Shown piece after piece: positions 1 to 64,000 of a DNA stretch of 64,000 nucleotides. The notes beneath the pieces were generated by a model. It did no database searches, had not been told where the DNA came from, and saw only the letters and a list, made by a program, of their open reading frames with translations. Origin of the DNA: an uncultured Bacteroidota bacterium (GTDB lineage Bacteria; Bacteroidota; Bacteroidia; UKL13-3). The stretch covers positions 1 through 64,000 of the forward strand of contig CAIVZR010000035.1 of the NCBI GenBank assembly GCA_903910445.1, read 5' to 3'. The stretch's first letter is position 1, and every line of letters begins with the position of its first letter. The position numbers and the translations under genes were made by a program.

Positions 1-1
1 T

Positions 2-472
2 GCATTCTCTCCCTTAACGAATGCCAATGAAATCGGAGAAATTTGTGTGAGTGGAGCTCATGTATTGCAAGATTATTTGAATCCAACAGAGGCCACCCGT
101 CAACAAAAAATTTGGGTGGGAAATCAGTGCTGGCACCGCACGGGTGATGCAGGGTATTTGAATTCTGAAGGGCAATTGTTTTTATTGGGACGCTGCCAGC
201 GAATTATTAAATTCAATGGCAAGACCTATTATCCTTTGCTGATAGAATATTACTTACTACAATTTCAATCTATTTTGGTGGGCACCATTTTGTTCAAAAA
301 CAATCAGCTTTATTTAGTTGTAAAATCAAAGACAGGATTAATTGATGCTGAAACACGCGATGCTATTGCCGCATTTGTGCCCGATGCCTCCCTGAAAATT
401 CTTCAATCCTTTCCCATGGATCCTAGGCATCATTCCAAAATCAATTATGATAAATTAATGGAATGCATCTAA
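2..472 (+). CDS. Adenylate-forming acyl-CoA synthetase/ligase, C-terminal part (5' end outside window)
   Basis: The frame is open from base 2, so the gene starts before the window and only its last 156 codons are visible. The fragment has the EIGEICVSG segment, the HRTGDAGYL segment and a GRCQRIIKFNG stretch, which match the TGD motif and hinge region of ANL-superfamily enzymes that activate carboxylates with ATP. Downstream is a short mobile C-terminal domain ending in HHSKINYDKL, where these enzymes usually carry the catalytic lysine. The hinge aspartate usual in GRxxD is replaced. The segment loosely resembles OleC-type ligases, but the substrate cannot be judged. A GTG at 47 is internal and not a credible start. 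Confidence 0.8.
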   Translation, partial: AFSPLTNANEIGEICVSGAHVLQDYLNPTEATRQQKIWVGNQCWHRTGDAGYLNSEGQLFLLGRCQRIIKFNGKTYYPLLIEYYLLQFQSILVGTILFKNNQLYLVVKSKTGLIDAETRDAIAAFVPDASLKILQSFPMDPRHHSKINYDKLMECI

Positions 473-536
473 AAAATTTTCAAAGATTCTTATATAACAA
501 AATCAATTCAAAATTATAAATTATCATTCGAACTAT

Positions 537-860
537 AATTTCCGGCTGTATTCATGTCCCATTGGGACATTTGGTGGGTAGCATAGCGGTACCCCTGAAT
601 TGACTTGCCTTAGGTACGTTTGAATGTGAATTACGAATAGATAAATTTAAAGAAATAGAATCAATTTTTATTTTCAAACGTTCCTATGGAACGTCAGTCA
701 GGGCGGCATTGTTTTCTACCCACCAAATGTTCTGAAGGAACATAATACAAAACCCTTCTTTCTTGCAACACCATTTATAGTCAGTGCGATTTTTTGTTAT
801 AACGAATTGAAATTTCCCACTGTATTTATGTCCCTTGGGAACTTATCTTGGGTAGCAATC
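537..860. repeat. Cluster of REP-like palindromic repeats in a 717-bp non-coding spacer
   Basis: The spacer 473-1189 has no convincing gene. Two direct copies of an approximately 48-bp unit lie at 537-584 and 811-858. Both run AATTTCC, CTGTATT, ATGTCCC, TTGGGA and end in GGGTAGCA. A third partial copy is inverted at 716-743 (CTACCCACCAAATGTTC then GAACAT). Each unit centres on a short palindrome, for example ATGTCCCATTGGGACAT at 554-570. A further palindrome, ACGTTCCTATGGAACGT, is at 678-694. The mixture of direct and inverted copies looks like a dispersed REP-type element rather than one gene's control region. Confidence 0.65.
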
Positions 861-894
861 GAAAATCTCTCCCTTTGGTATGCCTATAAGCGCC

Positions 895-1012
895 TCAGTT
901 GGTATTGAGTGTGCGCTTTTGCGTTTGCCTCACCAACGGACAAATGATACGCCCAGTTGTTGGTGACCAACCGCCACACCCTACACAACACACGCAACAA
1001 CGGCGGCCAGAG
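895..1012. repeat. GC-rich repeat fragment related to 4641-4680
   Basis: This stretch is clearly richer in GC than its surroundings. It contains GTTGTTGGTGACCAAC and then CGCAACAACGGCGGCCAGAG. A shorter relative is found in inverted orientation at 4641-4680, whose reverse complement reads GTTGGTCAGGAGACGCAACG then GCGGACAGAGCG. No open frame of note crosses it. It is best read as a decayed dispersed non-coding repeat. Confidence 0.4.
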
Positions 1013-1124
1013 AAATTGTTCATGAGAAAATATTAGGTAAAAGGGATTGATAGCCTTTAGCTTGTAAACAATTATCGAACTAAATTTTTCGATGTATTCC
1101 TATCAAAATACCACGAAAGTGGTA

Positions 1125-1154
1125 TTGTTCTTAACTACTCTGAAATTAATTTTG
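1125..1154 (+). promoter_or_regulatory. Bacteroidota-type promoter of the PQQ-repeat gene
   Basis: TAATTTTG at 1147-1154 fits the TAnnTTTG -7 box. TTG at 1125-1127 lies 19 bases upstream as a -33 element. The -33 part overlaps the right arm of a hairpin, AATACCACGAAAGTGGTATT at 1108-1127. Transcription would begin near 1160, giving a leader of about 30 bases. Confidence 0.5.
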
Positions 1155-1189
1155 TAAGCGTTAAAAGAACCAACTTCAAACCAATCAAC

Positions 1190-2779
1190 ATGAAAAAATT
1201 ATTCATTATTTTATTCGTTGTACTTGCCTATACTGGAGCAATTGCACAAAAACCATTTCCACTTTTATACAAATCGCAATGGCCCGTAGATGTTAAATGG
1301 AGATATTCCAATATCGAGAAAACCCTAGCATTGGCAGGCGATTTGCAAGATATTGCCATGCTCGATGCCACCAACGGAAAGCTTCTATGGCAAATGAGAT
1401 TCAAAGATAAATTGGGAATTAAAAATGCCAAAGACTGGGGATGGGATGAAGACAAAGGTCTTGTTTGGGTGAAGACAAAAGGGGAAAGCAAAAGTGAAGA
1501 AGTAACGACTTGGTTCGATGAAAGAACAGGTGATAAAATTGATGATGTAACCAATCGTGTTGTGCGCACAAAAGTAAAATATACGCGTGCAGCGAAGAGT
1601 GGAGGACTTAGATACAAAGCCTCCATTGATGATGACAGTAGAAACATCCATTTAAATTTACTCTATAAATCAAAAATTGCAGTAAGCTCTGCTGGAAAAG
1701 GTACCAAATTGCAAATTACTGTTGAATCTACCGGAGCCTATAGCTGGAAGGCGGATTTTGAAGGTCGCGTGCTACGTGCCTTATGCGACAATGCTATTGG
1801 CGACGGCTATTCGGGCGACTATATCAGCATGGAACTTCATGGTGATCATATCTTTGTTATCTATGAAGGGATTTCAGTTTTTGATGTGAAGACAGGAAAA
1901 AAATTATGGGAAACTACCTTCGATAATATTGAATTTAATTTTGGATTGATGAAATCAACACAGGTTTTAGGTCGCGCAGCCATGCCAGTTGTGAGTGAGG
2001 ATGGAGTATTTATTGCCGACCTCTCTAAGAGCAACCACAAAATTAAAAAGTTCAATGCCGATAATGGTACCTTGATTTGGGAAAGTGTAGAATTTGGAAA
2101 GGGCGATTTAGTACCGGATATGGTCCTAGTAGGAAATGCACTCATCGCTAAATTTGGTGGTGAAGTGGAAACACAAACTTATATTCCTGGAACTGATGGT
2201 CGCCCAGATATTTGCAAGGATGAATATAAAATGGATGGACCTTTCGGACTCAAAGCCTATGACCCTGCTACTGGTGCACTGTTATGGGAAACAAGTAAAA
2301 TGAAATCCTTGGGAGACAAATTCAGTGGCTCATTATCTAATATCATGGTTTCAGGGACCAATATTATTTTCTGTACCAGCAAAAATATGATATGCATGGA
2401 AGCTCGCAGCGGCAATATGTTATGGAAAGTAGATATCTCTAAAACAGGTATTGGCATTGTAAATTATATTTGGGAACGCGATGGGTCTATGATTGCAGAG
2501 GGAAATAAAGGTGTGGCCAGTGTTGCAATTACTGGAGGTAAACTTAACTGGGCAACCAAAACAAAGAAGAATCTTGGAACTTTTGGATCCTCTTCGGCAT
2601 ATTATGTATGGGTTGGAAAGAGCATTACCGATTACCAAAATTTCATTCGTATCGATTTAGATAACGGTGCCATTCTTGGAATTCAAAAAGCAACTCGCTA
2701 CCCTCAATTTACTCCCGATAGAGAAGAGTTTCTTAAATACGATGGCAAGAAAATTTACCGGTTTAGAGCACGTTCTTAA
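1190..2779 (+). CDS. Exported PQQ-type beta-propeller repeat protein
   Basis: The 529-residue product starts with a clear signal peptide (MKKLFIILFVVLAYTGAIAQ). Recurrent blade motifs of the PQQ-like family follow: DATNGKLLWQ, DVKTGKKLWET, NADNGTLIWES, DPATGALLWETS and EARSGNMLWKVD. These A-x-T/D-G-x-x-L-W repeats form beta-propeller blades. No catalytic residues of quinoprotein dehydrogenases were recognised, so an envelope binding or scaffold role is more likely than an enzyme (inference). It stands alone, with its own promoter and a terminator directly after the stop. It could also resemble BamB-like propellers, but no lipobox is present. Confidence 0.8.
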   Translation: MKKLFIILFVVLAYTGAIAQKPFPLLYKSQWPVDVKWRYSNIEKTLALAGDLQDIAMLDATNGKLLWQMRFKDKLGIKNAKDWGWDEDKGLVWVKTKGESKSEEVTTWFDERTGDKIDDVTNRVVRTKVKYTRAAKSGGLRYKASIDDDSRNIHLNLLYKSKIAVSSAGKGTKLQITVESTGAYSWKADFEGRVLRALCDNAIGDGYSGDYISMELHGDHIFVIYEGISVFDVKTGKKLWETTFDNIEFNFGLMKSTQVLGRAAMPVVSEDGVFIADLSKSNHKIKKFNADNGTLIWESVEFGKGDLVPDMVLVGNALIAKFGGEVETQTYIPGTDGRPDICKDEYKMDGPFGLKAYDPATGALLWETSKMKSLGDKFSGSLSNIMVSGTNIIFCTSKNMICMEARSGNMLWKVDISKTGIGIVNYIWERDGSMIAEGNKGVASVAITGGKLNWATKTKKNLGTFGSSSAYYVWVGKSITDYQNFIRIDLDNGAILGIQKATRYPQFTPDREEFLKYDGKKIYRFRARS

Positions 2780-2800
2780 ATCAAAGGAATAACTTAAATA

Positions 2801-2834
2801 AAAGAGCCTGCAAAATTATTTGCAGGCTCTTTTT
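2801..2834. terminator. Bidirectional intrinsic terminator between convergent genes
   Basis: AAAGAGCCTGCAAA and TTTGCAGGCTCTTT form a strong hairpin with A- and T-tracts on either side. It lies between the PQQ-repeat gene (plus) and the carboxylase gene (minus), so it can stop transcription from both directions. Confidence 0.9.
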
Positions 2835-2871
2835 ATTTATGAAAGTATTTTAAAACTTAAGAATTTCTTGA

Positions 2872-4413
2872 TTACAACGGAATATTTCCGTGTTTCTTGC
2901 GAGGAAGATTCACCACCTTGTTTTTTAACATCTCAAAGCCAGCAATCAAGCGTTCTCGTGTTTCTTCAGGGATGATTACATCATCAATAAATCCGCGTTC
3001 TGCCGCGCGATAAGGGTTCGCAAATATCTCTGCGTATTCTTTTTCTTTCTCAATGGCTTTGGCTGCTTTATCAGGGGCTTCATTAATTTCTTTCTTGAAA
3101 ATAATTTCTGCTGCACCTTTTGCACCCATCACTGCTATTTCTGCACTTGGCCAAGCAAAATTTAAGTCGGCACCAATATGCTTGCTATTCATCACGTCAT
3201 ACGCACCGCCATAAGCTTTACGTGTAATTACAGTGATACGTGGCACGGTAGCTTCACTAAATGCATAGAGCAATTTCGCACCATTGGTAATAATCGCATG
3301 CCACTCCTGATCAGTTCCAGGCAAGAATCCTGGCACATCTTCAAATACTAATAAAGGAATATTGAAACAATCGCAGAAACGCACGAAACGAGCTGCTTTG
3401 GTTGATGAGTTGATATCGAGCACCCCAGCTAAAAATGCAGGCTGATTTGCAACAATTCCAATACTTCTGCCTCCCAAGCGAGCGAAACCTACCACGATAT
3501 TCTCAGCAAAGTTTTTATGCACCTCAAAGAAACTATCGGCATCGGCTACCTCCTCAATCACTTCGCGTATATCGTATGGCTGATTGGGGTTTTCGGGGAT
3601 GATACTATTTAATTTAACTCGTTTCTCATCGCCCGAATGGTAAGAGAGCATGGGTGTTTTCTCTTCACAGTTAGAAGGCATATAGCTCAATATCTTTTTG
3701 ATATTATTGATGCATTCAATTTCATTAGCACAGCTAAAATGTGCCACACCGCTTTTCGCGCTGTGCACACTGGCACCTCCTAGTTCTTCACTGCTCACTT
3801 CCTCATGCGTTACCGTTTTCACTACGTTGGGGCCAGTAACAAACATATAACTGGTATTCTCAACCATCATGATAAAATCGGTGATGGCAGGGCTATATAC
3901 CGCTCCACCAGCGCAGGGGCCCATAATTGCAGATATCTGAGGTATTACGCCACTGGCAATGGTATTGCGATAAAAGATATCGGCATATCCGCCTAGGGAT
4001 ACTACGCCTTCTTGTATACGCGCGCCACCACTATCATTGAGACCTATGAATGGGGCCCCATTTTTCAAAGCGAGGTCCATCACCTTGCATATTTTTTCGG
4101 CATGGGTTTCACTCAATGAACCACCAAATACAGTGAAATCTTGAGAGAAAACATATACCAATCGGCCATTGATTTTACCATATCCTGTAATTACACCATC
4201 TCCTGGAAATTGTTGTGTTTCCATTCCAAAGTCTTTGCTGCGATGGGTTACAAAGGCGCCAATTTCGTGGAAGCTACCTTCATCCATTAAAAAATGAAGG
4301 CGTTCCCGAGCGGTAAGCTTCCCTTTTTTATGTTGATCTTCTATTCGTTTCTCTCCTCCACCCAATAAACTTTCTGCACGTTTTTTATTTAATTGATCTA
4401 TCTTTTGTTGCAT
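2872..4413 (-). CDS. pccB: Acyl-CoA carboxylase, carboxyltransferase (beta) subunit
   Basis: The 513-residue protein is full length for the propionyl-/methylmalonyl-CoA carboxyltransferase family, which moves the carboxyl group from carboxybiotin to an acyl-CoA. Typical segments are [18 protein letters not shown] near the N-terminus, [37 protein letters not shown] and the C-terminal half with [25 protein letters not shown] and [14 protein letters not shown]. The two GG-containing oxyanion-hole regions are intact. No biotin carboxylase or biotin-carrier gene is next to it, so partners must be encoded elsewhere. Propionyl-CoA is the usual substrate, but MmdA-type methylmalonyl-CoA decarboxylase alpha subunits look alike, so the exact reaction is inferred. 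Confidence 0.93.
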
Positions 4414-4640
4414 GATTTATTTCGTATAAAATCGACTGCAAATTAAGTAGTTGTTTTGAGAATGCGGAAGGAAAAAATGAATGATTCTAGTTGGGCGTTT
4501 TTTTTGTAAAACGTAAATGGTGAATCGTAAATCGTTTACGGGCTAGAAACACGGAACTTTCATGTATTCAAAATAAATTTCGAAGTATGAGCTTTAATTA
4601 ATTCAAATCTAATCGCTTCACTACCGCATCCCCGTCCTAG

Positions 4641-4680
4641 AAACGCTCTGTCCGCCGTTGCGTCTCCTGACCAACGACAA
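4641..4680. repeat. GC-rich repeat remnant in the spacer before the SRP RNA gene
   Basis: The non-coding stretch 4414-4734 holds a perfect short palindrome (CGTAAATCGTTTACG, 4526-4540) and this GC-rich block. In reverse orientation the block resembles 895-1012. Nothing else was recognised in the spacer. Confidence 0.35.
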
Positions 4681-4734
4681 TTCAATCCATCATCCACCAT
4701 CTCCTTTTTTTCTTCCCTATTCCAAAATTTATTC

Positions 4735-4742
4735 TATCTTTG
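4735..4742 (+). promoter_or_regulatory. -7 box of the SRP RNA promoter
   Basis: TATCTTTG is an exact match to TAnnTTTG. It ends five bases before the GGG at 4747 that begins the closing helix of the RNA, as expected for a start point at the first base of the RNA. Confidence 0.7.
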
Positions 4743-4745
4743 TGC

Positions 4746-4837
4746 CGGGTCCGATACGACCAGCTCCTTATGAACTCCCCCAGGGTAGGAATACAGCAAG
4801 GGTAGTAGGTTGTAGCGGTGCGATATTGGACCTTTTT
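4746..4837 (+). ncRNA. ffs: Small signal recognition particle RNA (4.5S type)
   Basis: This RNA of about 90 bases binds Ffh and targets nascent membrane proteins to the translocon. The conserved domain IV is visible as CCCCAGG, GUA, GGAA tetraloop, UAC, then AGCAAGGG, the 5' and 3' sides of the asymmetric internal loop. Outside it, CGACC pairs with GGUUG. The ends pair through GGUCCGAUA (from 4748) and UAUUGGACC (to 4832). A TTTTT tract follows directly, and an exact TAnnTTTG box precedes the first base. A reading frame starting with GTG at 4818 overlaps it and should be shortened. Confidence 0.9.
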
Positions 4838-4850
4838 AATTTTTTCTGAT

Positions 4851-5603
4851 TTGCATTCGCAACTGATTTTCAAATTCACCCATTTCCTTTTTCATAAAAT
4901 TTATTGGCTTTATAAGCTCTTGTATTTTGCTTTTAAAAAAAAACAAGATGCCCGCGAATTAGCATTGATGAAACAATTCATCAAACCAAGCCATATCATC
5001 GTTGATGTGGGTGCCAATATTGGTTTCTATGCATCTTACTTCTCAAAACTTACTGGCCCCAAAGGGAAAGTGTATTGCTTTGAGCCCGATGCTTACAACT
5101 ATAAACGACTGCTTCAAACTACCCGTTCGCTTACCAATGTGCTCACCACCAATGCCGCAGTAAGCAGCACCAACGGGCATCTCGACTTCTACCTCTCTCA
5201 CGATAAAAATGTGGATCATCGCGCTTATGCCCCCGAATCGTATGCATCAAAACATACCGTAGATTGCATCAGCCTCGATTCATTTTTAGGTGATGATGTG
5301 CGTATCGATATCCTGAAAGTGGATGTGCAAGGGTATGAAATGCAGGTGTACGAAGGCGCCAAACAATTATTAGCAGCCAATCCCAACCTGAAAATATTCT
5401 CGGAGTTTTGGCCTTATGGACTCCAGCAGGCGGGAGCTAGTAAAGAATCCTTCCTCAATTTCTTTACCCAATTGGGATTCCTCGTGTATCATATTCATGA
5501 AACTGGGCTTACTCAAATAATACCCGAAACCCTTGATTCATTTCCAATCGACGAACGCGCATATTTTAATGTGCTTCTATCGAAGGAGGCAATCAATTCG
5601 TAA
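4851..5603 (+). CDS. FkbM-family methyltransferase
   Basis: The SAM-binding signature VDVGANIGFYASYFSKL, the acidic loop CFEPDAYNYK, and the later KVDVQGYEMQVYEG and FSEFWP segments identify an FkbM-type O-methyltransferase fold, often acting on sugars or other secondary metabolites. The frame is open from 4818, but that GTG lies inside the SRP RNA gene. The next candidates are TTG at 4851 and ATG at 4968. I chose 4851 because the 38 residues before the ATG form a basic hydrophobic helix also usual before this fold. The start remains uncertain. The gene is probably read from readthrough of the RNA gene or its own weak promoter. Confidence 0.75.
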   Translation: MHSQLIFKFTHFLFHKIYWLYKLLYFAFKKKQDARELALMKQFIKPSHIIVDVGANIGFYASYFSKLTGPKGKVYCFEPDAYNYKRLLQTTRSLTNVLTTNAAVSSTNGHLDFYLSHDKNVDHRAYAPESYASKHTVDCISLDSFLGDDVRIDILKVDVQGYEMQVYEGAKQLLAANPNLKIFSEFWPYGLQQAGASKESFLNFFTQLGFLVYHIHETGLTQIIPETLDSFPIDERAYFNVLLSKEAINS

Positions 5604-5638
5604 GTTTTCATACAGCACTCCTTTATTTCAATTGTCTG

Positions 5639-5672
5639 TTGCATCGAATCAAACTACGATTCCTTATCTTTG
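5639..5672 (+). promoter_or_regulatory. Promoter of methionine aminopeptidase
   Basis: TATCTTTG at 5665-5672 is an exact TAnnTTTG box, with TTG at 5639-5641 upstream. The box ends eight bases before the ATG at 5681. The TTG at 5639 that opens the frame therefore cannot be the start, and the mRNA leader would be only a few bases. Confidence 0.65.
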
Positions 5673-5680
5673 CGCTCATT

Positions 5681-6475
5681 ATGGCACACGAAAGCGCCCG
5701 GAAAATTATTATAAAGACCCCTGAGCAGATTGAAGGTATTCGCCAAAGCGGAGCATTGGCTGCATCTACCTTGGCGTATTTGAAGCCTTTGGTTCAACCG
5801 GGTGTGACTACCATGTTCTTGGATAAGAAATGTAAAGAGTATGTGCTCGATCATCAGGCATTGCCCGCTACCTTACATTATAAATCATTCCCATCCTCAT
5901 GCTGTACCAGCGTGAATGATGTGGTATGCCATGGGGTGCCAAGCAATAAAGTGATTTTACGCGAAGGCGATATTCTAAATATTGATGTAACTACCATATT
6001 CAACGGATATTTTGGCGATACCTGCACCATGTTTAAAGTGGGCGAGATTAGCGAATACTCAAGCAATATGCTGAAGATTGCTAAAACCTGCCTGGATGAA
6101 GGTGTGAAGCAATGTTTCCCAGGAAATAAACTGAGTAATATTGGTAAGTCGATTGAGAAATATGCCCGCGCTCAAGGTTGCAGCGTGGTATTCGAATTTT
6201 GCGGACATGGCGTTGGTCTTCGTTTTCATGAAGAACCCGAAGTGAGTCATAATAGCGAAACCCACCAAGATGCCATCCTTCGACCTGGAATGATTTTCAC
6301 GGTAGAGCCCATGATCAATGTTGGTAAAGCACGCACCAAAATCGACAAATGGGATAACTGGACCGCTCGTACCATCGATGGAAAACTATCCGCACAATAC
6401 GAACATACCATCCTTATTACCGACGATAGCCATGAGCTACTCACTGGTGATATGGAGAAACTGGTTGAATTCTAA
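5681..6475 (+). CDS. map: Methionine aminopeptidase, type I
   Basis: This 264-residue enzyme removes the initiator methionine from new proteins. All five metal ligands are visible: D102 and D113 in NIDVTTIFNGYFGDT, H176 in CGHGVGLRFHEEP, E209 in TVEPM and E241 in YEHT. The substrate-positioning H84 (VCHGVP) and H183 are also present. The start at MAHESARK was chosen because the promoter box lies inside the upstream extension of the frame. The N-terminal zinc-finger extension of some type Ic enzymes is absent. Confidence 0.95.
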   Translation: MAHESARKIIIKTPEQIEGIRQSGALAASTLAYLKPLVQPGVTTMFLDKKCKEYVLDHQALPATLHYKSFPSSCCTSVNDVVCHGVPSNKVILREGDILNIDVTTIFNGYFGDTCTMFKVGEISEYSSNMLKIAKTCLDEGVKQCFPGNKLSNIGKSIEKYARAQGCSVVFEFCGHGVGLRFHEEPEVSHNSETHQDAILRPGMIFTVEPMINVGKARTKIDKWDNWTARTIDGKLSAQYEHTILITDDSHELLTGDMEKLVEF

Positions 6476-6573
6476 ATCGAACGATATTTCTACGAGAAGA
6501 TGACAATCAAAGCATTTTCTCCCCCCAATCCCCAACCTTTTTTTCCTTACATTCGCGCGATTTCACTACGCCA

Positions 6574-8871
6574 ATGAACGAATTACGCTCCCTGCTTTTT
6601 ATTATAGTACTCTTTATTACTAACCTTACCTTTTCACAAACAGGCGAACTTCGCGGTTTTGTTTATGATAATGAAAATGGAGAGTCGCTTCCTTTTACCA
6701 ATGTGCTGATTAAAGAGAAAATGATAAATACGCAAACCGATATCAACGGTTTGTATAATTTCACTAAAGTTCCCGAAGGCTCCTATACTATTGTGGTGTA
6801 TGTTATTGGCTACGACTCGGCCATGGAGCAGGTAGAAATAAAAGCAGGTAAAATTGTATCCAAAAATATTTACATGAACACCAAGGCGGTGGAGCTGGGC
6901 GACGTAGAAATTAATGCCGATAAGCAACGTAAGAAAACCGACCCACGCGTTTCTGTTTCTAAAATTACGCCTAAAGAATTAAAATTATTACCTACTGTTG
7001 CCGGTGAGCCCGACTTAGCACAATACCTGCAAGTATTGCCAGGCGTGGTTTTCACAGGCGACCAGGGCGGGCAATTGTATATTCGTGGTGGATCACCCGT
7101 ACAAAACAAAGTGATGCTCGATGGAATGATTATCTATAATCCATTTCACTCAATTGGCTTGTTCTCAGTATTTGAAAGCGATATTATCAAAAATGCCGAT
7201 GTGTATTCAGCGGGATTTAATGCGCAATATGGTGGCCGTGTTTCAGCTGTAATCGATGTTACTTCCCGTGATGGTAATAAAAAGAAGCTGGCAGGAAAAG
7301 TTGGAGTGAATACTTTTTCATCAAAAATTATATTGGAAGGTCCATTGAAAAAATTCAAAGAGAACAGCACCTCCAGCTCATTCTTAGTTTCATACAAGAA
7401 TTCATATCTCGATAAATCATCTCCCGTTTTATACCCTTATATCAAAGCAACCTTACCATATCAGTTTCAAGATGCTTATGGTAAAATTGCTATCAATTCG
7501 AATAATGGAAGCAAGCTTAATTTATTCGGATTCTCATTTAACGATGCGGTGAATTACCCGGGCTCAACAGCCTATAAATGGAACTCTACAGGATTTGGTT
7601 CCAATTTCTTATTGGTGCCAGATGGCTCTCCCACTGTGGTAAGTGGTGTTTTTGCCTATTCGCAATATGGGATTTCGCAAACGGAGAAAGACAGTAAACC
7701 TCGTTCGAGCAACATCAGTAATTTCAATACCGCCCTTAACTTCACAAATTTCAACGGTCAAAACGAATGGAAATATGGAGTAGAAATAAATGGTATTAGT
7801 ACGAAGTTTGAAATATATAATGACCTCAACCGTCGTATCGATGAGCAACAATATACCATGGAACTCTGTGGTTTTGTAAAGTATAAATATGTTTCACCGC
7901 GCTTGATTTTAGAGCCTGGATTGCGTGTGATGCGTTACTCCTCACTGGCTGCACAAACCTTAGAACCTCGTTTGGCGATGAAATATATAATTAATCCCCG
8001 CATCCGTTTCAAGGCAAGTGGAGGTTATTATTCTCAAAACCTAATGAGTGCCGTGAGTGATAAAGATGTTGTGAATTTATTCTATGGATTTTTATCTGGC
8101 CCCGATGATGTACCTCAAACATTTAATGGGAAAACGGTGAAGAATGCATTGCAAAAAGCGCGTCATGCGGTTGCTGGATTTGAGATAGATGTGAACGAGC
8201 ATTCTGATATCAATATTGAAGGTTTCATTAAACATTTCGATCAGATTACGAATGTAAATCGCGATAAAATTTTTGATGATAACGATATTAATGCTGCCCG
8301 TCCTGCCAATCAACGAATCGATTATATTGTTGAAAATGGCAATGCCAGCGGATTTGATGTAACCTATAAATATGATAATAAGAACTTGTATTTATGGGCT
8401 GTTTACTCTTATGTGAATGTATGGCGTTCTGATGGGATTCGTCGTTACCTGCCGCATTTCGATCGCCGGCATACCGTTAATTTAGTAGGGTCGTATAAGT
8501 TTGGAAAGAAAATAAAACAGGATATTAATGCCCGCTGGACCTTGGGTTCAGGGTTTCCTTTCACACAAACACAAGGCTTCTTTGAGTATCTCCCTTTTAA
8601 CGATGGAGTTACTACCGATTATGCGCATGCCAATGGAAAATTAGGAATCATCTACGCCGATTTAAATTTAGGCCGCTTACCTTGGTTTCATCGTTTAGAT
8701 ATCTCATATCAAATGAATGTAAAATTCAAGAACAAAGATGAATTTCATTTCACCGCTGGGATTACCAACGTGTACAATCGTGAAAATATCTTTTATTTCG
8801 ACCGGGTGAATTATGTGCGAGTGAATCAATTACCCTTCCTTCCATCAATGGGAGTCACCTACCAGTTCTAG
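6574..8871 (+). CDS. TonB-dependent outer-membrane receptor
   Basis: A signal peptide (to TFSQ, residue 22) is followed by a carboxypeptidase-regulatory-like domain (GELRGFVYDNENGESLPFTN to about residue 110). Next come a plug domain (GGQLYIRGGSPVQNKVMLDG, about 150-230) and a beta-barrel ending in the aromatic GVTYQF. At 765 residues it is shorter than SusC-type transporters and has no SusD partner beside it. It takes up an unknown ligand across the outer membrane using TonB energy. TACATTCG at 6546-6553 is a near match to a -7 box. Confidence 0.9.
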   Translation: MNELRSLLFIIVLFITNLTFSQTGELRGFVYDNENGESLPFTNVLIKEKMINTQTDINGLYNFTKVPEGSYTIVVYVIGYDSAMEQVEIKAGKIVSKNIYMNTKAVELGDVEINADKQRKKTDPRVSVSKITPKELKLLPTVAGEPDLAQYLQVLPGVVFTGDQGGQLYIRGGSPVQNKVMLDGMIIYNPFHSIGLFSVFESDIIKNADVYSAGFNAQYGGRVSAVIDVTSRDGNKKKLAGKVGVNTFSSKIILEGPLKKFKENSTSSSFLVSYKNSYLDKSSPVLYPYIKATLPYQFQDAYGKIAINSNNGSKLNLFGFSFNDAVNYPGSTAYKWNSTGFGSNFLLVPDGSPTVVSGVFAYSQYGISQTEKDSKPRSSNISNFNTALNFTNFNGQNEWKYGVEINGISTKFEIYNDLNRRIDEQQYTMELCGFVKYKYVSPRLILEPGLRVMRYSSLAAQTLEPRLAMKYIINPRIRFKASGGYYSQNLMSAVSDKDVVNLFYGFLSGPDDVPQTFNGKTVKNALQKARHAVAGFEIDVNEHSDINIEGFIKHFDQITNVNRDKIFDDNDINAARPANQRIDYIVENGNASGFDVTYKYDNKNLYLWAVYSYVNVWRSDGIRRYLPHFDRRHTVNLVGSYKFGKKIKQDINARWTLGSGFPFTQTQGFFEYLPFNDGVTTDYAHANGKLGIIYADLNLGRLPWFHRLDISYQMNVKFKNKDEFHFTAGITNVYNRENIFYFDRVNYVRVNQLPFLPSMGVTYQF

Positions 8872-8889
8872 TTTGTAAGCCAGATAGCG

Positions 8890-9654
8890 TTACTCTTCTT
8901 CTCTAATTTCTTTACCTGTTAGGTCAATGAATACATCTTCCAAATTGGCTTCCTTCACTTGCTTGGTACGTTTGAAACCTTTTGCAACTAGGTTATCAAT
9001 CAGGTTATCAGGTGTGTCGAGTGCGATAATTTTCCCAGAATCCATTACGCCCACACGGTCGCATAATTGCTCTGCTTCATCCATATAATGGGTGGTAATA
9101 ATCACCGTTGAGCCAGTGGCTCTAATTTCGCGAATCAAGTCCCATAGATTGCGCCGAGCTTGCGGGTCGAGGCCTGTGGTAGGCTCATCTAAAAATATAA
9201 TTTCGGGGGTGTTAATTAAGGTTGTAGCAATACTAAATCGTTGCTTTTGTCCGCCACTCAACTCCTTAAATTTACTCTTGGCTTTATCTCTTAGATTTAC
9301 TTTATCCAGCGTTGCCAATGCATCAATTTTGCGATTATACAATCCACCAAATAAGTTCATGATATCAACCAAATTGATATTCGGATAAAATCCAGAGGAC
9401 TGTAGTTGTACACCAATAATTTTTTTAATTTCTGAAGCATCTTTGTCAATCGACATGCCTTTAACCAAAACACTCCCAGAGGTTTTGTCCTTGAGGGTTT
9501 CAATGATTTCGAGGGTGGTTGTTTTACCTGCTCCATTGGGTCCAAGCAATCCAAAAATTTCGCCCTCTTTTACGCTAAAACTAATATCGTTTACTGCGGT
9601 AAAGTTGCCGTATTTTTTAACTAAATTTTTAACCTCAATGATCGTTTGGCTCAT
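8890..9654 (-). CDS. ABC-2 type transporter ATP-binding protein
   Basis: The 254-residue ATPase has Walker A GPNGAGKT (38-45), signature LSGGQKQR (132-139), Walker B IIFLDE (152-157) and the H-loop ITTHYMDEAEQLCDRV. The domain arrangement is that of DrrA/CcmA-like exporters of drugs, lipids or polysaccharides. The likely permease partner is the divergent gene at 9923. Its stop faces the stop of the TonB receptor gene 18 bases away. Translation seems to start almost at the 5' end of the mRNA. Confidence 0.92.
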   Translation of the reverse strand: MSQTIIEVKNLVKKYGNFTAVNDISFSVKEGEIFGLLGPNGAGKTTTLEIIETLKDKTSGSVLVKGMSIDKDASEIKKIIGVQLQSSGFYPNINLVDIMNLFGGLYNRKIDALATLDKVNLRDKAKSKFKELSGGQKQRFSIATTLINTPEIIFLDEPTTGLDPQARRNLWDLIREIRATGSTVIITTHYMDEAEQLCDRVGVMDSGKIIALDTPDNLIDNLVAKGFKRTKQVKEANLEDVFIDLTGKEIREEE

Positions 9655-9658
9655 AAGG

Positions 9659-9689
9659 CAAATGTAATAAAATTAGAAGATGAATTCAA
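9659..9689 (-). promoter_or_regulatory. Promoter of the ABC ATPase gene, near-leaderless
   Basis: Read on the minus strand, TTG is followed by 20 bases and TACATTTG, an exact TAnnTTTG box. Only four bases separate the box from the ATG at 9654, so the transcript should be leaderless or nearly so. The rest of the 268-bp divergent spacer up to 9922 shows no other clear site. Confidence 0.6.
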
Positions 9690-9922
9690 TCTTTGAAATT
9701 ATTTGATTGGAGGCATTTGTTCGGTCTCAGTATTAGATACAATCTCAACCTATTGAATGGGTTTGAGTTAATTGGTTGTTAAAAACTTCGCACCATAAAA
9801 AGGCCGGCGAGTTTGATTTTTCATAATTAAATATTGCCCAGGTTAAGAACATTCTGTAAATATGCATCCTGAATTAATTCCCTAACTGGAATTCATAAAT
9901 CCTAGCATTACGAACCCTTTCC

Positions 9923-11014
9923 ATGAAGTATAGTCAATTAAGAGCGATGCTTGCCATTACCAAAGCAAGCTTGTTATCCCAATTAAAAAGCCCAAGTAGT
10001 ATTGTTTTTGGGATTGCTTTCCCCATGATTTTTATTTTTGTATTTGGCTTTCTGGGAAAAGGAATTGCAGGCAAGTATCATGTAGCGATTAGCGCAAGTA
10101 GCTTGCAAGATAACGATGTATACAAAGGACTTACAACCGATACTGCATTTAAAGTTTTCACTGGTCTAAGTAACGACAGTTGTGAGGAGTTGCTTACCAA
10201 AAAAGATATTCAAGCCATCGTCTCTATTGAATCACCTGCTCCAGGTGCGCCCCTAATTGTAAAAGTGCGCTTCAATGCTGTACAAGGTAACACTGCAGGC
10301 AGTATCATGAGTAGAATTGCAGCGATGCAAAACAAAGATCCATTTGGAATTTATGAGCAAGGCAATAAAATAGGACAAATCATTCCAGAGGTAAGCACAA
10401 ATAGAACTTTCGAGGCTATTGATTTTGTTTTGCCAGGACAATTGGGATTCTCAATTCTTAGTTTGGCTGTTTTTGGAACCGCATTCTCGTTCTTCTTCTT
10501 AAGAAACACGTTGGTATTGAAACGTTTCTTTGCAACGCCTATTCGTCGCGAATTCATCATTTTAGGTGAGGCTTTCAGTCGTTTATTCTTTCAAGTAATC
10601 ACGGCTTTAATCATCATCGTTATTGGTCATTATGCATTTAATTTTACCTTGGTACATGGTGCAATAACCGTAGTGAATATGTTACTTGTATCATCTCTCG
10701 GGTTTGTTGTTTTTATGGGGTTTGGATTTATGGTTTCGGGAGTTGCCAAAACCGAAGGCACCATTCCACCATTCGCCAACTTAATTACTATGCCTCAATT
10801 TCTTTTATCGGGCACCTTCTTTCCCATTGAATCTTTTCCAGAATGGATGCAACCCATTTGTAAAATTTTACCACTTACTCATTTGAACAATGCCTTGAGA
10901 AATATTGCTTATGATGGATACTCCTTGTTTCAAGTATGGCAACCGGTTGGAATCTTATTGATATGGGGGGTAGGAATTTACTTCATCGCTTCTCGTGTTT
11001 TCCGCTGGGAGTAA
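9923..11014 (+). CDS. ABC-2 type transporter permease
   Basis: The 363-residue membrane protein begins with a basic segment and one helix (FGIAFPMIFIFVFGF, about 29-45). A non-membrane loop to about residue 165 follows, then five helices of the ABC2_membrane type. The segment MPQFLLSGTFFPIESFPEWMQ followed by LPLTHLNNALR matches the conserved end of this permease family. It presumably pairs with the ATPase encoded divergently at 8890-9654. The substrate is not evident. Confidence 0.9.
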   Translation: MKYSQLRAMLAITKASLLSQLKSPSSIVFGIAFPMIFIFVFGFLGKGIAGKYHVAISASSLQDNDVYKGLTTDTAFKVFTGLSNDSCEELLTKKDIQAIVSIESPAPGAPLIVKVRFNAVQGNTAGSIMSRIAAMQNKDPFGIYEQGNKIGQIIPEVSTNRTFEAIDFVLPGQLGFSILSLAVFGTAFSFFFLRNTLVLKRFFATPIRREFIILGEAFSRLFFQVITALIIIVIGHYAFNFTLVHGAITVVNMLLVSSLGFVVFMGFGFMVSGVAKTEGTIPPFANLITMPQFLLSGTFFPIESFPEWMQPICKILPLTHLNNALRNIAYDGYSLFQVWQPVGILLIWGVGIYFIASRVFRWE

Positions 11015-11096
11015 TTTCCTGATTTCAATTTGATCATTCGCTTGTGCAATATTTCTCAAATATTCACGTTTAGTAATTTTATAATCTATTTTTTTT

Positions 11097-14000
11097 ATGA
11101 AGAAAATTTCCTTGACGCTACTTGTGTGTCTATCAACGATTATTAGTTGGTCACAGAACAATCTTGCTACTTATACTTTCGAAGGCAAGCAATTGAATAT
11201 TTACCCTTATCGCGCGAAGACCAATAATTCCTCTACGGATAATATGTTCTTGAAAATTCAGGAAAATATTGATATCCCCTATTGCCCATTAACTTTGACC
11301 GATGGCGATTATGTGGTTTTCTATCCCAAGGATTGCCATTATGATAAATATTACACTCCGTATTATTTGAAAGGAGATACGGATAATGTAGCCATTGTAT
11401 TTTCAATAAAGGCAGGGAAAAGAGAAGGGCAAGCGCGTTGGTTTACAGAGGAATATAAGGGAAAGCGGTGCTATCAAAGTGGGAATTATGTTGCCAACGA
11501 AAAAGATGGCAACTGGAATTATCATGATGGCAGCGAAATGAAAACGTATCAATATAAAAATGGTTTGCTCGACGGTGAAGTAGTGAGTATTGATAAATCC
11601 AATCATCAAACCAAGGTATATCATTTTAGTAAAGGGCAACTTCATGGGAAATACCGCATTAAGAATACCAAGACCAAAGATATTATTGAATTTGAGTTTA
11701 ACAATGGTGCTTTGTATGGAAAATATCATCAGGTAATACATAATTGTGTGGCTGATCAGCTTGTTGGACTGAGTCTTGATATGGTCCGTTTTAGTTCAAG
11801 ATATGGTCTTCATGAAGTTTTATATAAGGAGATTGAAGTAAACGGTCAATTCAATAATAACTTGAAATACGGAACATGGGAGGTGAAAACGGATTCTCGA
11901 ATAGTTCAAATTGTTTATGATACTATAATTACTAATAATGGTTTTGATAATGATGGTAGTGCTACTGGAGCAGAATCAGTACCCACTGTTCGGCCCTATC
12001 ATGAATATTATGGGGAAGAAAGTATGAGTGGAGAACCCTTCACAAGCAGAATAATAAGAATTCAGAAATTAAAAAATGAAGATGATTATTATTATGTCAA
12101 GTCAAATCCAATAAATGCTTTCTTGGAAAATGGATGTGGGAATTATAAGGAGTATGATAAAAAAGGAAATCTAATTAATGCCAATAGTTTCAGTGATCAA
12201 TCAATAAAATACCCCTTCTCTTTGAAGGATTTGAAGGGGAATTCTATTGCTAAATTTGATTCAGGGGTAAACAACTTATATGTCTTTGAATTAAATTCAT
12301 CCCAAGGTTTCTCCAAAACAACATTTTTAAAAACGGATACAGGACTTTCTTATTTGGAGGAGTATTCTCACTCTTTCAGTAAGTCATTCAGCTCCGACGA
12401 TTGGGAGCGGAGCCTGGCGTATTTCAAATACCATAATCTAACAGGTCTCAAATCAATTACCTACGATTCATCAATTTATAAGGATAATAAATACGCTTCA
12501 ACCTATACACATTGTATAGATGTTGGTACTGGATTTAAATTTACAAGGTCCTATTCAGATAATTCAATCTATGAAACGGTTTGGAGCATAGATACACAAC
12601 GCCAACAGGTATTTACTACTTACAAAAGAATCTATGGTGAATTAACAATCGTGGATACGGTTTATTTTGAGATTGGTTCCGTTAGGAACATTTTTACTTC
12701 GCCTAATTATTCCTATAGCTATGACCTAACGCCGCTTCGTAACTATCTCGGTGTGGTTCCTGATAGTTTACAATTTTGTTTTATTTGGAAAGGTGAACGA
12801 TTTAATGGTGATATCTATTTTAAGGTAATAGATAAACCGTTGAAAAAGAAAATGCAAGTAGTTAAGGAGGTTCAGGATGAAGGGACATTCAATTTTGGTA
12901 ACCGTAAAAAATTGGTTGTTTATATTGAAAAATCAGCCCTTTCATCAATATTCAGAATCACTAAGCAACAAATTCCAATTACCAATTTTAATATAAATGT
13001 TAAGGATGGTTTATTATCAGGTGAACTAAATATTATTGCTGTATACAATAAAAAGTGTTCTCCGGTGATTCTTTATAAGGCAAAGTATAAAAATAATTTA
13101 AAGGATGGCGTTGAAGAAGACGCAGATTTTAAAGTGTATCGAAAGAAGGTTCCAAATGGAATTGTTCGGATTATCGCAGCGCCCTATTACTATCTTACTC
13201 ACAAACATGCCAGTTGGAAAATAGCCAGCGTGAAGCAAAGCCATATTGAATATCAATACTACCGCGATGGTAAAATGGATGGAACTTCTGTTAAGAAAAC
13301 AAATCAAGGCCAGGTTGAGTATATTCTCAACTATTCAAGGGGGATGCTCGATGGGCCGTGCATGAAACTCTCAGAGAATGAAACACCGTTATTGAAATTT
13401 AATTTTAAAAATGACACACTCAATGGCATCTATGAAAGCTTTAATATTAATAACGAATTAACCAATATCACCAATTTTAAGAATGGCTTACCGCATGGTA
13501 AATATTTTAAATATGAATATAGAAATCAAGGGGATAATGAGTCATTGAATAGCCTTGGAAGTAATGTCAATTTTTGTAAGGAAAGAAAAATCAATACAAT
13601 TGAGTTGGAATTTAATAATGGATACTTGGTTAATACTGGGAAATATTACCATTGTGATGGCATCTTAAAAGCTCAGGTAACCTATGATATCAGCGATTCG
13701 ATAAGAATTATCAATTTTAAAAGAAACAATAAAAAGTACACTTATTTTGACCTTGCTAGTTCTTACGCCCCAGCCACGGAAAATAATCATACCAGATATG
13801 TTCGCACAACGCTCGAAATCCAACCTCGAAGTAGCATTTTTTATTCTAGCATATCTTTCGATTTCTATCCCAACCTCCCAGGAAATTATATGTACTTCTA
13901 CAAAAGCGGGATCCGCAGTCAGGAAGGTAAAGTGGGTAAGGATGGTTTAAAAACAGGATGGTGGAAATTCTGGAACGAGAACGGGGTATTAATGAAGGAA

Positions 14001-14558
14001 ATATTATACGAGAAAGGTACCATTGCAAACCCACTTAACCCGAATGATTCCATTCATTATACTGGTAAAATAATTGGCTATCATCCCAATGGAAAATTTA
14101 TGATGGATGGCTATGTACTCGATGAGAATTTCAAATATGAATGTGTGCAAGATGAGGACATGGCATACCAAGATGTATTTTATTCACGCTTTGTAGATGA
14201 GAATGGAATTGAAACCTTCAAAGGCTATTCGGGTATGGTTAGAGATTATCATATCAATGGCAATAAGCGCGAGGATGGCATGATGCTCAATGGGCTTCGC
14301 AATGGACTTTGGAAAACCTATGAAAGTAATGGGAATTTAAGCAGCATAGGCTATTATAAGAATGGCATGAAGGATGGAAGCTGGCTTTATGGCGACTTAA
14401 GCGGAATCGGTTTTGTAGATAACCAATGCTTCGATTTCGTAATCGATATCGGTAAAATTAAAGGCAATCTAAGCGAGGATCATCTTCAGTTTGAAGAAAC
14501 GATTTATCAGGATGGGAACATCATTAAAAATACGGTTCACAACGTTGATATAGAATAA
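11097..14558 (+). CDS. Very large secreted MORN/YwqK-type repeat protein
   Basis: A signal peptide ends at SWSQ (residue 20). Recurrent motifs of the MORN-variant (YwqK) family occur near both ends and in the middle: KAGKREGQARWFTEEYKGKR, EKDGNWNYHDG, NGLLDGEV, KGQLHGKYR, DGKMDGTSVKK, RGMLDGPCM, NGLPHGKYF, GLKTGWWKFWNENG, GLRNGLWKTYESNGNLSSIG and GMKDGSWLYG. The central part (about residues 250-650) is less repetitive and of unknown fold. YwqK-like proteins are common in Bacteroidota, but 1153 residues is long for the family. The function is not known; an envelope or surface role is inferred only from the signal peptide. Confidence 0.8.
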   Translation: MKKISLTLLVCLSTIISWSQNNLATYTFEGKQLNIYPYRAKTNNSSTDNMFLKIQENIDIPYCPLTLTDGDYVVFYPKDCHYDKYYTPYYLKGDTDNVAIVFSIKAGKREGQARWFTEEYKGKRCYQSGNYVANEKDGNWNYHDGSEMKTYQYKNGLLDGEVVSIDKSNHQTKVYHFSKGQLHGKYRIKNTKTKDIIEFEFNNGALYGKYHQVIHNCVADQLVGLSLDMVRFSSRYGLHEVLYKEIEVNGQFNNNLKYGTWEVKTDSRIVQIVYDTIITNNGFDNDGSATGAESVPTVRPYHEYYGEESMSGEPFTSRIIRIQKLKNEDDYYYVKSNPINAFLENGCGNYKEYDKKGNLINANSFSDQSIKYPFSLKDLKGNSIAKFDSGVNNLYVFELNSSQGFSKTTFLKTDTGLSYLEEYSHSFSKSFSSDDWERSLAYFKYHNLTGLKSITYDSSIYKDNKYASTYTHCIDVGTGFKFTRSYSDNSIYETVWSIDTQRQQVFTTYKRIYGELTIVDTVYFEIGSVRNIFTSPNYSYSYDLTPLRNYLGVVPDSLQFCFIWKGERFNGDIYFKVIDKPLKKKMQVVKEVQDEGTFNFGNRKKLVVYIEKSALSSIFRITKQQIPITNFNINVKDGLLSGELNIIAVYNKKCSPVILYKAKYKNNLKDGVEEDADFKVYRKKVPNGIVRIIAAPYYYLTHKHASWKIASVKQSHIEYQYYRDGKMDGTSVKKTNQGQVEYILNYSRGMLDGPCMKLSENETPLLKFNFKNDTLNGIYESFNINNELTNITNFKNGLPHGKYFKYEYRNQGDNESLNSLGSNVNFCKERKINTIELEFNNGYLVNTGKYYHCDGILKAQVTYDISDSIRIINFKRNNKKYTYFDLASSYAPATENNHTRYVRTTLEIQPRSSIFYSSISFDFYPNLPGNYMYFYKSGIRSQEGKVGKDGLKTGWWKFWNENGVLMKEILYEKGTIANPLNPNDSIHYTGKIIGYHPNGKFMMDGYVLDENFKYECVQDEDMAYQDVFYSRFVDENGIETFKGYSGMVRDYHINGNKREDGMMLNGLRNGLWKTYESNGNLSSIGYYKNGMKDGSWLYGDLSGIGFVDNQCFDFVIDIGKIKGNLSEDHLQFEETIYQDGNIIKNTVHNVDIE

Positions 14559-14574
14559 TCGAGAGGTGCGTTTC

Positions 14575-15135
14575 TTAAACGGGGTAATACGGCGAAATCA
14601 TGAGGTAAACAATAACCCCTGTAATCGTTACATATAGCCAAATAGGAAACGTAAAACGAACGAGCTTACGATGTTGCGCTACCTGCATTTGCAAGCCTCT
14701 ATAGAACGATAATAGGATTAGAGGAAGCACTGCAGCTGCCAAGATGATATGTGTTATGAGGATGAAGAAATAAAGTCCTCTCATAGGGGCTGTTTCCGGA
14801 TAATGGGTATCACCTGCAAGCCAATGGAAGAGGATATAACTCACCAAAAACAAACTCGACAAACAAAAGGTGATAATATTCACCTTCTTGTGTGCATCAA
14901 TATTCTTTCTGCGAATGAAGTTTAACGAAACCAATAACAGGATCGCGCAAGTGCCATTGATAAAGGCATTCAACATGGGTAAGAAATAAGTCCAAGATGG
15001 AATGGTATCAGGCTTAGGAATAATTTGACGGTTTAAAATTATAACAGTCAAGAATACAAAAATTGAGATTCCTAAAACAAGTCTAAAAACTAGTTTGTCA
15101 TTATTTTTAATAGTTGGTTGAGAAGTGGTATTCAT
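14575..15135 (-). CDS. DUF420 membrane protein of the cytochrome oxidase cluster
   Basis: The 186-residue protein has about five membrane helices. It carries conserved histidines in LFHWLAGDTHYPE, LITHIILAA and QHRKLVRFTFPIWLYVTITGVIVYLM, typical of DUF420. DUF420 genes sit next to oxidase genes in many bacteria and are thought to help oxidase assembly, but the biochemical role is not established. It follows sco by 21 bases on the same strand and probably shares its transcript. Confidence 0.82.
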   Translation of the reverse strand: MNTTSQPTIKNNDKLVFRLVLGISIFVFLTVIILNRQIIPKPDTIPSWTYFLPMLNAFINGTCAILLLVSLNFIRRKNIDAHKKVNIITFCLSSLFLVSYILFHWLAGDTHYPETAPMRGLYFFILITHIILAAAVLPLILLSFYRGLQMQVAQHRKLVRFTFPIWLYVTITGVIVYLMISPYYPV

Positions 15136-15156
15136 AGTAGTATAGTTGAAATTGAA

Positions 15157-15816
15157 TTATTTGTGAAGGCGCATATCGGTGAGCAATAATTGAATGGCAT
15201 CGGTGAGTTCATCCATTTTCTCGGGGGCAAGGCCATCAAAGGTGGCTCTTATGTTTCTGTTTTGATCTACCAATACAAAGGTTTGATCATGAATAAAACT
15301 TACTGGCATGGCATCTCCAACGCCTGCGTTGATAAGGTAACTTTCGGTGGCCAATTTATACAAGCTTTCTTTATTGCCAGTTACGAAATACCATTTATTA
15401 TGATCCACATTCAAAGCATTGGCGTACTTCAAGAGCACTGCAGTATTATCATGATCTGGATCAACGGTATAGGATATAAATTTCACCTTTGGGTTGCCTT
15501 TATATCGATCGTAAACACGTTGTAAGTTAGCATTCATGCGTGGACATACATCAGGGCAAGTAGCGAAGAAATAGCTTGCCACGTATACGCAATTATCAAA
15601 ATTATGGTTGGTCACCACCTGACCTTGTTGGTCGGTAAAAGCGAAATCTTTAATAGTGTGAAAAATAGTATCACCGTTGGGACTGATTCCTTCAATATTT
15701 CCCAAGTGAGGGAGTGGACGATAAATAGTTCTTCCACATTTCATGACGAACATGAAAAGTACGGGTATCCCGATAATGAAGAAAGTAATAATTACGGACT
15801 TTGCTCTGCTGCTCAT
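15157..15816 (-). CDS. SCO1/SenC-type copper chaperone
   Basis: A membrane anchor (about residues 8-25) precedes a thioredoxin-like domain with the copper-binding pair C87 and C91 in TCPDVCP and the third ligand H176 in SFIHDQ. SCO proteins deliver copper to, or reduce, the CuA site of oxidase subunit II. The gene follows the cox block but is separated from it by an intrinsic terminator that ends about eight bases before its ATG. Its expression may thus depend on readthrough. Confidence 0.93.
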   Translation of the reverse strand: MSSRAKSVIITFFIIGIPVLFMFVMKCGRTIYRPLPHLGNIEGISPNGDTIFHTIKDFAFTDQQGQVVTNHNFDNCVYVASYFFATCPDVCPRMNANLQRVYDRYKGNPKVKFISYTVDPDHDNTAVLLKYANALNVDHNKWYFVTGNKESLYKLATESYLINAGVGDAMPVSFIHDQTFVLVDQNRNIRATFDGLAPEKMDELTDAIQLLLTDMRLHK

Positions 15817-15823
15817 ATCTCAT

Positions 15824-15864
15824 AAAAAAAGCCCATCCTATAAAGGTTTTGGGCTTTTTATTTT
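15824..15864 (-). terminator. Intrinsic terminator after the cox block, abutting sco
   Basis: On the minus strand GCCCA...CC and GG...TGGGC form the hairpin, followed by a run of seven T. It lies after the subunit-IV stop and directly before the sco start codon at 15816. Confidence 0.8.
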
Positions 15865-15879
15865 AAAGTAAAGTATTAA

Positions 15880-16212
15880 CTATTTCCAATGTAAGTTGAA
15901 TAAATAATAACCTTCATAGAGTGCGGTGGTTATCAAAGCCATGATAAAGATTACTGGAACAATAATCATTAGCATGATGGCAGTTTTTTCATGTTTCATG
16001 TGCATGAAAGTACCTACGATGAAATAGGCTTTGATAATTCCTAAAAGAATGAAAATAACGTTACGAGTCATTCCTGAAGGGATATAGAAATAGAAAGCTA
16101 AATCCACAACGGTTAAGCCAAATAAAATCCAAAACGTTTTCCAAATATCTTTTTTAGCTTCTGGATCAGGTGCATGACGTTCGAATTCTGGAAAGTCTAC
16201 TGATGATGACAT
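15880..16212 (-). CDS. Cytochrome c oxidase subunit IV family protein
   Basis: The 110-residue protein has three membrane helices with the family pattern: a charged N-terminus, then FWILFGLTVVDLAFYF, NVIFILLGIIKAYFIVGTFMHMKHE and the final IVPVIFIMALITTALYEGYY. The KAYFIVGTFMHMKHE segment is diagnostic for bacterial subunit IV (CoxD/CyoD type). It supports assembly or stability of the oxidase and is the last gene before the terminator. Confidence 0.88.
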   Translation of the reverse strand: MSSSVDFPEFERHAPDPEAKKDIWKTFWILFGLTVVDLAFYFYIPSGMTRNVIFILLGIIKAYFIVGTFMHMKHEKTAIMLMIIVPVIFIMALITTALYEGYYLFNLHWK

Positions 16213-16274
16213 ATATTTTTTAAATTTAAAGGTTATTAATGATTAATTTTAAACTGATTGATTTGTGGTTTAAC

Positions 16275-17048
16275 TCAAATAAGGTAGTAGAATGTAAATA
16301 CAAATACCCAAACTAGATCCACAAAATGCCAGTACAATCCTACTTTTTCAACCATATCATAATGTCCGCGTTTCTCATAAGTTCCTTTCAATACATTCGA
16401 GGTAATTACGATATTAAGCACAACACCAGATAATACGTGGAAACCGTGGAATCCTGTTACGATAAAGAACAAATCGGCAAAGGCCACAGGACCGAATGGA
16501 TTGTCTTTTAGGTTGGCACCAGCAGTGATAAATTGTGTCCACTCCCAAGCCTGACAGCTTAAGAAGGCGATACCACCCGCGATGGTCCAATACATGAATT
16601 TAGCTACAGTCTTTCGATCGTTTCTATGACCAGCCTCTACAGCAAGAACCATGGTAACGGAACTAAAGATGAGGATAAAAGTCATTAAACTCACAAACAA
16701 AAGCGGTAAGTGATGTCCGTGTAAAAATGGGAAGTGATTGAATACCAACTCTGGACTTGGCCAGTGTGGTTGGACTCCTGGAGCCAATTCAGCGCCCGGA
16801 GTTGATGGTGTGAAATACTGGTGTAATTCCTCCATTTCAATATGAGACCCAAATGGTATACTAGCGTGATTCTCCGCTGCAGGAAAACTATAACGAGTTG
16901 ATCCATAAGCAATCAATAATCCCGAAAAGGTAAAGGCATCTGATAGGAGGAAAATCCACATCATTAACTTTCCGTATTCCAGATTAAACGGAGAACGTCC
17001 TCCGCCCCAAAATTTAGTTGGTAATTTACTTTCTGCTTCGTGCGACAT
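16275..17048 (-). CDS. Heme-copper oxidase subunit III, longer copy
   Basis: The 257-residue membrane protein has the features of subunit III: WIFLLSDAFTFSGLL, the helix pair SLMTFILIFSSVTMVLAV and FLSCQAWEWTQFI, FFIVTGFHGFHVLSGV, and the C-terminal VGLYWHFVDLVWVFVFTFYYL. Subunit III stabilises subunit I and lines the oxygen path. It has a 70-residue periplasmic-side insertion rich in P and H after the first helix. The neighbouring upstream gene encodes a second, shorter subunit III, an arrangement seen in other Bacteroidota. Confidence 0.93.
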   Translation of the reverse strand: MSHEAESKLPTKFWGGGRSPFNLEYGKLMMWIFLLSDAFTFSGLLIAYGSTRYSFPAAENHASIPFGSHIEMEELHQYFTPSTPGAELAPGVQPHWPSPELVFNHFPFLHGHHLPLLFVSLMTFILIFSSVTMVLAVEAGHRNDRKTVAKFMYWTIAGGIAFLSCQAWEWTQFITAGANLKDNPFGPVAFADLFFIVTGFHGFHVLSGVVLNIVITSNVLKGTYEKRGHYDMVEKVGLYWHFVDLVWVFVFTFYYLI

Positions 17049-17078
17049 CGTGTTTAAATGATTAATAATTTTATAATT

Positions 17079-17702
17079 TTAATTCCAATATTTTAAAAAC
17101 AAAAATAAGTAGATCCAAAGTATCCCTACAAAGTGCCAATAGGTAGAAGCCAAACTTATGGTCAACAAATTCTTCTTATGTACTTTCCAACGATACGCTT
17201 TTACCAGCGTTACCAATAATAATATCAACCCAGCAATAACATGCACAAAATGCACCGCCGAAATAGCGAAGAAAAATGAGCCTGAAATCAATGGTGTTAA
17301 ATCGCCATTATCTGAGCGTCTTGGTGAAAAATAAATATCTTGTGAATTGAGCTCATTCCATCCCATGAATTGCAAAAGAGTAAATGCAATTCCTAAAAGT
17401 AATGCTCCCCATAAACCATATTTCACATTCTCTAATTCATCATTTTTAGCCGAACGATAAGCCCAAATCATACTAGCGCTGCTTGCAATTACGATAACAC
17501 AGTTCCAAGTAAAAATGCTTGGAATGTCAAATTTATACCAATTGCCAGCTGCCATACGCACGATATAAGCACTGGTTAAACCTCCGAATGCTAAAATGCT
17601 CGCAACCATAAATAACCAAAGAATCAAACGCTGATTCTCCATAATCTGCGGCTGTGTTTGCAACGGAGTGGTTTTGTTCTTTTGGGTGTTCATTTCAATC
17701 AT
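17079..17702 (-). CDS. Heme-copper oxidase subunit III, shorter copy
   Basis: The 207-residue membrane protein shares the subunit III pattern: LILWLFMVASILAFGGLTSAY, FTLLQFMGWNEL, GSFFFAISAVHFVHVIAGL and the C-terminal STYWHFVGILWIYLFLFLKYW. Its ATG overlaps the ctaB stop in an ATGA arrangement, which suggests coupled translation. An internal ATG at 17693 is an alternative start. It and the longer subunit III are probably both part of the same aa3-type oxidase (inference from position). Confidence 0.9.
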   Translation of the reverse strand: MIEMNTQKNKTTPLQTQPQIMENQRLILWLFMVASILAFGGLTSAYIVRMAAGNWYKFDIPSIFTWNCVIVIASSASMIWAYRSAKNDELENVKYGLWGALLLGIAFTLLQFMGWNELNSQDIYFSPRRSDNGDLTPLISGSFFFAISAVHFVHVIAGLILLLVTLVKAYRWKVHKKNLLTISLASTYWHFVGILWIYLFLFLKYWN

Positions 17703-18619
17703 ATTTTATCGATAAGAAAAGCAATGAAAATGATAGGGAAATAGAAAAAGGATGCAAACATCAATCGCTTAGCATCTTTAATCTCTAATGTTAGATACAA
17801 GCGGAAGGCAGTGTAAATAAAATAAAGAGTTATAATGGCTGCCAAGAGCGTTGAGTAAATTCCTACATAATTAAAGTAGTACATCGCAAAACAAAGAGGT
17901 AATAAAGCAATTGCAAATATTAAACTTTGTAATGCACTGTTTTTATTTCTACCTCCTTTTGATGGAAGCATATTGTAACCAGCTTTTAGATAATCGTCAT
18001 TCAAAATCCAGGCAATGCTCCAAAAGTGTGGGAACTGCCATACGAATTGAAACACAAAAAGTATGATAGCTCCAGCATCAATGGCTCCAGTATAAGCAAC
18101 CCAACCTATCATGGGTGAGGTAGCACCTGGGAAAGCTCCTACATGCACGCTCCAAGAAGTTACACGTTTCAATGGTGTATATACAAATGCATAACTAATC
18201 AATGAAAGTAAGCCAAGCAATCCAGTTAATTTATTCAAGCCGAAACCTAAAATCAATACTCCAGATATTCCTAAAATCAAGCAGAAAATGCTTGCTTCCA
18301 AAAGTCCTAGGCGTTGTGTTGCCATCGGCCTGTTTTCAGTACGAGTCATTAACTTATCGTAGTTGCGCTCAATAATTTGATTGATTCCATTGGATGCTCC
18401 AACAATTAGTAAACCTCCCAAACAAAGATTGATAAAATCAACCCACACGATTCCTCCTTTGCAGGCAAGCAAATACCCCATCGCCGATGAAAATACCACC
18501 GAGAATGAAAGTCGGAACTTCATTAACTGACCATAATCCTTCAAGCGATGCTTGAGAGAGTAAGTAGTTGAAGCATTAATTGCTATTGCTTTTTCTTGCA
18601 TGTTCAATGGAAGTATCAT
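17699..18619 (-). CDS. ctaB: Protoheme IX farnesyltransferase (heme O synthase)
   Basis: This UbiA-family prenyltransferase adds a farnesyl group to heme B to give heme O. The conserved NGINQIIERNYDKLMTRTENRP carries the first aspartate-rich polyprenyl-binding region, and the second lies in FPHFWSIAWILNDDYLKAGYNMLP. Eight or nine helices follow the family layout, and 306 residues is the usual length. An ATG at 18601 (MQEKAIAI) is a possible later start. It sits inside the cox block, as expected for heme A supply. Confidence 0.95.
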   Translation of the reverse strand: MILPLNMQEKAIAINASTTYSLKHRLKDYGQLMKFRLSFSVVFSSAMGYLLACKGGIVWVDFINLCLGGLLIVGASNGINQIIERNYDKLMTRTENRPMATQRLGLLEASIFCLILGISGVLILGFGLNKLTGLLGLLSLISYAFVYTPLKRVTSWSVHVGAFPGATSPMIGWVAYTGAIDAGAIILFVFQFVWQFPHFWSIAWILNDDYLKAGYNMLPSKGGRNKNSALQSLIFAIALLPLCFAMYYFNYVGIYSTLLAAIITLYFIYTAFRLYLTLEIKDAKRLMFASFFYFPIIFIAFLIDKI

Positions 18620-18706
18620 TGTACTTCCTTTATATAATTTATCTTTAATATCACCATCAGGCTTGCCCGATGGATTGTTATCTAATCATGTTTAATTGGG
18701 TGGATA

Positions 18707-19213
18707 CTAATTTTCAATTGCTTGTTTCTGGTTTTTTTTTGACTGTATTCCTATATACAAAAGAATAGCAGAAAGAATCAGCATTGTCAAATTAAGGTTG
18801 AAACTTGTTGAACCAATATTTGTAAGTATATGAAGCATTTCAAATAATAAAGTTACAAATGCTAACAGTGAAACTAAAATACGAATTCGTAAAATCCTCA
18901 TTCTTATTGAAATCAAAAAGTGAATGAACAAGAGGCCTAATGCGAATGTTTCTGTATAAAGAAAAACACTCATTAACCATACTTTGGCAATCACATAATT
19001 AAAATCAGCCCCCGATGCTATTTTATAAGTTACACGATAGTCATTAGGCAAGGTGCATTCACATGAAGGAGGCACCCAATAACCATAACATTTAGGCCAA
19101 TTAGGGCAACTATCCGAACTTCCTGAGGCTTTTACTAGAACCCCCATCCCAATTAATAAACAAAGAACTATAAAGGCAAAACAGCTAATTTTATTGAACT
19201 TCTTAACTGTCAT
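18707..19213 (-). CDS. Half-length CtaA/COX15-like membrane protein
   Basis: The 168-residue protein has four helices. The loop after helix 1 carries SCPNWPKCYGYWVPPS with C36 and C42, which matches the conserved cysteine pair and C-P-x-W-P-x-C-x-G signature of heme A synthase. Full CtaA has about 300-340 residues in two homologous halves; only the first is present. The helix-2 E-x-x-x-H-R motif and the histidine expected near residue 139 are not seen (the latter reads NLNLTML). It therefore may not bind heme like true CtaA. It could be a degenerate paralogue or an assembly factor. The remaining 87 bases before ctaB do not encode a second half. Confidence 0.7.
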   Translation of the reverse strand: MTVKKFNKISCFAFIVLCLLIGMGVLVKASGSSDSCPNWPKCYGYWVPPSCECTLPNDYRVTYKIASGADFNYVIAKVWLMSVFLYTETFALGLLFIHFLISIRMRILRIRILVSLLAFVTLLFEMLHILTNIGSTSFNLNLTMLILSAILLYIGIQSKKNQKQAIEN

Positions 19214-19254
19214 ACACCTTGGCTATTAATACTCCTCCGCCAATCTCACCATTT

Positions 19255-19279
19255 CAATCCTGATCTAATATCAGGATTG
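19255..19279. other. Perfect 10-bp stem-loop between coxA and the CtaA-like gene
   Basis: CAATCCTGAT and ATCAGGATTG are separated by five bases, directly after the coxA stop. No T-tract follows on the minus strand, so it is not a classical terminator. It may protect the 3' end of coxBA mRNA after processing or reduce readthrough. Confidence 0.6.
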
Positions 19280-19282
19280 GTA

Positions 19283-21187
19283 TTATAATACTCCGAGTCT
19301 CATTCCCAATTTCTTGAACCAGCTAAAATGAACTACTGATTCTGATTTTGCATCTGAACTGCTCACTTCATTATGAGCTGAAGCAGCACCATGTGGATCG
19401 CCAGCCCATTCAACAGGAACTACGTCATCAGGCACATTTTGTGGTACAAAATCTTCAACTGCATCCGGACGGCTATAATCATATGGCCAACGGTATACTT
19501 TTGGTACTTCTCCTGGCCAGTTACCGTGTATTTGTTCAACTGGGGCAGTCCACTCTAAAGTGTTAGAACCCCAAGGGTTTTGAACCGATTTCTTACCGAA
19601 GAAAATACTTGAAACGAAATTGTATAAGAAGATTAATTGTGCAAATGAACCAATGATAGCTCCAATGGTGATGAACTCATTCATATCATTCCAAATTGCA
19701 AATTGATCCCAAGCAGTGAATGCATAATAACGACGTGGCACACCACCCAATCCCATAAAGTGCATTGGGAAGAACACCATATACACCCCGATTAAGCTTA
19801 ACCAGAAGTGTAAATAACCCAATTGAGGGTTCATCATACGACCGTACATACGTGGGAACCAGTGGTAAACTCCACATAATAATCCGAAAATTGCTGAACT
19901 TCCCATTACAATATGGAAATGCGCTACTACGAAATAACTATCGTGTAATGGAATATCTAAAGCAGCATTTCCTAAGAAAATACCAGTTAAACCACCTGTT
20001 ACGAATAAAGAAACCAATCCTACACCAAATAACATGGCTGGAGTAAAACGGATATTACCACGCCACATCGTAGCAAGATAGTTGAAGGTTTTTACTGCTG
20101 AAGGAATTGCTACCAAGAAGGTGATGAACATAAAGACAGATCCGAATAAAGGATTCATCCCAGTTACAAACATATGATGTCCCCAAACGAAGAAAGAAAC
20201 ACCGGCAATACCCATAATAGAACCAATCATTGCTTTGTATCCAAAGATCGGTTTACGTGAATTGGTTGCTACCACCTCTGAAGTGATACCCAAAGCAGGC
20301 AAGATGATGATATAAACCTCCGGATGGCCTAAGAACCAGAACAAATGTTGCCATAAGATTGGGCTACCACCTGCATTGGTTAAGGCATGTCCGTCGATGA
20401 AAATCTCCGACAAGTAGAATGAAGTTCCAAAGCTTCTATCGAATACCAATAATAAACTTCCGCTTAGTAAAACAGGGAATGATAAAATACCTAAAACTGC
20501 GGTAAAGAAGAATGCCCACATTGTTAATGGCAAACGAGTCATGGTTAAACCATGAGTACGCATATTCAAAATTGTTACAACGTAGTTGATACCTCCCAAG
20601 AGTGATGAACCAATGAAGAAAATCATGGACACCAACCATAAGGTCATACCCAATCCAGATCCAGGCATTGCTTTCGGCAATGCACTAAGTGGTGGGTAAA
20701 CTGTCCAACCTCCTGAAGCCGGTCCGGTTTGTACGAACAACGACGACATCAAGATAACGCTGGAAGCGAAGAAGAACCAATACGACAACATATTCAAGAA
20801 AGGAGATGCCATATCGCGGCAACCTACTTGATAAGGAATTAATAAGTTACTGAATGTCCCACTCAAACCAGCTGTCAATACGAAGAAAACCATGATGGTT
20901 CCGTGCATTGTTACCAAAGCCATGTAAAAATCGGGGTTGATATGACCATCAGTTGACCATCTTCCAAATAAGGTATCAAAAATAGGGAAGCTTTTATCAG
21001 GCCAAGCCAATTGCATACGGAAGAGAACAGACATGGTCATTCCAATCAATCCCATAATCAATCCTGTAATAAGGAATTGTTTTGAGATCATTTTATGATC
21101 CATACTGAAAATGTACTTGGAAATAAAACTCTGCTCGTGATGCTCGTGTTCGTCGTGGTGCATAGTTTCGGAAGCTACGTTACTCAT
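19283..21187 (-). CDS. ctaD: Cytochrome c oxidase subunit I
   Basis: The 634-residue catalytic subunit reduces oxygen at the heme a3-CuB centre. Visible ligand motifs are MHGTIMVFF (low-spin heme), WQHLFWFLGHPEVYIIILP (CuB histidine and the cross-linked tyrosine region), the WGHHMFVTGM segment, and HDSYFVVAHFHIVMGS (heme a3 and heme a ligands). The HPEVY motif marks the A-type family. An N-terminal histidine-rich tail (HHDEHEHHEQ) precedes helix 1. coxB lies 37 bases upstream on the same strand. Confidence 0.97.
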   Translation of the reverse strand: MSNVASETMHHDEHEHHEQSFISKYIFSMDHKMISKQFLITGLIMGLIGMTMSVLFRMQLAWPDKSFPIFDTLFGRWSTDGHINPDFYMALVTMHGTIMVFFVLTAGLSGTFSNLLIPYQVGCRDMASPFLNMLSYWFFFASSVILMSSLFVQTGPASGGWTVYPPLSALPKAMPGSGLGMTLWLVSMIFFIGSSLLGGINYVVTILNMRTHGLTMTRLPLTMWAFFFTAVLGILSFPVLLSGSLLLVFDRSFGTSFYLSEIFIDGHALTNAGGSPILWQHLFWFLGHPEVYIIILPALGITSEVVATNSRKPIFGYKAMIGSIMGIAGVSFFVWGHHMFVTGMNPLFGSVFMFITFLVAIPSAVKTFNYLATMWRGNIRFTPAMLFGVGLVSLFVTGGLTGIFLGNAALDIPLHDSYFVVAHFHIVMGSSAIFGLLCGVYHWFPRMYGRMMNPQLGYLHFWLSLIGVYMVFFPMHFMGLGGVPRRYYAFTAWDQFAIWNDMNEFITIGAIIGSFAQLIFLYNFVSSIFFGKKSVQNPWGSNTLEWTAPVEQIHGNWPGEVPKVYRWPYDYSRPDAVEDFVPQNVPDDVVPVEWAGDPHGAASAHNEVSSSDAKSESVVHFSWFKKLGMRLGVL

Positions 21188-21224
21188 ATTTGTAAAAGTA
21201 ATTTAATCGATTTGACTTTAAAAA

Positions 21225-22700
21225 TTATTTAAGTGCTGCTGTTTTGTTTGTAGAAACGGTATCAGTAGCTGGAACAACTACCGGATTCTCTGCCTGGTAT
21301 GGCGATTTCAATGTTGCTAACCAATGTTCATATTCTTCTTTGGTTTCAACAATTACTACCATCTTCATTAAATAATGACTAGCGCCACATATTTTATTGC
21401 ATAATAACATGTAATCCCATGTGTTATAAGCTGGATCATTTGGATGCTCCTCTTGTAAACGAGCACGCATTTCTTTGGTGGTCACAATGGGAGTGAAAAT
21501 TTGAGAAGTTGGAATCCCTGGTACCGCATTCATCTGAACACGTAAATTGGGAATAAACGCTGAGTGAATAACATCTTGTGAGCGTAAATTCATAACGACA
21601 GGTTGGTTAACAACAAGATGCACCTCTCCAACATTTAAAATATCATCGTGACTTGCTACATCCTTATAGTCCATTCCTACAAAGTTGGCACCTCCAATTT
21701 TATGGTAATCGTGTTTACCTAATTTTCCATCTGGCCCAGCATAACGAACGGTCCAGTCGAATTGACGAGCGAATAACTCAATCTCATAGGCATTTTGAGG
21801 TTTGTCTTGCATAGTAATTCCATTCCATGTTTTTAAACCATATACTAATAAAGATACTAATACAATAGATGGGATAATAGTCCACCAGAATTCAATCTGG
21901 TTGTTATGAGGGTAGTAGAATGCTTTTGTTCCTTCTCCTTTATGACGATAAAAATACGGGAAGGTAAAGGCCAAAAACTGACACAATATGAAAACAATAC
22001 CGGTAATGGTTAAGGTTACCATGAACATTTGATCTAATACTTTACCATGTTCAGTACCAGCTCCTACAGAAAAATAGGTATAAGGGGCATATTTAGTAAA
22101 ATAATGATAAATATACATTGAACCAGCAATTAACATTACTGGGAACATGATTGCATTGATTTTGTTCCAATTAATCAGCTCTTTTCCTAAAAGCTTAGAT
22201 ACTTTACTTTCAATGCTAAGTGATAATACCAAGAGGGCAAATAGTAAAATTGCCAAGAGTACATACACCCAGGCACTTGTATCTTCTGCCGGTTGCCCAC
22301 CATCGGTAGCAGCAGCAACTGGTGCTTTAGCAGCGGCAGGTGCAGGAGCATTTTCAACATAAACTAAAATATTCTTAATGTCGCCATCCGATAAATTTCC
22401 GAATGCCGTCATTTGAACACCTTTGTATTCATTAAAAATGGCTACCGCTTCAGGATCATTTGTAGCACGAAGTGCAGCATTGTCTTTTACCCATTTAATA
22501 ATCCAAGCTTCCTTACGTCTGCTGGTTACTCCACGCAGTGCTGGGCCGGTTACTTTTTTGTCGAGTGCATGACAGGTGGCACAATTGGTTTTAAATAGCT
22601 TTTCGCCGTTTGTGAAACCGGGGTCTTTTGTCATATCGGCAGCAAAAGCTCCGAATCCAAAAACCAGGATAACAGTTAACAAAGCAAATACTTTCTTCAT
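21225..22700 (-). CDS. coxB: Cytochrome c oxidase subunit II with N-terminal cytochrome c domain
   Basis: From the ATG at 22700 the product has 491 residues. A signal peptide (to AFAA) leads into a mono-heme cytochrome c domain with C40-A-T-C43-H44 and likely Met97 as sixth ligand. About four membrane helices follow, then a cupredoxin domain with the CuA ligands in DVIHS and C434, C438, H442 and M445 (LCNKICGASHYLM). The glutamate normally between the two cysteines is replaced (CNKIC). In well-known caa3 enzymes the cytochrome c is fused to the C-terminus, so this order is different. The frame runs upstream to 22775, but the signal peptide fixes the later start. Confidence 0.93.
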   Translation of the reverse strand: MKKVFALLTVILVFGFGAFAADMTKDPGFTNGEKLFKTNCATCHALDKKVTGPALRGVTSRRKEAWIIKWVKDNAALRATNDPEAVAIFNEYKGVQMTAFGNLSDGDIKNILVYVENAPAPAAAKAPVAAATDGGQPAEDTSAWVYVLLAILLFALLVLSLSIESKVSKLLGKELINWNKINAIMFPVMLIAGSMYIYHYFTKYAPYTYFSVGAGTEHGKVLDQMFMVTLTITGIVFILCQFLAFTFPYFYRHKGEGTKAFYYPHNNQIEFWWTIIPSIVLVSLLVYGLKTWNGITMQDKPQNAYEIELFARQFDWTVRYAGPDGKLGKHDYHKIGGANFVGMDYKDVASHDDILNVGEVHLVVNQPVVMNLRSQDVIHSAFIPNLRVQMNAVPGIPTSQIFTPIVTTKEMRARLQEEHPNDPAYNTWDYMLLCNKICGASHYLMKMVVIVETKEEYEHWLATLKSPYQAENPVVVPATDTVSTNKTAALK

Positions 22701-22792
22701 GTTAAAATGCAGCATATTTTTTAGTATAACAATTGATTGTGAATGTGATTTTAGAAAATGACATATAATTGACATTGCACTAAAATTGCGCG

Positions 22793-22800
22793 CAAAGTTA
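22793..22800 (-). promoter_or_regulatory. Probable -7 box of the cox operon
   Basis: Read on the minus strand this is TAACTTTG, an exact TAnnTTTG. The transcript would have a leader of roughly 87 bases before the coxB ATG. The spacer from here to 23131 holds no gene I can support. Confidence 0.5.
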
Positions 22801-23131
22801 TTTTAAAAATCTATATAATGAAAGGAAAAATCTAAGAATTATTAACAAAATAAAACTACCATATTTCGGACAAAAAGGTACCCTTTGACTGGATTGAAAC
22901 TCAATAAAATCAATGGTATTGGTTTTTTTAAGCGGATGCCTCCCCTGAATAGCAAGCCAAAGGTGCTTTGGTTTTCTACAATGAATGTGGCGCCAACAAG
23001 CTTTTTTTATTCGAATGGGAAATAGTGACAAATCACATTTTTTGGTCTTTTTCCGGATTCATGAAGTACCATTCACCCCCTCAAATTCACCACTCACCGA
23101 TAGTTTGTGGTGATTGACCTAATTCCAATTT

Positions 23132-23158
23132 TTTGCTTGAAAATGCTCCCTACATTTG
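23132..23158 (+). promoter_or_regulatory. Promoter of the LiaF-like gene
   Basis: TACATTTG at 23151-23158 is an exact -7 box. TTTG at 23132-23135 lies 15 bases upstream, slightly short of the usual spacing. Transcription should start near 23164, inside the upstream extension of the frame, which supports the ATG at 23186. Confidence 0.55.
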
Positions 23159-23185
23159 TACCATAAAATTAAAAAATTCAATATC

Positions 23186-23971
23186 ATGCAAGTTCAAAAC
23201 GAAAATTCAAACAACCAAAACCCTATGGAAGATTGGGCAGTAAGCCATCGTAGAGGTAAAGTGATCGGTGGAGTGATTCTTATTATCGCAGGATGTTTGT
23301 TTTTTGCTCGTGAATTAGGTGTTCTTCTCCCTAATTGGCTATTTACCTGGAAAATATTACTTATCACTATTGGAGTATATATTGGTATAAAACATAGTTT
23401 CAGAGGCTTTGGCTGGATGATTCCAATTCTTATCGGCTCGGCATTTTTGGTTCAAGACATCATTCCAACCATTGCAATCAGTCACTTTATTTGGCCAATC
23501 GCATTTATTTTGTTCGGTTTAAGTATGATTTTTCGACCAGGGAGAGATTTTACCGGCAGATATTCCAAGTGGTACAAGGATTCGGGGAATTATTCCAGCA
23601 ACTCTGGATGGAAAGAAGAAATTAGAGGAGATGATTACCTGGAAATCAATTCGGTATTTGGAAGGGTTCAAAAAAGCGTTATTACAAAGGATTTTAAAGG
23701 AGGAGAAATCAATGTGGTATTTGGAGGTGCTGAAATTAATTTGACCCAGGCCGATTTCAATGGTCGAGTAAGTCTAGAGATCAATACTGTATTTGGAGGT
23801 TCTCAAATCATCGTTCCATCCAACTGGGAAATAAAATCGGAACTGACTGCCGTGCTTGGCGGTGTGGAGGATAAAAGAATGTTCCATAAGGATTTATCAA
23901 CCGAGAATGCTAAAGTGCTCGTTCTTAAAGGTGCTGTGGTTTTTGGAGGCATTGAAATTAAAAGCTATTAA
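23186..23971 (+). CDS. LiaF-like membrane protein (DUF5668 plus LiaF C-terminal domain)
   Basis: From MQVQNENSNN the product has 261 residues. Four short helices (about 25-120; GKVIGGVILIIAGCLFFA, WKILLITIGVYIGI and others) form a DUF5668/LiaI-LiaF transmembrane region. The C-terminal part has the repeated beta pattern INSVFGRVQK, INVVFGGAEINL, INTVFGGSQIIVP, LTAVLGGVED and VVFGGIEIKSY, typical of the LiaF C-terminal sheet. In Gram-positive bacteria LiaF restrains a sensor kinase. Here a LytS/LytR-type pair follows after one small gene, so a link to envelope-stress signalling is a plausible inference. Confidence 0.85.
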   Translation: MQVQNENSNNQNPMEDWAVSHRRGKVIGGVILIIAGCLFFARELGVLLPNWLFTWKILLITIGVYIGIKHSFRGFGWMIPILIGSAFLVQDIIPTIAISHFIWPIAFILFGLSMIFRPGRDFTGRYSKWYKDSGNYSSNSGWKEEIRGDDYLEINSVFGRVQKSVITKDFKGGEINVVFGGAEINLTQADFNGRVSLEINTVFGGSQIIVPSNWEIKSELTAVLGGVEDKRMFHKDLSTENAKVLVLKGAVVFGGIEIKSY

Positions 23972-23996
23972 ACACAATAACGAATAAAGAGTTTAA

Positions 23997-24344
23997 ATGA
24001 GCTGGTATTTAGCATCCTTAGTGTTTCAGATACATATCTCTGCACATCATACCAAACAGCAATTCGAAACACAATGGCGATTGGTGGAAGCTGAGACTGA
24101 GAAAGGCGCTTACGAAAAACTTCAGCTATTAGGCTTACAAGAGCAGGATAGCTTCATTAACGACAAGAATCAAATTGTACAGTGGGAATATATCGGCACT
24201 CCGAATATTCAGAAACTTGATAACTTAAATGATGGAATCAAATTATTATCCAATATCAATGCCCCAGAGGAAGGAATACAGTATCGATCGTTCATTGTTG
24301 AGAAATCGAAAGCCAATGAAATGAAATACGAAGGATTCGTTTAA
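23997..24344 (+). CDS. DUF4288 domain protein
   Basis: The 115-residue protein begins MSWYLASLVFQI and continues with FETQWRLVEAETEKGAYEKL and WEYIGTPNIQKL, the pattern of the small DUF4288 family. No function is known. It lies 25 bases after the LiaF-like gene and 14 bases before the kinase gene, so all four genes to 26130 probably form one operon. Confidence 0.75.
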   Translation: MSWYLASLVFQIHISAHHTKQQFETQWRLVEAETEKGAYEKLQLLGLQEQDSFINDKNQIVQWEYIGTPNIQKLDNLNDGIKLLSNINAPEEGIQYRSFIVEKSKANEMKYEGFV

Positions 24345-24358
24345 TTTGCATCACTACA

Positions 24359-25396
24359 TTGACTAAATTTTCCTTTACATATCTGCAATTACTTATTGGC
24401 TATTCCAGCTGGTGGTTGTTCTGGTTTTTTACACAGTTTCTATTGCTTCATCATTATGGTTTGAACTTCGAAACCGCCATCATTGATGCATTGGTCTCAA
24501 ATTTGCTTCTCGCTATTGGCGGCTTTATCATTCAAAATACCTATCGCTACTATCAACCGGGCTCAGGCAATCGATTCCAAAGTGTTGGAGGAGGAATAAT
24601 ACTAATCATACTTTTAGTTCAGCTATCACGTATAATCATTGGTTTTATCTATTCAGATGATTTGGTTTTCCTGCATTTTTATGATGAATCTATCCCAATA
24701 CGTTATGCTTTTTTTACTTTGATGATTGTTTTTCTTACAGCCTTTAGTTGGTTATGGTATGGAACAAAAGAGCAGCGTGAAATAAGAAGCAGAAGACAAG
24801 AAGCAGAGAAACTCTTGAAAGATGCAGAATTGAGTCGGCTAAGACAACAGCTCAATCCGCACTTTTTGTTTAATAGCTTAAACTCCATAAGTGCACTTGC
24901 GGGCTCAAAGCCAGAAATAGCTCGCAAGATGATTCAACAACTTTCGGAATTCTTAAGAGGGACACTAAAAAAAGATGAGTTGGAATTGGTAACATTTGAT
25001 GAAGAAATGCATCACCTAAGTTTGTATCTAGAAATAGAAAAGGTGCGTTTCGGTCACCGATTGAATATTGAAATTGAAACAAGTGAAGATTCTAAAGTGA
25101 TGAAGTTACCCAGCCTATTACTTCAACCTATTGTAGAGAATGCAATCAAGTTTGGGCTCTATGATACCATCGACGAGGTTACCATTAATATTAAAGCACA
25201 AGTGGTGTCATCGATGCTCGAAATAATAATTGCCAATCCATACGATATGAATACTGCCATGCAAAAACAAGGTGAAGGATTTGGATTAAGTTCGGTACAA
25301 CGCCGATTGCAATTAATCTATGCACGCCCCGATCTAATAGCAATTAGCAAAGAAGAAAATAAGTTTACCACCCGAATTCTCATCCCGCAACAATGA
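24359..25396 (+). CDS. LytS/YehU-type sensor histidine kinase
   Basis: The 345-residue protein has four N-terminal helices (about 10-135) and a short coiled segment. The His_kinase domain of the LytS family follows, with H168 in QLNPHFLFNSLNSIS and the ATPase N-box PIVENAIKFG; the G-rich GEGFGLSSVQRRL lies near the C-terminus. It should phosphorylate the response regulator whose ATG overlaps its stop (ATGA). The start is a TTG; no ATG is available before the first helix. The signal is unknown, but the LiaF-like gene upstream points to the envelope. Confidence 0.92.
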   Translation: MTKFSFTYLQLLIGYSSWWLFWFFTQFLLLHHYGLNFETAIIDALVSNLLLAIGGFIIQNTYRYYQPGSGNRFQSVGGGIILIILLVQLSRIIIGFIYSDDLVFLHFYDESIPIRYAFFTLMIVFLTAFSWLWYGTKEQREIRSRRQEAEKLLKDAELSRLRQQLNPHFLFNSLNSISALAGSKPEIARKMIQQLSEFLRGTLKKDELELVTFDEEMHHLSLYLEIEKVRFGHRLNIEIETSEDSKVMKLPSLLLQPIVENAIKFGLYDTIDEVTINIKAQVVSSMLEIIIANPYDMNTAMQKQGEGFGLSSVQRRLQLIYARPDLIAISKEENKFTTRILIPQQ

Positions 25397-26130
25397 TTAA
25401 AGTAATACTAATCGACGACGAACCATTGGCTAGGGCATTGGTTGCTGAATATTTACAATCGTATCCTGACATGGAAGTTGTTGCCGAATGTGGAGATGGA
25501 TTTGAAGGAGTGAAAGCCATTTCTCAATTCCAGCCCGATTTAATTTTCTTGGATATTCAAATGCCTAAAATCAATGGATTCGAAATGCTCGAACTACTTG
25601 ATGTGGTCCCAGAAGTGATATTTACCACAGCTTTTGATGAGTATGCTGTAAAGGCTTTTGAATCGAATGCCATCGATTATTTGCTTAAACCGTTTAGTCA
25701 GGAGCGATTTGATAAGGCAATGCAAAAATGGCTTGGACAGAGAGCGTTGAAAAACAATGTGGCTAACAAAGCATCAAGTATTAGCTTCAATCATTCAGAA
25801 GAATCATCGAGAGTGGTAGTTAAGAATGGAACAAAAATTAAAATTATACCAATCTTAGAAATTATCTATTTGGAAGCATACGATGATTACGTGAAAATAT
25901 ATACCAATGAAGGATACCAGTTAAAGAAAAAAACCATGAGTTATTTCGAATCGGTTTTCGATCCAGCATATTTTCTGAGAGTTCATCGTTCTTTTCTTGT
26001 GCAGCTCAATCAAATTACCCGCATCGAAATGGTTGACAAAAACGCGCATGCTGCCTTATTGAAAAATGGAGTAGAAATTCCATTAAGTCGCGCTGGCTAT
26101 CTAAAACTAAAGGAGATTCTTGGCGTATAA
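25393..26130 (+). CDS. LytTR-family response regulator
   Basis: The receiver domain (1-120) has the acidic pair D8-D9, the phosphoacceptor D54 in FLDIQMP, the threonine in FTTAFDEYA and the lysine in LLKPF. A LytTR DNA-binding domain follows (about 140-245; IIYLEAYDDYVKIYT, FLRVHRSFLVQLNQI, PLSRAGYLKLKEIL). It is the partner of the upstream kinase, with a 4-base overlap. Targets are unknown. LytTR regulators usually bind paired short direct repeats, and none was confidently seen here. Confidence 0.95.
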   Translation: MIKVILIDDEPLARALVAEYLQSYPDMEVVAECGDGFEGVKAISQFQPDLIFLDIQMPKINGFEMLELLDVVPEVIFTTAFDEYAVKAFESNAIDYLLKPFSQERFDKAMQKWLGQRALKNNVANKASSISFNHSEESSRVVVKNGTKIKIIPILEIIYLEAYDDYVKIYTNEGYQLKKKTMSYFESVFDPAYFLRVHRSFLVQLNQITRIEMVDKNAHAALLKNGVEIPLSRAGYLKLKEILGV

Positions 26131-26157
26131 AACATGTAATTATAAAAGAATTTTATA

Positions 26158-26187
26158 TTTGACACTCGTTTGTATTATTCATCTTTG
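26158..26187 (+). promoter_or_regulatory. Promoter of the alpha/beta hydrolase gene, near-leaderless
   Basis: TTTG at 26158-26161 and CATCTTTG at 26180-26187 (one mismatch to TAnnTTTG) are 18 bases apart. Only five bases separate the -7 box from the ATG at 26193. Confidence 0.55.
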
Positions 26188-26192
26188 TAAGT

Positions 26193-26945
26193 ATGAAACT
26201 GATTCTGCTGCATGGCTTTTGTGAAGATCACCGCATTTGGGATGAGATGCTTTCGCATTCCGAATATAAGAGTGAAATTATTTGTATCGATTTGCCAGGC
26301 TTTGGTAATCATGCTTCCAGTTATAGAGAAGCTACCAGCATTGAGAAGATGGCTGACTTTATAAAAGGGGAAATCACAAAACTTGAATTAGAGAAATTTC
26401 TACTTGTTGGTCATTCATTAGGTGGTTATGTAACCCTTGCCTACGCTGAGAAATACCCGAATGATTTGGCTGGAATTGGGCTTTTTCATAGTACCGCTAC
26501 CGCCGATTCGGAGGAGAGAAAAGATGCTCGCTCAAAAACGATCGAGTTTGTGAAAGCCAATGGAGCCGAGGCATATCATCGGGTGCTTATTCCTAACCTA
26601 TTTCGAATTGAGACAAAGTCAGAAGTTGTAAATCAAACCATTGTGTTGGCTCGTTTGGCAAAATCGGAGGGTATAATTGCTGCATTGGAAGCGATGCGCC
26701 ATCGTTTAGATAGAACTCAATTTCTTCAAGGATATCAAAAACCAGTGTTGTTCGTTGCGGGAGAGAAGGATACGCTCATCCCCAAATCACAAATAATGCA
26801 ACAGGCTGCTTCTTGTGAAATTGCAATGACAAGGGTATTAGAACATAGTGCTCATATGGGGCAGCTCGAAGAACCCGAAGAAAGCGCTGCTATCATTGAT
26901 TATTTTATTGAATTTTCGGAGCAGTTTAGTCTTGCTTCATCCTAA
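26193..26945 (+). CDS. Alpha/beta-hydrolase fold protein
   Basis: The 250-residue protein has the oxyanion segment LLHGFCEDHRIW near the N-terminus and the nucleophile S75 in GHSLGG. The acid is in the VLFVAGEKDTLIP strand and the catalytic histidine in EHSAHMGQLEEPE. The fold and length suit an esterase, MenH-like or other small hydrolase; the substrate cannot be read from the sequence. It stands alone and converges with aroE, with ten bases between the stops. Confidence 0.9.
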   Translation: MKLILLHGFCEDHRIWDEMLSHSEYKSEIICIDLPGFGNHASSYREATSIEKMADFIKGEITKLELEKFLLVGHSLGGYVTLAYAEKYPNDLAGIGLFHSTATADSEERKDARSKTIEFVKANGAEAYHRVLIPNLFRIETKSEVVNQTIVLARLAKSEGIIAALEAMRHRLDRTQFLQGYQKPVLFVAGEKDTLIPKSQIMQQAASCEIAMTRVLEHSAHMGQLEEPEESAAIIDYFIEFSEQFSLASS

Positions 26946-26955
26946 TGCCTGAAAA

Positions 26956-27696
26956 TCATTCGGCACGATTCCAAATTTTCCAACTCTCTTCTGCTTGTAT
27001 TGACAGCATCTCTTTCCCATTTTTTATTTGAGCACCTTGGGAATTGCATCTGCTTAAATAGAGGGTCAACTCAGGATTATAAATTAAATCATAGCAAAGG
27101 TGCTTGGTGGAAATTGCATGATAAGGTAAAATAGGCGCTTCATCAATATCAGGGAAGGTTCCCAATGGTGTTGTATTTATGATAAGTTGATTTTTTTGTA
27201 TGATGCCTTCATCTAAATCGACATAATTAATTTCCCCAAGCTCTGGCTTTGTAGAAACTAATTGAAACGAAATACCTAATTGCTTTAATACAAAGCACAC
27301 CGCCAAAGAAGCTCCACCAGTGCCTAATACAAGGGCCTCTTGATGCTCCGATGTTAATAATGGCACCAAAGATTTTTCAAAGCCAATAATATCAGTATTG
27401 AAACCTTCCCAGCTATTGCCAATACGTTTCACGCAATTTACAGCGCCAACTCTTTTTGCACGGGAATCAATCGAATTAAGCAAGGGTATAATTTGTTCTT
27501 TATAAGGGATGGTAACATTGAAACCTTCCAATTCATTACTTTCCAAAAACAATGCAAGCTGATCGGAATTGGGAATATCAAAATTATTGTACGAACAATC
27601 TGGTTTATTCTCGTTCAGGAATTTAGCCTCAAAATACTTTTTAGAAAAGCTATGAGTTAAAGGTGTTCCAATGAGGCCAAAATTTCGCGATAACAT
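26956..27696 (-). CDS. aroE: Shikimate dehydrogenase
   Basis: This enzyme reduces 3-dehydroshikimate with NADPH in the aromatic amino-acid pathway. The N-terminal substrate domain has GLIGTPLTHSFSKKYF (the S-x-S shikimate-binding region), GFNVTIPYKEQIIP with the catalytic lysine, and GAVNCVKR and GFNTDIIGF with the catalytic aspartate. The nucleotide domain has VLGTGGASLAV and NTTPLGTFPD. At 246 residues it is on the short side, as usual in this phylum. Its start is four bases from the dedA stop, so the two are likely cotranscribed. Confidence 0.95.
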   Translation of the reverse strand: MLSRNFGLIGTPLTHSFSKKYFEAKFLNENKPDCSYNNFDIPNSDQLALFLESNELEGFNVTIPYKEQIIPLLNSIDSRAKRVGAVNCVKRIGNSWEGFNTDIIGFEKSLVPLLTSEHQEALVLGTGGASLAVCFVLKQLGISFQLVSTKPELGEINYVDLDEGIIQKNQLIINTTPLGTFPDIDEAPILPYHAISTKHLCYDLIYNPELTLYLSRCNSQGAQIKNGKEMLSIQAEESWKIWNRAE

Positions 27697-27700
27697 TTTC

Positions 27701-28351
27701 TTACTTTTTGTTGAAGAAACGCATTTTTACAAACTGGTAAAAAACAGGAATTAAAGAAACTCCAATGATTCCAAGAATTACCATTTCGATATGTTTCTGC
27801 ACCCATTCATTATGAGCGAATGCATAACCACATAAAGATACGGTAGATACCCAAAGTATGGCACCCAATACGCAGAATAAGATGTACCGGCTATATTTCA
27901 TACTTCCTGCACCAGCTACGAATGGAGCAATGGTACGTATGATGGGAGCAAAGCGTGCAAGGATAATTGCTTTACCTCCATGCTTCGCGTAAAAGGATTC
28001 CGTTTGAGTGATATACTCTTTTTTCAAAAACAGAAGCCTTTCTCTTTCCTTAATTTTAGCTCCAAAGAACTTACCGATAAAATAATTGAGATTGTCGCCA
28101 CATAAAGCTGCAATAACCAATAATGGAATCACGATAAAAATACTAATTCCACTATTTCCTGTAATAGCACATACTGCACCTACCGCGAAGAGTAAGGAGT
28201 CGCCAGGCAATAAAGGCATCACTACCAACCCCGTTTCGGTGAAAATAATGAGGAATAAAATAACGTAAACTAGCCAACCATAAGTGTTAGCGAGGCTTTG
28301 CATCCCATCGGGTGTGGTAAGCTGATGTATTAAATTTTTGATAAAGTCCAT
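27701..28351 (-). CDS. DedA/SNARE-associated family membrane protein
   Basis: From MDFIKNLIH the product has 216 residues. It shows the DedA pattern of membrane segments with FTETGLVVMPLLPGDSLLF, the GDNLNYFIGKFFG segment, ARFAPIIRTIAPFVAGAGSM (the conserved F/R-x-x-P-x-x-R region) and a final helix. DedA proteins of this type are now linked to lipid carrier (undecaprenyl phosphate) or phospholipid flipping; which of these applies here is unknown. The upstream extension to 28369 (MQTFYF) is less likely. Confidence 0.9.
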   Translation of the reverse strand: MDFIKNLIHQLTTPDGMQSLANTYGWLVYVILFLIIFTETGLVVMPLLPGDSLLFAVGAVCAITGNSGISIFIVIPLLVIAALCGDNLNYFIGKFFGAKIKERERLLFLKKEYITQTESFYAKHGGKAIILARFAPIIRTIAPFVAGAGSMKYSRYILFCVLGAILWVSTVSLCGYAFAHNEWVQKHIEMVILGIIGVSLIPVFYQFVKMRFFNKK

Positions 28352-28403
28352 AAAATAAAAAGTTTGCAAAAGTCGTTAATACATATATCATAAAAAAATA
28401 AAC

Positions 28404-28411
28404 TATATTTG
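28404..28411 (+). promoter_or_regulatory. -7 box of the first tiny lipoprotein gene
   Basis: TATATTTG is an exact TAnnTTTG box ending four bases before the ATG at 28416, so the transcript should be leaderless or nearly so. A clear -33 element was not seen. Confidence 0.55.
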
Positions 28412-28415
28412 TATT

Positions 28416-28550
28416 ATGAAAAGGGTCACAAAATTTTCATTATTGTTTGCGGTAGGCGCCATGCTACTATTGGTAAGTTGTTCCAAAAAAGGAACAGCCA
28501 ATAATGGTGGCAAGCGTATTAAAAGCAATTGTGGATGCCCCCATTTCTAA
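28416..28550 (+). CDS. Tiny lipoprotein (44 aa)
   Basis: The frame reads MKRVTKFSLLFAVGAMLLLV, then SCSKKGTANNGGKR, then IKSNCGCPHF and a stop. The lipobox LLVSC places the acylated cysteine at residue 22, so the mature peptide has only 23 residues. The C-terminus has a CGC motif. An exact promoter box four bases upstream and the signal peptide support it as a real gene. A second peptide of the same design follows at 28631. No function is known. Confidence 0.7.
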   Translation: MKRVTKFSLLFAVGAMLLLVSCSKKGTANNGGKRIKSNCGCPHF

Positions 28551-28630
28551 AAGCAAAGAGTTGTTATTTATGATACTTTGGTGCAATTGTTGAAACATCA
28601 CCTTAAATCATCTTTAATACTTTATATACC

Positions 28631-28759
28631 ATGAAAACCTTCAAAAATTTCGCATTAATTGCCATCGTCTTCAGTATTTTGGCCACCGCTTGTAGCAGTA
28701 ACAAATCGGTTAATAGCCGCACCTACTCTAAAAAACACACTAGCTGTAATAGCTTCTAA
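28631..28759 (+). CDS. Tiny lipoprotein (42 aa)
   Basis: The frame reads MKTFKNFALIAIVFSILATA, then CSSNKSVNSRTYSKK, then HTSCNSF and a stop. The lipobox LATAC gives a mature peptide of 22 residues with one further cysteine near the end. It lies 80 bases after the first tiny lipoprotein and ends five bases before the convergent glycosyltransferase stop. It shares length, lipobox and a C-terminal cysteine with its neighbour, but the mature sequences are not clearly alignable. Confidence 0.6.
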   Translation: MKTFKNFALIAIVFSILATACSSNKSVNSRTYSKKHTSCNSF

Positions 28760-28764
28760 GTTTT

Positions 28765-29556
28765 TTAATCTTTAAAAAATAATCTCCGGTAAATTTTATA
28801 AATGCCGCCCCCTCCTAATTTTTGTAATAGATAAATTTTGATGAGCATCCATGGTTCACGAATTCGGTTCATGAAAATTACCCACTTCGAAAAATGGCTT
28901 GCAACAATCTTCAAATGATCCTTATAATTTTGTTTGCGTTTTAGGTAGCTTTCACCAACTACTTCATAAAATGCTATTGTTTTAGGAACATAACTACTTT
29001 GCAACCCACTCTTTAAAAAACGCACAAACCATTCTTGATCGGCTAAAATTGGGTATTCCATATACTCATAGTTTCCAATGGTTTCAAATGCCTTGCGATG
29101 GGTAAACACCGCCTGATGGCATAGACCAACCTGGTAATAAAAATCTGAAATTTGTACTGCCTTGCCTTGTGTATAATCGCTACCACTTGGATGATTCTTA
29201 GTTCGGATATCTCCATAAATCATCATAGTGGAATCCGAAATTGTAGTATCAAAGAAGGAACTTAAAACATCAGCATTATAGAACGTATCACCGGCATTTA
29301 GGAAGTAGAGCCAGGTACCCTTCGATTTAGAAAAGCCTTTATTCATGGCATGATAAATTCCGTAATCATTCTCACTTATCAAATATATACGATCTCCGTA
29401 TGACCTAACCAGGTCTTGGGTTCCATCATTTGAGTTGCCATCGATAATCCAATATTCATAGTTGGTGAAGCTTTGTTGCAACACACTTTGAATCGTTTCA
29501 TCCAGCATTTTTTTTGCATTGAATGTAACAGTGATTATTGTAATTAATTGTGTCAA
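28765..29556 (-). CDS. Family 2 glycosyltransferase
   Basis: The 263-residue protein has the GT-A fold start ITIITVTFNAKKMLDETIQS, the IIDGNSNDGTQDL segment with the DG-x-S-x-DGT nucleotide-sugar motif, and the FLNAGDTFY segment in the position of the DxD motif. LADQEWFVRFLKSG is consistent with the catalytic base region. It resembles WcaA/WcaE-like transferases that build surface polysaccharides. No other polysaccharide genes are adjacent, so acceptor and pathway are unknown. Confidence 0.92.
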   Translation of the reverse strand: MTQLITIITVTFNAKKMLDETIQSVLQQSFTNYEYWIIDGNSNDGTQDLVRSYGDRIYLISENDYGIYHAMNKGFSKSKGTWLYFLNAGDTFYNADVLSSFFDTTISDSTMMIYGDIRTKNHPSGSDYTQGKAVQISDFYYQVGLCHQAVFTHRKAFETIGNYEYMEYPILADQEWFVRFLKSGLQSSYVPKTIAFYEVVGESYLKRKQNYKDHLKIVASHFSKWVIFMNRIREPWMLIKIYLLQKLGGGGIYKIYRRLFFKD

Positions 29557-29608
29557 AATTGGAAGCCCGTCTATAACTGTAAAAATAATTTAAAATTCGA
29601 GATAATAA

Positions 29609-30112
29609 CTATGCTTGAAGTGCTTTTAAATTTGCTTCAGTTAATCGAAAAACGGTCCATTCATCCAAAGGATTTGCTTGAAGCGATTTGTAAAATTCAA
29701 TGGCAGGGGTATTCCAATCGAGTACCACCCATTCCATGCGGCCGCAATTGTTTTCAATAGCCACTTTGGTGAGATGTAAAAGCAGTTCTTTTCCAAAACC
29801 TTTTCCTCGATACGTTGGCAAAACAAATAAATCTTCGAGATACAATCCATACTTGCAAAGGAAAGTAGAGAAGTTGAAGAAATAAACAGCATAACCTACT
29901 GGGGTGCCTTGATAATATCCGATATAACAAAATACTTTAGGATTCGGTCCAAAGAATGAAGTCTCTACATCTGAAATGGTAGCGACCATCTCATGCGCCA
30001 ACTTTTCGTAAATAGCAATTTGTTCAATGAAATAATGGATGAGAGATGCATCTTCGAGAGTCGCCAACTTGATATTAAAGTCGGGGATTGAAGTACTTAA
30101 AATGGAACTCAT
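29609..30112 (-). CDS. GNAT acetyltransferase, diamine-acetyltransferase-like
   Basis: The 167-residue protein has the GNAT motif A LEDLFVLPTYRGKGFGKELL (acetyl-CoA pyrophosphate loop), motif B RMEWVVLDWNTPAIEFYKSL, and an N-terminal IKLATLEDASLIHYFIEQIA. The order and the VLDWN-x-P-A-I-x-F-Y-x-S segment match spermidine/spermine acetyltransferase-type proteins. The true substrate may be another amine. Its start is directly before the stop of the SPOR gene upstream, which suggests cotranscription. Confidence 0.88.
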   Translation of the reverse strand: MSSILSTSIPDFNIKLATLEDASLIHYFIEQIAIYEKLAHEMVATISDVETSFFGPNPKVFCYIGYYQGTPVGYAVYFFNFSTFLCKYGLYLEDLFVLPTYRGKGFGKELLLHLTKVAIENNCGRMEWVVLDWNTPAIEFYKSLQANPLDEWTVFRLTEANLKALQA

Positions 30113-31156
30113 TTAGTTGTTAAATAACCAAGCTTGTGGGTTTTCCGTAACATGTATTTTTTGCAGAAACTGTTGTGCTTCCGAGTCGGATTTAAAACCA
30201 CCATAACTTACCATATTAAGTCCTTTGGCATTGGTTCCTGCAATATAGGCCTGATAGCCTTTCGCTTGCAATTGCTTCACAAATTTCTCTGCATTACCAG
30301 CAACTCCAAAGGAGCCACCAATAATATGAAAATGATTTGTTGTTGAATATTGGTTTGTTGCTTTAGTCTCTTCTGGAATTGGAGCAGTTTTCACTTCGGC
30401 TGGGGCAGTTTCAACTGTAGCAATTGCTTCAGGTTTTGTGGGCTCCAGTGTAGTACTATTAGAAGTTATTGGATTTGCTTCCGTAGCAGGGGTATTGCTT
30501 TCCGCTGGTTGTACCGCTGTAGTCGAAACCTGATGAGTAGGTTTGAAAATACTACTAATATTAAAATCGGCCCTTTGTATTAAACCCGTTTGCTGACTCA
30601 ATAATCCTAGCGTTAAAGGCAATGCAATAAGTAAGGTTCCATATACCCATTTGCGACTGCGTTGTGCAGTGGACTTCTCAAGTTTTAGTGGTTGAGTTCG
30701 GTGTGTTGGTTTTTCAAGTATTTGCTGTTTCTCTTGCTCACGAACAATCTTGCGAATTGTAATTGGGAACAATCCGAATGTTTCCTTTGAAAAATTAATA
30801 TCGGCCTCTGGAATGAATACTGTCTTGTTTTCTGAATTTAGATAGAAATCACCAATTCCCTTTAGTGCATAATGTTTCTTTAATGATATCTCACTCTTAA
30901 TCTGCAATACATATTCATTGATTTCACGATTTGCTTCATCAAAGGAAATACCCTTCAACTTCGAAAAATGATTGGCTAATAATCCGTCGTTTTGAGTAAG
31001 ATTAATATTAAAAGCCACAATTTTACGTGCAGGCTCTACCCGCTGCTGTATTTCATTGATTTTACTCGGGAGTCGGTTTGCTATAAAGCCACCAAAGCCG
31101 GGTAGAATAACACAGTTATGCTCGTATAATAGTTCTATAAGGTATTGTGTTGCCAT
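30113..31156 (-). CDS. HU-CCDC81 and SPOR domain membrane protein
   Basis: From MATQYLIELL the product has 347 residues. The N-terminal part (1-120), with HNCVILPGFGGFIAN, VAFNINLTQNDGLLANH and KGIGDFYLNSE, matches the two HU-CCDC81 domains seen in Bacteroidota. One membrane helix is near residue 180 (WVYGTLLIALPLTLGLL). A Thr/Pro/Ala/Glu-rich linker and a SPOR domain (last 75 residues, HIIGGSFGVAGNAEKFVKQL) follow. SPOR domains bind denuded peptidoglycan at division sites, so a septum-associated role is likely (inference). Confidence 0.88.
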   Translation of the reverse strand: MATQYLIELLYEHNCVILPGFGGFIANRLPSKINEIQQRVEPARKIVAFNINLTQNDGLLANHFSKLKGISFDEANREINEYVLQIKSEISLKKHYALKGIGDFYLNSENKTVFIPEADINFSKETFGLFPITIRKIVREQEKQQILEKPTHRTQPLKLEKSTAQRSRKWVYGTLLIALPLTLGLLSQQTGLIQRADFNISSIFKPTHQVSTTAVQPAESNTPATEANPITSNSTTLEPTKPEAIATVETAPAEVKTAPIPEETKATNQYSTTNHFHIIGGSFGVAGNAEKFVKQLQAKGYQAYIAGTNAKGLNMVSYGGFKSDSEAQQFLQKIHVTENPQAWLFNN

Positions 31157-31241
31157 AATATCAGAAGTCAAAAATAAGTAAAAACCCGAATATCGTTTAC
31201 CTTTTCTTTAAAATGGGTCATAAACTTCAAAAATCACAAAT

Positions 31242-32099
31242 ATGAATTTATTGAAAACCTGTTGTATTGCCCTATTGTTTGCGGCATGCACAAAACATGA
31301 GAATTCGCAATCAACTTCAGGGAAATCCGGAAATGAAATGGATGCAATGGCTGTTTCTTTCACGGCACCTGTAGTATCGGCTAATGGATTAACATCGGAA
31401 GCCCAAGCATCTCAAAAGATTATTAAAACTGCGCAGCTTTCGCTCACAACCACAAATTACAAGGAAAGTGAAGCGCATCTAAATCGTTTGATAAGCCAAT
31501 TCAAAGTGCTTGTTCAGGAGCGGAATACGAAGGAAGAATCGGGTAGCCTGAATGGCAATTATACTTTTAGAGTCAATGCAACCGAATTAGAAATATTCCT
31601 TGATTCGCTTAGAACAATCGGATTTGAGGTAACCCAGGATGAGATGAAATCGGAGGATGTGAGTGCCGACTTTACAGATACAGAACTTAGAGTAAAAACC
31701 AAACGAGCCATCTATGCCCAATATCTAGCATTAATTAGCAGTGCAAAGAATGTTGAAGAGGTATTGAAGGTGCAAGAATGTGCACGTGTTTTACAAGAAG
31801 AAATTGAAACGATGGAAGGACATTTAAAACTGCTTTCGAGTCAGTCAGCCTATAGTACCATAATTTTTCAATTGAGTGTTATTCAACCCGAAATTGCTGT
31901 CAGCACTGGATTTTGGTTTCAAATGAAGAATGAATTCACTTCGGGTTTCGACTCCTTAAAAGATGTATCCCTTTCCTTAGTCGGGGCTTGGCCATTTTTA
32001 ATTTTCATTGCGGGAATCTATTTGGGACGTAAGAGAATAAAGCGTTTTTTTGTAAGCAAATGGAACCCGGCAATATCATTATCAGAGAAGCAAGCATAA
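31242..32099 (+). CDS. DUF4349 lipoprotein
   Basis: A lipobox (LLFAACTKH) gives an acylated cysteine at residue 16. The body matches DUF4349: KIIKTAQLSLTTTNYKESE, the VQERNTKEESGSLNGNYTFRV strand pair, DVSADFTDTELRVKTKRAIY, a coiled-coil stretch of about 60 residues (EEVLKVQECARVLQEEIETM) and a late membrane helix (VGAWPFLIFIAGIYLG) with basic residues after it. The function of DUF4349 is not known. The 3' end overlaps the next gene by 40 bases. Confidence 0.88.
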   Translation: MNLLKTCCIALLFAACTKHENSQSTSGKSGNEMDAMAVSFTAPVVSANGLTSEAQASQKIIKTAQLSLTTTNYKESEAHLNRLISQFKVLVQERNTKEESGSLNGNYTFRVNATELEIFLDSLRTIGFEVTQDEMKSEDVSADFTDTELRVKTKRAIYAQYLALISSAKNVEEVLKVQECARVLQEEIETMEGHLKLLSSQSAYSTIIFQLSVIQPEIAVSTGFWFQMKNEFTSGFDSLKDVSLSLVGAWPFLIFIAGIYLGRKRIKRFFVSKWNPAISLSEKQA

Positions 32100-32593
32100 C
32101 CGATATCAATCTGATTCAAGAAATAGGTCGTAAAACTTTTTATGATTCATTTATTGCAATTACTCCTGAAACGGCGATGCAAGTATATTTGAACCAGGCA
32201 TTTAATCTTTCACAACTTACCCAAGAACTCAACCATTCGAATAGTAAATTCTACCTTGTTTATTTTGGCGAAAACTTGGCGGGCTACGGTAAAATAAATT
32301 TCCATAAATCGCCCTACGACTTGCCTGAAATGTCCGATGTGATGGAGATTCAAAGAATTTATATCGACCCGCCTTATCAAGGCATTGGAGCGGCACATCA
32401 ATTAATGCTGGTTTTTTTCGAAGAAGCAAAAAAGCGAAGCCTCAAGAATATCTGGTTGAGCACTGGCTCCTTCAATAATAAGGCGCTACACTTTTATAAA
32501 AAGTACGGATTTAATAAAATTGGGAATCATGAATTTTGGGTAGGAGAAGAGCTATTCGATGATGTGATTCTCTATAAAGAAATAACAGATTAA
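32060..32593 (+). CDS. GNAT acetyltransferase
   Basis: The 177-residue protein starts IIIREASITDINLIQEIGRK and has the acetyl-CoA loop IQRIYIDPPYQGIGAAHQLM and a C-terminal LSTGSFNNKALHFYKKYGFNKIG, all typical of RimI/PaiA-like GNAT enzymes. The substrate is unknown. The ATG lies inside the preceding DUF4349 gene (40-base overlap), so translation is probably coupled. The gene ends exactly where the stop of the convergent MukE-like gene begins. Confidence 0.9.
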   Translation: MEPGNIIIREASITDINLIQEIGRKTFYDSFIAITPETAMQVYLNQAFNLSQLTQELNHSNSKFYLVYFGENLAGYGKINFHKSPYDLPEMSDVMEIQRIYIDPPYQGIGAAHQLMLVFFEEAKKRSLKNIWLSTGSFNNKALHFYKKYGFNKIGNHEFWVGEELFDDVILYKEITD

Positions 32594-33115
32594 CTATTTC
32601 TTTGCAGTCTTCTCTTTCTTTTGTTCTAAAACAGTAAGCGCAAAATCAAAAAACAAATCAATAGCTTCGGTAAATCGAAACTTATCACCCTCTAATTCTT
32701 CAATTAAATTAATACGAGAAAGACGTGCAAGAAAACGACGTGTATCACCAAAATCAATGCTTTCGAGCACATTGAAATATACCGAACCTCTTACCATTAC
32801 ATCAACTTGGTCGTATTCAAAAATGCTAAAACGAATAAGATCCTGGAAATTCTTTCCTTCATTATCCAATTCGTAAGAAATGATTCCAATGAATATCGTG
32901 ATATCCCTTGAAAACTTCTCGTTACTTTCATTACTTGTTAAGAAGAAATAGGTTTTTTTCTGAAGGATATCATAACCAAACGAAGTATGAAAAAAAGCCT
33001 TATAGAATTCAATATTCGACTTGATGATTTCATATAACGGGTTGCTCTGAGAGAGAATGAATTTCCCGTCGAGTAATTCTTTAACAATTTGTTGGTGCTG
33101 ATTAGGGTAATCCAT
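32594..33115 (-). CDS. MukE/MksE-like subunit (KITE type) of a condensin-like complex
   Basis: The 173-residue protein starts with VKELLDGKFILSQSNPLYEIIKSNIEFYKAFF and continues FGYDILQKKTYFFLTS. This resembles the N-terminal winged-helix part of MukE/MksE/JetB proteins, which bind the kleisin subunit. A second helical region ends in a lysine-rich tail. The ATG is one base after the kleisin-like stop, so translation is likely coupled. Recognition is by pattern and gene context and needs a profile search to confirm. Confidence 0.65.
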   Translation of the reverse strand: MDYPNQHQQIVKELLDGKFILSQSNPLYEIIKSNIEFYKAFFHTSFGYDILQKKTYFFLTSNESNEKFSRDITIFIGIISYELDNEGKNFQDLIRFSIFEYDQVDVMVRGSVYFNVLESIDFGDTRRFLARLSRINLIEELEGDKFRFTEAIDLFFDFALTVLEQKKEKTAKK

Positions 33116-33116
33116 T

Positions 33117-34337
33117 TTAAACTTCTTGCTTTGGTTTTTGGGTCACTTTTTTATCGATGGTAAGGCTTGGTACGTCTAGGGTAAGTCCGCTAAATTTTAC
33201 TTCTGTGCGCTCAGAAGCATCAAAGGTGATATCATAATCTTCATCAAAAATAAGGGCGCTCATTGCGAAGAATTTATCGAAATCGAAATCTTGACGGGTA
33301 ATTTCATTCTTCATTAGATTATTACTCCATAAAAAATAATTTTTAATAGGGAGAGATTGGGTGATAATCTTTTTGAATTTTACACGATCGAATACCCATG
33401 GCAACTCTATGTCTTTCTGACCGTCGGCAGTATTTAAAATCACCTCATCTTGCTTTACCAATTGGTCCCAAATGTCTTTGGCTGCAAAGTATGCATCGGG
33501 GTCATAAGTAGCATGACGAGTGCGCTTGAGCAAAATAGGGGTGTCGTAAAAATTCGGCTTCTTTAAGAACTCCATGAATCCAGCCAATATTTGCGATTCG
33601 GTTTTGATGCGTTCAAGTAGCGGTAATAATTCCTTGGTAAGTACTCTTGAATTTTTCACCAATTCAACATTGGCGCTAATTACTTGGTTATATAATTTCT
33701 CATATAATGAACGTATCGAAAAATCGGGATTATAGATACGTTCTTTATTTGCCTGCTCGCGAACCAAGCTTAGTTTATGAATTACCGAACCGGTATGATT
33801 CGCATCGAGAATTTTATTTAGTGGAACAATATAAAAATCGATGAAATAAGTAGCTTTTTTTATTTTTTCTACATACTCAATTTTACGAACGTTGGCCTTT
33901 AATTCTTTACTTTCATTTAAAAGGCTTCGTGTATTACTTTCAATGGTTTCAATAAAATGCTGCACCTCATCAATCATACCTGAAATAAGCCGGTGAAGGG
34001 ATTCAGGGTTCTCTTCGCCAAGTAGTTTTTCGTAAATTTCTTCAATGGAATTGAAGTACTTACGGATATTCTCTGGCAAATCAAGTTTATAATCCTCACT
34101 GATATAATTAATGAAAATCTCAATTGGTTTCCTTAATTCAAAATCACCTTGTTGTAGTTCACGAATGATTTTATAATCCACCAGTTTCCGCCAATCAATA
34201 TTTTCTTTCTGACATAGTTTCTTTAATTTTTCATCATGGATGATGGCATCATGTTTATTCATGGCAATCAACTCCAACATAAAATCAAATTTATCGGAGA
34301 GGAAATTCAGTACGGTTCTAGGTTCGGCTTGCAGCAC
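33117..34337 (-). CDS. MksF/JetA-like kleisin subunit of a condensin-like complex
   Basis: The 406-residue protein is predicted to be mostly alpha-helical with long amphipathic stretches (residues about 100-260, ESLHRLISGMIDEVQHFIET). An N-terminal region could fold as winged helix (KKLCQKENIDWRKLVDYKI), and a C-terminal part is less regular and ends in a basic tail. Size, composition and position between an SMC-type ATPase gene and a MukE-like gene are those of MukF/MksF/JetA kleisins. No enzymatic motif is seen. The identity is inferred mainly from context. Confidence 0.6.
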   Translation of the reverse strand: MLQAEPRTVLNFLSDKFDFMLELIAMNKHDAIIHDEKLKKLCQKENIDWRKLVDYKIIRELQQGDFELRKPIEIFINYISEDYKLDLPENIRKYFNSIEEIYEKLLGEENPESLHRLISGMIDEVQHFIETIESNTRSLLNESKELKANVRKIEYVEKIKKATYFIDFYIVPLNKILDANHTGSVIHKLSLVREQANKERIYNPDFSIRSLYEKLYNQVISANVELVKNSRVLTKELLPLLERIKTESQILAGFMEFLKKPNFYDTPILLKRTRHATYDPDAYFAAKDIWDQLVKQDEVILNTADGQKDIELPWVFDRVKFKKIITQSLPIKNYFLWSNNLMKNEITRQDFDFDKFFAMSALIFDEDYDITFDASERTEVKFSGLTLDVPSLTIDKKVTQKPKQEV

Positions 34338-34430
34338 GGGTCGATTATTTTTTTATGTTGCCAATTTTATTAAATGGCAATAAATCATGGGTTTATAATT
34401 ACGTTACTTTGTCATTATTGAAACTTGACG

Positions 34431-37100
34431 CTAGCTTGGTAAAGCAGCAGTTTCATTTGTCTTAGCATTAATAGAACGCGTTTCGTTAACAATTACTTTT
34501 CCTGTTGCATCTGGTATTAAGAAATAATATTTCTCAATATCAGGTAATACAATTCCATCGGGAGCAGCAAATATTGGAACGATATTATTTTCCTTACAGA
34601 AACGGATAATTTCTTTACGGTTAATATTTCCAAACTGTCCACCTTCATCAATATAGATTACAATCTTATTCTCTTCTTGATCTACCACCATCCATTTGAT
34701 CAAAGTAAGGAATATAAACAGCTTAATCATACGGTCGGTACCATCACTCTCAATTTGCTTGCTGATATCAACGCGTTCTTTCTTGCCACCTTTTTGAATT
34801 TCTACGATGAGTTCGAACATTTCTTTAAACTCTACCTTACGTGAATATTTCAAATATCGATCGAGGATTTGAATATTGTCGGGCTTATTGAAATTCAATA
34901 ATAGCAAGTCTTTCGGGATGGCTTGTATACTTCCAATCTTTTTCAAGTCGTTTATCAACCGTTCGTTTTCCACCACGGTAATCGATATTTTTTCAATATT
35001 CGAAACGGTATAGTTCGAAAGATGGGTATTAAATCGTTTTACAAACTCTTTAAAGTCGTTGAATTTATTAAGTAACTCAATGGTTGGAATTGAGAAATCA
35101 TTCGCTACCGATTGCAAAAGGGTATCAATCGCTTGCTCCTTATCTTTCAGTGTAGCGATCTCATCATCTACGTATTTAATGAACTCTCTTTCGCTGGCTA
35201 TATTATTGTCGAGCTTCAATTTTAAATTCATGAAAGCCTCGTCCTTCGTCACTTTCAGGTCGTTCTTGTCGCGGTTCTCATTCTTTAATTTGCGATATAC
35301 TGCATCAATCTTATCTTCTCCAAATTTGTGCACTACCGGACTCAAATTTTCATCACGCAATTCATTATGCCATACAATCAAATCGCGTTTTCGATTCGTG
35401 AGTTCGATTTTTTGTTCATTGCGTTTGTTTATCAATTGCTCTACATCTGCAGTTTCTTTGCGCAATTTGGCAAGCTTCTTCTCGCTTTCAGGAATTAGCT
35501 TATTGGTCAATATAGAAATCTCTTCATTCAGCGCATCCATCTGCCTTTGCAGGTTTTGTTGGTTGGCAATCCGTTCTTTCTTCTTGTTGATCTCAGCAAT
35601 TTTTGAATCAATTTCTACCAATTGCTTCTCATAGCTTTCTTTCTCAAGCATCACCTTCAGCAATTCTTGTGCATCAAATAATTTGCTTTTATATGAGGCA
35701 AGTTGTTTGGTGAATTTCTCTACACTCTCCACGGTTTCCTTCTTCAATTCACTAATATCAATTTGTCCGTCGAAAATTTTCAGTAAATCGTCCGCCTTAT
35801 TAATTATTTTCTGGATCTTCTCTTTTGGCAAACGCAATACCTCTTTGCTTAATACGCTATTTACCAAAGTTTTTATATTGTCGTCAACAGCAATATTATT
35901 GATGAGCAAATTATCATAATTCTCAACGTCCTTTTGTGTAGCCTCCATCTTATATTGAAGATCACGAATCTCATCCATCACATCTTGGCTGCTGAATTTT
36001 TGACGAGCCACGGTTTGTAGGCGGAATTCAATATCGGCACGTGGATTTGACAAATTCACCAATTGCTCATTGAGGAAATCAATGGGCTCATAGCTGCTGA
36101 TTTCCTTGAATTCGTTATACGTTCTCTCAAAAATTTCGGTCTTATTCTTCAATTCACTTTTTTGAGAACCGATATGAATAAGTAGCTTATCCTTCTCTGG
36201 ATTCAAATCTTCATTGATTTTAACATGCAAGCCGTTAATCTCATTTTCTAAATTACTGGTTTGGTCATCTAAGGTTTCAATATCCCTATTATGCTTCTCC
36301 AAAAATTCAAAATAGAGTTCTCCTGTCTTGGTGTACTTCTCCTGATACTTGTCAAATACAGTTTTGAATGTTCCAAAGTCTGACTTTACCGATGAAATTT
36401 TATCTATCTGGCTTTTTAGTTTATCGAGTTCGAGCAAGTTATATTTATCTCTTTCACTGAAACTCACATTATCACTTTCTCGATTATCTGCAATAATTAA
36501 TGAATCCTTTAACGTATCACTCTTAATCAGTTTTGGATTAAAGAGATTCATATAAATCTTGGTAAAACTATTACTCAACCCTCTCGATTTGATGGTGTCC
36601 TTTAGCCATACCACCCCTTGCGAATTCATATCACGCTGATAAACCAATTGGAATACCTCCTCTCTAGTTTGCAACAAATTATAGGTAATGCCTTGGGCCT
36701 CTAGGTTGGCGAGGAAGCTATCAAAATCAATAATTGATTCTTTCGTTTTGGTAGTTTTTACAAATAAGTCATCACGGTATGGGCAGTCTACTTTGTAATA
36801 TTCAAGCTGTTTATCCGGGGTTCTTCTCAGTACAATGCAATACTCGCCTTTCTTACTAATGGAAAAGATGATATAACTCTTGTTGTGCGACGGGAAATAG
36901 AAGTGGATGGAGGTTTGAAAGCTACGATCACCACTGAACTGCATTTTGTTTCCATCAATAATGAATAGGAAATTCAACGCATTGATAATCGAACTTTTTC
37001 CAACGTTATTCGGGCCTACCAGCTGCAACGAATCTACATTTAGGTTCAATACCGCTCTGCTATATGATGCAGAGTTAATTAAGACGATTTTATTTAGCAT
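34431..37100 (-). CDS. SMC-type ATPase of a MksB/JetC-like condensin complex
   Basis: From MLNKIVLINSASYSR the product has 889 residues; the frame runs 30 codons upstream without family-like sequence. Walker A GPNNVGKSS is at 29-37 and Walker B IVIYIDE ends at 819. Between them lies a long coiled coil (about 240-720) with a hinge-like interruption. The position of the ABC signature reads SDGTD (785-789) instead of LSGGQ. It is shorter than MukB (about 1480) and close to small MksB-type ATPases. It should form a DNA-entrapping, ATP-driven complex with the two genes downstream, acting in chromosome folding or plasmid restriction. Confidence 0.75.
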   Translation of the reverse strand: MLNKIVLINSASYSRAVLNLNVDSLQLVGPNNVGKSSIINALNFLFIIDGNKMQFSGDRSFQTSIHFYFPSHNKSYIIFSISKKGEYCIVLRRTPDKQLEYYKVDCPYRDDLFVKTTKTKESIIDFDSFLANLEAQGITYNLLQTREEVFQLVYQRDMNSQGVVWLKDTIKSRGLSNSFTKIYMNLFNPKLIKSDTLKDSLIIADNRESDNVSFSERDKYNLLELDKLKSQIDKISSVKSDFGTFKTVFDKYQEKYTKTGELYFEFLEKHNRDIETLDDQTSNLENEINGLHVKINEDLNPEKDKLLIHIGSQKSELKNKTEIFERTYNEFKEISSYEPIDFLNEQLVNLSNPRADIEFRLQTVARQKFSSQDVMDEIRDLQYKMEATQKDVENYDNLLINNIAVDDNIKTLVNSVLSKEVLRLPKEKIQKIINKADDLLKIFDGQIDISELKKETVESVEKFTKQLASYKSKLFDAQELLKVMLEKESYEKQLVEIDSKIAEINKKKERIANQQNLQRQMDALNEEISILTNKLIPESEKKLAKLRKETADVEQLINKRNEQKIELTNRKRDLIVWHNELRDENLSPVVHKFGEDKIDAVYRKLKNENRDKNDLKVTKDEAFMNLKLKLDNNIASEREFIKYVDDEIATLKDKEQAIDTLLQSVANDFSIPTIELLNKFNDFKEFVKRFNTHLSNYTVSNIEKISITVVENERLINDLKKIGSIQAIPKDLLLLNFNKPDNIQILDRYLKYSRKVEFKEMFELIVEIQKGGKKERVDISKQIESDGTDRMIKLFIFLTLIKWMVVDQEENKIVIYIDEGGQFGNINRKEIIRFCKENNIVPIFAAPDGIVLPDIEKYYFLIPDATGKVIVNETRSINAKTNETAALPS

Positions 37101-37289
37101 TCCTGTATAATTACGATTGACAACGAAAATATTGACAATGACTTCACCTAGAGGTGATGCAAAGCAAGGTATTTGCCAGCGACACCTCAAGCCTACAAAC
37201 CTAACTATAAAAGTGCCTTTTTAAAAGCGATGTGTTTTGTTTGTTGAAAAGATGTGAATTGGTCTAAAAGCCCCGTTTTTATTGAGTTC

Positions 37290-38009
37290 CTAGTGTGAAT
37301 AAAACCACTGTAGTGTGGCCAGAACGGCCCCAGCCATAAAAAAGCTATCGAAGCGATCGAGTACGCCGCCATGTCCGGGGAGTAAATTACTGAAATCTTT
37401 TATCCCACATTGGCGTTTATACCAGGAGGCAAGGACGTCGCCTGCGAAAGCTGAAAAAACGATTAGAATTATTTCTGAAAAGGTTTTCTCAGGAGATTTC
37501 ATCCCAAATACGAAGAAACCGGCAATCATCGCTGCAATCACTCCACCTATAAATCCTTCCCAGGTTTTAGAGGGGCTAATTCGAGGTAACATTTTCCGTT
37601 TGCCTAAAAGTTCCCCTATTACTTGGCTAAATCCATCAAAAACAACTACGATGAAATAAGCAAATAGGATTAGTTCTGGGGGGCTATCTTTAATAAATAA
37701 GGCAAAGGCGAATAGGATTGATGCTCCGATTATAAGTGGTAAAATAGGGGAACGATGATTTTGATCCGCAGCATTCAATATTTCACGTAAGGCCGCAAAT
37801 ATTAAAAAGGCGCTTATCAAGTACATAAGCATGGGTACAAATAATATGCTTACATACATGAAGAGTACTATGCCGATGTAAGTTATAAGCTTAATATTCC
37901 TCTGACGTGATACCGTTTTATCCGAATTCTTGTTCAGTCGCCTGAAGACGATAGCTCCAGTAAGCATAAAGACGAATGATATCGCTAGTATTTTATAAAA
38001 TAAATCCAT
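37290..38009 (-). CDS. cdsA: Phosphatidate cytidylyltransferase (CDP-diacylglycerol synthase)
   Basis: The 239-residue membrane protein ends with the CdsA signature S-W-Y-K-R-x4-K-D-x-S-x2-L-P-G-H-G-G-x-L-D-R-x-D (residues about 191-217), preceded by SPSKTWEGFIGG. It makes CDP-diacylglycerol from phosphatidate and CTP in the inner membrane. Several helices precede the signature. The next gene upstream encodes an enzyme that uses CDP-linked lipids or alcohols, 15 bases away. Confidence 0.93.
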   Translation of the reverse strand: MDLFYKILAISFVFMLTGAIVFRRLNKNSDKTVSRQRNIKLITYIGIVLFMYVSILFVPMLMYLISAFLIFAALREILNAADQNHRSPILPLIIGASILFAFALFIKDSPPELILFAYFIVVVFDGFSQVIGELLGKRKMLPRISPSKTWEGFIGGVIAAMIAGFFVFGMKSPEKTFSEIILIVFSAFAGDVLASWYKRQCGIKDFSNLLPGHGGVLDRFDSFFMAGAVLATLQWFYSH

Positions 38010-38024
38010 TATTAAAAATCAAAG

Positions 38025-38636
38025 TTAATTGTTTTGACGATTGATAGGCAATTCCGATTTCTGCCATAAATCTTTTCTGTGTTTTATGACCCAATACAAT
38101 CCTTTGAGGTCATGATCGGGCTTTCTAAGCAGTATAATCAGAATAATTTCTTCAAGATAGGAGAGATAGCTAATTGCAATCATACCTATAAAAAGCCATT
38201 CATTAAACCCCAAAAGAAACCAACACATCAAGAAGAAACCTTGAACATAACCCGTTATTTTTGAGACATACAAATGCATGCCAATAAGTCGCTTGAACTT
38301 CAGGAACAAAAGCGAAATTCCTAATAAATTTAGCGCGAATAAAAGCACAAACTGAAAAAAGTGACTATGAAACTCTTCTGGGTATAGATTGTAAATGGCA
38401 TAGATTGCCGCTAAAAAATTGGTCAAGTCGCCCCAAGAGTCAAGCTTTGAGCCAAATGGTGTTACCATATTCAGTTTGCGTGCGAGGTATCCATCGGCGA
38501 TATCACTAAATAAACTTGCCATGAATAACCAAGCAAATGCTCGTTCTTGTAATGTATAGATGAAGTAAATTAAAATTGGAAACATCAATAACCTAAAAGC
38601 ACTGAGTAGGTTTGGTAAGTTTAATTTTTTTTCCAT
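38025..38636 (-). CDS. CDP-alcohol phosphatidyltransferase
   Basis: The 203-residue membrane protein has the complete family motif D-G-x2-A-R-x8-G-x3-D-x3-D (DGYLARK ... FGSKLDSWGD) after the first helices. These enzymes transfer a phosphatidyl group from CDP-diacylglycerol to an alcohol such as glycerol phosphate, serine or inositol phosphate. The exact acceptor is not evident. It is followed by the cdsA-like gene and is divergent from the dolichol-kinase-like gene, forming a small phospholipid group. Confidence 0.92.
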   Translation of the reverse strand: MEKKLNLPNLLSAFRLLMFPILIYFIYTLQERAFAWLFMASLFSDIADGYLARKLNMVTPFGSKLDSWGDLTNFLAAIYAIYNLYPEEFHSHFFQFVLLFALNLLGISLLFLKFKRLIGMHLYVSKITGYVQGFFLMCWFLLGFNEWLFIGMIAISYLSYLEEIILIILLRKPDHDLKGLYWVIKHRKDLWQKSELPINRQNN

Positions 38637-38678
38637 GTTCGCTTAGAAAATTTATCTTGCAAGATAAATTATTTATTA

Positions 38679-39362
38679 ATGATGCTCCTATCAATTAACA
38701 TTACTCATGAGTTACTTATTGCGGGTGGTTTTACCGCTGCATTTGGCTTGATGTTTTTTATTAGCGAAATGATTTACTCGAAATTAAAAGTTGATGCAGA
38801 AGTAACTCGAAAATTTATTCATATTAGTTGTGGTACCATCGCTATGCTCGTGCCCATATTCATGCCTAGTCCATATACCATTATTATACTTGGTTGCTTC
38901 TTTTCAATACTTACGGCATATATGTTACACAAGGGACTTTTACCTTCGGTGCATGCCGTAAAGCGCCATAGTATAGGAAGTGTATTGTTCCCTCTCGGAA
39001 TTGTAGCCTGTGCTGTATTTGGGATGCTCGACAATTATCAATGCTTCTTTTATATTCCTCTAGCCAACTTAATTTATAGCGATACAGTCGCTGCCATGGT
39101 TGGGATAAATTTCCCGATTCGAAAATTTTCGATTCTAGGTTTCAATAAAAGTATCGGTGGGTCGTTGGGATTTTTTACGAGTGCTGTGATAATTGCAACT
39201 GGCTTCCTGAGCTATTTCAAACCCGAATTTGGATTGGGGATGTGTTTTGGTATCGGGATGCTGTTCGGAATCTGCACTGCAATAATAGAAATGATAAGTG
39301 TTGATGGTTGGGACGATCTATCAGTACCTATTGGGAGTTTTCTGCTTTTATTGCTTATTTAA
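38679..39362 (+). CDS. Dolichol kinase/SEC59-like (diacylglycerol/polyprenol kinase family) membrane protein
   Basis: The 227-residue protein has about seven helices. VTRKFIHISCGTIAMLVPIF is characteristic of the DGK1/SEC59/CdsA-like family, as are SIGSVLFPLGI, YSDTVAAMVGINF and NKSIGGSLGFFTSAVI. Members use CTP or related nucleotides to phosphorylate lipid alcohols. Position beside CdsA-like and CDP-alcohol transferase genes supports lipid metabolism. Which lipid is phosphorylated is unknown. Confidence 0.82.
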   Translation: MMLLSINITHELLIAGGFTAAFGLMFFISEMIYSKLKVDAEVTRKFIHISCGTIAMLVPIFMPSPYTIIILGCFFSILTAYMLHKGLLPSVHAVKRHSIGSVLFPLGIVACAVFGMLDNYQCFFYIPLANLIYSDTVAAMVGINFPIRKFSILGFNKSIGGSLGFFTSAVIIATGFLSYFKPEFGLGMCFGIGMLFGICTAIIEMISVDGWDDLSVPIGSFLLLLLI

Positions 39363-39366
39363 AATA

Positions 39367-40404
39367 TTAATCAAGCGGATTGAACTTCGTTTTTTTCACT
39401 GGCCTCAAAGCTTGTTCTTTTGCGTTTTGCTCCGATTTTAGTTTGGCCTCATCGATGAGCATCTTTCCTTGCTTTTCTGGATTGTTATTTATGGCTTTTC
39501 TTTCCAATTCATCAAGCTTGCCCGTATCTACACGCCCATCATAAACTTCACGCTTTACCTTACTCTCCAGCGATTTTTCGCTCACATTTGGTGTATTGAT
39601 ATTGGTATTCGGCTTGACCTTATTAACTTCACTATTCAATTTTGCTTCTGCATATTTTTCATCTGGCACATTCACATTCGTATTCGGCTTTACCTTGTTT
39701 ACTTGCTTATTCAATTCGTTTTGTGCAAACTGTTCGTCAATTTTAGGTTGCGCAGCAAACGGATTTGGAATATCAACTTTTCCTTTGAGTTCCCTTTGGA
39801 TAATTGCAATTTGTTGCTCTGGCGTTGGAATAATTGGATTGTATAGCGTTGTGCCAGTTATTGGAATCACGGTGCCGAACGAATCAACAGTTTTGTTCTC
39901 AGCAACATTCTCAATCACTTGTGTTTTTAATCGCGACCCGTCGAAAGAGAATACTAGCAAACGATTGGGGTCCATATCCTCTACAATGAAACTTTCTATG
40001 GGCCCAAAGAAATCGCGCAATTGGGCGCTATCGCAGGTGGGTAAAAATACTCGTAATACACGTGGGTCATAAAATCGGAAATAGAGTTCTTGTCCATCTT
40101 CCGTTTGCACCATCAGGAACTTTCTGAAATGCTTATGTAAATCTTCAATAGTTTTCTGGCTAACGATAAATATCCCCCATGAATTTCCCCAACCACGATC
40201 CATTAACCAGCTTCCAAATTCAGTATTGTTTTTATATGGGAATAAGTAGGGGGCAACACTCGAAAGAAGTTCTTCGCTTCTCCCTTGATAAAGGCTTAAA
40301 AAATTAGTCTGTAATTTTTTCGCCGTATTCAATTCACCAAAAATACGCGCCGCATCAAGGATGGAATATGTTGGATTGAGTTTGTTTAAAGTATCTTGAA
40401 GCAT
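39367..40404 (-). CDS. DUF4123 effector-adaptor protein with C-terminal repeats
   Basis: Residues 50-155 match DUF4123 (FGSWLMDRGWGNSWGIFIVS, FRKFLMVQTEDGQELYFRFY, DPRVLRVFLP). Known DUF4123 proteins (Tap/TEC) load toxic cargo on VgrG. After a linker, residues 231-248 and 256-273 are a repeat (LNKQVNKVKPNTNVNVPD and LNSEVNKVKPNTNINTPN), with a weaker third unit before a charged tail rich in lysine. This extension is unlike the usual compact adaptor. It is the last gene of the type VI block on this strand. Confidence 0.85.
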   Translation of the reverse strand: MLQDTLNKLNPTYSILDAARIFGELNTAKKLQTNFLSLYQGRSEELLSSVAPYLFPYKNNTEFGSWLMDRGWGNSWGIFIVSQKTIEDLHKHFRKFLMVQTEDGQELYFRFYDPRVLRVFLPTCDSAQLRDFFGPIESFIVEDMDPNRLLVFSFDGSRLKTQVIENVAENKTVDSFGTVIPITGTTLYNPIIPTPEQQIAIIQRELKGKVDIPNPFAAQPKIDEQFAQNELNKQVNKVKPNTNVNVPDEKYAEAKLNSEVNKVKPNTNINTPNVSEKSLESKVKREVYDGRVDTGKLDELERKAINNNPEKQGKMLIDEAKLKSEQNAKEQALRPVKKTKFNPLD

Positions 40405-40468
40405 TCGGGTACGACTTTTTTTAGCACTAAATTATTTAATAATACAATTATAATCCTTTTCTATGTTA

Positions 40469-40927
40469 TTATTTCGCATAAAATTTAAACACGGGGTCGA
40501 TAGAAGTATCAGAAATTTGACTATTGGATACCCTAAGGTAAACCAAGTTGTTTTTGTTCAATTCCATTTCTAATATTTCTAATAATTCCGTCATAGCCTC
40601 CTTGTTTTTTAATACTGTTTTACTATGTTTTTGTTGTCCAATAAGAATACACCCTTTAATATCAATTGCATTGGCTTCACTGTAAAGACGCACATTCGAA
40701 AAATAGGGTACGTTGGATAGTAATGGAAGTTTCTCTTTGAATCGATTGGAGTAGGTAACGTTTATTTCATATCGCCCCGTAGGAATGGATTGAAGATTAA
40801 ATGCACCAATAGAATCCTTCGATTTGTTAGCACTTTCAAAGGTATGTCCCATAAAACGTCCATCCACACTCAGTTCGCCTATAGTACAATGGTCATAAAA
40901 TTCAGTCCTCAAAATCGATAATTCCAT
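40469..40927 (-). CDS. DUF5675 family protein
   Basis: The 152-residue protein has the DUF5675 pattern: CTIGELSVDGRFMGHTFE, a SIPTGRYEINVTYSNRFKEK strand pair, LPLLSNVPYFSNVRLYSEANA and DIKGCILIG. The family occurs in phages and near secretion genes, and its biochemical function is not established. Here it lies between the metallopeptidase/lipoprotein pair and the DUF4123 adaptor, so it may be a second cargo or a cell-wall-related factor. No signal peptide is present. Confidence 0.75.
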   Translation of the reverse strand: MELSILRTEFYDHCTIGELSVDGRFMGHTFESANKSKDSIGAFNLQSIPTGRYEINVTYSNRFKEKLPLLSNVPYFSNVRLYSEANAIDIKGCILIGQQKHSKTVLKNKEAMTELLEILEMELNKNNLVYLRVSNSQISDTSIDPVFKFYAK

Positions 40928-40939
40928 TTTTAAATATTT

Positions 40940-41518
40940 TTAATTCTTTATTGAAATCTTAAAGTTTAAAATATTCGAACGAGAGCCTGCATAGTCAGCA
41001 AATACACGATATTCACCAGCAATAGCGGGGAATTTTACATACGTTAAGAGATTCAAATTGAAATAGGTAGAAGTTGACATGCCAACCAAATCTTTAGGGT
41101 CAACTGGTTTTTCATCTGGATTTGGCGCATCATGATTGGGATCGGAATCAATCATGAATCCTGAAAAGGAGCCTTTGGGTTCTGCGATGCTGACAACAAA
41201 TTTCAATCCTTCCGATTGTTGCATTTTCGATAAATCAAGTTGATAAAATCCACAAATAGGGATTACTACTGAATCTTCCAAGGGGCTTAGAATAATTTCC
41301 TTTGGTGCATTCAAAAGAATTCCTCTCCAAGTGATACCGGGGTTTTCGGGTGAACATGGATTTTGCTCATTCGAATAGGTATTCACCGTACTAAATATTT
41401 CTGGTATATATTTCATCTTTGATTTTCTTGTTATTTTTTTACTATTACAACTAATTGAAATCAGGGCAATGAGGATTGCAATGATGGTGAAATGTTTATA
41501 TAATGGGTTGCTAATCAT
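40940..41518 (-). CDS. Lipoprotein, candidate immunity protein for the metallopeptidase
   Basis: The 192-residue protein has a signal peptide with a lipobox (LISISCNSK, cysteine at about residue 24). The mature part appears to be beta-rich, with PKEIILSPLEDSVVIP, GFYQLDLSKM and a final EYRVFADYAGSRSNILNFKIS. I do not recognise a family. Its ATG begins at the base right after the stop of the metallopeptidase gene. A periplasmic lipoprotein coupled to a toxin gene fits an immunity protein, but this is inference from position only. Confidence 0.6.
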   Translation of the reverse strand: MISNPLYKHFTIIAILIALISISCNSKKITRKSKMKYIPEIFSTVNTYSNEQNPCSPENPGITWRGILLNAPKEIILSPLEDSVVIPICGFYQLDLSKMQQSEGLKFVVSIAEPKGSFSGFMIDSDPNHDAPNPDEKPVDPKDLVGMSTSTYFNLNLLTYVKFPAIAGEYRVFADYAGSRSNILNFKISIKN

Positions 41519-43000
41519 TTAAAATCGCCCCCAACCAGAGGTTACATCTAATTTTCTTACAATTGGTTTACATACTCCACAAAATGCAGTTTTAGATGAA
41601 GTTGCACCATACATAACACAAGTAGCCAATGCTCCATCAGCAGCATTGTCAAAGCGAGCTTGTGAATCAGGGATGCCATTGTGACAATGTGGACCTACAT
41701 GCCCTTTCGTATCGTCATAGTAGGTGCTGATTTTCTCAGGTAAAATTCCAGTACCTTTAGAAGCCATACCTACTTTATGACCCATTTCATGGATGATAAC
41801 TTGGTTTTGATCTGCTGTTGACACATTTTGCCACCAAGCTCTCGAGCATACACAGATTAGGTTACCACTACCAATCGCCAATCCACCTCTCATTCGATCA
41901 ACCCAATTTACAGTTAATGTTAGGGTGCCTTTCCCTGCTGGTAAATGATCCACAGCAATGTTTACTTCACAACTCATGTCGGTTCGAACTTCAACTGTTT
42001 TAACTTTTGCTTTAACAATATCCACTGAATCCTTTACTGCATCTCCTCCATCCTTTAAAAACTTGCACGAAACAAACCAGTCTTCGCCAGTAACAATATT
42101 CTTCCAAAGATATTTTGATCTAATGGCTGGATTGGTATCGCCCGCTCCTGCAATTTTAAGATTAACTTCTAACTTCTCAGGACCCACTTCAACATCTGCT
42201 TTTGTCAACACCTTTCCAGAGCCTTTTACAGCCAAGTGATCTGTATAACCAATAGCAAGTGTATATGGTTCGTTTTTGGTTCCGTCGGAGGTGAGATAAG
42301 CGGTCTTTGCCTTTGTAGAAAAGGTAGTGGTACTCGACCCTATATTTTCAATATGATCCATTTCAACGCTTGGAAGTGCCTTTAGTTTCATGAAGTTAGT
42401 TGAATACTCTCCTTCAACAGTGGATAAACTTGTAGCAATTGAAGCCAAGCCTTTCATTTTTATTTCAACATAATTGAACATTCGCAGGGTCCTGATTTTT
42501 CCAGTGCTTTTTACATTCGTACCCTTATCGTCGGTTGCCGAAAGAGAATATACGTCGTCGCCCGCAACACTAACAAAAAAGTCGGTAATAATTACTGAAC
42601 CATCGTCCTTGGTAGAATAGGAACTTTCCTTGTCTTGAAATTTAAATTTTGAATTTCTCGTTTTCTCATCTTCAGTAAAAGCGGCATTTGTACCTTCGGC
42701 AACAAACTTCAATTTAAATGAATGAGCGCCTGCTATGTCAAATTTTACTTTGATTCGTGGCTTATATCCAAGTCTATCTTTATTCAGCACGTCAACACCG
42801 TCAACCCATTTATCTTCGAAGGGTAAATTCACAAATTGTTTCCCTTCGGCACCTAATATTTTATCATCAGTTCCATCGAGGAATTCTACTGAAAGGATTT
42901 TAGCAACCACTTCTTCCTCATGACAAGATGCCTCAACCTCTTCAATGGGTTTACTTGGCTTTTGCTTTGCGGCTTCGTTTGCTTTTTTACTCTTACACAT
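41519..43000 (-). CDS. Zinc metallopeptidase-domain protein, probable type VI effector
   Basis: The 493-residue protein has no signal peptide. Its long N-terminal part (about 30-370) is beta-rich. The C-terminal part has the zincin motif H404-E405-M-G-H408-K-V-G, a histidine cluster GHVGPHCHNG (434-441) and CVMYG (461-465), which resembles a Met-turn. Several cysteines (C461, C474, C477) surround the site. Position in the cargo section of a type VI locus, with PAAR and an adaptor nearby and a lipoprotein gene directly after, suggests a secreted toxin. VgrG2b of Pseudomonas carries a zinc peptidase effector domain as a precedent, but homology was not tested. Confidence 0.75.
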   Translation of the reverse strand: MCKSKKANEAAKQKPSKPIEEVEASCHEEEVVAKILSVEFLDGTDDKILGAEGKQFVNLPFEDKWVDGVDVLNKDRLGYKPRIKVKFDIAGAHSFKLKFVAEGTNAAFTEDEKTRNSKFKFQDKESSYSTKDDGSVIITDFFVSVAGDDVYSLSATDDKGTNVKSTGKIRTLRMFNYVEIKMKGLASIATSLSTVEGEYSTNFMKLKALPSVEMDHIENIGSSTTTFSTKAKTAYLTSDGTKNEPYTLAIGYTDHLAVKGSGKVLTKADVEVGPEKLEVNLKIAGAGDTNPAIRSKYLWKNIVTGEDWFVSCKFLKDGGDAVKDSVDIVKAKVKTVEVRTDMSCEVNIAVDHLPAGKGTLTLTVNWVDRMRGGLAIGSGNLICVCSRAWWQNVSTADQNQVIIHEMGHKVGMASKGTGILPEKISTYYDDTKGHVGPHCHNGIPDSQARFDNAADGALATCVMYGATSSKTAFCGVCKPIVRKLDVTSGWGRF

Positions 43001-43035
43001 AAATTAATTTCAGTTTGAATACTTTATGAATTTTC

Positions 43036-43782
43036 TTATTTTAAAAAAAGCTGAATCATCTCAATTGTTTTATCGAATAAAACTGTCCCTTTTTGATCTT
43101 CATCCAAATCTCCATTTAATATTTCATTGATCGTGCTAAATTGAGGATCGGTATCGAACCCACTACCACCAGTGTACATCAAAAATATATAAATAGCGAT
43201 ATTTGAAGATTTACTTATTCCATATTTTTCAGAAAGATGATAACCCGCATGTACCATTTTTTGAATATTTTGTTCCTTAATAGTATTATACTTTTGAGGG
43301 AACCAATCCTCGAGAATTTCCGTGTTGAGTTTTAAATTCGCATTACGCAAACCTTGAAACAATTTATCTTTTTGCTGAGTTATACCTAATAAGAAACGAT
43401 TGATATGATTATTGTCTTTACCAGCAAAAGCTTCAAAAACTTCCATTGCATTTGAGCTAATATCATCAATATGGCGAACGGAATCTTTGAATTTTACGTC
43501 CTTTAAAATTGTTCTTCCCCAAGGGTATTGCGGGTCGTCATCAAAATTACTACCAAGCATCAACATGTTATTTAGGTAAAGGCAGATATTGCGTTTGGTA
43601 GTGAATTTATATTGCTTGCACTTTTCAAAACAATAGCGAATCGTCTTTCTTATACCGTCATTTCCTATCATTTGATAATGGCCTTGAAAATAAGTCTGCA
43701 CATGAATTAATAATTCATTCTCAAAATCACTTACAAAGTGTTCTTTGAATTTTAAAACCTGGGAATTATTAATTTTAAGCAT
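43036..43782 (-). CDS. Type VI-associated protein with two copies of an FDxDP domain
   Basis: The 248-residue protein contains two alignable units. Residues 44-93 (KTIRYCFEKCKQYKFTTKRN ... GSNFDDDPQYPW) and 173-222 (KMVHAGYHLSEKYGISKSSN ... GSGFDTDPQF) share spacing, aromatic positions and the FD-x-D-P-Q motif. Each is preceded by a helix with hydrophobic/aromatic pattern. I recall single-domain proteins of this kind near VgrG and adaptor genes, without known function. It lies directly upstream of the metallopeptidase gene. A role in cargo loading is a guess. Confidence 0.6.
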   Translation of the reverse strand: MLKINNSQVLKFKEHFVSDFENELLIHVQTYFQGHYQMIGNDGIRKTIRYCFEKCKQYKFTTKRNICLYLNNMLMLGSNFDDDPQYPWGRTILKDVKFKDSVRHIDDISSNAMEVFEAFAGKDNNHINRFLLGITQQKDKLFQGLRNANLKLNTEILEDWFPQKYNTIKEQNIQKMVHAGYHLSEKYGISKSSNIAIYIFLMYTGGSGFDTDPQFSTINEILNGDLDEDQKGTVLFDKTIEMIQLFLK

Positions 43783-44016
43783 ATCGACTTTTTTAAATTT
43801 ATAATTATACCATTCTGATTTCTGATGCTATTTTTCTATTAATGATTATTAATCTGGTATAATTTAGATAGTTCAATGTTTCTGTTGAAAAAGGGTATTC
43901 TTCATCGAAGTCTATATGTTTAATCTCCAATAAAAAACTTGATTTGAGTTTTAAAGAATAGTACGGTAGAATAAAACTAGTATGATTATAATCTAACCGA
44001 AATTAAGTTCTTAAAA

Positions 44017-44523
44017 TTATTTAGGTTTATTACATTCCTTGCAAGTAGCGGCTACACATACAAAAGGTTTCCCTTCGGCAGCAGCTTCCATATGCGTGGC
44101 TTCCTGATTCATTTGATTGGCAGCTACTTGGTTAGATGGTCTAACCTGTGCAGCAGCTTCACGAATGGCAGCTATTACAGGAGTAATAACAACTGGACTA
44201 GGAGCACCGCCACCACCACCAGTTTCGCCAATATAAACTGTAAAACAGCCTAAAATTATAGAGCCTCCATGTGCAGTGGAGTCACCCATTCGAGCCGCCA
44301 TCATTTTTCCTATCATAACTCCTGAACTCCCTTTTATAATAGAATCGGGTGGTCCTACACAGGTACACATGCTGCCCATGGTAGCGGCGGGTAATTTTCC
44401 GATGAGAACATTGGGTTTTCCTGGAGGTAGAATTGGCCCACCTACATGTGGAATAGGCGGAACTCCTGGAGTTACCATTGGGCAAACATGCATGTCGCCT
44501 ACTCTTGCTGCGGGTTGTCCCAT
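44017..44523 (-). CDS. PAAR-repeat spike tip protein
   Basis: The first 100 residues are PAAR/DUF4150-like: MGQPAARVGDMHVCPM, GGPILPPGKPNVLIGKLPAA and MMAARMGDSTAHGGSI, with the conserved Cys and His that hold zinc. Such proteins sharpen the VgrG trimer and can carry cargo. A glycine-rich hinge (GETGGGGGAPSP) leads to a 55-residue alanine/glutamine-rich tail ending CVAATCKECNKPK. The tail is too short for a toxin domain but could be a docking segment. It lies 13 bases after tssF. The 233-bp gap to the next gene downstream (43783-44016) shows no clear element. Confidence 0.92.
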   Translation of the reverse strand: MGQPAARVGDMHVCPMVTPGVPPIPHVGGPILPPGKPNVLIGKLPAATMGSMCTCVGPPDSIIKGSSGVMIGKMMAARMGDSTAHGGSIILGCFTVYIGETGGGGGAPSPVVITPVIAAIREAAAQVRPSNQVAANQMNQEATHMEAAAEGKPFVCVAATCKECNKPK

Positions 44524-44536
44524 ATATTTATTTTTT

Positions 44537-46414
44537 TTAGTTGGTTAGTGTTTGAGTTTGTTTTAAGAAGAGTCGGTAATTAGTAAATACTATCGAGTTC
44601 TTTTGAAGATTAATTTCAATATCGATTAAAATGGAATTCCATTCTTCATCACTTAAACCACTTTCAACGTTCTTTTCCAAATATACATCAATGGTGTTTA
44701 TTAGCCCCTCCGATGGTATCCGACTTATGGTGACTCCTTTTCTAACTTCTACATCGTTTATCTTATCGCTAAGGTAATGAAAACAAAAACTTCTAATATC
44801 TTCATTCGTTACAATTCTACCTCGAGTTAGTAAGGCATCTCGATATGAATTTAGTTCTTCATTATGATTCAATTTATTTCTTCCTCCAGTGGTATGAGAG
44901 AGTAATTGTAAACTTTCTGCTATTACTGGAATCCCTCTGTACGTATCAATTTTACTTCCTGGCCTGATATTGTTTGCACTTACCCCATTTGTGCTCCAAA
45001 ATTCAACATTAATGTTTTCGCCATCTTCACGTGGTCGAACAAAGAGATAGGAGGGGAGATTAAAAATGTCTTTTTGGTTTTGTTTAACTCGTTGCTCAAT
45101 CAAAGAAATGGTTTGGTTTAATTCTCGAATATTCGACGAAATAAATTCTTGTCCGAAGGCAGCAAAGGCACTGCTCTCATCTCGCAACAATTCTAAAATG
45201 TAATTTAGATGCTCAGTTGCATTGCGAGCATCGAAGCGCTGAACACCCTTTGTTCGGAGGGAATAAGTTCCATTTAAGTCATTAAGATTTTCAGTTGCGG
45301 GCTTCGAAATATAATCTATATCATCAACGCCAGTAACTCTTCTAATGGAGAAGAATTGTTCGTTACATTCAAGAAGTACAATATTGAAATAGCTTTGTAA
45401 TCGATATCGTATTTCGTTATAACGAAGATTTAAAATAGGATAGGAGTTAATATATACAAACATTTCATCCAAGGTAAATGAATCAAATGCTGCAGGGAAA
45501 GTGACTTTAAACCAAATGAGTGGTTTATTGAAACGGTTTAAATCACTTTCGTTAAATACATTTCTTAAGGTATCAGGATAATTTTGTTTTTTGAAATGAT
45601 GGCGTTCAAATAAATTCTTATCATCATCAATTTGCAGGAATTGATTATTGTAATAATCATTCGTATTTTTCTTCACCTGATTTGTTAACTCAAACTCACT
45701 TAGAACATCATCTTGATTAATAACTTCTAAATTGTGAATGCCTGTCTTTACAGAGATCGGACTCCCTTGGTAGCTCCATTTCGAGTAGGCGAGGATTTTG
45801 TGTAAAGAATCCTTGTCAGGATGATTTTTAAAGTCGAAGTAAAAAGATAATTTATCAAGGTTTTTTATGTTCTCATTTAAAGAAATTCCAATCCAAGCCG
45901 TATTGTTTTCAATACTCTTGGATGATTTTGCAATAAATTCCTTTTCTAAAAAGTTATTTACTTTATAAGCCGAATTGCCAGTGATGATGGCTTCTATATC
46001 ACCATCGAAAATTTTATAATGACCTGCCGGAGTATAATAGATATCAATATTTGAATCGAGCGGGCCATTGGCTTTTGAAGCTACCTTTTTTTGATGCAGT
46101 AGATGAAAGTTATGATCAACAATACTAAATGCTTCAACACTTTTTGAGTGTAAAATGGAATGCGAAGGCATTGCTGAAGTAAATACGTCAGGAGTAAGCA
46201 TTGATGCCATCTTCTCCATTACTCTTACATCCGAAGAAATGATATCATTATTTATCTTAAATGATTCAACTGCACATGCTTCAATCATCAATCGAACCAA
46301 GGGGTCGAAAGCATCTAGATCGGCATCGGTGTATCCCCAAAAACGAGCCGCATTTTTAAACATACGACTTTTAATGGCTTCTTTGCTCAGGTATTCATTT
46401 TCTAATTCTGCCAT
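44537..46414 (-). CDS. tssF: Type VI secretion baseplate subunit TssF
   Basis: The 625-residue protein starts with LSKEAIKSRMFKNAARFWGY and FDPLVRLMIEACAVE. It continues with SSDVRVMEKMASMLTPDVFTSAMPSH, which resembles the conserved N-terminal part of TssF; DNA bridging the wedge region has the LRYNEIRYRLQSYF and NGVSANNIRPGS segments. TssF forms the baseplate wedge with TssG and TssE. Length matches the family. No tssG is next to it, which is unusual because the two genes are nearly always neighbours. Confidence 0.8.
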   Translation of the reverse strand: MAELENEYLSKEAIKSRMFKNAARFWGYTDADLDAFDPLVRLMIEACAVESFKINNDIISSDVRVMEKMASMLTPDVFTSAMPSHSILHSKSVEAFSIVDHNFHLLHQKKVASKANGPLDSNIDIYYTPAGHYKIFDGDIEAIITGNSAYKVNNFLEKEFIAKSSKSIENNTAWIGISLNENIKNLDKLSFYFDFKNHPDKDSLHKILAYSKWSYQGSPISVKTGIHNLEVINQDDVLSEFELTNQVKKNTNDYYNNQFLQIDDDKNLFERHHFKKQNYPDTLRNVFNESDLNRFNKPLIWFKVTFPAAFDSFTLDEMFVYINSYPILNLRYNEIRYRLQSYFNIVLLECNEQFFSIRRVTGVDDIDYISKPATENLNDLNGTYSLRTKGVQRFDARNATEHLNYILELLRDESSAFAAFGQEFISSNIRELNQTISLIEQRVKQNQKDIFNLPSYLFVRPREDGENINVEFWSTNGVSANNIRPGSKIDTYRGIPVIAESLQLLSHTTGGRNKLNHNEELNSYRDALLTRGRIVTNEDIRSFCFHYLSDKINDVEVRKGVTISRIPSEGLINTIDVYLEKNVESGLSDEEWNSILIDIEINLQKNSIVFTNYRLFLKQTQTLTN

Positions 46415-46451
46415 AGTATCACGTGATATCTTTTTTAATTTTTAAACATTT

Positions 46452-46892
46452 TTATTCAAAGGAAAGTGGACTTAAGAACATTTTCTGTACAAATGTAAAT
46501 GGCTCATTGGTATCTGAGATGTTAGCGTTCACGGAAATTTTAACACCTTTTTTTACATTTACTACACTTGTTGAATTGCTCGCCACCTCTTCTTCTTTTA
46601 GTTCAAGATTTACTCGAACATTCATCAATCTTTTTTCATGTTTCTGAATGCTGTTTTCAACAGATTTTATAATTCGTGTTTTCCAATTACTTTGATTGCT
46701 GATATTTACAAAATCAAAATCCCATATTTCACAACCGTAAGTTTCGTCAAATCGGCTTTCTCCAAATTTGCTAGTTATTATTAAATATACGTGAGCAGCA
46801 ATACTCTCACCTTTTGAACTTGGCTCTAGTTCTTTGTTCTTTGAAATCAACTTCTCAAAGAAAATGGGTAGTTTATAATAGTGTTGCTCCAT
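46452..46892 (-). CDS. tssE: Type VI secretion baseplate subunit TssE (gp25-like)
   Basis: The 146-residue protein has the gp25/GPW core: ESIAAHVYLIITSKFGESRFDETYG, followed by EIWDFDFVNISNQSNWKTRI and VENSIQKHEKRLMNVRVNLEL. The E-x-R-F-x-x-x-Y-G-C-x-I-W-D-x-D pattern is diagnostic and corresponds to the part that starts sheath assembly. The ATG is one base after the vgrG stop. Confidence 0.88.
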   Translation of the reverse strand: MEQHYYKLPIFFEKLISKNKELEPSSKGESIAAHVYLIITSKFGESRFDETYGCEIWDFDFVNISNQSNWKTRIIKSVENSIQKHEKRLMNVRVNLELKEEEVASNSTSVVNVKKGVKISVNANISDTNEPFTFVQKMFLSPLSFE

Positions 46893-46893
46893 T

Positions 46894-48810
46894 TTAATTT
46901 ATCATCACTACGCCACCTTTAATGGTAGTCATACCCGATCCTGAAACTTCAGCCATCGCACCTGAAACTTTCGCCGTTACATTTGCCGATAGTTCAGCAT
47001 TCATTCCAGCAAGTTTTAATGCGCCTGTTGCAGTAACATCGATGCCCGATTGAGCTTTCATCGTTGCCTTACCCATGGCTTCAATCATTACATCTTGATT
47101 CGCTTTTATATTAAATTTACCGGATGCTTCAATCTTTATATCTTTTCCTTTGATTTCAATATCCTCAGTCATTTCTATTTTAAGGTTCTTACCTTTGAGT
47201 TCAATACTTCCATCTTTTTTCATTGTTAAGCTAACCTCACCCGCGGTAGTTGCAATATGCACTACATCATCTGCACCGAGTTCAACATGTGCTTCCGAAC
47301 CATCATGATACAAATTCAGGGTGGCAACTGAAGCGCTGCCTCCATAATACACCATGTAGGCAGTACCTACGGCATCATTCCCATCTCCTTTATCGTGAAA
47401 CGCAATTTTATTGTTACGAGTCGAAATAATCTTCTTTAAATTTTTAGGATTGTCTCTATCAGCGGTTAGGATTGCCTTCTCATTCATGATCGACTGAGAA
47501 ACATAGGGCTTATCACAATCACCTCGTTCAAATCCAACAATTACCGTATCGCCAATCTCAGGTATGAATACTGTACCTCGATTTTTAAATCCTGCAGGGC
47601 CGCCATACAATTGGGTTGTAGGTATCCACCATGTTTGAGCATCGGTCATCCAATGATATTTTACACGAACTCTTCCATGTTTTTTCGGGTCAACATTATC
47701 AGTTACAACTGCCAATTCGAAATCGGCATTAGGTTTCTGAAAATATGGGTTTGGAACATTTTTCAATCCACTTGGAATTCCTGCAAAGGTATTTGTATAA
47801 CCACCCATACCATCAAAATGATGTGTAAGTGCAGTAATTAAAAAGCTTCCATAGGATGACCCATCAAAGCTTTTGATAGTAGCCTTAGTGATAAGGCTCA
47901 ATCCCATCACAATAGAAGTACAATTTATGTTCACCAGAGTGGATGCAATGGCGCCTTTATATGCTTTTGTAACATTCTCTAGGCCAGTTTTCGTAGAGTG
48001 AGAAATATGCCTTGGAGAAAAATTAAATTTGGATGCATACATTGAATTGGATTTTGTTTGCATTTTAGAGCCGTATGAATCCAAGCCGGCGGCATCTTTA
48101 GCGTCAACCAAAAAGATATCTGCCTTACCTTCTTCCAATCCGTCGTTATAAGCTGAAGTTGAAAATTTCAAAGGCGTTGCACCCATAGAAATTGATAAGT
48201 TCAATAAATCTACACCGTGAGCTAATTGAACTTCACTAATGTTCCCGGGCTCTCCATAATGTAGGTCAACGCCATCATAATAAAACCAATCGCCATGTAT
48301 AGCAGCCAGACGACGTATAAATTGATAGTCGCTTTCATTAAATTGTGCTACATAGTTTATTGCGGCAGTATTGTTACATGTGCCCATTATAGGTCTTATA
48401 CCACATGCATTACACACTTCTTTTACAATATCACTCACCGTTTTCTGTAAATATACTTTAAGCTTCGGACCACTTTCAAGTAGAATACACTTACTATGTC
48501 CTTTTAAGATGATTTCATTGTTTAACCCTTCACCATTAATCATCCCAACCTCAGTAATTATTCCTTTGAATTTAGACTCCCCTTTTTTGGAAGCCGGTTT
48601 TAAAACAATATTAACGTCTTCTCCAACCAAATCTTGGGCCTTGTTTATTCTCTCACTTTTATCATCTTCGAAAACTTGGTGATAACATCTGATTTCAAAA
48701 GAATGATGTTGAGCTATCGATTGGGTTATCGTTATCGAATTAATCGTTTTAAGTTCCTTACCTTGAATTTCGATTTTTATAGTATCAATAGTAATTTCTC
48801 CTGCAGGCAT
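46894..48810 (-). CDS. vgrG: VgrG spike protein (TssI)
   Basis: The 638-residue protein has the gp27-like N-terminal half (INSITITQSIAQHHSFEIRC, NESDYQFIRRLAAIHGDWFYYDG). An OB-fold gp5-like domain follows (KKHGRVRVKYHWM, IPEIGDTVIVGFERGDCDKP). The C-terminal beta-helix is made of short repeats (IEIKGKDIKIEASGKF, VMIEAMGKATMKAQ) and ends in GGVVMIN. There is no extra toxin domain at the C-terminus, so cargo must travel through PAAR or the adaptor. It trimerises to form the puncturing spike. Confidence 0.95.
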   Translation of the reverse strand: MPAGEITIDTIKIEIQGKELKTINSITITQSIAQHHSFEIRCYHQVFEDDKSERINKAQDLVGEDVNIVLKPASKKGESKFKGIITEVGMINGEGLNNEIILKGHSKCILLESGPKLKVYLQKTVSDIVKEVCNACGIRPIMGTCNNTAAINYVAQFNESDYQFIRRLAAIHGDWFYYDGVDLHYGEPGNISEVQLAHGVDLLNLSISMGATPLKFSTSAYNDGLEEGKADIFLVDAKDAAGLDSYGSKMQTKSNSMYASKFNFSPRHISHSTKTGLENVTKAYKGAIASTLVNINCTSIVMGLSLITKATIKSFDGSSYGSFLITALTHHFDGMGGYTNTFAGIPSGLKNVPNPYFQKPNADFELAVVTDNVDPKKHGRVRVKYHWMTDAQTWWIPTTQLYGGPAGFKNRGTVFIPEIGDTVIVGFERGDCDKPYVSQSIMNEKAILTADRDNPKNLKKIISTRNNKIAFHDKGDGNDAVGTAYMVYYGGSASVATLNLYHDGSEAHVELGADDVVHIATTAGEVSLTMKKDGSIELKGKNLKIEMTEDIEIKGKDIKIEASGKFNIKANQDVMIEAMGKATMKAQSGIDVTATGALKLAGMNAELSANVTAKVSGAMAEVSGSGMTTIKGGVVMIN

Positions 48811-48834
48811 AATGATTTTTTTGTTTTTTTAAAC

Positions 48835-48886
48835 ACTGAAAGCCAATGTGCAATATTGGGTTAACATTGCTTCACTAGCTTTCAGT
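48835..48886. other. Long stem-loop in the hcp-vgrG spacer
   Basis: ACTGAAAGC (48835-48843) pairs with GCTTTCAGT (48878-48886), and inside it CAATGT (48844-48849) pairs with ACATTG (48864-48869). No T-tract follows on the minus strand, so it is probably an mRNA element that separates the abundance of hcp mRNA from vgrG mRNA rather than a full terminator. Confidence 0.55.
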
Positions 48887-48923
48887 TGGGGTTTTGTGTA
48901 TGAATTGTGTTTGTTACACGCGA

Positions 48924-49322
48924 TTATTTCTTATCTGGCCAATCGTTTTCATGTTCTGCATTACCCACTTTTAGTTTGCGAGCTGAAACAGTAAATGAAA
49001 TTGACATTGGATTTGAACCAACTACATCTAAGGATTCATTATAAGATGTAATATAACCGTCTTCGAAGGTAAGTTCCTTCATTTTAGCATCTTCATCACG
49101 TTTTTGAAATGTGATTGTTCCGCCTTGTGCTTTATACACATTATTTATCATCGATTCCAATACAGAAGTGTCATCGGTTGATTCGATTTTGATATTAACC
49201 GAACCTCCATAAATACCTGAGGATGGGCGACCCTTAGGATCTACATCACGAGTAAATGCATAGTCGCAATGTAAAACGTCAAAGTTTTTACCGCCTAATT
49301 TTAGTTGTGCTTTAAATGACAT
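48924..49322 (-). CDS. tssD: Hcp tube protein (TssD), copy 1
   Basis: The 132-residue protein matches the Bacteroidota TssD family (MSFKAQLKLGGKNFDVLHCD, GRPSSGIYGGSVNIKIESTD, TITFQKRDEDAKMKELTFED). Hexamers stack into the inner tube and can carry small effectors. The last 23 residues and the middle block are identical to those of copy 2, 58 bases upstream, which points to a recent tandem duplication or gene conversion. Differences cluster in residues 5-30 and 50-70. Confidence 0.93.
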   Translation of the reverse strand: MSFKAQLKLGGKNFDVLHCDYAFTRDVDPKGRPSSGIYGGSVNIKIESTDDTSVLESMINNVYKAQGGTITFQKRDEDAKMKELTFEDGYITSYNESLDVVGSNPMSISFTVSARKLKVGNAEHENDWPDKK

Positions 49323-49380
49323 GGTAATTCTTTTTTTTTAATTGTTAGGAAATGTTTTGTTTTATTGATTTTAGCGGAAA

Positions 49381-49779
49381 TTATTTTTTATCCGGCCAAT
49401 CATTTTCGTGTTCAGCATTTCCAACCTTTAATTTACGAGCCGAAACTGTAAATGTAATTGTCATCGGGTTCGTACCTGTAACATCCAATGATTCAGCAAA
49501 ACTTACTACATAACCATCTTCGAAGGTCAGTTCTTTCATTTTTGCATCTTCATCACGTTTTTGGAATGTGATTGTTCCCGATTGAGCTTTGTACTGGTTA
49601 TTAACCATAGCTTCTAAAATGGCAGTATCGTCGGTTGATTCAATTTGAATTTCTACAGTTCCACCATAGATACCTGAAGAAGGACGGCCTTTTGAGTCGA
49701 CATCGCGACGGAAGGCATAACTGGTGTGGAGAACATCATAGTTGTTTCCACCTAATGCTAATTTTGCTTTGAATGACAT
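49381..49779 (-). CDS. tssD: Hcp tube protein (TssD), copy 2
   Basis: The 132-residue protein is a close paralogue of copy 1 (same length, identical C-terminus FTVSARKLKVGNAEHENDWP). The differing residues around positions 18-20 and 52-64 lie in parts expected to include loops and ring contacts. The leader holds TTAAGGGGTTT (plus-strand reading, 49791-49801), also found before tssB. It may form mixed or alternative tubes with copy 1. Confidence 0.93.
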   Translation of the reverse strand: MSFKAKLALGGNNYDVLHTSYAFRRDVDSKGRPSSGIYGGTVEIQIESTDDTAILEAMVNNQYKAQSGTITFQKRDEDAKMKELTFEDGYVVSFAESLDVTGTNPMTITFTVSARKLKVGNAEHENDWPDKK

Positions 49780-49837
49780 AATATAAAAATTTAAGGGGTT
49801 TAAAAATTAAAATTAAAAAAGATTGTTTATTGTATTA

Positions 49838-50251
49838 TTAATCACCTCTTGAATCCATCCACTGTGAAATGGTGGTTTCTCCTTCCAAACTAATTTTTGC
49901 CGCAGATATCGTGATATTGGTAAGCATTGGGATATTACCTGTTGAAACCATTGACTCCGAATATTGAACTAGTATTCCATTTTCAAATTCAATTTGTTTC
50001 AATCGTTGATCACTATCAGGTTTGTAAAATGTAATTTTTCCTCTAAAAGACTCATTGGTAGTAATCATACCAAAAAATTTCGAGCTCTCATTCGATTCAA
50101 TTTCAACATATATTAAGCCATCAGTTAAATGCCCTGTAGCTCTTCCTCTTCCATCAATAGGCACACGGAAATTAAAATGACAACTCATAACATCAAAATC
50201 TGATCTTCCACTTCTACTAGCAGTAATATTTAGGGTAGCTTTGTATGACAT
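49838..50251 (-). CDS. tssD: Hcp tube protein (TssD), divergent copy 3
   Basis: The 137-residue protein follows the same pattern (FDVMSCHFNFRVPIDGRGRA, IYVEIESNESSKFFGMI, KITFYKPDSDQRLKQIEFEN, NITISAAKISL) but is clearly divergent from copies 1 and 2 and ends differently (QWMDSRGD). It lies between the tssC terminator and copy 2. It could be a specialised ring, for example at the tube end, or a cargo-specific carrier. Confidence 0.88.
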   Translation of the reverse strand: MSYKATLNITASRSGRSDFDVMSCHFNFRVPIDGRGRATGHLTDGLIYVEIESNESSKFFGMITTNESFRGKITFYKPDSDQRLKQIEFENGILVQYSESMVSTGNIPMLTNITISAAKISLEGETTISQWMDSRGD

Positions 50252-50274
50252 ATACGATTCACTTAATTAATGTT

Positions 50275-50318
50275 TGTAAAAAAAAACAGCACCTGCAAGG
50301 GTTTGATGCAGGTGCTGC
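50275..50318 (-). terminator. Intrinsic terminator after tssC
   Basis: CAGCACCTGCA and TGCAGGTGCTG form an 11-bp perfect stem. On the minus strand a run of eight or more T follows (plus-strand A-tract 50279-50286). It separates tssBC from the hcp genes, so hcp must have its own promoter or rely on readthrough. Confidence 0.9.
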
Positions 50319-50332
50319 AAATAGTCTTCTGT

Positions 50333-51700
50333 TTATTGCTGAGCGTATTGGCTAGCCCACTCAGTTGAATTTTCACCTTTTTGACCATCCAATTTCACCA
50401 CGAAACTCTTCGCTGGGAAGTATGGAGTGATATGAATATCAAGGTTAATTCTATCTTTATTGTTTTCGTCACGCTCGAATTTCAAAATTTGAAATTTCTC
50501 AATCAATTTCTCCGGACCTTGAATACTATCCAAGAATTTCACAATCTGACTGCGTAATTCTTTTTCAGTTTTTGAAGTCCAGTTTTCAAATGCACGACGG
50601 TTCAAGAAATCTACCAAAACTTTTGCGATATAGTCGAATACACGCACTACCGAATAAGTTTGTAATCCCAAGTTATCACCATTGAATAAAGTCTTAGCAG
50701 AGAATGCCATTACTTTACCATATTCGTTAACCATTGGAATCAAACCAGCTTTTTCTAATTCACTGATTTCCGATTTCTTCAAGTCAAATTTCACAGCATC
50801 AACATCGTTGATTGCACCATGTTTCTTACCTGCAGTTACCTGACTCATCAAAGTACTATAGATCTTACCAGCAAGTGCAGCTGATCCGGGTACAAATAAA
50901 TCATCTTCTTCACCTACTTCAGCTACCTTACCACGACCAACAATCCAGTTACAAGTCATTGCAACATTTGATTTATAAGTATCACCTCCAGCTAAATTTG
51001 CCGATTGGAATAAATCCAAAACGTCTTCTGGTGAATCCAAATTTTCAAAATCGGTAACCATCATTACTTTACTTGCATAGGCTGTTTTAGCCCATTTTTC
51101 AACTACTTTGTTGCTTCCTAAATATCCAGGAATAACCATTAATGAGTAGTTGTCGCGTAAATCCAAACGGTCGAAATTTTGTTTTAATTCGTCACCAACA
51201 TAATCAATGAAACGTGGATTGTCCAAGTCTTTCAATTGCTCCATTGAAGCATTTACAAAGGTTACATTTTTTAATTTATCTGATTCACTGTTTGCATAAA
51301 ACAACGAAACAGAGCGATAGGCTTGCTCTAGTTGAGCAGTAGCATCTAAAGCTTTCTTTAAATTTTTCTTGTGGATTTTGTCCGCAGCATGTGATTTTGC
51401 GGTACACTGCTCCATCATTTCTCCAACATCATTACTTGCACTTAGCATATCAACCCATAACTCCATCTTCTTAGCCAAGTCTTTTCTTTCTGATTTTTTA
51501 TCAGACTCTGATAAAAAGATTTTCTTACGAGCTTTACGCTCAGGGTTCATATTAGCTACGCCATCAATGGTTGATTCTAAGAAATCGAAACCACCAAATT
51601 TAACAAGCTTATTTAGCGACTCCTCCAATGTTTGTGCTGGAGCATCGAATTTTACTTTTTCTTTAAACTGAGCACCTTGCTCTTGATTTTCTAATTCCAT
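50333..51700 (-). CDS. tssC: Type VI contractile sheath large subunit TssC
   Basis: The 455-residue protein matches the Bacteroidota TssC/VipB family: LNKLVKFGGFDFLESTIDG, KKMELWVDMLSASNDVGEMM, a VMVTDFENLDSPEDVLDLFQ segment, AMTCNWIVGRG, NGDNLGLQTYSVVRVFDYIAKVLVDFLNRRAFENWTSKTEKE and a C-terminal IHITPYFPAKSFVVKLDG. Together with TssB it forms the contractile sheath. It follows tssB by 53 bases. Confidence 0.9.
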   Translation of the reverse strand: MELENQEQGAQFKEKVKFDAPAQTLEESLNKLVKFGGFDFLESTIDGVANMNPERKARKKIFLSESDKKSERKDLAKKMELWVDMLSASNDVGEMMEQCTAKSHAADKIHKKNLKKALDATAQLEQAYRSVSLFYANSESDKLKNVTFVNASMEQLKDLDNPRFIDYVGDELKQNFDRLDLRDNYSLMVIPGYLGSNKVVEKWAKTAYASKVMMVTDFENLDSPEDVLDLFQSANLAGGDTYKSNVAMTCNWIVGRGKVAEVGEEDDLFVPGSAALAGKIYSTLMSQVTAGKKHGAINDVDAVKFDLKKSEISELEKAGLIPMVNEYGKVMAFSAKTLFNGDNLGLQTYSVVRVFDYIAKVLVDFLNRRAFENWTSKTEKELRSQIVKFLDSIQGPEKLIEKFQILKFERDENNKDRINLDIHITPYFPAKSFVVKLDGQKGENSTEWASQYAQQ

Positions 51701-51753
51701 AACGGTATTTTTTAAATTGATTTTTTGTTGTGTTTAATTTTAAGGATAGTTTT

Positions 51754-52197
51754 TTACTTCACATCCAACTCTTGTATCAAGGCTTGTAATGCAACAATAA
51801 AAGCTTGTTTCGCATCAGGATTGGTGAGTACACCATTTAACAACTTGTTTGTTTTAAGTTGTTTCCCAATTTTTTGATACTGCTCTTGTTGAATGCTTAA
51901 GTCTTGAAGAAAGTTGCTTTGCTTAGTGATGTTCTTTGGACTGAAATCACCTAAGTTAGAAAACTTAAGATTCTCAGTATTTCCACCACCATCTTCCGTT
52001 TCAAATTCAACATCCACATTGGGTTGAAAATGACTAAACACTTCGTCGGTCGTTTTAAGATCGTAAACCGCTACTGGTTTCACCGGTGCCTCTGCAGTTA
52101 GTTGCTGCAAAAACATGGTTCTGTTTTGGGCTATGTCAGCCATTGATTCTGAGGCGTCGGTTCTTACTTCGTTGCCTCCAATTCCATACTCGAACAT
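51754..52197 (-). CDS. tssB: Type VI contractile sheath small subunit TssB
   Basis: The 147-residue protein sits directly upstream of tssC. It has TVDV-like beta segments (VDVEFETEDGGGNTENLKFSNLGDFSPKN) and a helical C-terminus (FLQDLSIQQEQYQKIGKQLK, LNGVLTNPDAKQAFIVALQAL), the layout of TssB/VipA in this phylum. It is the first gene of the locus. The leader carries TTAAGGGGTTT (52211-52221), also present before hcp copy 2. Apart from the downstream terminator of pruA, the 400-bp spacer 52198-52597 shows no other gene. Confidence 0.85.
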   Translation of the reverse strand: MFEYGIGGNEVRTDASESMADIAQNRTMFLQQLTAEAPVKPVAVYDLKTTDEVFSHFQPNVDVEFETEDGGGNTENLKFSNLGDFSPKNITKQSNFLQDLSIQQEQYQKIGKQLKTNKLLNGVLTNPDAKQAFIVALQALIQELDVK

Positions 52198-52498
52198 AAT
52201 TTAATTAGTTTTAAGGGGTTTGAAATATTTGAGATTATATATACACTGGTTTTTAAATGCCAAATAACATGTTAATTTTCAAATATCCAAATAAAAAGTT
52301 AAGGCTGACATTATTTAAACCTTTACCATTTATTTTCGAGTACAAAGATGTGATGTTGCCTAAAATATCACAAGCACCAAACTACATGTGGAGGTATTTG
52401 TCTTACAAATGGGGGAAAGAAAAGTTCAAATAGCATAACGTTCGAAATCCTTGCAAAACGCGATTTTTATCTCCTCCATCAGTGCACCGCTTGCAATT

Positions 52499-52536
52499 AA
52501 AAAGCCCCTGAAAAATAGATTCAGAGGCCTTTTAAA
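52499..52536 (-). terminator. Intrinsic terminator after pruA
   Basis: On the minus strand GGCCTCTGAATC and the matching CAGGGGC arm form a hairpin followed by TTTTT. It lies about 60 bases after the pruA stop and insulates the type VI block. Confidence 0.75.
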
Positions 52537-52597
52537 GTGTTTATTTAGCTCAGAAAAACAATAATTTGGGAGCTACCCAACGATTCTTTTTAAATTG

Positions 52598-54229
52598 TTA
52601 TTCTTCTTTTAAGAACTCATATTCATAGCTTGTAGCGGGTACCAAAGTTTCTTTGATGGTTCGTACCGATGACCAACGCAATAAGTTTAACTTGCTTCCG
52701 GCCTTATCATTTGTACCACTCGCTCTTGCACCACCAAAAGGCTGCTGACCAACTACAGCTCCCGTTGGTTTGTCATTTATGTAAAAATTACCAGCGCTGT
52801 TTCTTAATGCAATTTTTGCTATCTCTAATGCTGCTCTATCTTGTGCCAAAATGGCTCCTGTTAATGCATAGGGTGAAGTTGCATCAACCAATTTCAAAGT
52901 CTCTTCAAATGCTTCATCTGCATATACATATACCGTTAATACTGGCCCAAATATCTCCTCACACATGGTAATATAATTTGGTGTTTTCGCTACTAAAATA
53001 GTGGGCTCAATAAAATAACCTTTCGATTTATCATAATTACCACCACAAAGTATTTCTACATGAGTAGCATCCTTCTTCGCATTGTCAATGTACTTAGTGA
53101 TTTTATCAAACGATTTCTCATCAATAACAGCATTTACAAAATTACGGAAATCCTCTGCTGGACCCATTTTTACCGTTGCAAGATGCTTCTTTAACTCCGA
53201 TTGATAATCATTCCACATACTTTGCGGAACATAAACTCTGGATGCTGCCGAACATTTCTGTCCTTGGTATTCAAAGGCTCCTCTAATAGTATTAGCAACA
53301 GCCACATCAAGTATTGCTGATGGGTGAATTACAATAAAATCTTTACCTCCCGTTTCTCCAACAAAACGTGGGAAGGATTTATAATTATCTAAATTACTAT
53401 AAATGGTTTTTAACATGCCCTTAAATACACCACTGCTGCCTGTAAAGTGCAATCCTGTGAATAATGGGTGTTTGAAGCAAGTTGCCCCAACTGTTGGGCC
53501 ATCAACAAATATTAAATTAATAACTCCTGCTGGCAATCCGGCCTCTATAAAAATTTTCATTAGAATATTAGCAGAATAGGTTTGTGTTTCAGCAGCCTTC
53601 CACACTACTACATTGCCCATCATGGCCATGCTAGTTGGAAGATTCCCTGCTATGGCAGTAAAGTTAAAGGGGGTAACTGCCAAACAAAATCCTTCTAAGG
53701 GGCGATATTCAACTCGGTTAAATATGCCTTTTGAAGAAATAGGTTGATCCATATAAATTTCCTGCATGAATTGTACATTGAATCGCAAGAAATCAATCAT
53801 CTCACAAGAAGCATCAATCTCTGCCTGAAAGGCATTTTTACTCTGACCCAACATCGTTGCGGCATTGAGTGCTGCACGATAAGGACCTGCAATTAAATCA
53901 GCTGCCTTTAAAAATATACTGGCCCTGTTTTCCCATGGCATTAATTCCCATGCTTCCTTAGCGTTAAGCGCAGCCTCTATGGCCGCTTCTACATGACTGG
54001 CATCGCCTTTATGAAAGGTTGCAATGGTATGCTGATGGTCATGAGGAGGGGCAATTTTCTTGGTATTGCCAGTTCGGACCTCTTTCCCATTAATAATCAT
54101 TGGGATATCAATAACCTTGCTGCGCCCTTCTTGGAGTGCTGCTTTCAAAGCCAATTTTTCGGCACTGCCGGGAGCATATTGCAAAACCGGCTCATTGATT
54201 GCGGATGGAATTCTTACAACATTATTCAT
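52598..54229 (-). CDS. pruA: L-glutamate gamma-semialdehyde (1-pyrroline-5-carboxylate) dehydrogenase
   Basis: From MNNVVRIPSA the product has 543 residues, the size of stand-alone P5C dehydrogenases of the eukaryote-like/Bacteroidota type. It oxidises glutamate semialdehyde to glutamate with NAD in proline breakdown. Visible motifs are the active-site base region FVGETGGKDF, the catalytic cysteine in YQGQKCSAASRVY, the EEIFGPVLTVYVY segment and the GQQPFGGARASGTNDKAG C-terminal part. No proline dehydrogenase gene is adjacent. The frame extends six codons upstream, but the promoter places the start at 54229. Confidence 0.95.
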   Translation of the reverse strand: MNNVVRIPSAINEPVLQYAPGSAEKLALKAALQEGRSKVIDIPMIINGKEVRTGNTKKIAPPHDHQHTIATFHKGDASHVEAAIEAALNAKEAWELMPWENRASIFLKAADLIAGPYRAALNAATMLGQSKNAFQAEIDASCEMIDFLRFNVQFMQEIYMDQPISSKGIFNRVEYRPLEGFCLAVTPFNFTAIAGNLPTSMAMMGNVVVWKAAETQTYSANILMKIFIEAGLPAGVINLIFVDGPTVGATCFKHPLFTGLHFTGSSGVFKGMLKTIYSNLDNYKSFPRFVGETGGKDFIVIHPSAILDVAVANTIRGAFEYQGQKCSAASRVYVPQSMWNDYQSELKKHLATVKMGPAEDFRNFVNAVIDEKSFDKITKYIDNAKKDATHVEILCGGNYDKSKGYFIEPTILVAKTPNYITMCEEIFGPVLTVYVYADEAFEETLKLVDATSPYALTGAILAQDRAALEIAKIALRNSAGNFYINDKPTGAVVGQQPFGGARASGTNDKAGSKLNLLRWSSVRTIKETLVPATSYEYEFLKEE

Positions 54230-54233
54230 ACTG

Positions 54234-54241
54234 CAAATATA
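54234..54241 (-). promoter_or_regulatory. -7 box of pruA, near-leaderless
   Basis: Read on the minus strand this is TATATTTG, an exact TAnnTTTG box. Four bases separate it from the ATG at 54229, so the transcript should be leaderless or nearly so. Confidence 0.6.
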
Positions 54242-54331
54242 CCTCAATTCGGGATGAATTAGAAGTTGATAATGCTGAAAAATAATTGATTTGAATCAGA
54301 ATCGGCGAGTGCAATTTTTCGAAAATATTGC

Positions 54332-57160
54332 TTAAAATCTCAAGCTAATGCCTGTTAGGAAATGACGCTGTTCAAGAAACCTACTTGGATCTGTGGCAGG
54401 AATATTATTACTCCGAGGGTCGCGAGGGTCGGTATAACGGGCATCTTTCCATTCAGTGGGCACATCATCTCCAGCGCGGAATGCCTTCCCTGTAACAGGG
54501 TTTACAATAGCACTATTTTTGTTGTTTAGCAAGTTGGTGATTTCAATAGTCCAAGCTACCTTACATTTTTTATAACTCCACCATTTCTTATAGTTTAAAT
54601 CTACCCAAAACCATGGATCACTTAGTTTTGAAAATTTATTGTCAGGATTAGGGTCTACCACATAAATTGGCCGCCCACTCGAAGGCTCCAACCCAGTGAA
54701 AACATAAGGAGTATAACGTTTTCCACTTCTCCAAATAACTTCGGTATATAACGACATCTTATCAAAGTGCTTGATAAACCAAAATGGCTTTCCATTATCT
54801 TTCACAAAGGTAGCATTGGCTTTAATATCAAAAGGGCGGTCCCATGCCAAATAAAACTCCTTAGTATCTTCTCTTGCACCACTATTCAACAAATCTTTCA
54901 ATGCATCATTAGCACTCGCACTTTGGCCTGTAGCAACGCTATAAGCTACCGACGCTTGTCCACTAAACCACTTTCCAATTCTTTTTATATAAGCGGCTTC
55001 TATTCCTCGCATACGAGCATAGTCACTATTAATTCGAACAGTTCTCGATACATCGCGCCCAGTAATATCAGGAACCAAAATACTAGCAGAAGTGATAAAA
55101 TCATATTTATCTTTGATATAAGTTGTAATATTCAAAGCATCGTTATTCGTAATTTGTGTTTTTAATCCTAGTTCATAACTGATATCCACCTCAGGATTTA
55201 AATCGGGATTGCCCAATCGTGACAATGTACTTCTATCGGTATAATAAGGGTCAAGACCAGCATAAATATAAGAAGGATGCGGCATTACCGTGCTATGCCC
55301 ATAATTGAAATAAAGTACCTGGTTTTCTCTTATTGGGAAGGAAGCCGATAAACGAGGCAAGAGTCGCATCTTATAACGGCGTCCGAATAATCCAACGGTA
55401 TTATTTAAATAACTCTCTCTGATTTCCTCTCGGATAGGCGACTTTGGATTCGCAATAGCATCATCTACAAATTTGCCCAGCGACCACAATTCATAACGCA
55501 ATCCAATATCTGCAATTAGTCCCTTGTATTTAATCTTATCACTCACAAAAAATGAAAACTGATTGGGTTTAACATGCCATATATCACTGTAATTCCCTAA
55601 TCGATAGCTCTGAGTTTGTTGCCCATTGGCCAATTGAACAGGAGCTCCAATCCATGGTTTATCAATATCAATCCACTGTAAGTTTTGATATTTATATTCA
55701 CTACCAAAAAACAATCGGTTGAATGTGCTTTTCGACATTAAACTTCCTGTTAGGTTGGCAGTATATTGTTCTACCAAATGATCGTGCCAAAGTGTTGCCA
55801 ATCCACCATTATTGTAAAATCCACTTGCAGCTTCCACAAATACGGTATTGTCATCAGGATTAAAGTAGGTTACTGGTGCTGTAATAATACTGTTTGGATC
55901 GAATTCTCCATTTACAGTAAGTGGTCGCCAATCTCTACCATTCGCATCGGCTCTCAAGTGTACATACAATCGAGAAGCTGTGGCCTTTAACGCAAATCGT
56001 TTTCCACTACTATGATTCCATTGCAAAATCTGCAAGTTATTATCATGCGTAAAAGTATTGGCATTGTCCATCTGTTGTTGAAATGCAAATTGATATCCCG
56101 GATTGAAACTTGCGTCGTTTCCAGTTACCCTAAGCATATTAACATCCTGATTTATATTTAGTGATTTGAGGTAGGTAAAGGCAAATCGATTCTTAGGATT
56201 TAATTCATAATTAAATTTTAGTAATGCACTCCAGCGGTTATTCTGATAGGGACTCCAAGAAGTTGAATATAATGAAGAAATAACTTGATTGGCAGGGTTC
56301 TTATAAAATTCATCGGTAAAGGCACCTTTTAACGCCATCGAATATTTTAGCTTCTTATGAGTACCCTTAACTGGCCCCGACATATTGAACTCAACATTTT
56401 GTTGATTAAATACGGAATTCCAGTTCTTATTAAATCCAAAATTATCACGTTTGTATAATAGATAGAACTCTGTTTTATCACCACCCGACTTGGTACGTGT
56501 ATTTACAACACCTGCGGTACTGTTACCATATTCAACCCCTGCTCCCCCAGTAGTAATTTCTACTTCATCTATTGCGTTACTTCCCAGATCCAAACCAAAT
56601 CCAGTTCCTGCCAATGGGTCGGTAGCACTTACCCCATCAATATAGAAACCGGTTTCATATGTTCTTCCTCCTCGAATATTAATTCCTGACGGCGAATTCA
56701 TAACACCGGGTTGTGAGTTGATAATCTTTTCGATTCCTCGTTGTGGAGCCGATTCTATGGATTCACTTTTAATGCTGCTTTCACTCTTCCCTTTCTCTAC
56801 ATCTACAAGTGGCTTTTGTCCTACAATAACTACCTCTTCTTCGGTTGTTGCCACAGCCGTTTTGAGCGATAAGTTAATCACTTTATTTTCGTTGGCAGAT
56901 AGCTTTATTCCTGTAAGTAATTTTTTCTCATATCCGGTATATGAGTATTTGATATTGTAAATTCCAGGCTTTAAGTTTTTGAGTGTATAATTTCCATTAT
57001 TGTCCGAGGCCGTTCCAATACTGGTACCTATAATCATAATGTTTACACCAATGAGCGGACTCTTATCTTCAGCATCAATAACCTTCCCCGACAAGGTGGC
57101 ATTTTGAGCAGCGCTGCACATCGCAGCAAGGAGAAGAATAAAAAGATATAAATGTTTCAT
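54332..57160 (-). CDS. TonB-dependent outer-membrane receptor
   Basis: The 942-residue protein has a signal peptide (to CSAAQ), a carboxypeptidase-regulatory-like domain (ATLSGKVIDAEDKSPLIGVN, residues 21-110), a plug (GVMNSPSGINIRGGRTYETGFYIDGVSATDP) and a large barrel ending in FLTGISLRF. Barrel strands contain many aromatic residues and NPDLNPEVDISYELGLKTQI, typical of this superfamily. No SusD follows. The GH13 lipoprotein gene upstream on the same strand could share a substrate, but nothing proves it. Confidence 0.92.
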   Translation of the reverse strand: MKHLYLFILLLAAMCSAAQNATLSGKVIDAEDKSPLIGVNIMIIGTSIGTASDNNGNYTLKNLKPGIYNIKYSYTGYEKKLLTGIKLSANENKVINLSLKTAVATTEEEVVIVGQKPLVDVEKGKSESSIKSESIESAPQRGIEKIINSQPGVMNSPSGINIRGGRTYETGFYIDGVSATDPLAGTGFGLDLGSNAIDEVEITTGGAGVEYGNSTAGVVNTRTKSGGDKTEFYLLYKRDNFGFNKNWNSVFNQQNVEFNMSGPVKGTHKKLKYSMALKGAFTDEFYKNPANQVISSLYSTSWSPYQNNRWSALLKFNYELNPKNRFAFTYLKSLNINQDVNMLRVTGNDASFNPGYQFAFQQQMDNANTFTHDNNLQILQWNHSSGKRFALKATASRLYVHLRADANGRDWRPLTVNGEFDPNSIITAPVTYFNPDDNTVFVEAASGFYNNGGLATLWHDHLVEQYTANLTGSLMSKSTFNRLFFGSEYKYQNLQWIDIDKPWIGAPVQLANGQQTQSYRLGNYSDIWHVKPNQFSFFVSDKIKYKGLIADIGLRYELWSLGKFVDDAIANPKSPIREEIRESYLNNTVGLFGRRYKMRLLPRLSASFPIRENQVLYFNYGHSTVMPHPSYIYAGLDPYYTDRSTLSRLGNPDLNPEVDISYELGLKTQITNNDALNITTYIKDKYDFITSASILVPDITGRDVSRTVRINSDYARMRGIEAAYIKRIGKWFSGQASVAYSVATGQSASANDALKDLLNSGAREDTKEFYLAWDRPFDIKANATFVKDNGKPFWFIKHFDKMSLYTEVIWRSGKRYTPYVFTGLEPSSGRPIYVVDPNPDNKFSKLSDPWFWVDLNYKKWWSYKKCKVAWTIEITNLLNNKNSAIVNPVTGKAFRAGDDVPTEWKDARYTDPRDPRSNNIPATDPSRFLEQRHFLTGISLRF

Positions 57161-57276
57161 GCAAGCATTTTGCGAGCGTGAAAATAAATATATAATTGTT
57201 ATTTAAAAATTATATATCACACCAGTTATTCACCAAAAGCATTGAGTAGTAATGGAGGATATTGGCTAAAAATAAC

Positions 57277-57861
57277 CTAGAATGAATTTTTCAATAGGCT
57301 ATCAACTTGCGATTTCTTATACGGAATGGAGCAACAATCGTCAAAAATTCGCATTTTGTTAATGAAATAGGAGGGACGTGATAAATTTCCAAGACGTGTT
57401 TCTGCGTAATAGTTTTTTGTATTGAAATTAAACTGGATTTTTAGGTAAAGCACCGTGGTATCACTCAAAGCCTTTGCCAAAAAATTATACTCTTGCTCTG
57501 CATCAGTGTGGGTATCATTCTCCTCAATAATTTTCTGTACCAATACAAATTTCGAAGTGTCACTAATGCTATCCAACTTGGCATTCCAAGTGTTGCCTTC
57601 TTGACTAAAATCATATGTCAATAGGGGCAATCCACTTTCGGCCCGCTGCTCATTATATCGAATTGCATATTTCGAAGTACGCATGGTAAGTTTTTTATCA
57701 TATCCAAATCGATAGAAGAAATAGATTAAGATGGAAAGCAAAACGATTAATCCAGCCAATCCAAGCATTAAATAATTACCTTCAAATATTTTCTGATATA
57801 GATACCAAAAAATTAAAAAGGCCGGAAGCAAAAAGAGAGGGACAAGGATTACAAAAATCAT
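57277..57861 (-). CDS. Hypothetical membrane protein
   Basis: The 194-residue protein has two N-terminal helices (VILVPLFLLPAFLIFWYL and YLMLGLAGLIVLLSILIYFF). A soluble part with FVLVQKIIEENDTHTDAEQEY and YLKIQFNFNTKNYYAETRLG follows, and the protein ends DDCCSIPYKKSQVDSLLKNSF. I do not recognise a family. It begins eight bases after the amylase stop, so the two are probably cotranscribed. Confidence 0.6.
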   Translation of the reverse strand: MIFVILVPLFLLPAFLIFWYLYQKIFEGNYLMLGLAGLIVLLSILIYFFYRFGYDKKLTMRTSKYAIRYNEQRAESGLPLLTYDFSQEGNTWNAKLDSISDTSKFVLVQKIIEENDTHTDAEQEYNFLAKALSDTTVLYLKIQFNFNTKNYYAETRLGNLSRPSYFINKMRIFDDCCSIPYKKSQVDSLLKNSF

Positions 57862-57869
57862 AAGAATAA

Positions 57870-59708
57870 TTAATTTATTTCAAAAATGAAAGCGCTGTTA
57901 GCTTCTAGTTCAATGCGCAGGCCTTCACCTAAATCAGCTTTTATCACATCGTCGGTTAATAAATTTTTCATAGTATATCGAGTCCCCGGAGTACATCCAA
58001 TAGCCGTTTGCACTACATCCGAAATTTTAATTACAGGATTGAAATTTTGATCATTACTAAAATTTACAATGATGAGTAGCCTTTGCTTATTTGAATATCT
58101 TAAAAAACTATAGCACTTATCACGGTTGTAATCGGCATGTGAAGTTTGTAAATCATAGAATCGGCCGTTTTTTAATGCATCACAGGTTAAATTTAGATTC
58201 AAAAGCTTAGCATAGAAATCATGCAAATGTTTTTGATCAATGGTGAATTTTCCTCCATCATACCGGCCTCCATTCAAAAAAGCCTGGTGCTCCTTAACTC
58301 CCCAATAATCAAACATCGTGGTGCGTCCATCATCGCCTCCAAAGCCTTCAGCACCTTCCGCTTTTACGCCGCTCTCTTGCCCGAAATATATCATAGATGG
58401 TCCCGAATGCATGCAGGTGGTAAGCACCATGGCTGGCATACAACGAAGTGAATTACCCGCAAAATCTTTTGATGCGAAACGTTGTTCGTCGTGATTTTCA
58501 ATGAACCGAACTAAATTAGAAGTGATGCCATCTAAACTCTTTTGCAAATTCGTAATGCTATCAATACTTCCTTTGTTTTCTACAGCCCTGCGTATATCAT
58601 CGTAAGTGCCAACTTTATCGTATAAGTAATCGAATTTACCATTGTTAATATAGTTTCGATATTCATTGGGATTGTATATCTCTGCAATAAAAATAACCGA
58701 TGGGTTAACTTTTTTAACTTCGGTAATGGCATAATTCCAAAATGCTACGGGTACCATTTCGGCCATATCACATCGAAATCCATCTACACCAAATTGAGCC
58801 CAGTAAACCAAGATATCCTTCATCTTTACCCAAGTACCTGGTATTGGATCGAAGTGCTGTGACGAAGTATTATTTAAATCGATATTCCCATTGACAACCT
58901 CTAATCCGTAATTAAGTTTTACAGTTTCAAACCAATCACCTATTGATGGGTCGGCTCTGAAAACGTTATTCCCAGTAGCTTTGGCAGGATTTTCAAGATA
59001 AGGTCCTTCTTCACCCTTTACTGTTATACTTTCTAGTGGATTATAGCCTTTAGGTACTTCAAATGATTTACCTGGTATGTAATAGAAGTTATTATTTGGG
59101 CTAAATACCTTTGTGTAATTCTCATTCGCTCCTAAGTCTTCTACACCTTCAGGTTTGGAATCACTATGATATTGACGTGCTACATGATTCGGTACAAAAT
59201 CGATGATTGCCTTCAATCCGGCTTCATGAGTTCTGTTTAATAACGATTTAAATTCCGCTTTGCGTTGTTTTACATCGATGGCTAAGTCGGGATTCACATC
59301 ATAATAATCCTTGATGGCATATGGGCTTCCTGCACGTCCTTTAACTACCATTGGATGGTCATTAGCAATGCTATCCTTACTATAATCTGTCATGGTTGCA
59401 CATTCTAAAATACCAGTATACCAAACATGAGTTATACCTAGCTTAACCATCGACTTCAGTGCATCATTATTAATATCATTAAATTTACCTACACCATTTT
59501 CTTCAATAGTCCCAAAAGGTTTGTTGGTAGCATTCGGATTGCTATACAAACGGGTCATCACTTGATAAATATTTATTTTATGATCTGTAGGATGCTCTGA
59601 TAAAGTGTTTTGATCTGAATAATTTTCGTTAATAGGATGCATAGGATTCGTCGTATTGCATGATATAAAAGAGAGTACGACAACAATGAAAGGTAAATAT
59701 CTTTTCAT
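57870..59708 (-). CDS. GH13 alpha-amylase family lipoprotein
   Basis: From MKRYLPFIVVV the product has 612 residues with a lipobox (LSFISC, cysteine at 17). The GH13 conserved regions are visible: region I DFVPNH (170-175), region II GFRCDMAE with the nucleophile D314, region III FIAEIYNPNEY with the acid/base E343, and region IV ENHDEQR with the transition-state stabiliser D407. It cleaves alpha-glucans, probably at the cell surface or periplasm. The frame extends 29 codons upstream, but the lipoprotein signal fixes the start. No susCD genes flank it. Confidence 0.92.
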   Translation of the reverse strand: MKRYLPFIVVVLSFISCNTTNPMHPINENYSDQNTLSEHPTDHKINIYQVMTRLYSNPNATNKPFGTIEENGVGKFNDINNDALKSMVKLGITHVWYTGILECATMTDYSKDSIANDHPMVVKGRAGSPYAIKDYYDVNPDLAIDVKQRKAEFKSLLNRTHEAGLKAIIDFVPNHVARQYHSDSKPEGVEDLGANENYTKVFSPNNNFYYIPGKSFEVPKGYNPLESITVKGEEGPYLENPAKATGNNVFRADPSIGDWFETVKLNYGLEVVNGNIDLNNTSSQHFDPIPGTWVKMKDILVYWAQFGVDGFRCDMAEMVPVAFWNYAITEVKKVNPSVIFIAEIYNPNEYRNYINNGKFDYLYDKVGTYDDIRRAVENKGSIDSITNLQKSLDGITSNLVRFIENHDEQRFASKDFAGNSLRCMPAMVLTTCMHSGPSMIYFGQESGVKAEGAEGFGGDDGRTTMFDYWGVKEHQAFLNGGRYDGGKFTIDQKHLHDFYAKLLNLNLTCDALKNGRFYDLQTSHADYNRDKCYSFLRYSNKQRLLIIVNFSNDQNFNPVIKISDVVQTAIGCTPGTRYTMKNLLTDDVIKADLGEGLRIELEANSAFIFEIN

Positions 59709-59762
59709 GGTGTAAAAATAGGGAATTGAAATCGATCGAACCGCGCTTATAATAATTGACTT

Positions 59763-59797
59763 AAAAAAAATGCCTGCGATGTTTGTCGCAGGCATTC
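59763..59797 (-). terminator. Intrinsic terminator after the T9SS cargo gene
   Basis: AATGCCTGCGA and TCGCAGGCATT form an 11-bp stem with a short loop. On the minus strand a T-run follows (plus-strand A-tract 59763-59770). It ends the transcript of the gene at 59816. Confidence 0.88.
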
Positions 59798-59815
59798 TAA
59801 ATTGGAGTAGAATAC

Positions 59816-61768
59816 TTATTCTACAATCATTTTTTGAGTTACTTTTTGAGCTCCTACAGTAATCGTGTAGAAATAAATTCCGCTGCTAAGCGAAGAAGCA
59901 TTAAAATAAATACTGTGTTTCCCAGCTTCAACTTTCTCATTCGTTTCAGTATATAATACTTGTCCAAGCATATCAATTACTTGGAAGTTAACAGAAGCAT
60001 TTTTGCCAATACTAAAATCAATACGAGTTACACCTTGAGTTGGATTAGGATAGTTTTGTGTAACCTTGAAACCTTCATCAATACTAGCATTGATACCATT
60101 AGGGAAAATCCCTACGCTATCGTGAATGATTTTAGAAACAGGTACTTCCATATAATTCACCGATACATTTGTTTCAGGGTTAGAGCTATTGTTTACGGCA
60201 ATTCCTGGATCATCTTTTAAGAAATACATCAAACGTAATTTGCTATCCGAAACTTTTGCAAGTGTTGGGTAGAAATCTTCAAAACCGGTTGTTTGAGTTA
60301 AGTTTTGAGGGTCAGCCCAAGTTTTGCCTGCATCTTTTGAGTAAGTTACAAAGATGTCATTATAATTTTCATCATCACCCGAAAGGTCATCTTCTATAGG
60401 TGCGATATAAGTACAGAATACATTTCCTGCAGCATCATATGAAAGCATTGGTTGATTAGACATGGCTGAAGTACGAGTAGTTGTAGTTGCTCCTAATCCA
60501 GTACCATAACCTCCATAGCTAGAGTTACGTGTATTGGTACCTAGGGTAATTGCACCATCTTGATTAATATCAGGTGTACCTCCAATAATTTGAATTGGGT
60601 CGGTAGTGCCAGTGGTAGTATTAATTTTATCGTTCCAATATTCAATACCTTCGATTCCAAGACTGGTTGAATAGTAAGTTGTACGAGCACCAGTCAAGGC
60701 ATCAACAGAGTCAAATGCAGTTGCTAATAAAGGCACAGCAACATGTGATACACCGTTCTTGTCAATCATTACGCTTACTGTTCCATTATTCACAAATTTG
60801 CGCTTATTGCTTGGAGTTGCAGCAAAACGAGCAAATGAATCAATGATTACTTTGGTCCAAGTAGAACCCGCATCTTCGCTTTTCCACATTGCTAAATCAT
60901 CAAATGCGCCACCGATTACAATACGTACTTTATTTCCTGCAGCATCAATTGAATATGAATCGGCTTGGCCAATATCATAACGAACGCTATCATAACCTGG
61001 AAGAAGTGCATTTTTTGTAAGCCAAGTTTGAGCAGCAGCATCATAAACCGAATATGTGATTGGGCGTTTAACACCACCAGCTTTGTAATTAACAGGATAA
61101 CCTGAAGTTGAATCGGCGAAACAAGATATTATTACAATACGAGATCCTGCAGTAGCAGAACGCCCCCAAATTGGACCAGGAGTTGTTGCATTATTATAAG
61201 TATCATTCAATACAACAGTACCTCCAGTGAAATCAGTTCCAATTCCAGTATTCATTGAAAATGTAAAACCTCCAGTTAAACCAGAAGAGGCAACGGCATG
61301 AGCGAAAATGTATTCTTTTTCAACACCTCCAAAAGTAGCAACACCTACACTTGGCCAACCTACACGACTACTTTCAATTCTTCCGTTATTAGGAAGGGCC
61401 TTGCGCCACACACCACCAACCATTTGGTTATATCCCGATCCACGTTGAGAAAAGGAAGGACCTCCATCTGATGAGGTAGTCCAAGTTGCAGTGATTTTAC
61501 CATTTGGATAAACCATTAATCTACTTGCCAATGCATTGTTAGATTGCAAGTCGTATAAGGTATTTCCAATGGTTTTTGCACCATAAACTGGATTGTCACC
61601 GTTAGTTTTTCTTAGAGGAGCTTGTCTTACCTTATTAATTACTGGCGATTGAGTCTCACTCATTCGTTGGGCATTAGCCTCTTTAAACGATTTAGTGTCA
61701 ACTTTTTGAGGTGCTTGCGCTATTAAAAGTATAGGCGCACAGCATAAGAGTGTAAAAAACTTCTTCAT
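59816..61768 (-). CDS. T9SS-exported protein with sialidase-like (BNR) repeats
   Basis: From MKKFFTLLCC the product has 650 residues with a signal peptide (to LIAQA). The body contains Asp-box-like repeats (SEDAGSTWTKV, SKDAGKTWADP) of a probable beta-propeller. The last 80 residues are a type A sorting domain (YPNPTQGVTRIDFSI, DMLGQVLYTE, LSSGIYFYTITVGAQKVTQKM). That domain directs export through the type IX system and attachment to the surface. No catalytic residues of sialidases were identified. The frame extends 30 codons upstream, but the signal peptide fixes the start. Confidence 0.9.
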   Translation of the reverse strand: MKKFFTLLCCAPILLIAQAPQKVDTKSFKEANAQRMSETQSPVINKVRQAPLRKTNGDNPVYGAKTIGNTLYDLQSNNALASRLMVYPNGKITATWTTSSDGGPSFSQRGSGYNQMVGGVWRKALPNNGRIESSRVGWPSVGVATFGGVEKEYIFAHAVASSGLTGGFTFSMNTGIGTDFTGGTVVLNDTYNNATTPGPIWGRSATAGSRIVIISCFADSTSGYPVNYKAGGVKRPITYSVYDAAAQTWLTKNALLPGYDSVRYDIGQADSYSIDAAGNKVRIVIGGAFDDLAMWKSEDAGSTWTKVIIDSFARFAATPSNKRKFVNNGTVSVMIDKNGVSHVAVPLLATAFDSVDALTGARTTYYSTSLGIEGIEYWNDKINTTTGTTDPIQIIGGTPDINQDGAITLGTNTRNSSYGGYGTGLGATTTTRTSAMSNQPMLSYDAAGNVFCTYIAPIEDDLSGDDENYNDIFVTYSKDAGKTWADPQNLTQTTGFEDFYPTLAKVSDSKLRLMYFLKDDPGIAVNNSSNPETNVSVNYMEVPVSKIIHDSVGIFPNGINASIDEGFKVTQNYPNPTQGVTRIDFSIGKNASVNFQVIDMLGQVLYTETNEKVEAGKHSIYFNASSLSSGIYFYTITVGAQKVTQKMIVE

Positions 61769-61936
61769 GTTTAAAAAAATATATTGATTGCTGCAAATGA
61801 AGTAGTTTTTTTTGATAATTCGACTATGCCCAATTAAAATATTAATTTCGAGCTTCATGTCTTTCTACCTGCAGGTACCTTTTAATTCATTGCATCCATA
61901 ATTGCATGAAATAAATACCCATTCTCATTAAATAAA

Positions 61937-61967
61937 TTGGCGCTGTTTCCTAATAGCCTTACCTTTG
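61937..61967 (+). promoter_or_regulatory. Promoter of the TPM-domain genes
   Basis: TTG at 61937-61939 is 20 bases from TACCTTTG at 61960-61967, an exact TAnnTTTG box. The leader would be about 45 bases. Confidence 0.6.
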
Positions 61968-62016
61968 CATCGATTATTTTATTTACTAATCATCTCTTTT
62001 TATATACCCAACAATA

Positions 62017-62442
62017 ATGACGATCGCTCGTATTCGAAATTTTATTACAGGAGATAATATTCAGCTAACTCCTTCCGAAATTCAAAGGATATCAGAAAAG
62101 ACAGCCGAGATTGCCCGCTTTTCCAGTGGGAGAATTCATCTTCATCTAGAGAAAAATGCATCTTTAAGGGTGCTAGATCGTGCTTCAGAGATTTTCGACA
62201 TGCTATTTTTAGGTGAGAAGGAGGAAACTCCATACGTTCTTATCTATGTATGTAAGAATAATAAACAATTCGCCTTGGTATGTGGCCCTTCTTTGGATCA
62301 TTTACTGCCACCGAATGCGTGGACCGAAACCATAGAAAACATGACCATCTATTTTAAAAATGGAGATATTGGCAAAGCGATAATGGAAGGTATGGAATCG
62401 GCTGAAAAGGTGCTTACTTCAAAATTCCCAATAAATATATAA
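62017..62442 (+). CDS. TPM-domain protein (short)
   Basis: The 141-residue protein lacks a signal peptide. It has LTPSEIQRISEKTAEIARFSSGRIHLHLEK, PYVLIYVCKNNKQFALVCGPSLDHLLPPNAW and a final FKNGDIGKAIMEGMESAEKVL, the pattern of TPM (TLP18.3/Psb32/MOLO-1) domains. Such short TPM proteins usually lie in lemA-TPM-TPM operons in this phylum; lemA is missing here. It lies seven bases before the next TPM gene. The function is not known. Confidence 0.8.
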   Translation: MTIARIRNFITGDNIQLTPSEIQRISEKTAEIARFSSGRIHLHLEKNASLRVLDRASEIFDMLFLGEKEETPYVLIYVCKNNKQFALVCGPSLDHLLPPNAWTETIENMTIYFKNGDIGKAIMEGMESAEKVLTSKFPINI

Positions 62443-62449
62443 CTAGTTA

Positions 62450-63202
62450 ATGCAGATAAATATATCAAATCGAATGCTTCATTTTAAAAACTATTGTTTG
62501 CTCATCCTTACCTGCTTACTATATATAAGCAGCGAAGCTCAGTCAACCTCCGATTCAATAACTTCCGAAAGCAATGTCATAGATAATGCCCAGCTTTTCA
62601 ATCCAATCGAAATGGATTCATTGAACTGGCTTATTAATGATTATAAAACCAATGCTTCCCTAACTTTCATAATAGTTACTGAATCGAAGATTAACGCTGA
62701 CTCTTTAAATTCTATTCTTGATGGCATGAAGAGCCATTACCCAGCGAAGAAGAGTGTTTTTGTTTTGTTTGATAAGTCAGATTCCAAGGCCTATTCGTTA
62801 GTGAGTTCCGATTTGAATGAGCAATTATCAGAAAAGTTCTGTGCTCAAGTATCACGGCAGATTATAGAAGCATCCTTTAAACAACACCAGTATTATGAAG
62901 GGTTGAAAGGTGCACTATTGGCCTTCTCTGGAACATTACAAGGTAACTATAAACTAAAACCCGATCTCAATCCCGAATATTCTCATAAGGCATTTGTGAT
63001 TCCTGTTGCCATTTCGGTTGCCTTTGTGCTGGCAGCCATTTTGGCAAGTGCTTATTCAGAAAGGAAAGTGCGCCAACTTATGCATAAGTTTGATATTCCT
63101 GATTTCAATGCACGCATCATTTTGGGTATCGAACGACCAGTTACTCCTGAAAATGGAGGTTGGGATACCTTTAAAGGAGGCGGCGAGGCTGGACAATGGT
63201 AA
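62450..63202 (+). CDS. TPM-domain membrane protein
   Basis: The 250-residue protein (or 242 from the ATG at 62474, which gives a cleaner signal peptide) has an exported TPM domain: VIDNAQLFNPIEMDSLNWLI, SLTFIIVTESKINADSL, KKSVFVLFDKSDSKAYSLVS and a late helix (VAISVAFVLAAILASAY). It ends with a glycine-rich tail (TFKGGGEAGQW). This matches the membrane-anchored member of TPM gene pairs in Bacteroidota. The tail resembles the GGxxG ends of such proteins. Confidence 0.82.
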   Translation: MQINISNRMLHFKNYCLLILTCLLYISSEAQSTSDSITSESNVIDNAQLFNPIEMDSLNWLINDYKTNASLTFIIVTESKINADSLNSILDGMKSHYPAKKSVFVLFDKSDSKAYSLVSSDLNEQLSEKFCAQVSRQIIEASFKQHQYYEGLKGALLAFSGTLQGNYKLKPDLNPEYSHKAFVIPVAISVAFVLAAILASAYSERKVRQLMHKFDIPDFNARIILGIERPVTPENGGWDTFKGGGEAGQW

Positions 63203-63275
63203 TCAGTATTTGAAACCGATCTACTGCTTAAAAAAAAACTTAAAATTCTATTTTTTACAATGAACTAAATTGATG

Positions 63276-63283
63276 TATATTTG
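63276..63283 (+). promoter_or_regulatory. -7 box of the cysteine desulfurase gene
   Basis: TATATTTG is an exact TAnnTTTG box. Transcription would start near 63289. The leader includes AGGAGCC at 63309-63315, a purine-rich site nine bases before the ATG at 63325. Confidence 0.6.
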
Positions 63284-63324
63284 TAATCATTCTAAACAAG
63301 GAAAATTTAGGAGCCAAAAAGAGT

Positions 63325-64000
63325 ATGTTGAAATTACCGATTTATTTAGATAATAACGCCACAACCCCTGTAGATCCAAGGGTTTTGCAAGATATGTTAC
63401 CCTACTTTACCGATGTGTTTGGGAATGCGGCAAGTCGCAACCATCCATTCGGTTGGAAGGCAGAGGAGGCAGTTGATTACGCAAGAGAGCAAGTAGCCCA
63501 AGTGATTGGTGCCAGCGAAAAGGAGATCATTTTCACTTCCGGAGCAACCGAAAGCAATAATTTGGCCATCAAAGGGGTATATGAAATGTATGCCGAAAAA
63601 GGGAACCATATTATTACCCTGACTACCGAGCACAAAGCAGTGCTAGATACCTGCAAGCACCTTGAAAAAATGGGCGCCGATATCACTTACTTGTCGGTAA
63701 AGGGCGATGGAATGATTGATTTAGATGAATTGGAAGCCGCCATGAAACCCACTACCATCTTGGTATCGGTGATGTTTGCGAATAATGAGATTGGAGTGAT
63801 TCAGCCAATAAAAGAGATAGCCGCTATAGCACATAAACATGGAGCATTGTTTCATACCGATGCTACCCAAGCTGTTGGAAAAGTAAATACCGATGTCAAT
63901 GAATTTGGAATCGATTTGCTTTCATATACTGCTCATAAAATGTATGGCCCCAAAGGAATAGGTGCACTCTACGTGCGTCGTAAGAACCCAAGAGTGAAAG
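63325..64000 (+). CDS. iscS: Cysteine desulfurase, IscS/NifS type (3' end outside window)
   Basis: The visible 225 codons read [20 protein letters not shown], then [26 protein letters not shown] with the PLP-stacking histidine, [22 protein letters not shown] and [18 protein letters not shown] with the PLP-binding lysine. This class of PLP enzyme removes sulfur from cysteine for iron-sulfur cluster assembly. The gene is cut by the window end, so the active-site cysteine loop is not visible. Neighbours iscU or iscA are expected to follow. Confidence 0.93.

What the first reader, a model, noticed from the sequence alone, without database searches (positions are those of the whole stretch)
32594..37100. 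Three-gene condensin-like locus with SMC first and no JetD
An SMC-type ATPase (889 aa), a helical kleisin-like protein (406 aa) and a MukE-like protein (173 aa) are encoded on one strand in that order. MukFEB, MksFEB and Wadjet JetABCD place the kleisin first and the SMC third, and Wadjet adds a JetD nuclease. Here the order is SMC, kleisin, MukE-like, and no fourth gene is present on either side. This may be a Bacteroidota-specific chromosome-folding or anti-plasmid system. The sequence shows gene order and Walker motifs; the subunit identities of the two small proteins are inference.
Basis: partly seen in the sequence, partly recalled or inferred. Interest (0 to 1): 0.72.

Follow-up and report, generated by a model that had tools for sequence, protein, structure and literature searches.

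The report
Nuclease-less SMC-first condensin of Bacteroidota
Three neighbouring genes encode a MukBEF-like ring motor that probably folds the chromosome; its relatives carry a DNA-cutting fourth gene that was lost here, and its bacterial order lacks the usual condensin, so an anti-plasmid machine may have become a chromosome organiser.

Summary
On the minus strand lie SMC (889 aa), kleisin (406 aa) and MksE (173 aa), with no JetD. MksE is a clear Pfam MksE. The predicted SMC fold matches MukB best, then JetC. The predicted kleisin fold matches MukF and JetA.

The set belongs to a compact SMC-first family in Bacteroidota that held PADLOC, NCBIfam and Pfam models scarcely recognise. Other Bacteroidota MksE loci use kleisin-MksE-SMC-JetD. 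Within this family some members are SMC-JetD-kleisin-MksE. The JetD, SMC and kleisin trees largely agree, and one relative keeps a JetD fossil in the same slot. So JetD was lost repeatedly; the trio is not simply a rearranged MksBEF.

The trio is in 38 of 45 high-quality genomes of the window's order, where ScpA is in 0 of 64; ScpA is in 208 of 247 genomes across the phylum. Among 50 carriers, ScpA was found only in genomes with intact or broken JetD. Two such loci lie beside integrases. Trio proteins are 86-93% identical between congeners, most neighbours 49-67%.

Best reading: a Wadjet/MukBEF-type motor that lost its nuclease and now organises the chromosome in place of SMC-ScpAB. Function is inferred. 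Seven high-quality genomes lack both systems.

The parts
34431..37100 (-). SMC ATPase subunit (MukB/JetC-like), 889 aa, first gene of the operon
   Evidence: ORF; predicted fold: Foldseek best MukB 9gm9 E 5.4e-17, VIA Z 24.4 to MukB head 3euj; hhalign to conventional Bacteroidota MksB/JetC set 95.7%, E 9e-9 over 85 columns
34338..34430 (-). 93-nt gap between SMC and kleisin; in relatives this slot holds JetD, a JetD fossil or a micro-ORF; here no JetD remnant is detectable
33117..34337 (-). kleisin (MukF/JetA-like), 406 aa: N-terminal winged helix, helical middle, low-confidence linker, C-terminal winged-helix-like domain
   Evidence: model; Foldseek only three hits E<=1e-3, all MukF or Wadjet-II JetA; VIA Z 13.4 to MukF 3rpu
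32594..33115 (-). KITE subunit MksE, 173 aa
   Evidence: Pfam PF21980 MksE E 1.4e-19, 71.4 bits against cut-off 27; all 36 aligned relatives match

Best explanation
The locus encodes a three-subunit SMC motor of the MukBEF/MksBEF/Wadjet superfamily. SMC dimers, bridged by the kleisin with a KITE (MksE) dimer, use ATP to extrude or compact DNA. The family ancestor was a compact Wadjet-like operon, SMC-JetD-kleisin-MksE, which in some hosts still sits beside integrases and probably cuts plasmids. In the window's lineage and others the JetD Toprim nuclease was deleted, so the motor can no longer cut. It is retained as a chromosomal condensin in genomes that have no SMC-ScpAB. Shown: gene content and order, predicted subunit folds, JetD loss, absence of ScpA, strong purifying selection. 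Inferred: ATP-driven loop extrusion, chromosomal role, replacement of SMC-ScpAB, and plasmid cleavage by the four-gene form.
For: Subunits. Four-gene relatives with JetD between SMC and kleisin; Toprim acidic residues E143, D186, D188 invariant; hhalign to conventional JetD 92%, E 6e-7. JetD, SMC and kleisin trees share the main splits (L089+L051; L131+L134; L130 with the four Flavobacteriaceae), so the four-gene state is probably ancestral. JetD fossil in L080/G290: 55 aa, 54.5% identical to intact JetD of the close relative L089, found again by profile at E 4.5e-7. JetD intact in only 3 of 64 order genomes, none in own genome. ScpA 0 of 64 in the order against 208 of 247 in the phylum; SMC hinge 0 of 64. 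MksE in 52 of 64 order genomes, 38 of 45 high quality, while the SMC family is full length in only 2 of 247 phylum-wide genomes. Among 50 carriers ScpA occurs only in L130, L131, L134 (JetD intact) and L136 (JetD broken), and in none of the JetD-less ones. Trio 86-93% identical among congeners while most neighbours are 49-67%; dN 0.055-0.105 against 0.35-0.44 for CdsA/PgsA at saturated dS. JetD+ loci L131 and L134 lie near integrases, L131 also near a resolvase and a GmrSD restriction enzyme. The literature already proposes that P. [quoted passage not shown]
Against: Seven of 45 high-quality order genomes lack both the trio and ScpA, and in genus g129 the trio is in 4 of 10, so it is not indispensable everywhere. 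ScpA is also missing from other families of the class that lack this trio, so its absence alone does not show replacement. Some JetD+ carriers (L124, L127, L133, L140, L089, L096) also lack ScpA. The JetD+ locus L096 lies in what looks like an ATP-synthase gene cluster, a core context. The kleisin shows no sequence-profile link to conventional kleisins, only a fold match from a model with pLDDT 73 and pTM 0.41. The SMC hinge model misses Caulobacter among the controls, so that negative is weak. No functional data.
Confidence: 0.68

Rival explanations
1. The trio is still an anti-plasmid or anti-phage system that either works without cutting (sequestering or compacting plasmids) or borrows a nuclease encoded elsewhere.
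For: Relatives are four-gene Wadjet-like operons, two of them beside integrases; patchy presence in genus g129.
Against: No JetD anywhere in the own genome and in only 3 of 64 order genomes; near-core distribution in the order; very slow protein evolution in a conserved neighbourhood within the genus.
Confidence: 0.18
2. An accessory condensin with a secondary role in nucleoid compaction or repair, the main organiser being an unidentified SMC complex, as proposed for Bacteroides.
For: Seven high-quality order genomes have neither trio nor ScpA; PMC10197239 reports Bacteroidetes with no known condensin, one of them with chromosome-arm alignment.
Against: In the own genome no other SMC-length protein stood out in the SMC_N search; the best match is a 555-aa RecN-sized frame.
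Confidence: 0.12
3. A repair ATPase system (RecN, RecF or Rad50 type) mistaken for a condensin.
For: Weak sequence hits to Rad50 and archaeal SMC-related models; Rad50 head Z about 21.
Against: MukB is the best fold match; operon partners are a MukF-fold kleisin and Pfam MksE.
Confidence: 0.02

Closest known systems
MukBEF (E. coli)
   Same: SMC fold (best PDB match), MukF-type kleisin fold, KITE subunit, no nuclease, no coexisting SMC-ScpAB
   Different: Gene order SMC-kleisin-KITE instead of mukF-mukE-mukB; SMC 889 aa against about 1,480 (from knowledge); no detectable full-length sequence match; different phylum
MksBEF of Pseudomonas aeruginosa type (nuclease-less)
   Same: Three subunits, chromosomal role proposed, JetD loss proposed for both (PMC10586767)
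   Different: Gene order; here an independent loss inside a separate family; genomes lack SMC-ScpAB, whereas P. aeruginosa has both condensins (PMC7485682 abstract)
Wadjet JetABCD / MksBEFG
   Same: The four-gene relatives encode the same four kinds of subunit, including a Toprim JetD homologue; superfamily folds
   Different: Order SMC-JetD-kleisin-KITE; compact SMC (about 885 aa against 1,056-1,171 in other Bacteroidota loci) and JetD (about 264 aa against 305-403); sub-threshold or no PADLOC matches; window locus lacks JetD
SMC-ScpAB
   Same: Presumed role
   Different: No ScpA or SMC hinge match in the order; different kleisin and KITE

Membership tests
MukBEF/MksBEF/Wadjet superfamily | SMC subunit with MukB/JetC-type fold | tested here: met
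   Foldseek MukB E 5.4e-17, JetC about 2e-10; VIA Z 24.4 MukB; hhalign E 9e-9 to Bacteroidota MksB/JetC
MukBEF/MksBEF/Wadjet superfamily | kleisin of MukF/JetA fold with N- and C-terminal winged helices | tested here: met
   on a predicted model; sequence-profile link not detected
MukBEF/MksBEF/Wadjet superfamily | MukE/MksE/JetB KITE subunit | tested here: met
   PF21980 E 1.4e-19, 71.4 bits, cut-off 27
MukBEF or MksBEF proper | operon order kleisin-KITE-SMC | tested here: not met
   window and relatives are SMC-first; the other Bacteroidota loci examined are kleisin-first
MksBEF (NCBIfam equivalog MksE NF040858) | score above the curated cut-off of 400 bits | tested here: not met
   15.8 bits
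Wadjet (JetABCD) | JetD Toprim nuclease in the operon | tested here: not met
   absent from locus and genome
Wadjet (JetABCD) | restricts circular plasmids | not testable with these tools
   needs an experiment
SMC-ScpAB | ScpA kleisin present | tested here: not met
   0 of 64 order genomes, control positive in 208 of 247
Chromosomal condensin (function) | organises or segregates the chromosome | not testable with these tools
   indirect: near-core, slowly evolving, no other condensin detected in the own genome

The most novel reading that the evidence does not exclude
A compact SMC-first Wadjet type unknown to current defence catalogues has been turned, by repeated deletion of its nuclease, into the only chromosomal condensin of an order of Bacteroidota, displacing SMC-ScpAB; in a Flavobacteriales branch a conserved 33-40 aa microprotein now occupies the nuclease slot and may be a new regulatory subunit.
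Probability: 0.5. Interest if true: 0.78.

Novelty: new variant of a known kind. Interest (0 to 1): 0.62.

Why it matters
Reviews propose that MukBEF and MksBEF arose from anti-plasmid Wadjet systems by losing the nuclease (PMC10586767), but examples of the transition are few. Here the steps are visible side by side in one family: intact four-gene loci, two of them next to integrases, a broken JetD, a JetD fossil, and nuclease-less trios in genomes without SMC-ScpAB. It also supplies a candidate condensin for a part of Bacteroidota, a phylum in which two gut members were reported to have no known condensin and one of them to show chromosome-arm alignment nevertheless (PMC10197239).

Tried and rejected
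Direct sequence search of the PDB with the kleisin and MksE profiles found nothing, and with the SMC profile only a Beclin-1 coiled coil. PADLOC and NCBIfam gave sub-threshold matches only. The hypothesis that the trio is merely a rearranged MksBEF was rejected because relatives carry JetD in the SMC-kleisin gap with a largely congruent tree. The hypothesis that JetD had moved elsewhere in the genome was rejected. Plasmid-borne close copies: none, only one 24% identity partial match in Salinibacter. Profile comparison of kleisins with conventional ones failed, so the kleisin call rests on predicted fold and operon position. Literature searches for Bacteroidota-specific accounts of this operon found none in the open-access library.

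Full report
Observation. The three ORFs are real and lie on the minus strand: SMC 37100-34431 (889 aa), kleisin 34337-33117 (406 aa), MksE 33115-32594 (173 aa). The neighbours are CdsA and PgsA upstream and a convergent GNAT gene downstream. No fourth gene is present.

Subunit identities. The 173-aa protein matches Pfam MksE (PF21980) at E 1.4e-19, far over the cut-off, as do all 36 aligned relatives. The SMC was modelled from 46 relatives (pLDDT 79). Its best PDB matches are MukB chains (Foldseek E 5.4e-17; VIA Z 24.4, rmsd 3.8 A over 378 residues), followed by Rad50 (Z about 21) and JetC (Z about 20). Profile comparison with conventional Bacteroidota MksB/JetC gives 95.7% probability over the C-terminal head. 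The 406-aa protein has no family match by sequence. Its model (pLDDT 73, pTM 0.41) has an N-terminal winged-helix-like domain, a helical middle, a low-confidence linker and a C-terminal winged-helix-like domain. Its only Foldseek hits at E 1e-3 or better are MukF and Wadjet-II JetA, and VIA ranks MukF first (Z 13.4). Z 13 is within what helical bundles can reach by chance, so the call leans on the Foldseek ranking and the operon partners together.

Family and gene order. In the window's order 52 of 64 genomes have this MksE, 38 of 45 high-quality ones. The locus is SMC-kleisin-MksE in most. In three genomes of the order and in several other Bacteroidota a 261-279 aa protein sits between SMC and kleisin. 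It carries the Toprim acidic residues, matches JetD weakly in PADLOC and Pfam, and matches conventional JetD by profile at 92%, E 6e-7. Eight other Bacteroidota MksE loci taken from the phylum sample were examined: six show the usual order kleisin-MksE-SMC-JetD with longer SMCs; L179 shows kleisin-MksE and then ends at the contig edge; L185 has the kleisin, then a frame of 1171 aa covering the MksE position and the SMC in my ORF filter, then JetD. All are kleisin-first. So the SMC-first arrangement marks a separate compact family.

JetD was lost. The JetD, SMC and kleisin trees of ten four-gene loci share their main splits, which points to an ancestral four-gene operon; some JetD branches have moderate support only. 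Locus L080 (genome G290) keeps 55 codons of a JetD C-terminus in the gap, 54.5% identical to the intact JetD of its close relative L089, and the JetD profile finds this again at E 4.5e-7. L136 has a broken JetD. The SMC tree needs at least five changes of JetD state, with the caveat that some loci are truncated and were scored as lacking it. The own genome has no JetD.

What replaced what. ScpA is in 208 of 247 genomes sampled across the phylum and in 0 of 64 of the window's order. The SMC hinge model also gives 0 of 64, a weaker negative because it misses one control. Among 50 genomes that carry this family, ScpA was found in four: three with an intact JetD and one with a broken JetD; in none of the JetD-less ones. 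Six JetD+ carriers lack ScpA too, four of them Flavobacteriaceae, so the association is one-directional and not corrected for relatedness. Two of the JetD+ loci in ScpA+ genomes lie near phage-type integrases, one of them also near a resolvase and a GmrSD restriction enzyme, an accessory-defence setting. The JetD+ locus L096 lies instead among genes that look like an ATP-synthase cluster, judged from the protein starts only. The window genus keeps its trio in one conserved neighbourhood at 86-93% protein identity while most neighbours are 49-67%, with dN 0.055-0.105 against 0.35-0.44 for CdsA and PgsA.

Interpretation. The simplest account is a Wadjet-like motor that lost its nuclease and was kept for the host's own DNA. 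This matches the published suggestion that MukBEF and MksBEF came from Wadjet (PMC10586767). It bears on a stated puzzle: two Bacteroidetes of a mouse gut consortium have no known condensin, and one shows arm alignment (PMC10197239). This family does not solve that case directly, because a full-length SMC of the family was found in only 2 of 247 phylum-wide genomes.

Limits. Seven high-quality genomes of the order have neither system, and genus g129 is patchy. ScpA is missing from other families of the class as well. No function was measured. The order is known here only by anonymous codes; contig lengths identify one member, G308, as Bacteroidetes bacterium UKL13-3.

Novelty. The parts are known kinds; the gene order, the compact size and the visible series from four-gene to three-gene form with ScpA absence are, as far as the searched open-access library shows, undescribed. 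I rate it a new variant of a known kind.

Noticed in passing
L114:5291-5413, L115:6988-7110, L132:9442-9564, also L109, L116, L119, L122, L123: Conserved micro-ORF of about 33-40 aa (motif like E-V-[KR]-[VL]-K-[YF]-[HN]-L) between SMC and kleisin in Flavobacteriales loci, in the slot where JetD sits in others; dN/dS about 0.13-0.17 in three pairs. Possible new micro-subunit.
   Followed up: partly
L076:10686-15205: About 4.5 kb holding two ORFs (318 and 1149 aa) lies between SMC and kleisin.
   Followed up: no
L136: JetD broken into two frames and no MksE detected, in a genome that keeps ScpA: a decaying locus.
   Followed up: partly
L137: A JetD-less trio in a MAG labelled Candidatus Competibacteraceae (Gammaproteobacteria), nested among Flavobacteriales in the tree: binning error or transfer.
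   Followed up: no
genomes G259, G276, G285, G286, G288, G289, G298: High-quality genomes of the window's order with neither this trio nor ScpA; no condensin was identified.
   Followed up: no
window 27701-28369 and 39367-40404: The other two genes near the trio that are strikingly conserved among congeners (about 86% and 78-82% identity where most others are 49-67%).
   Followed up: no
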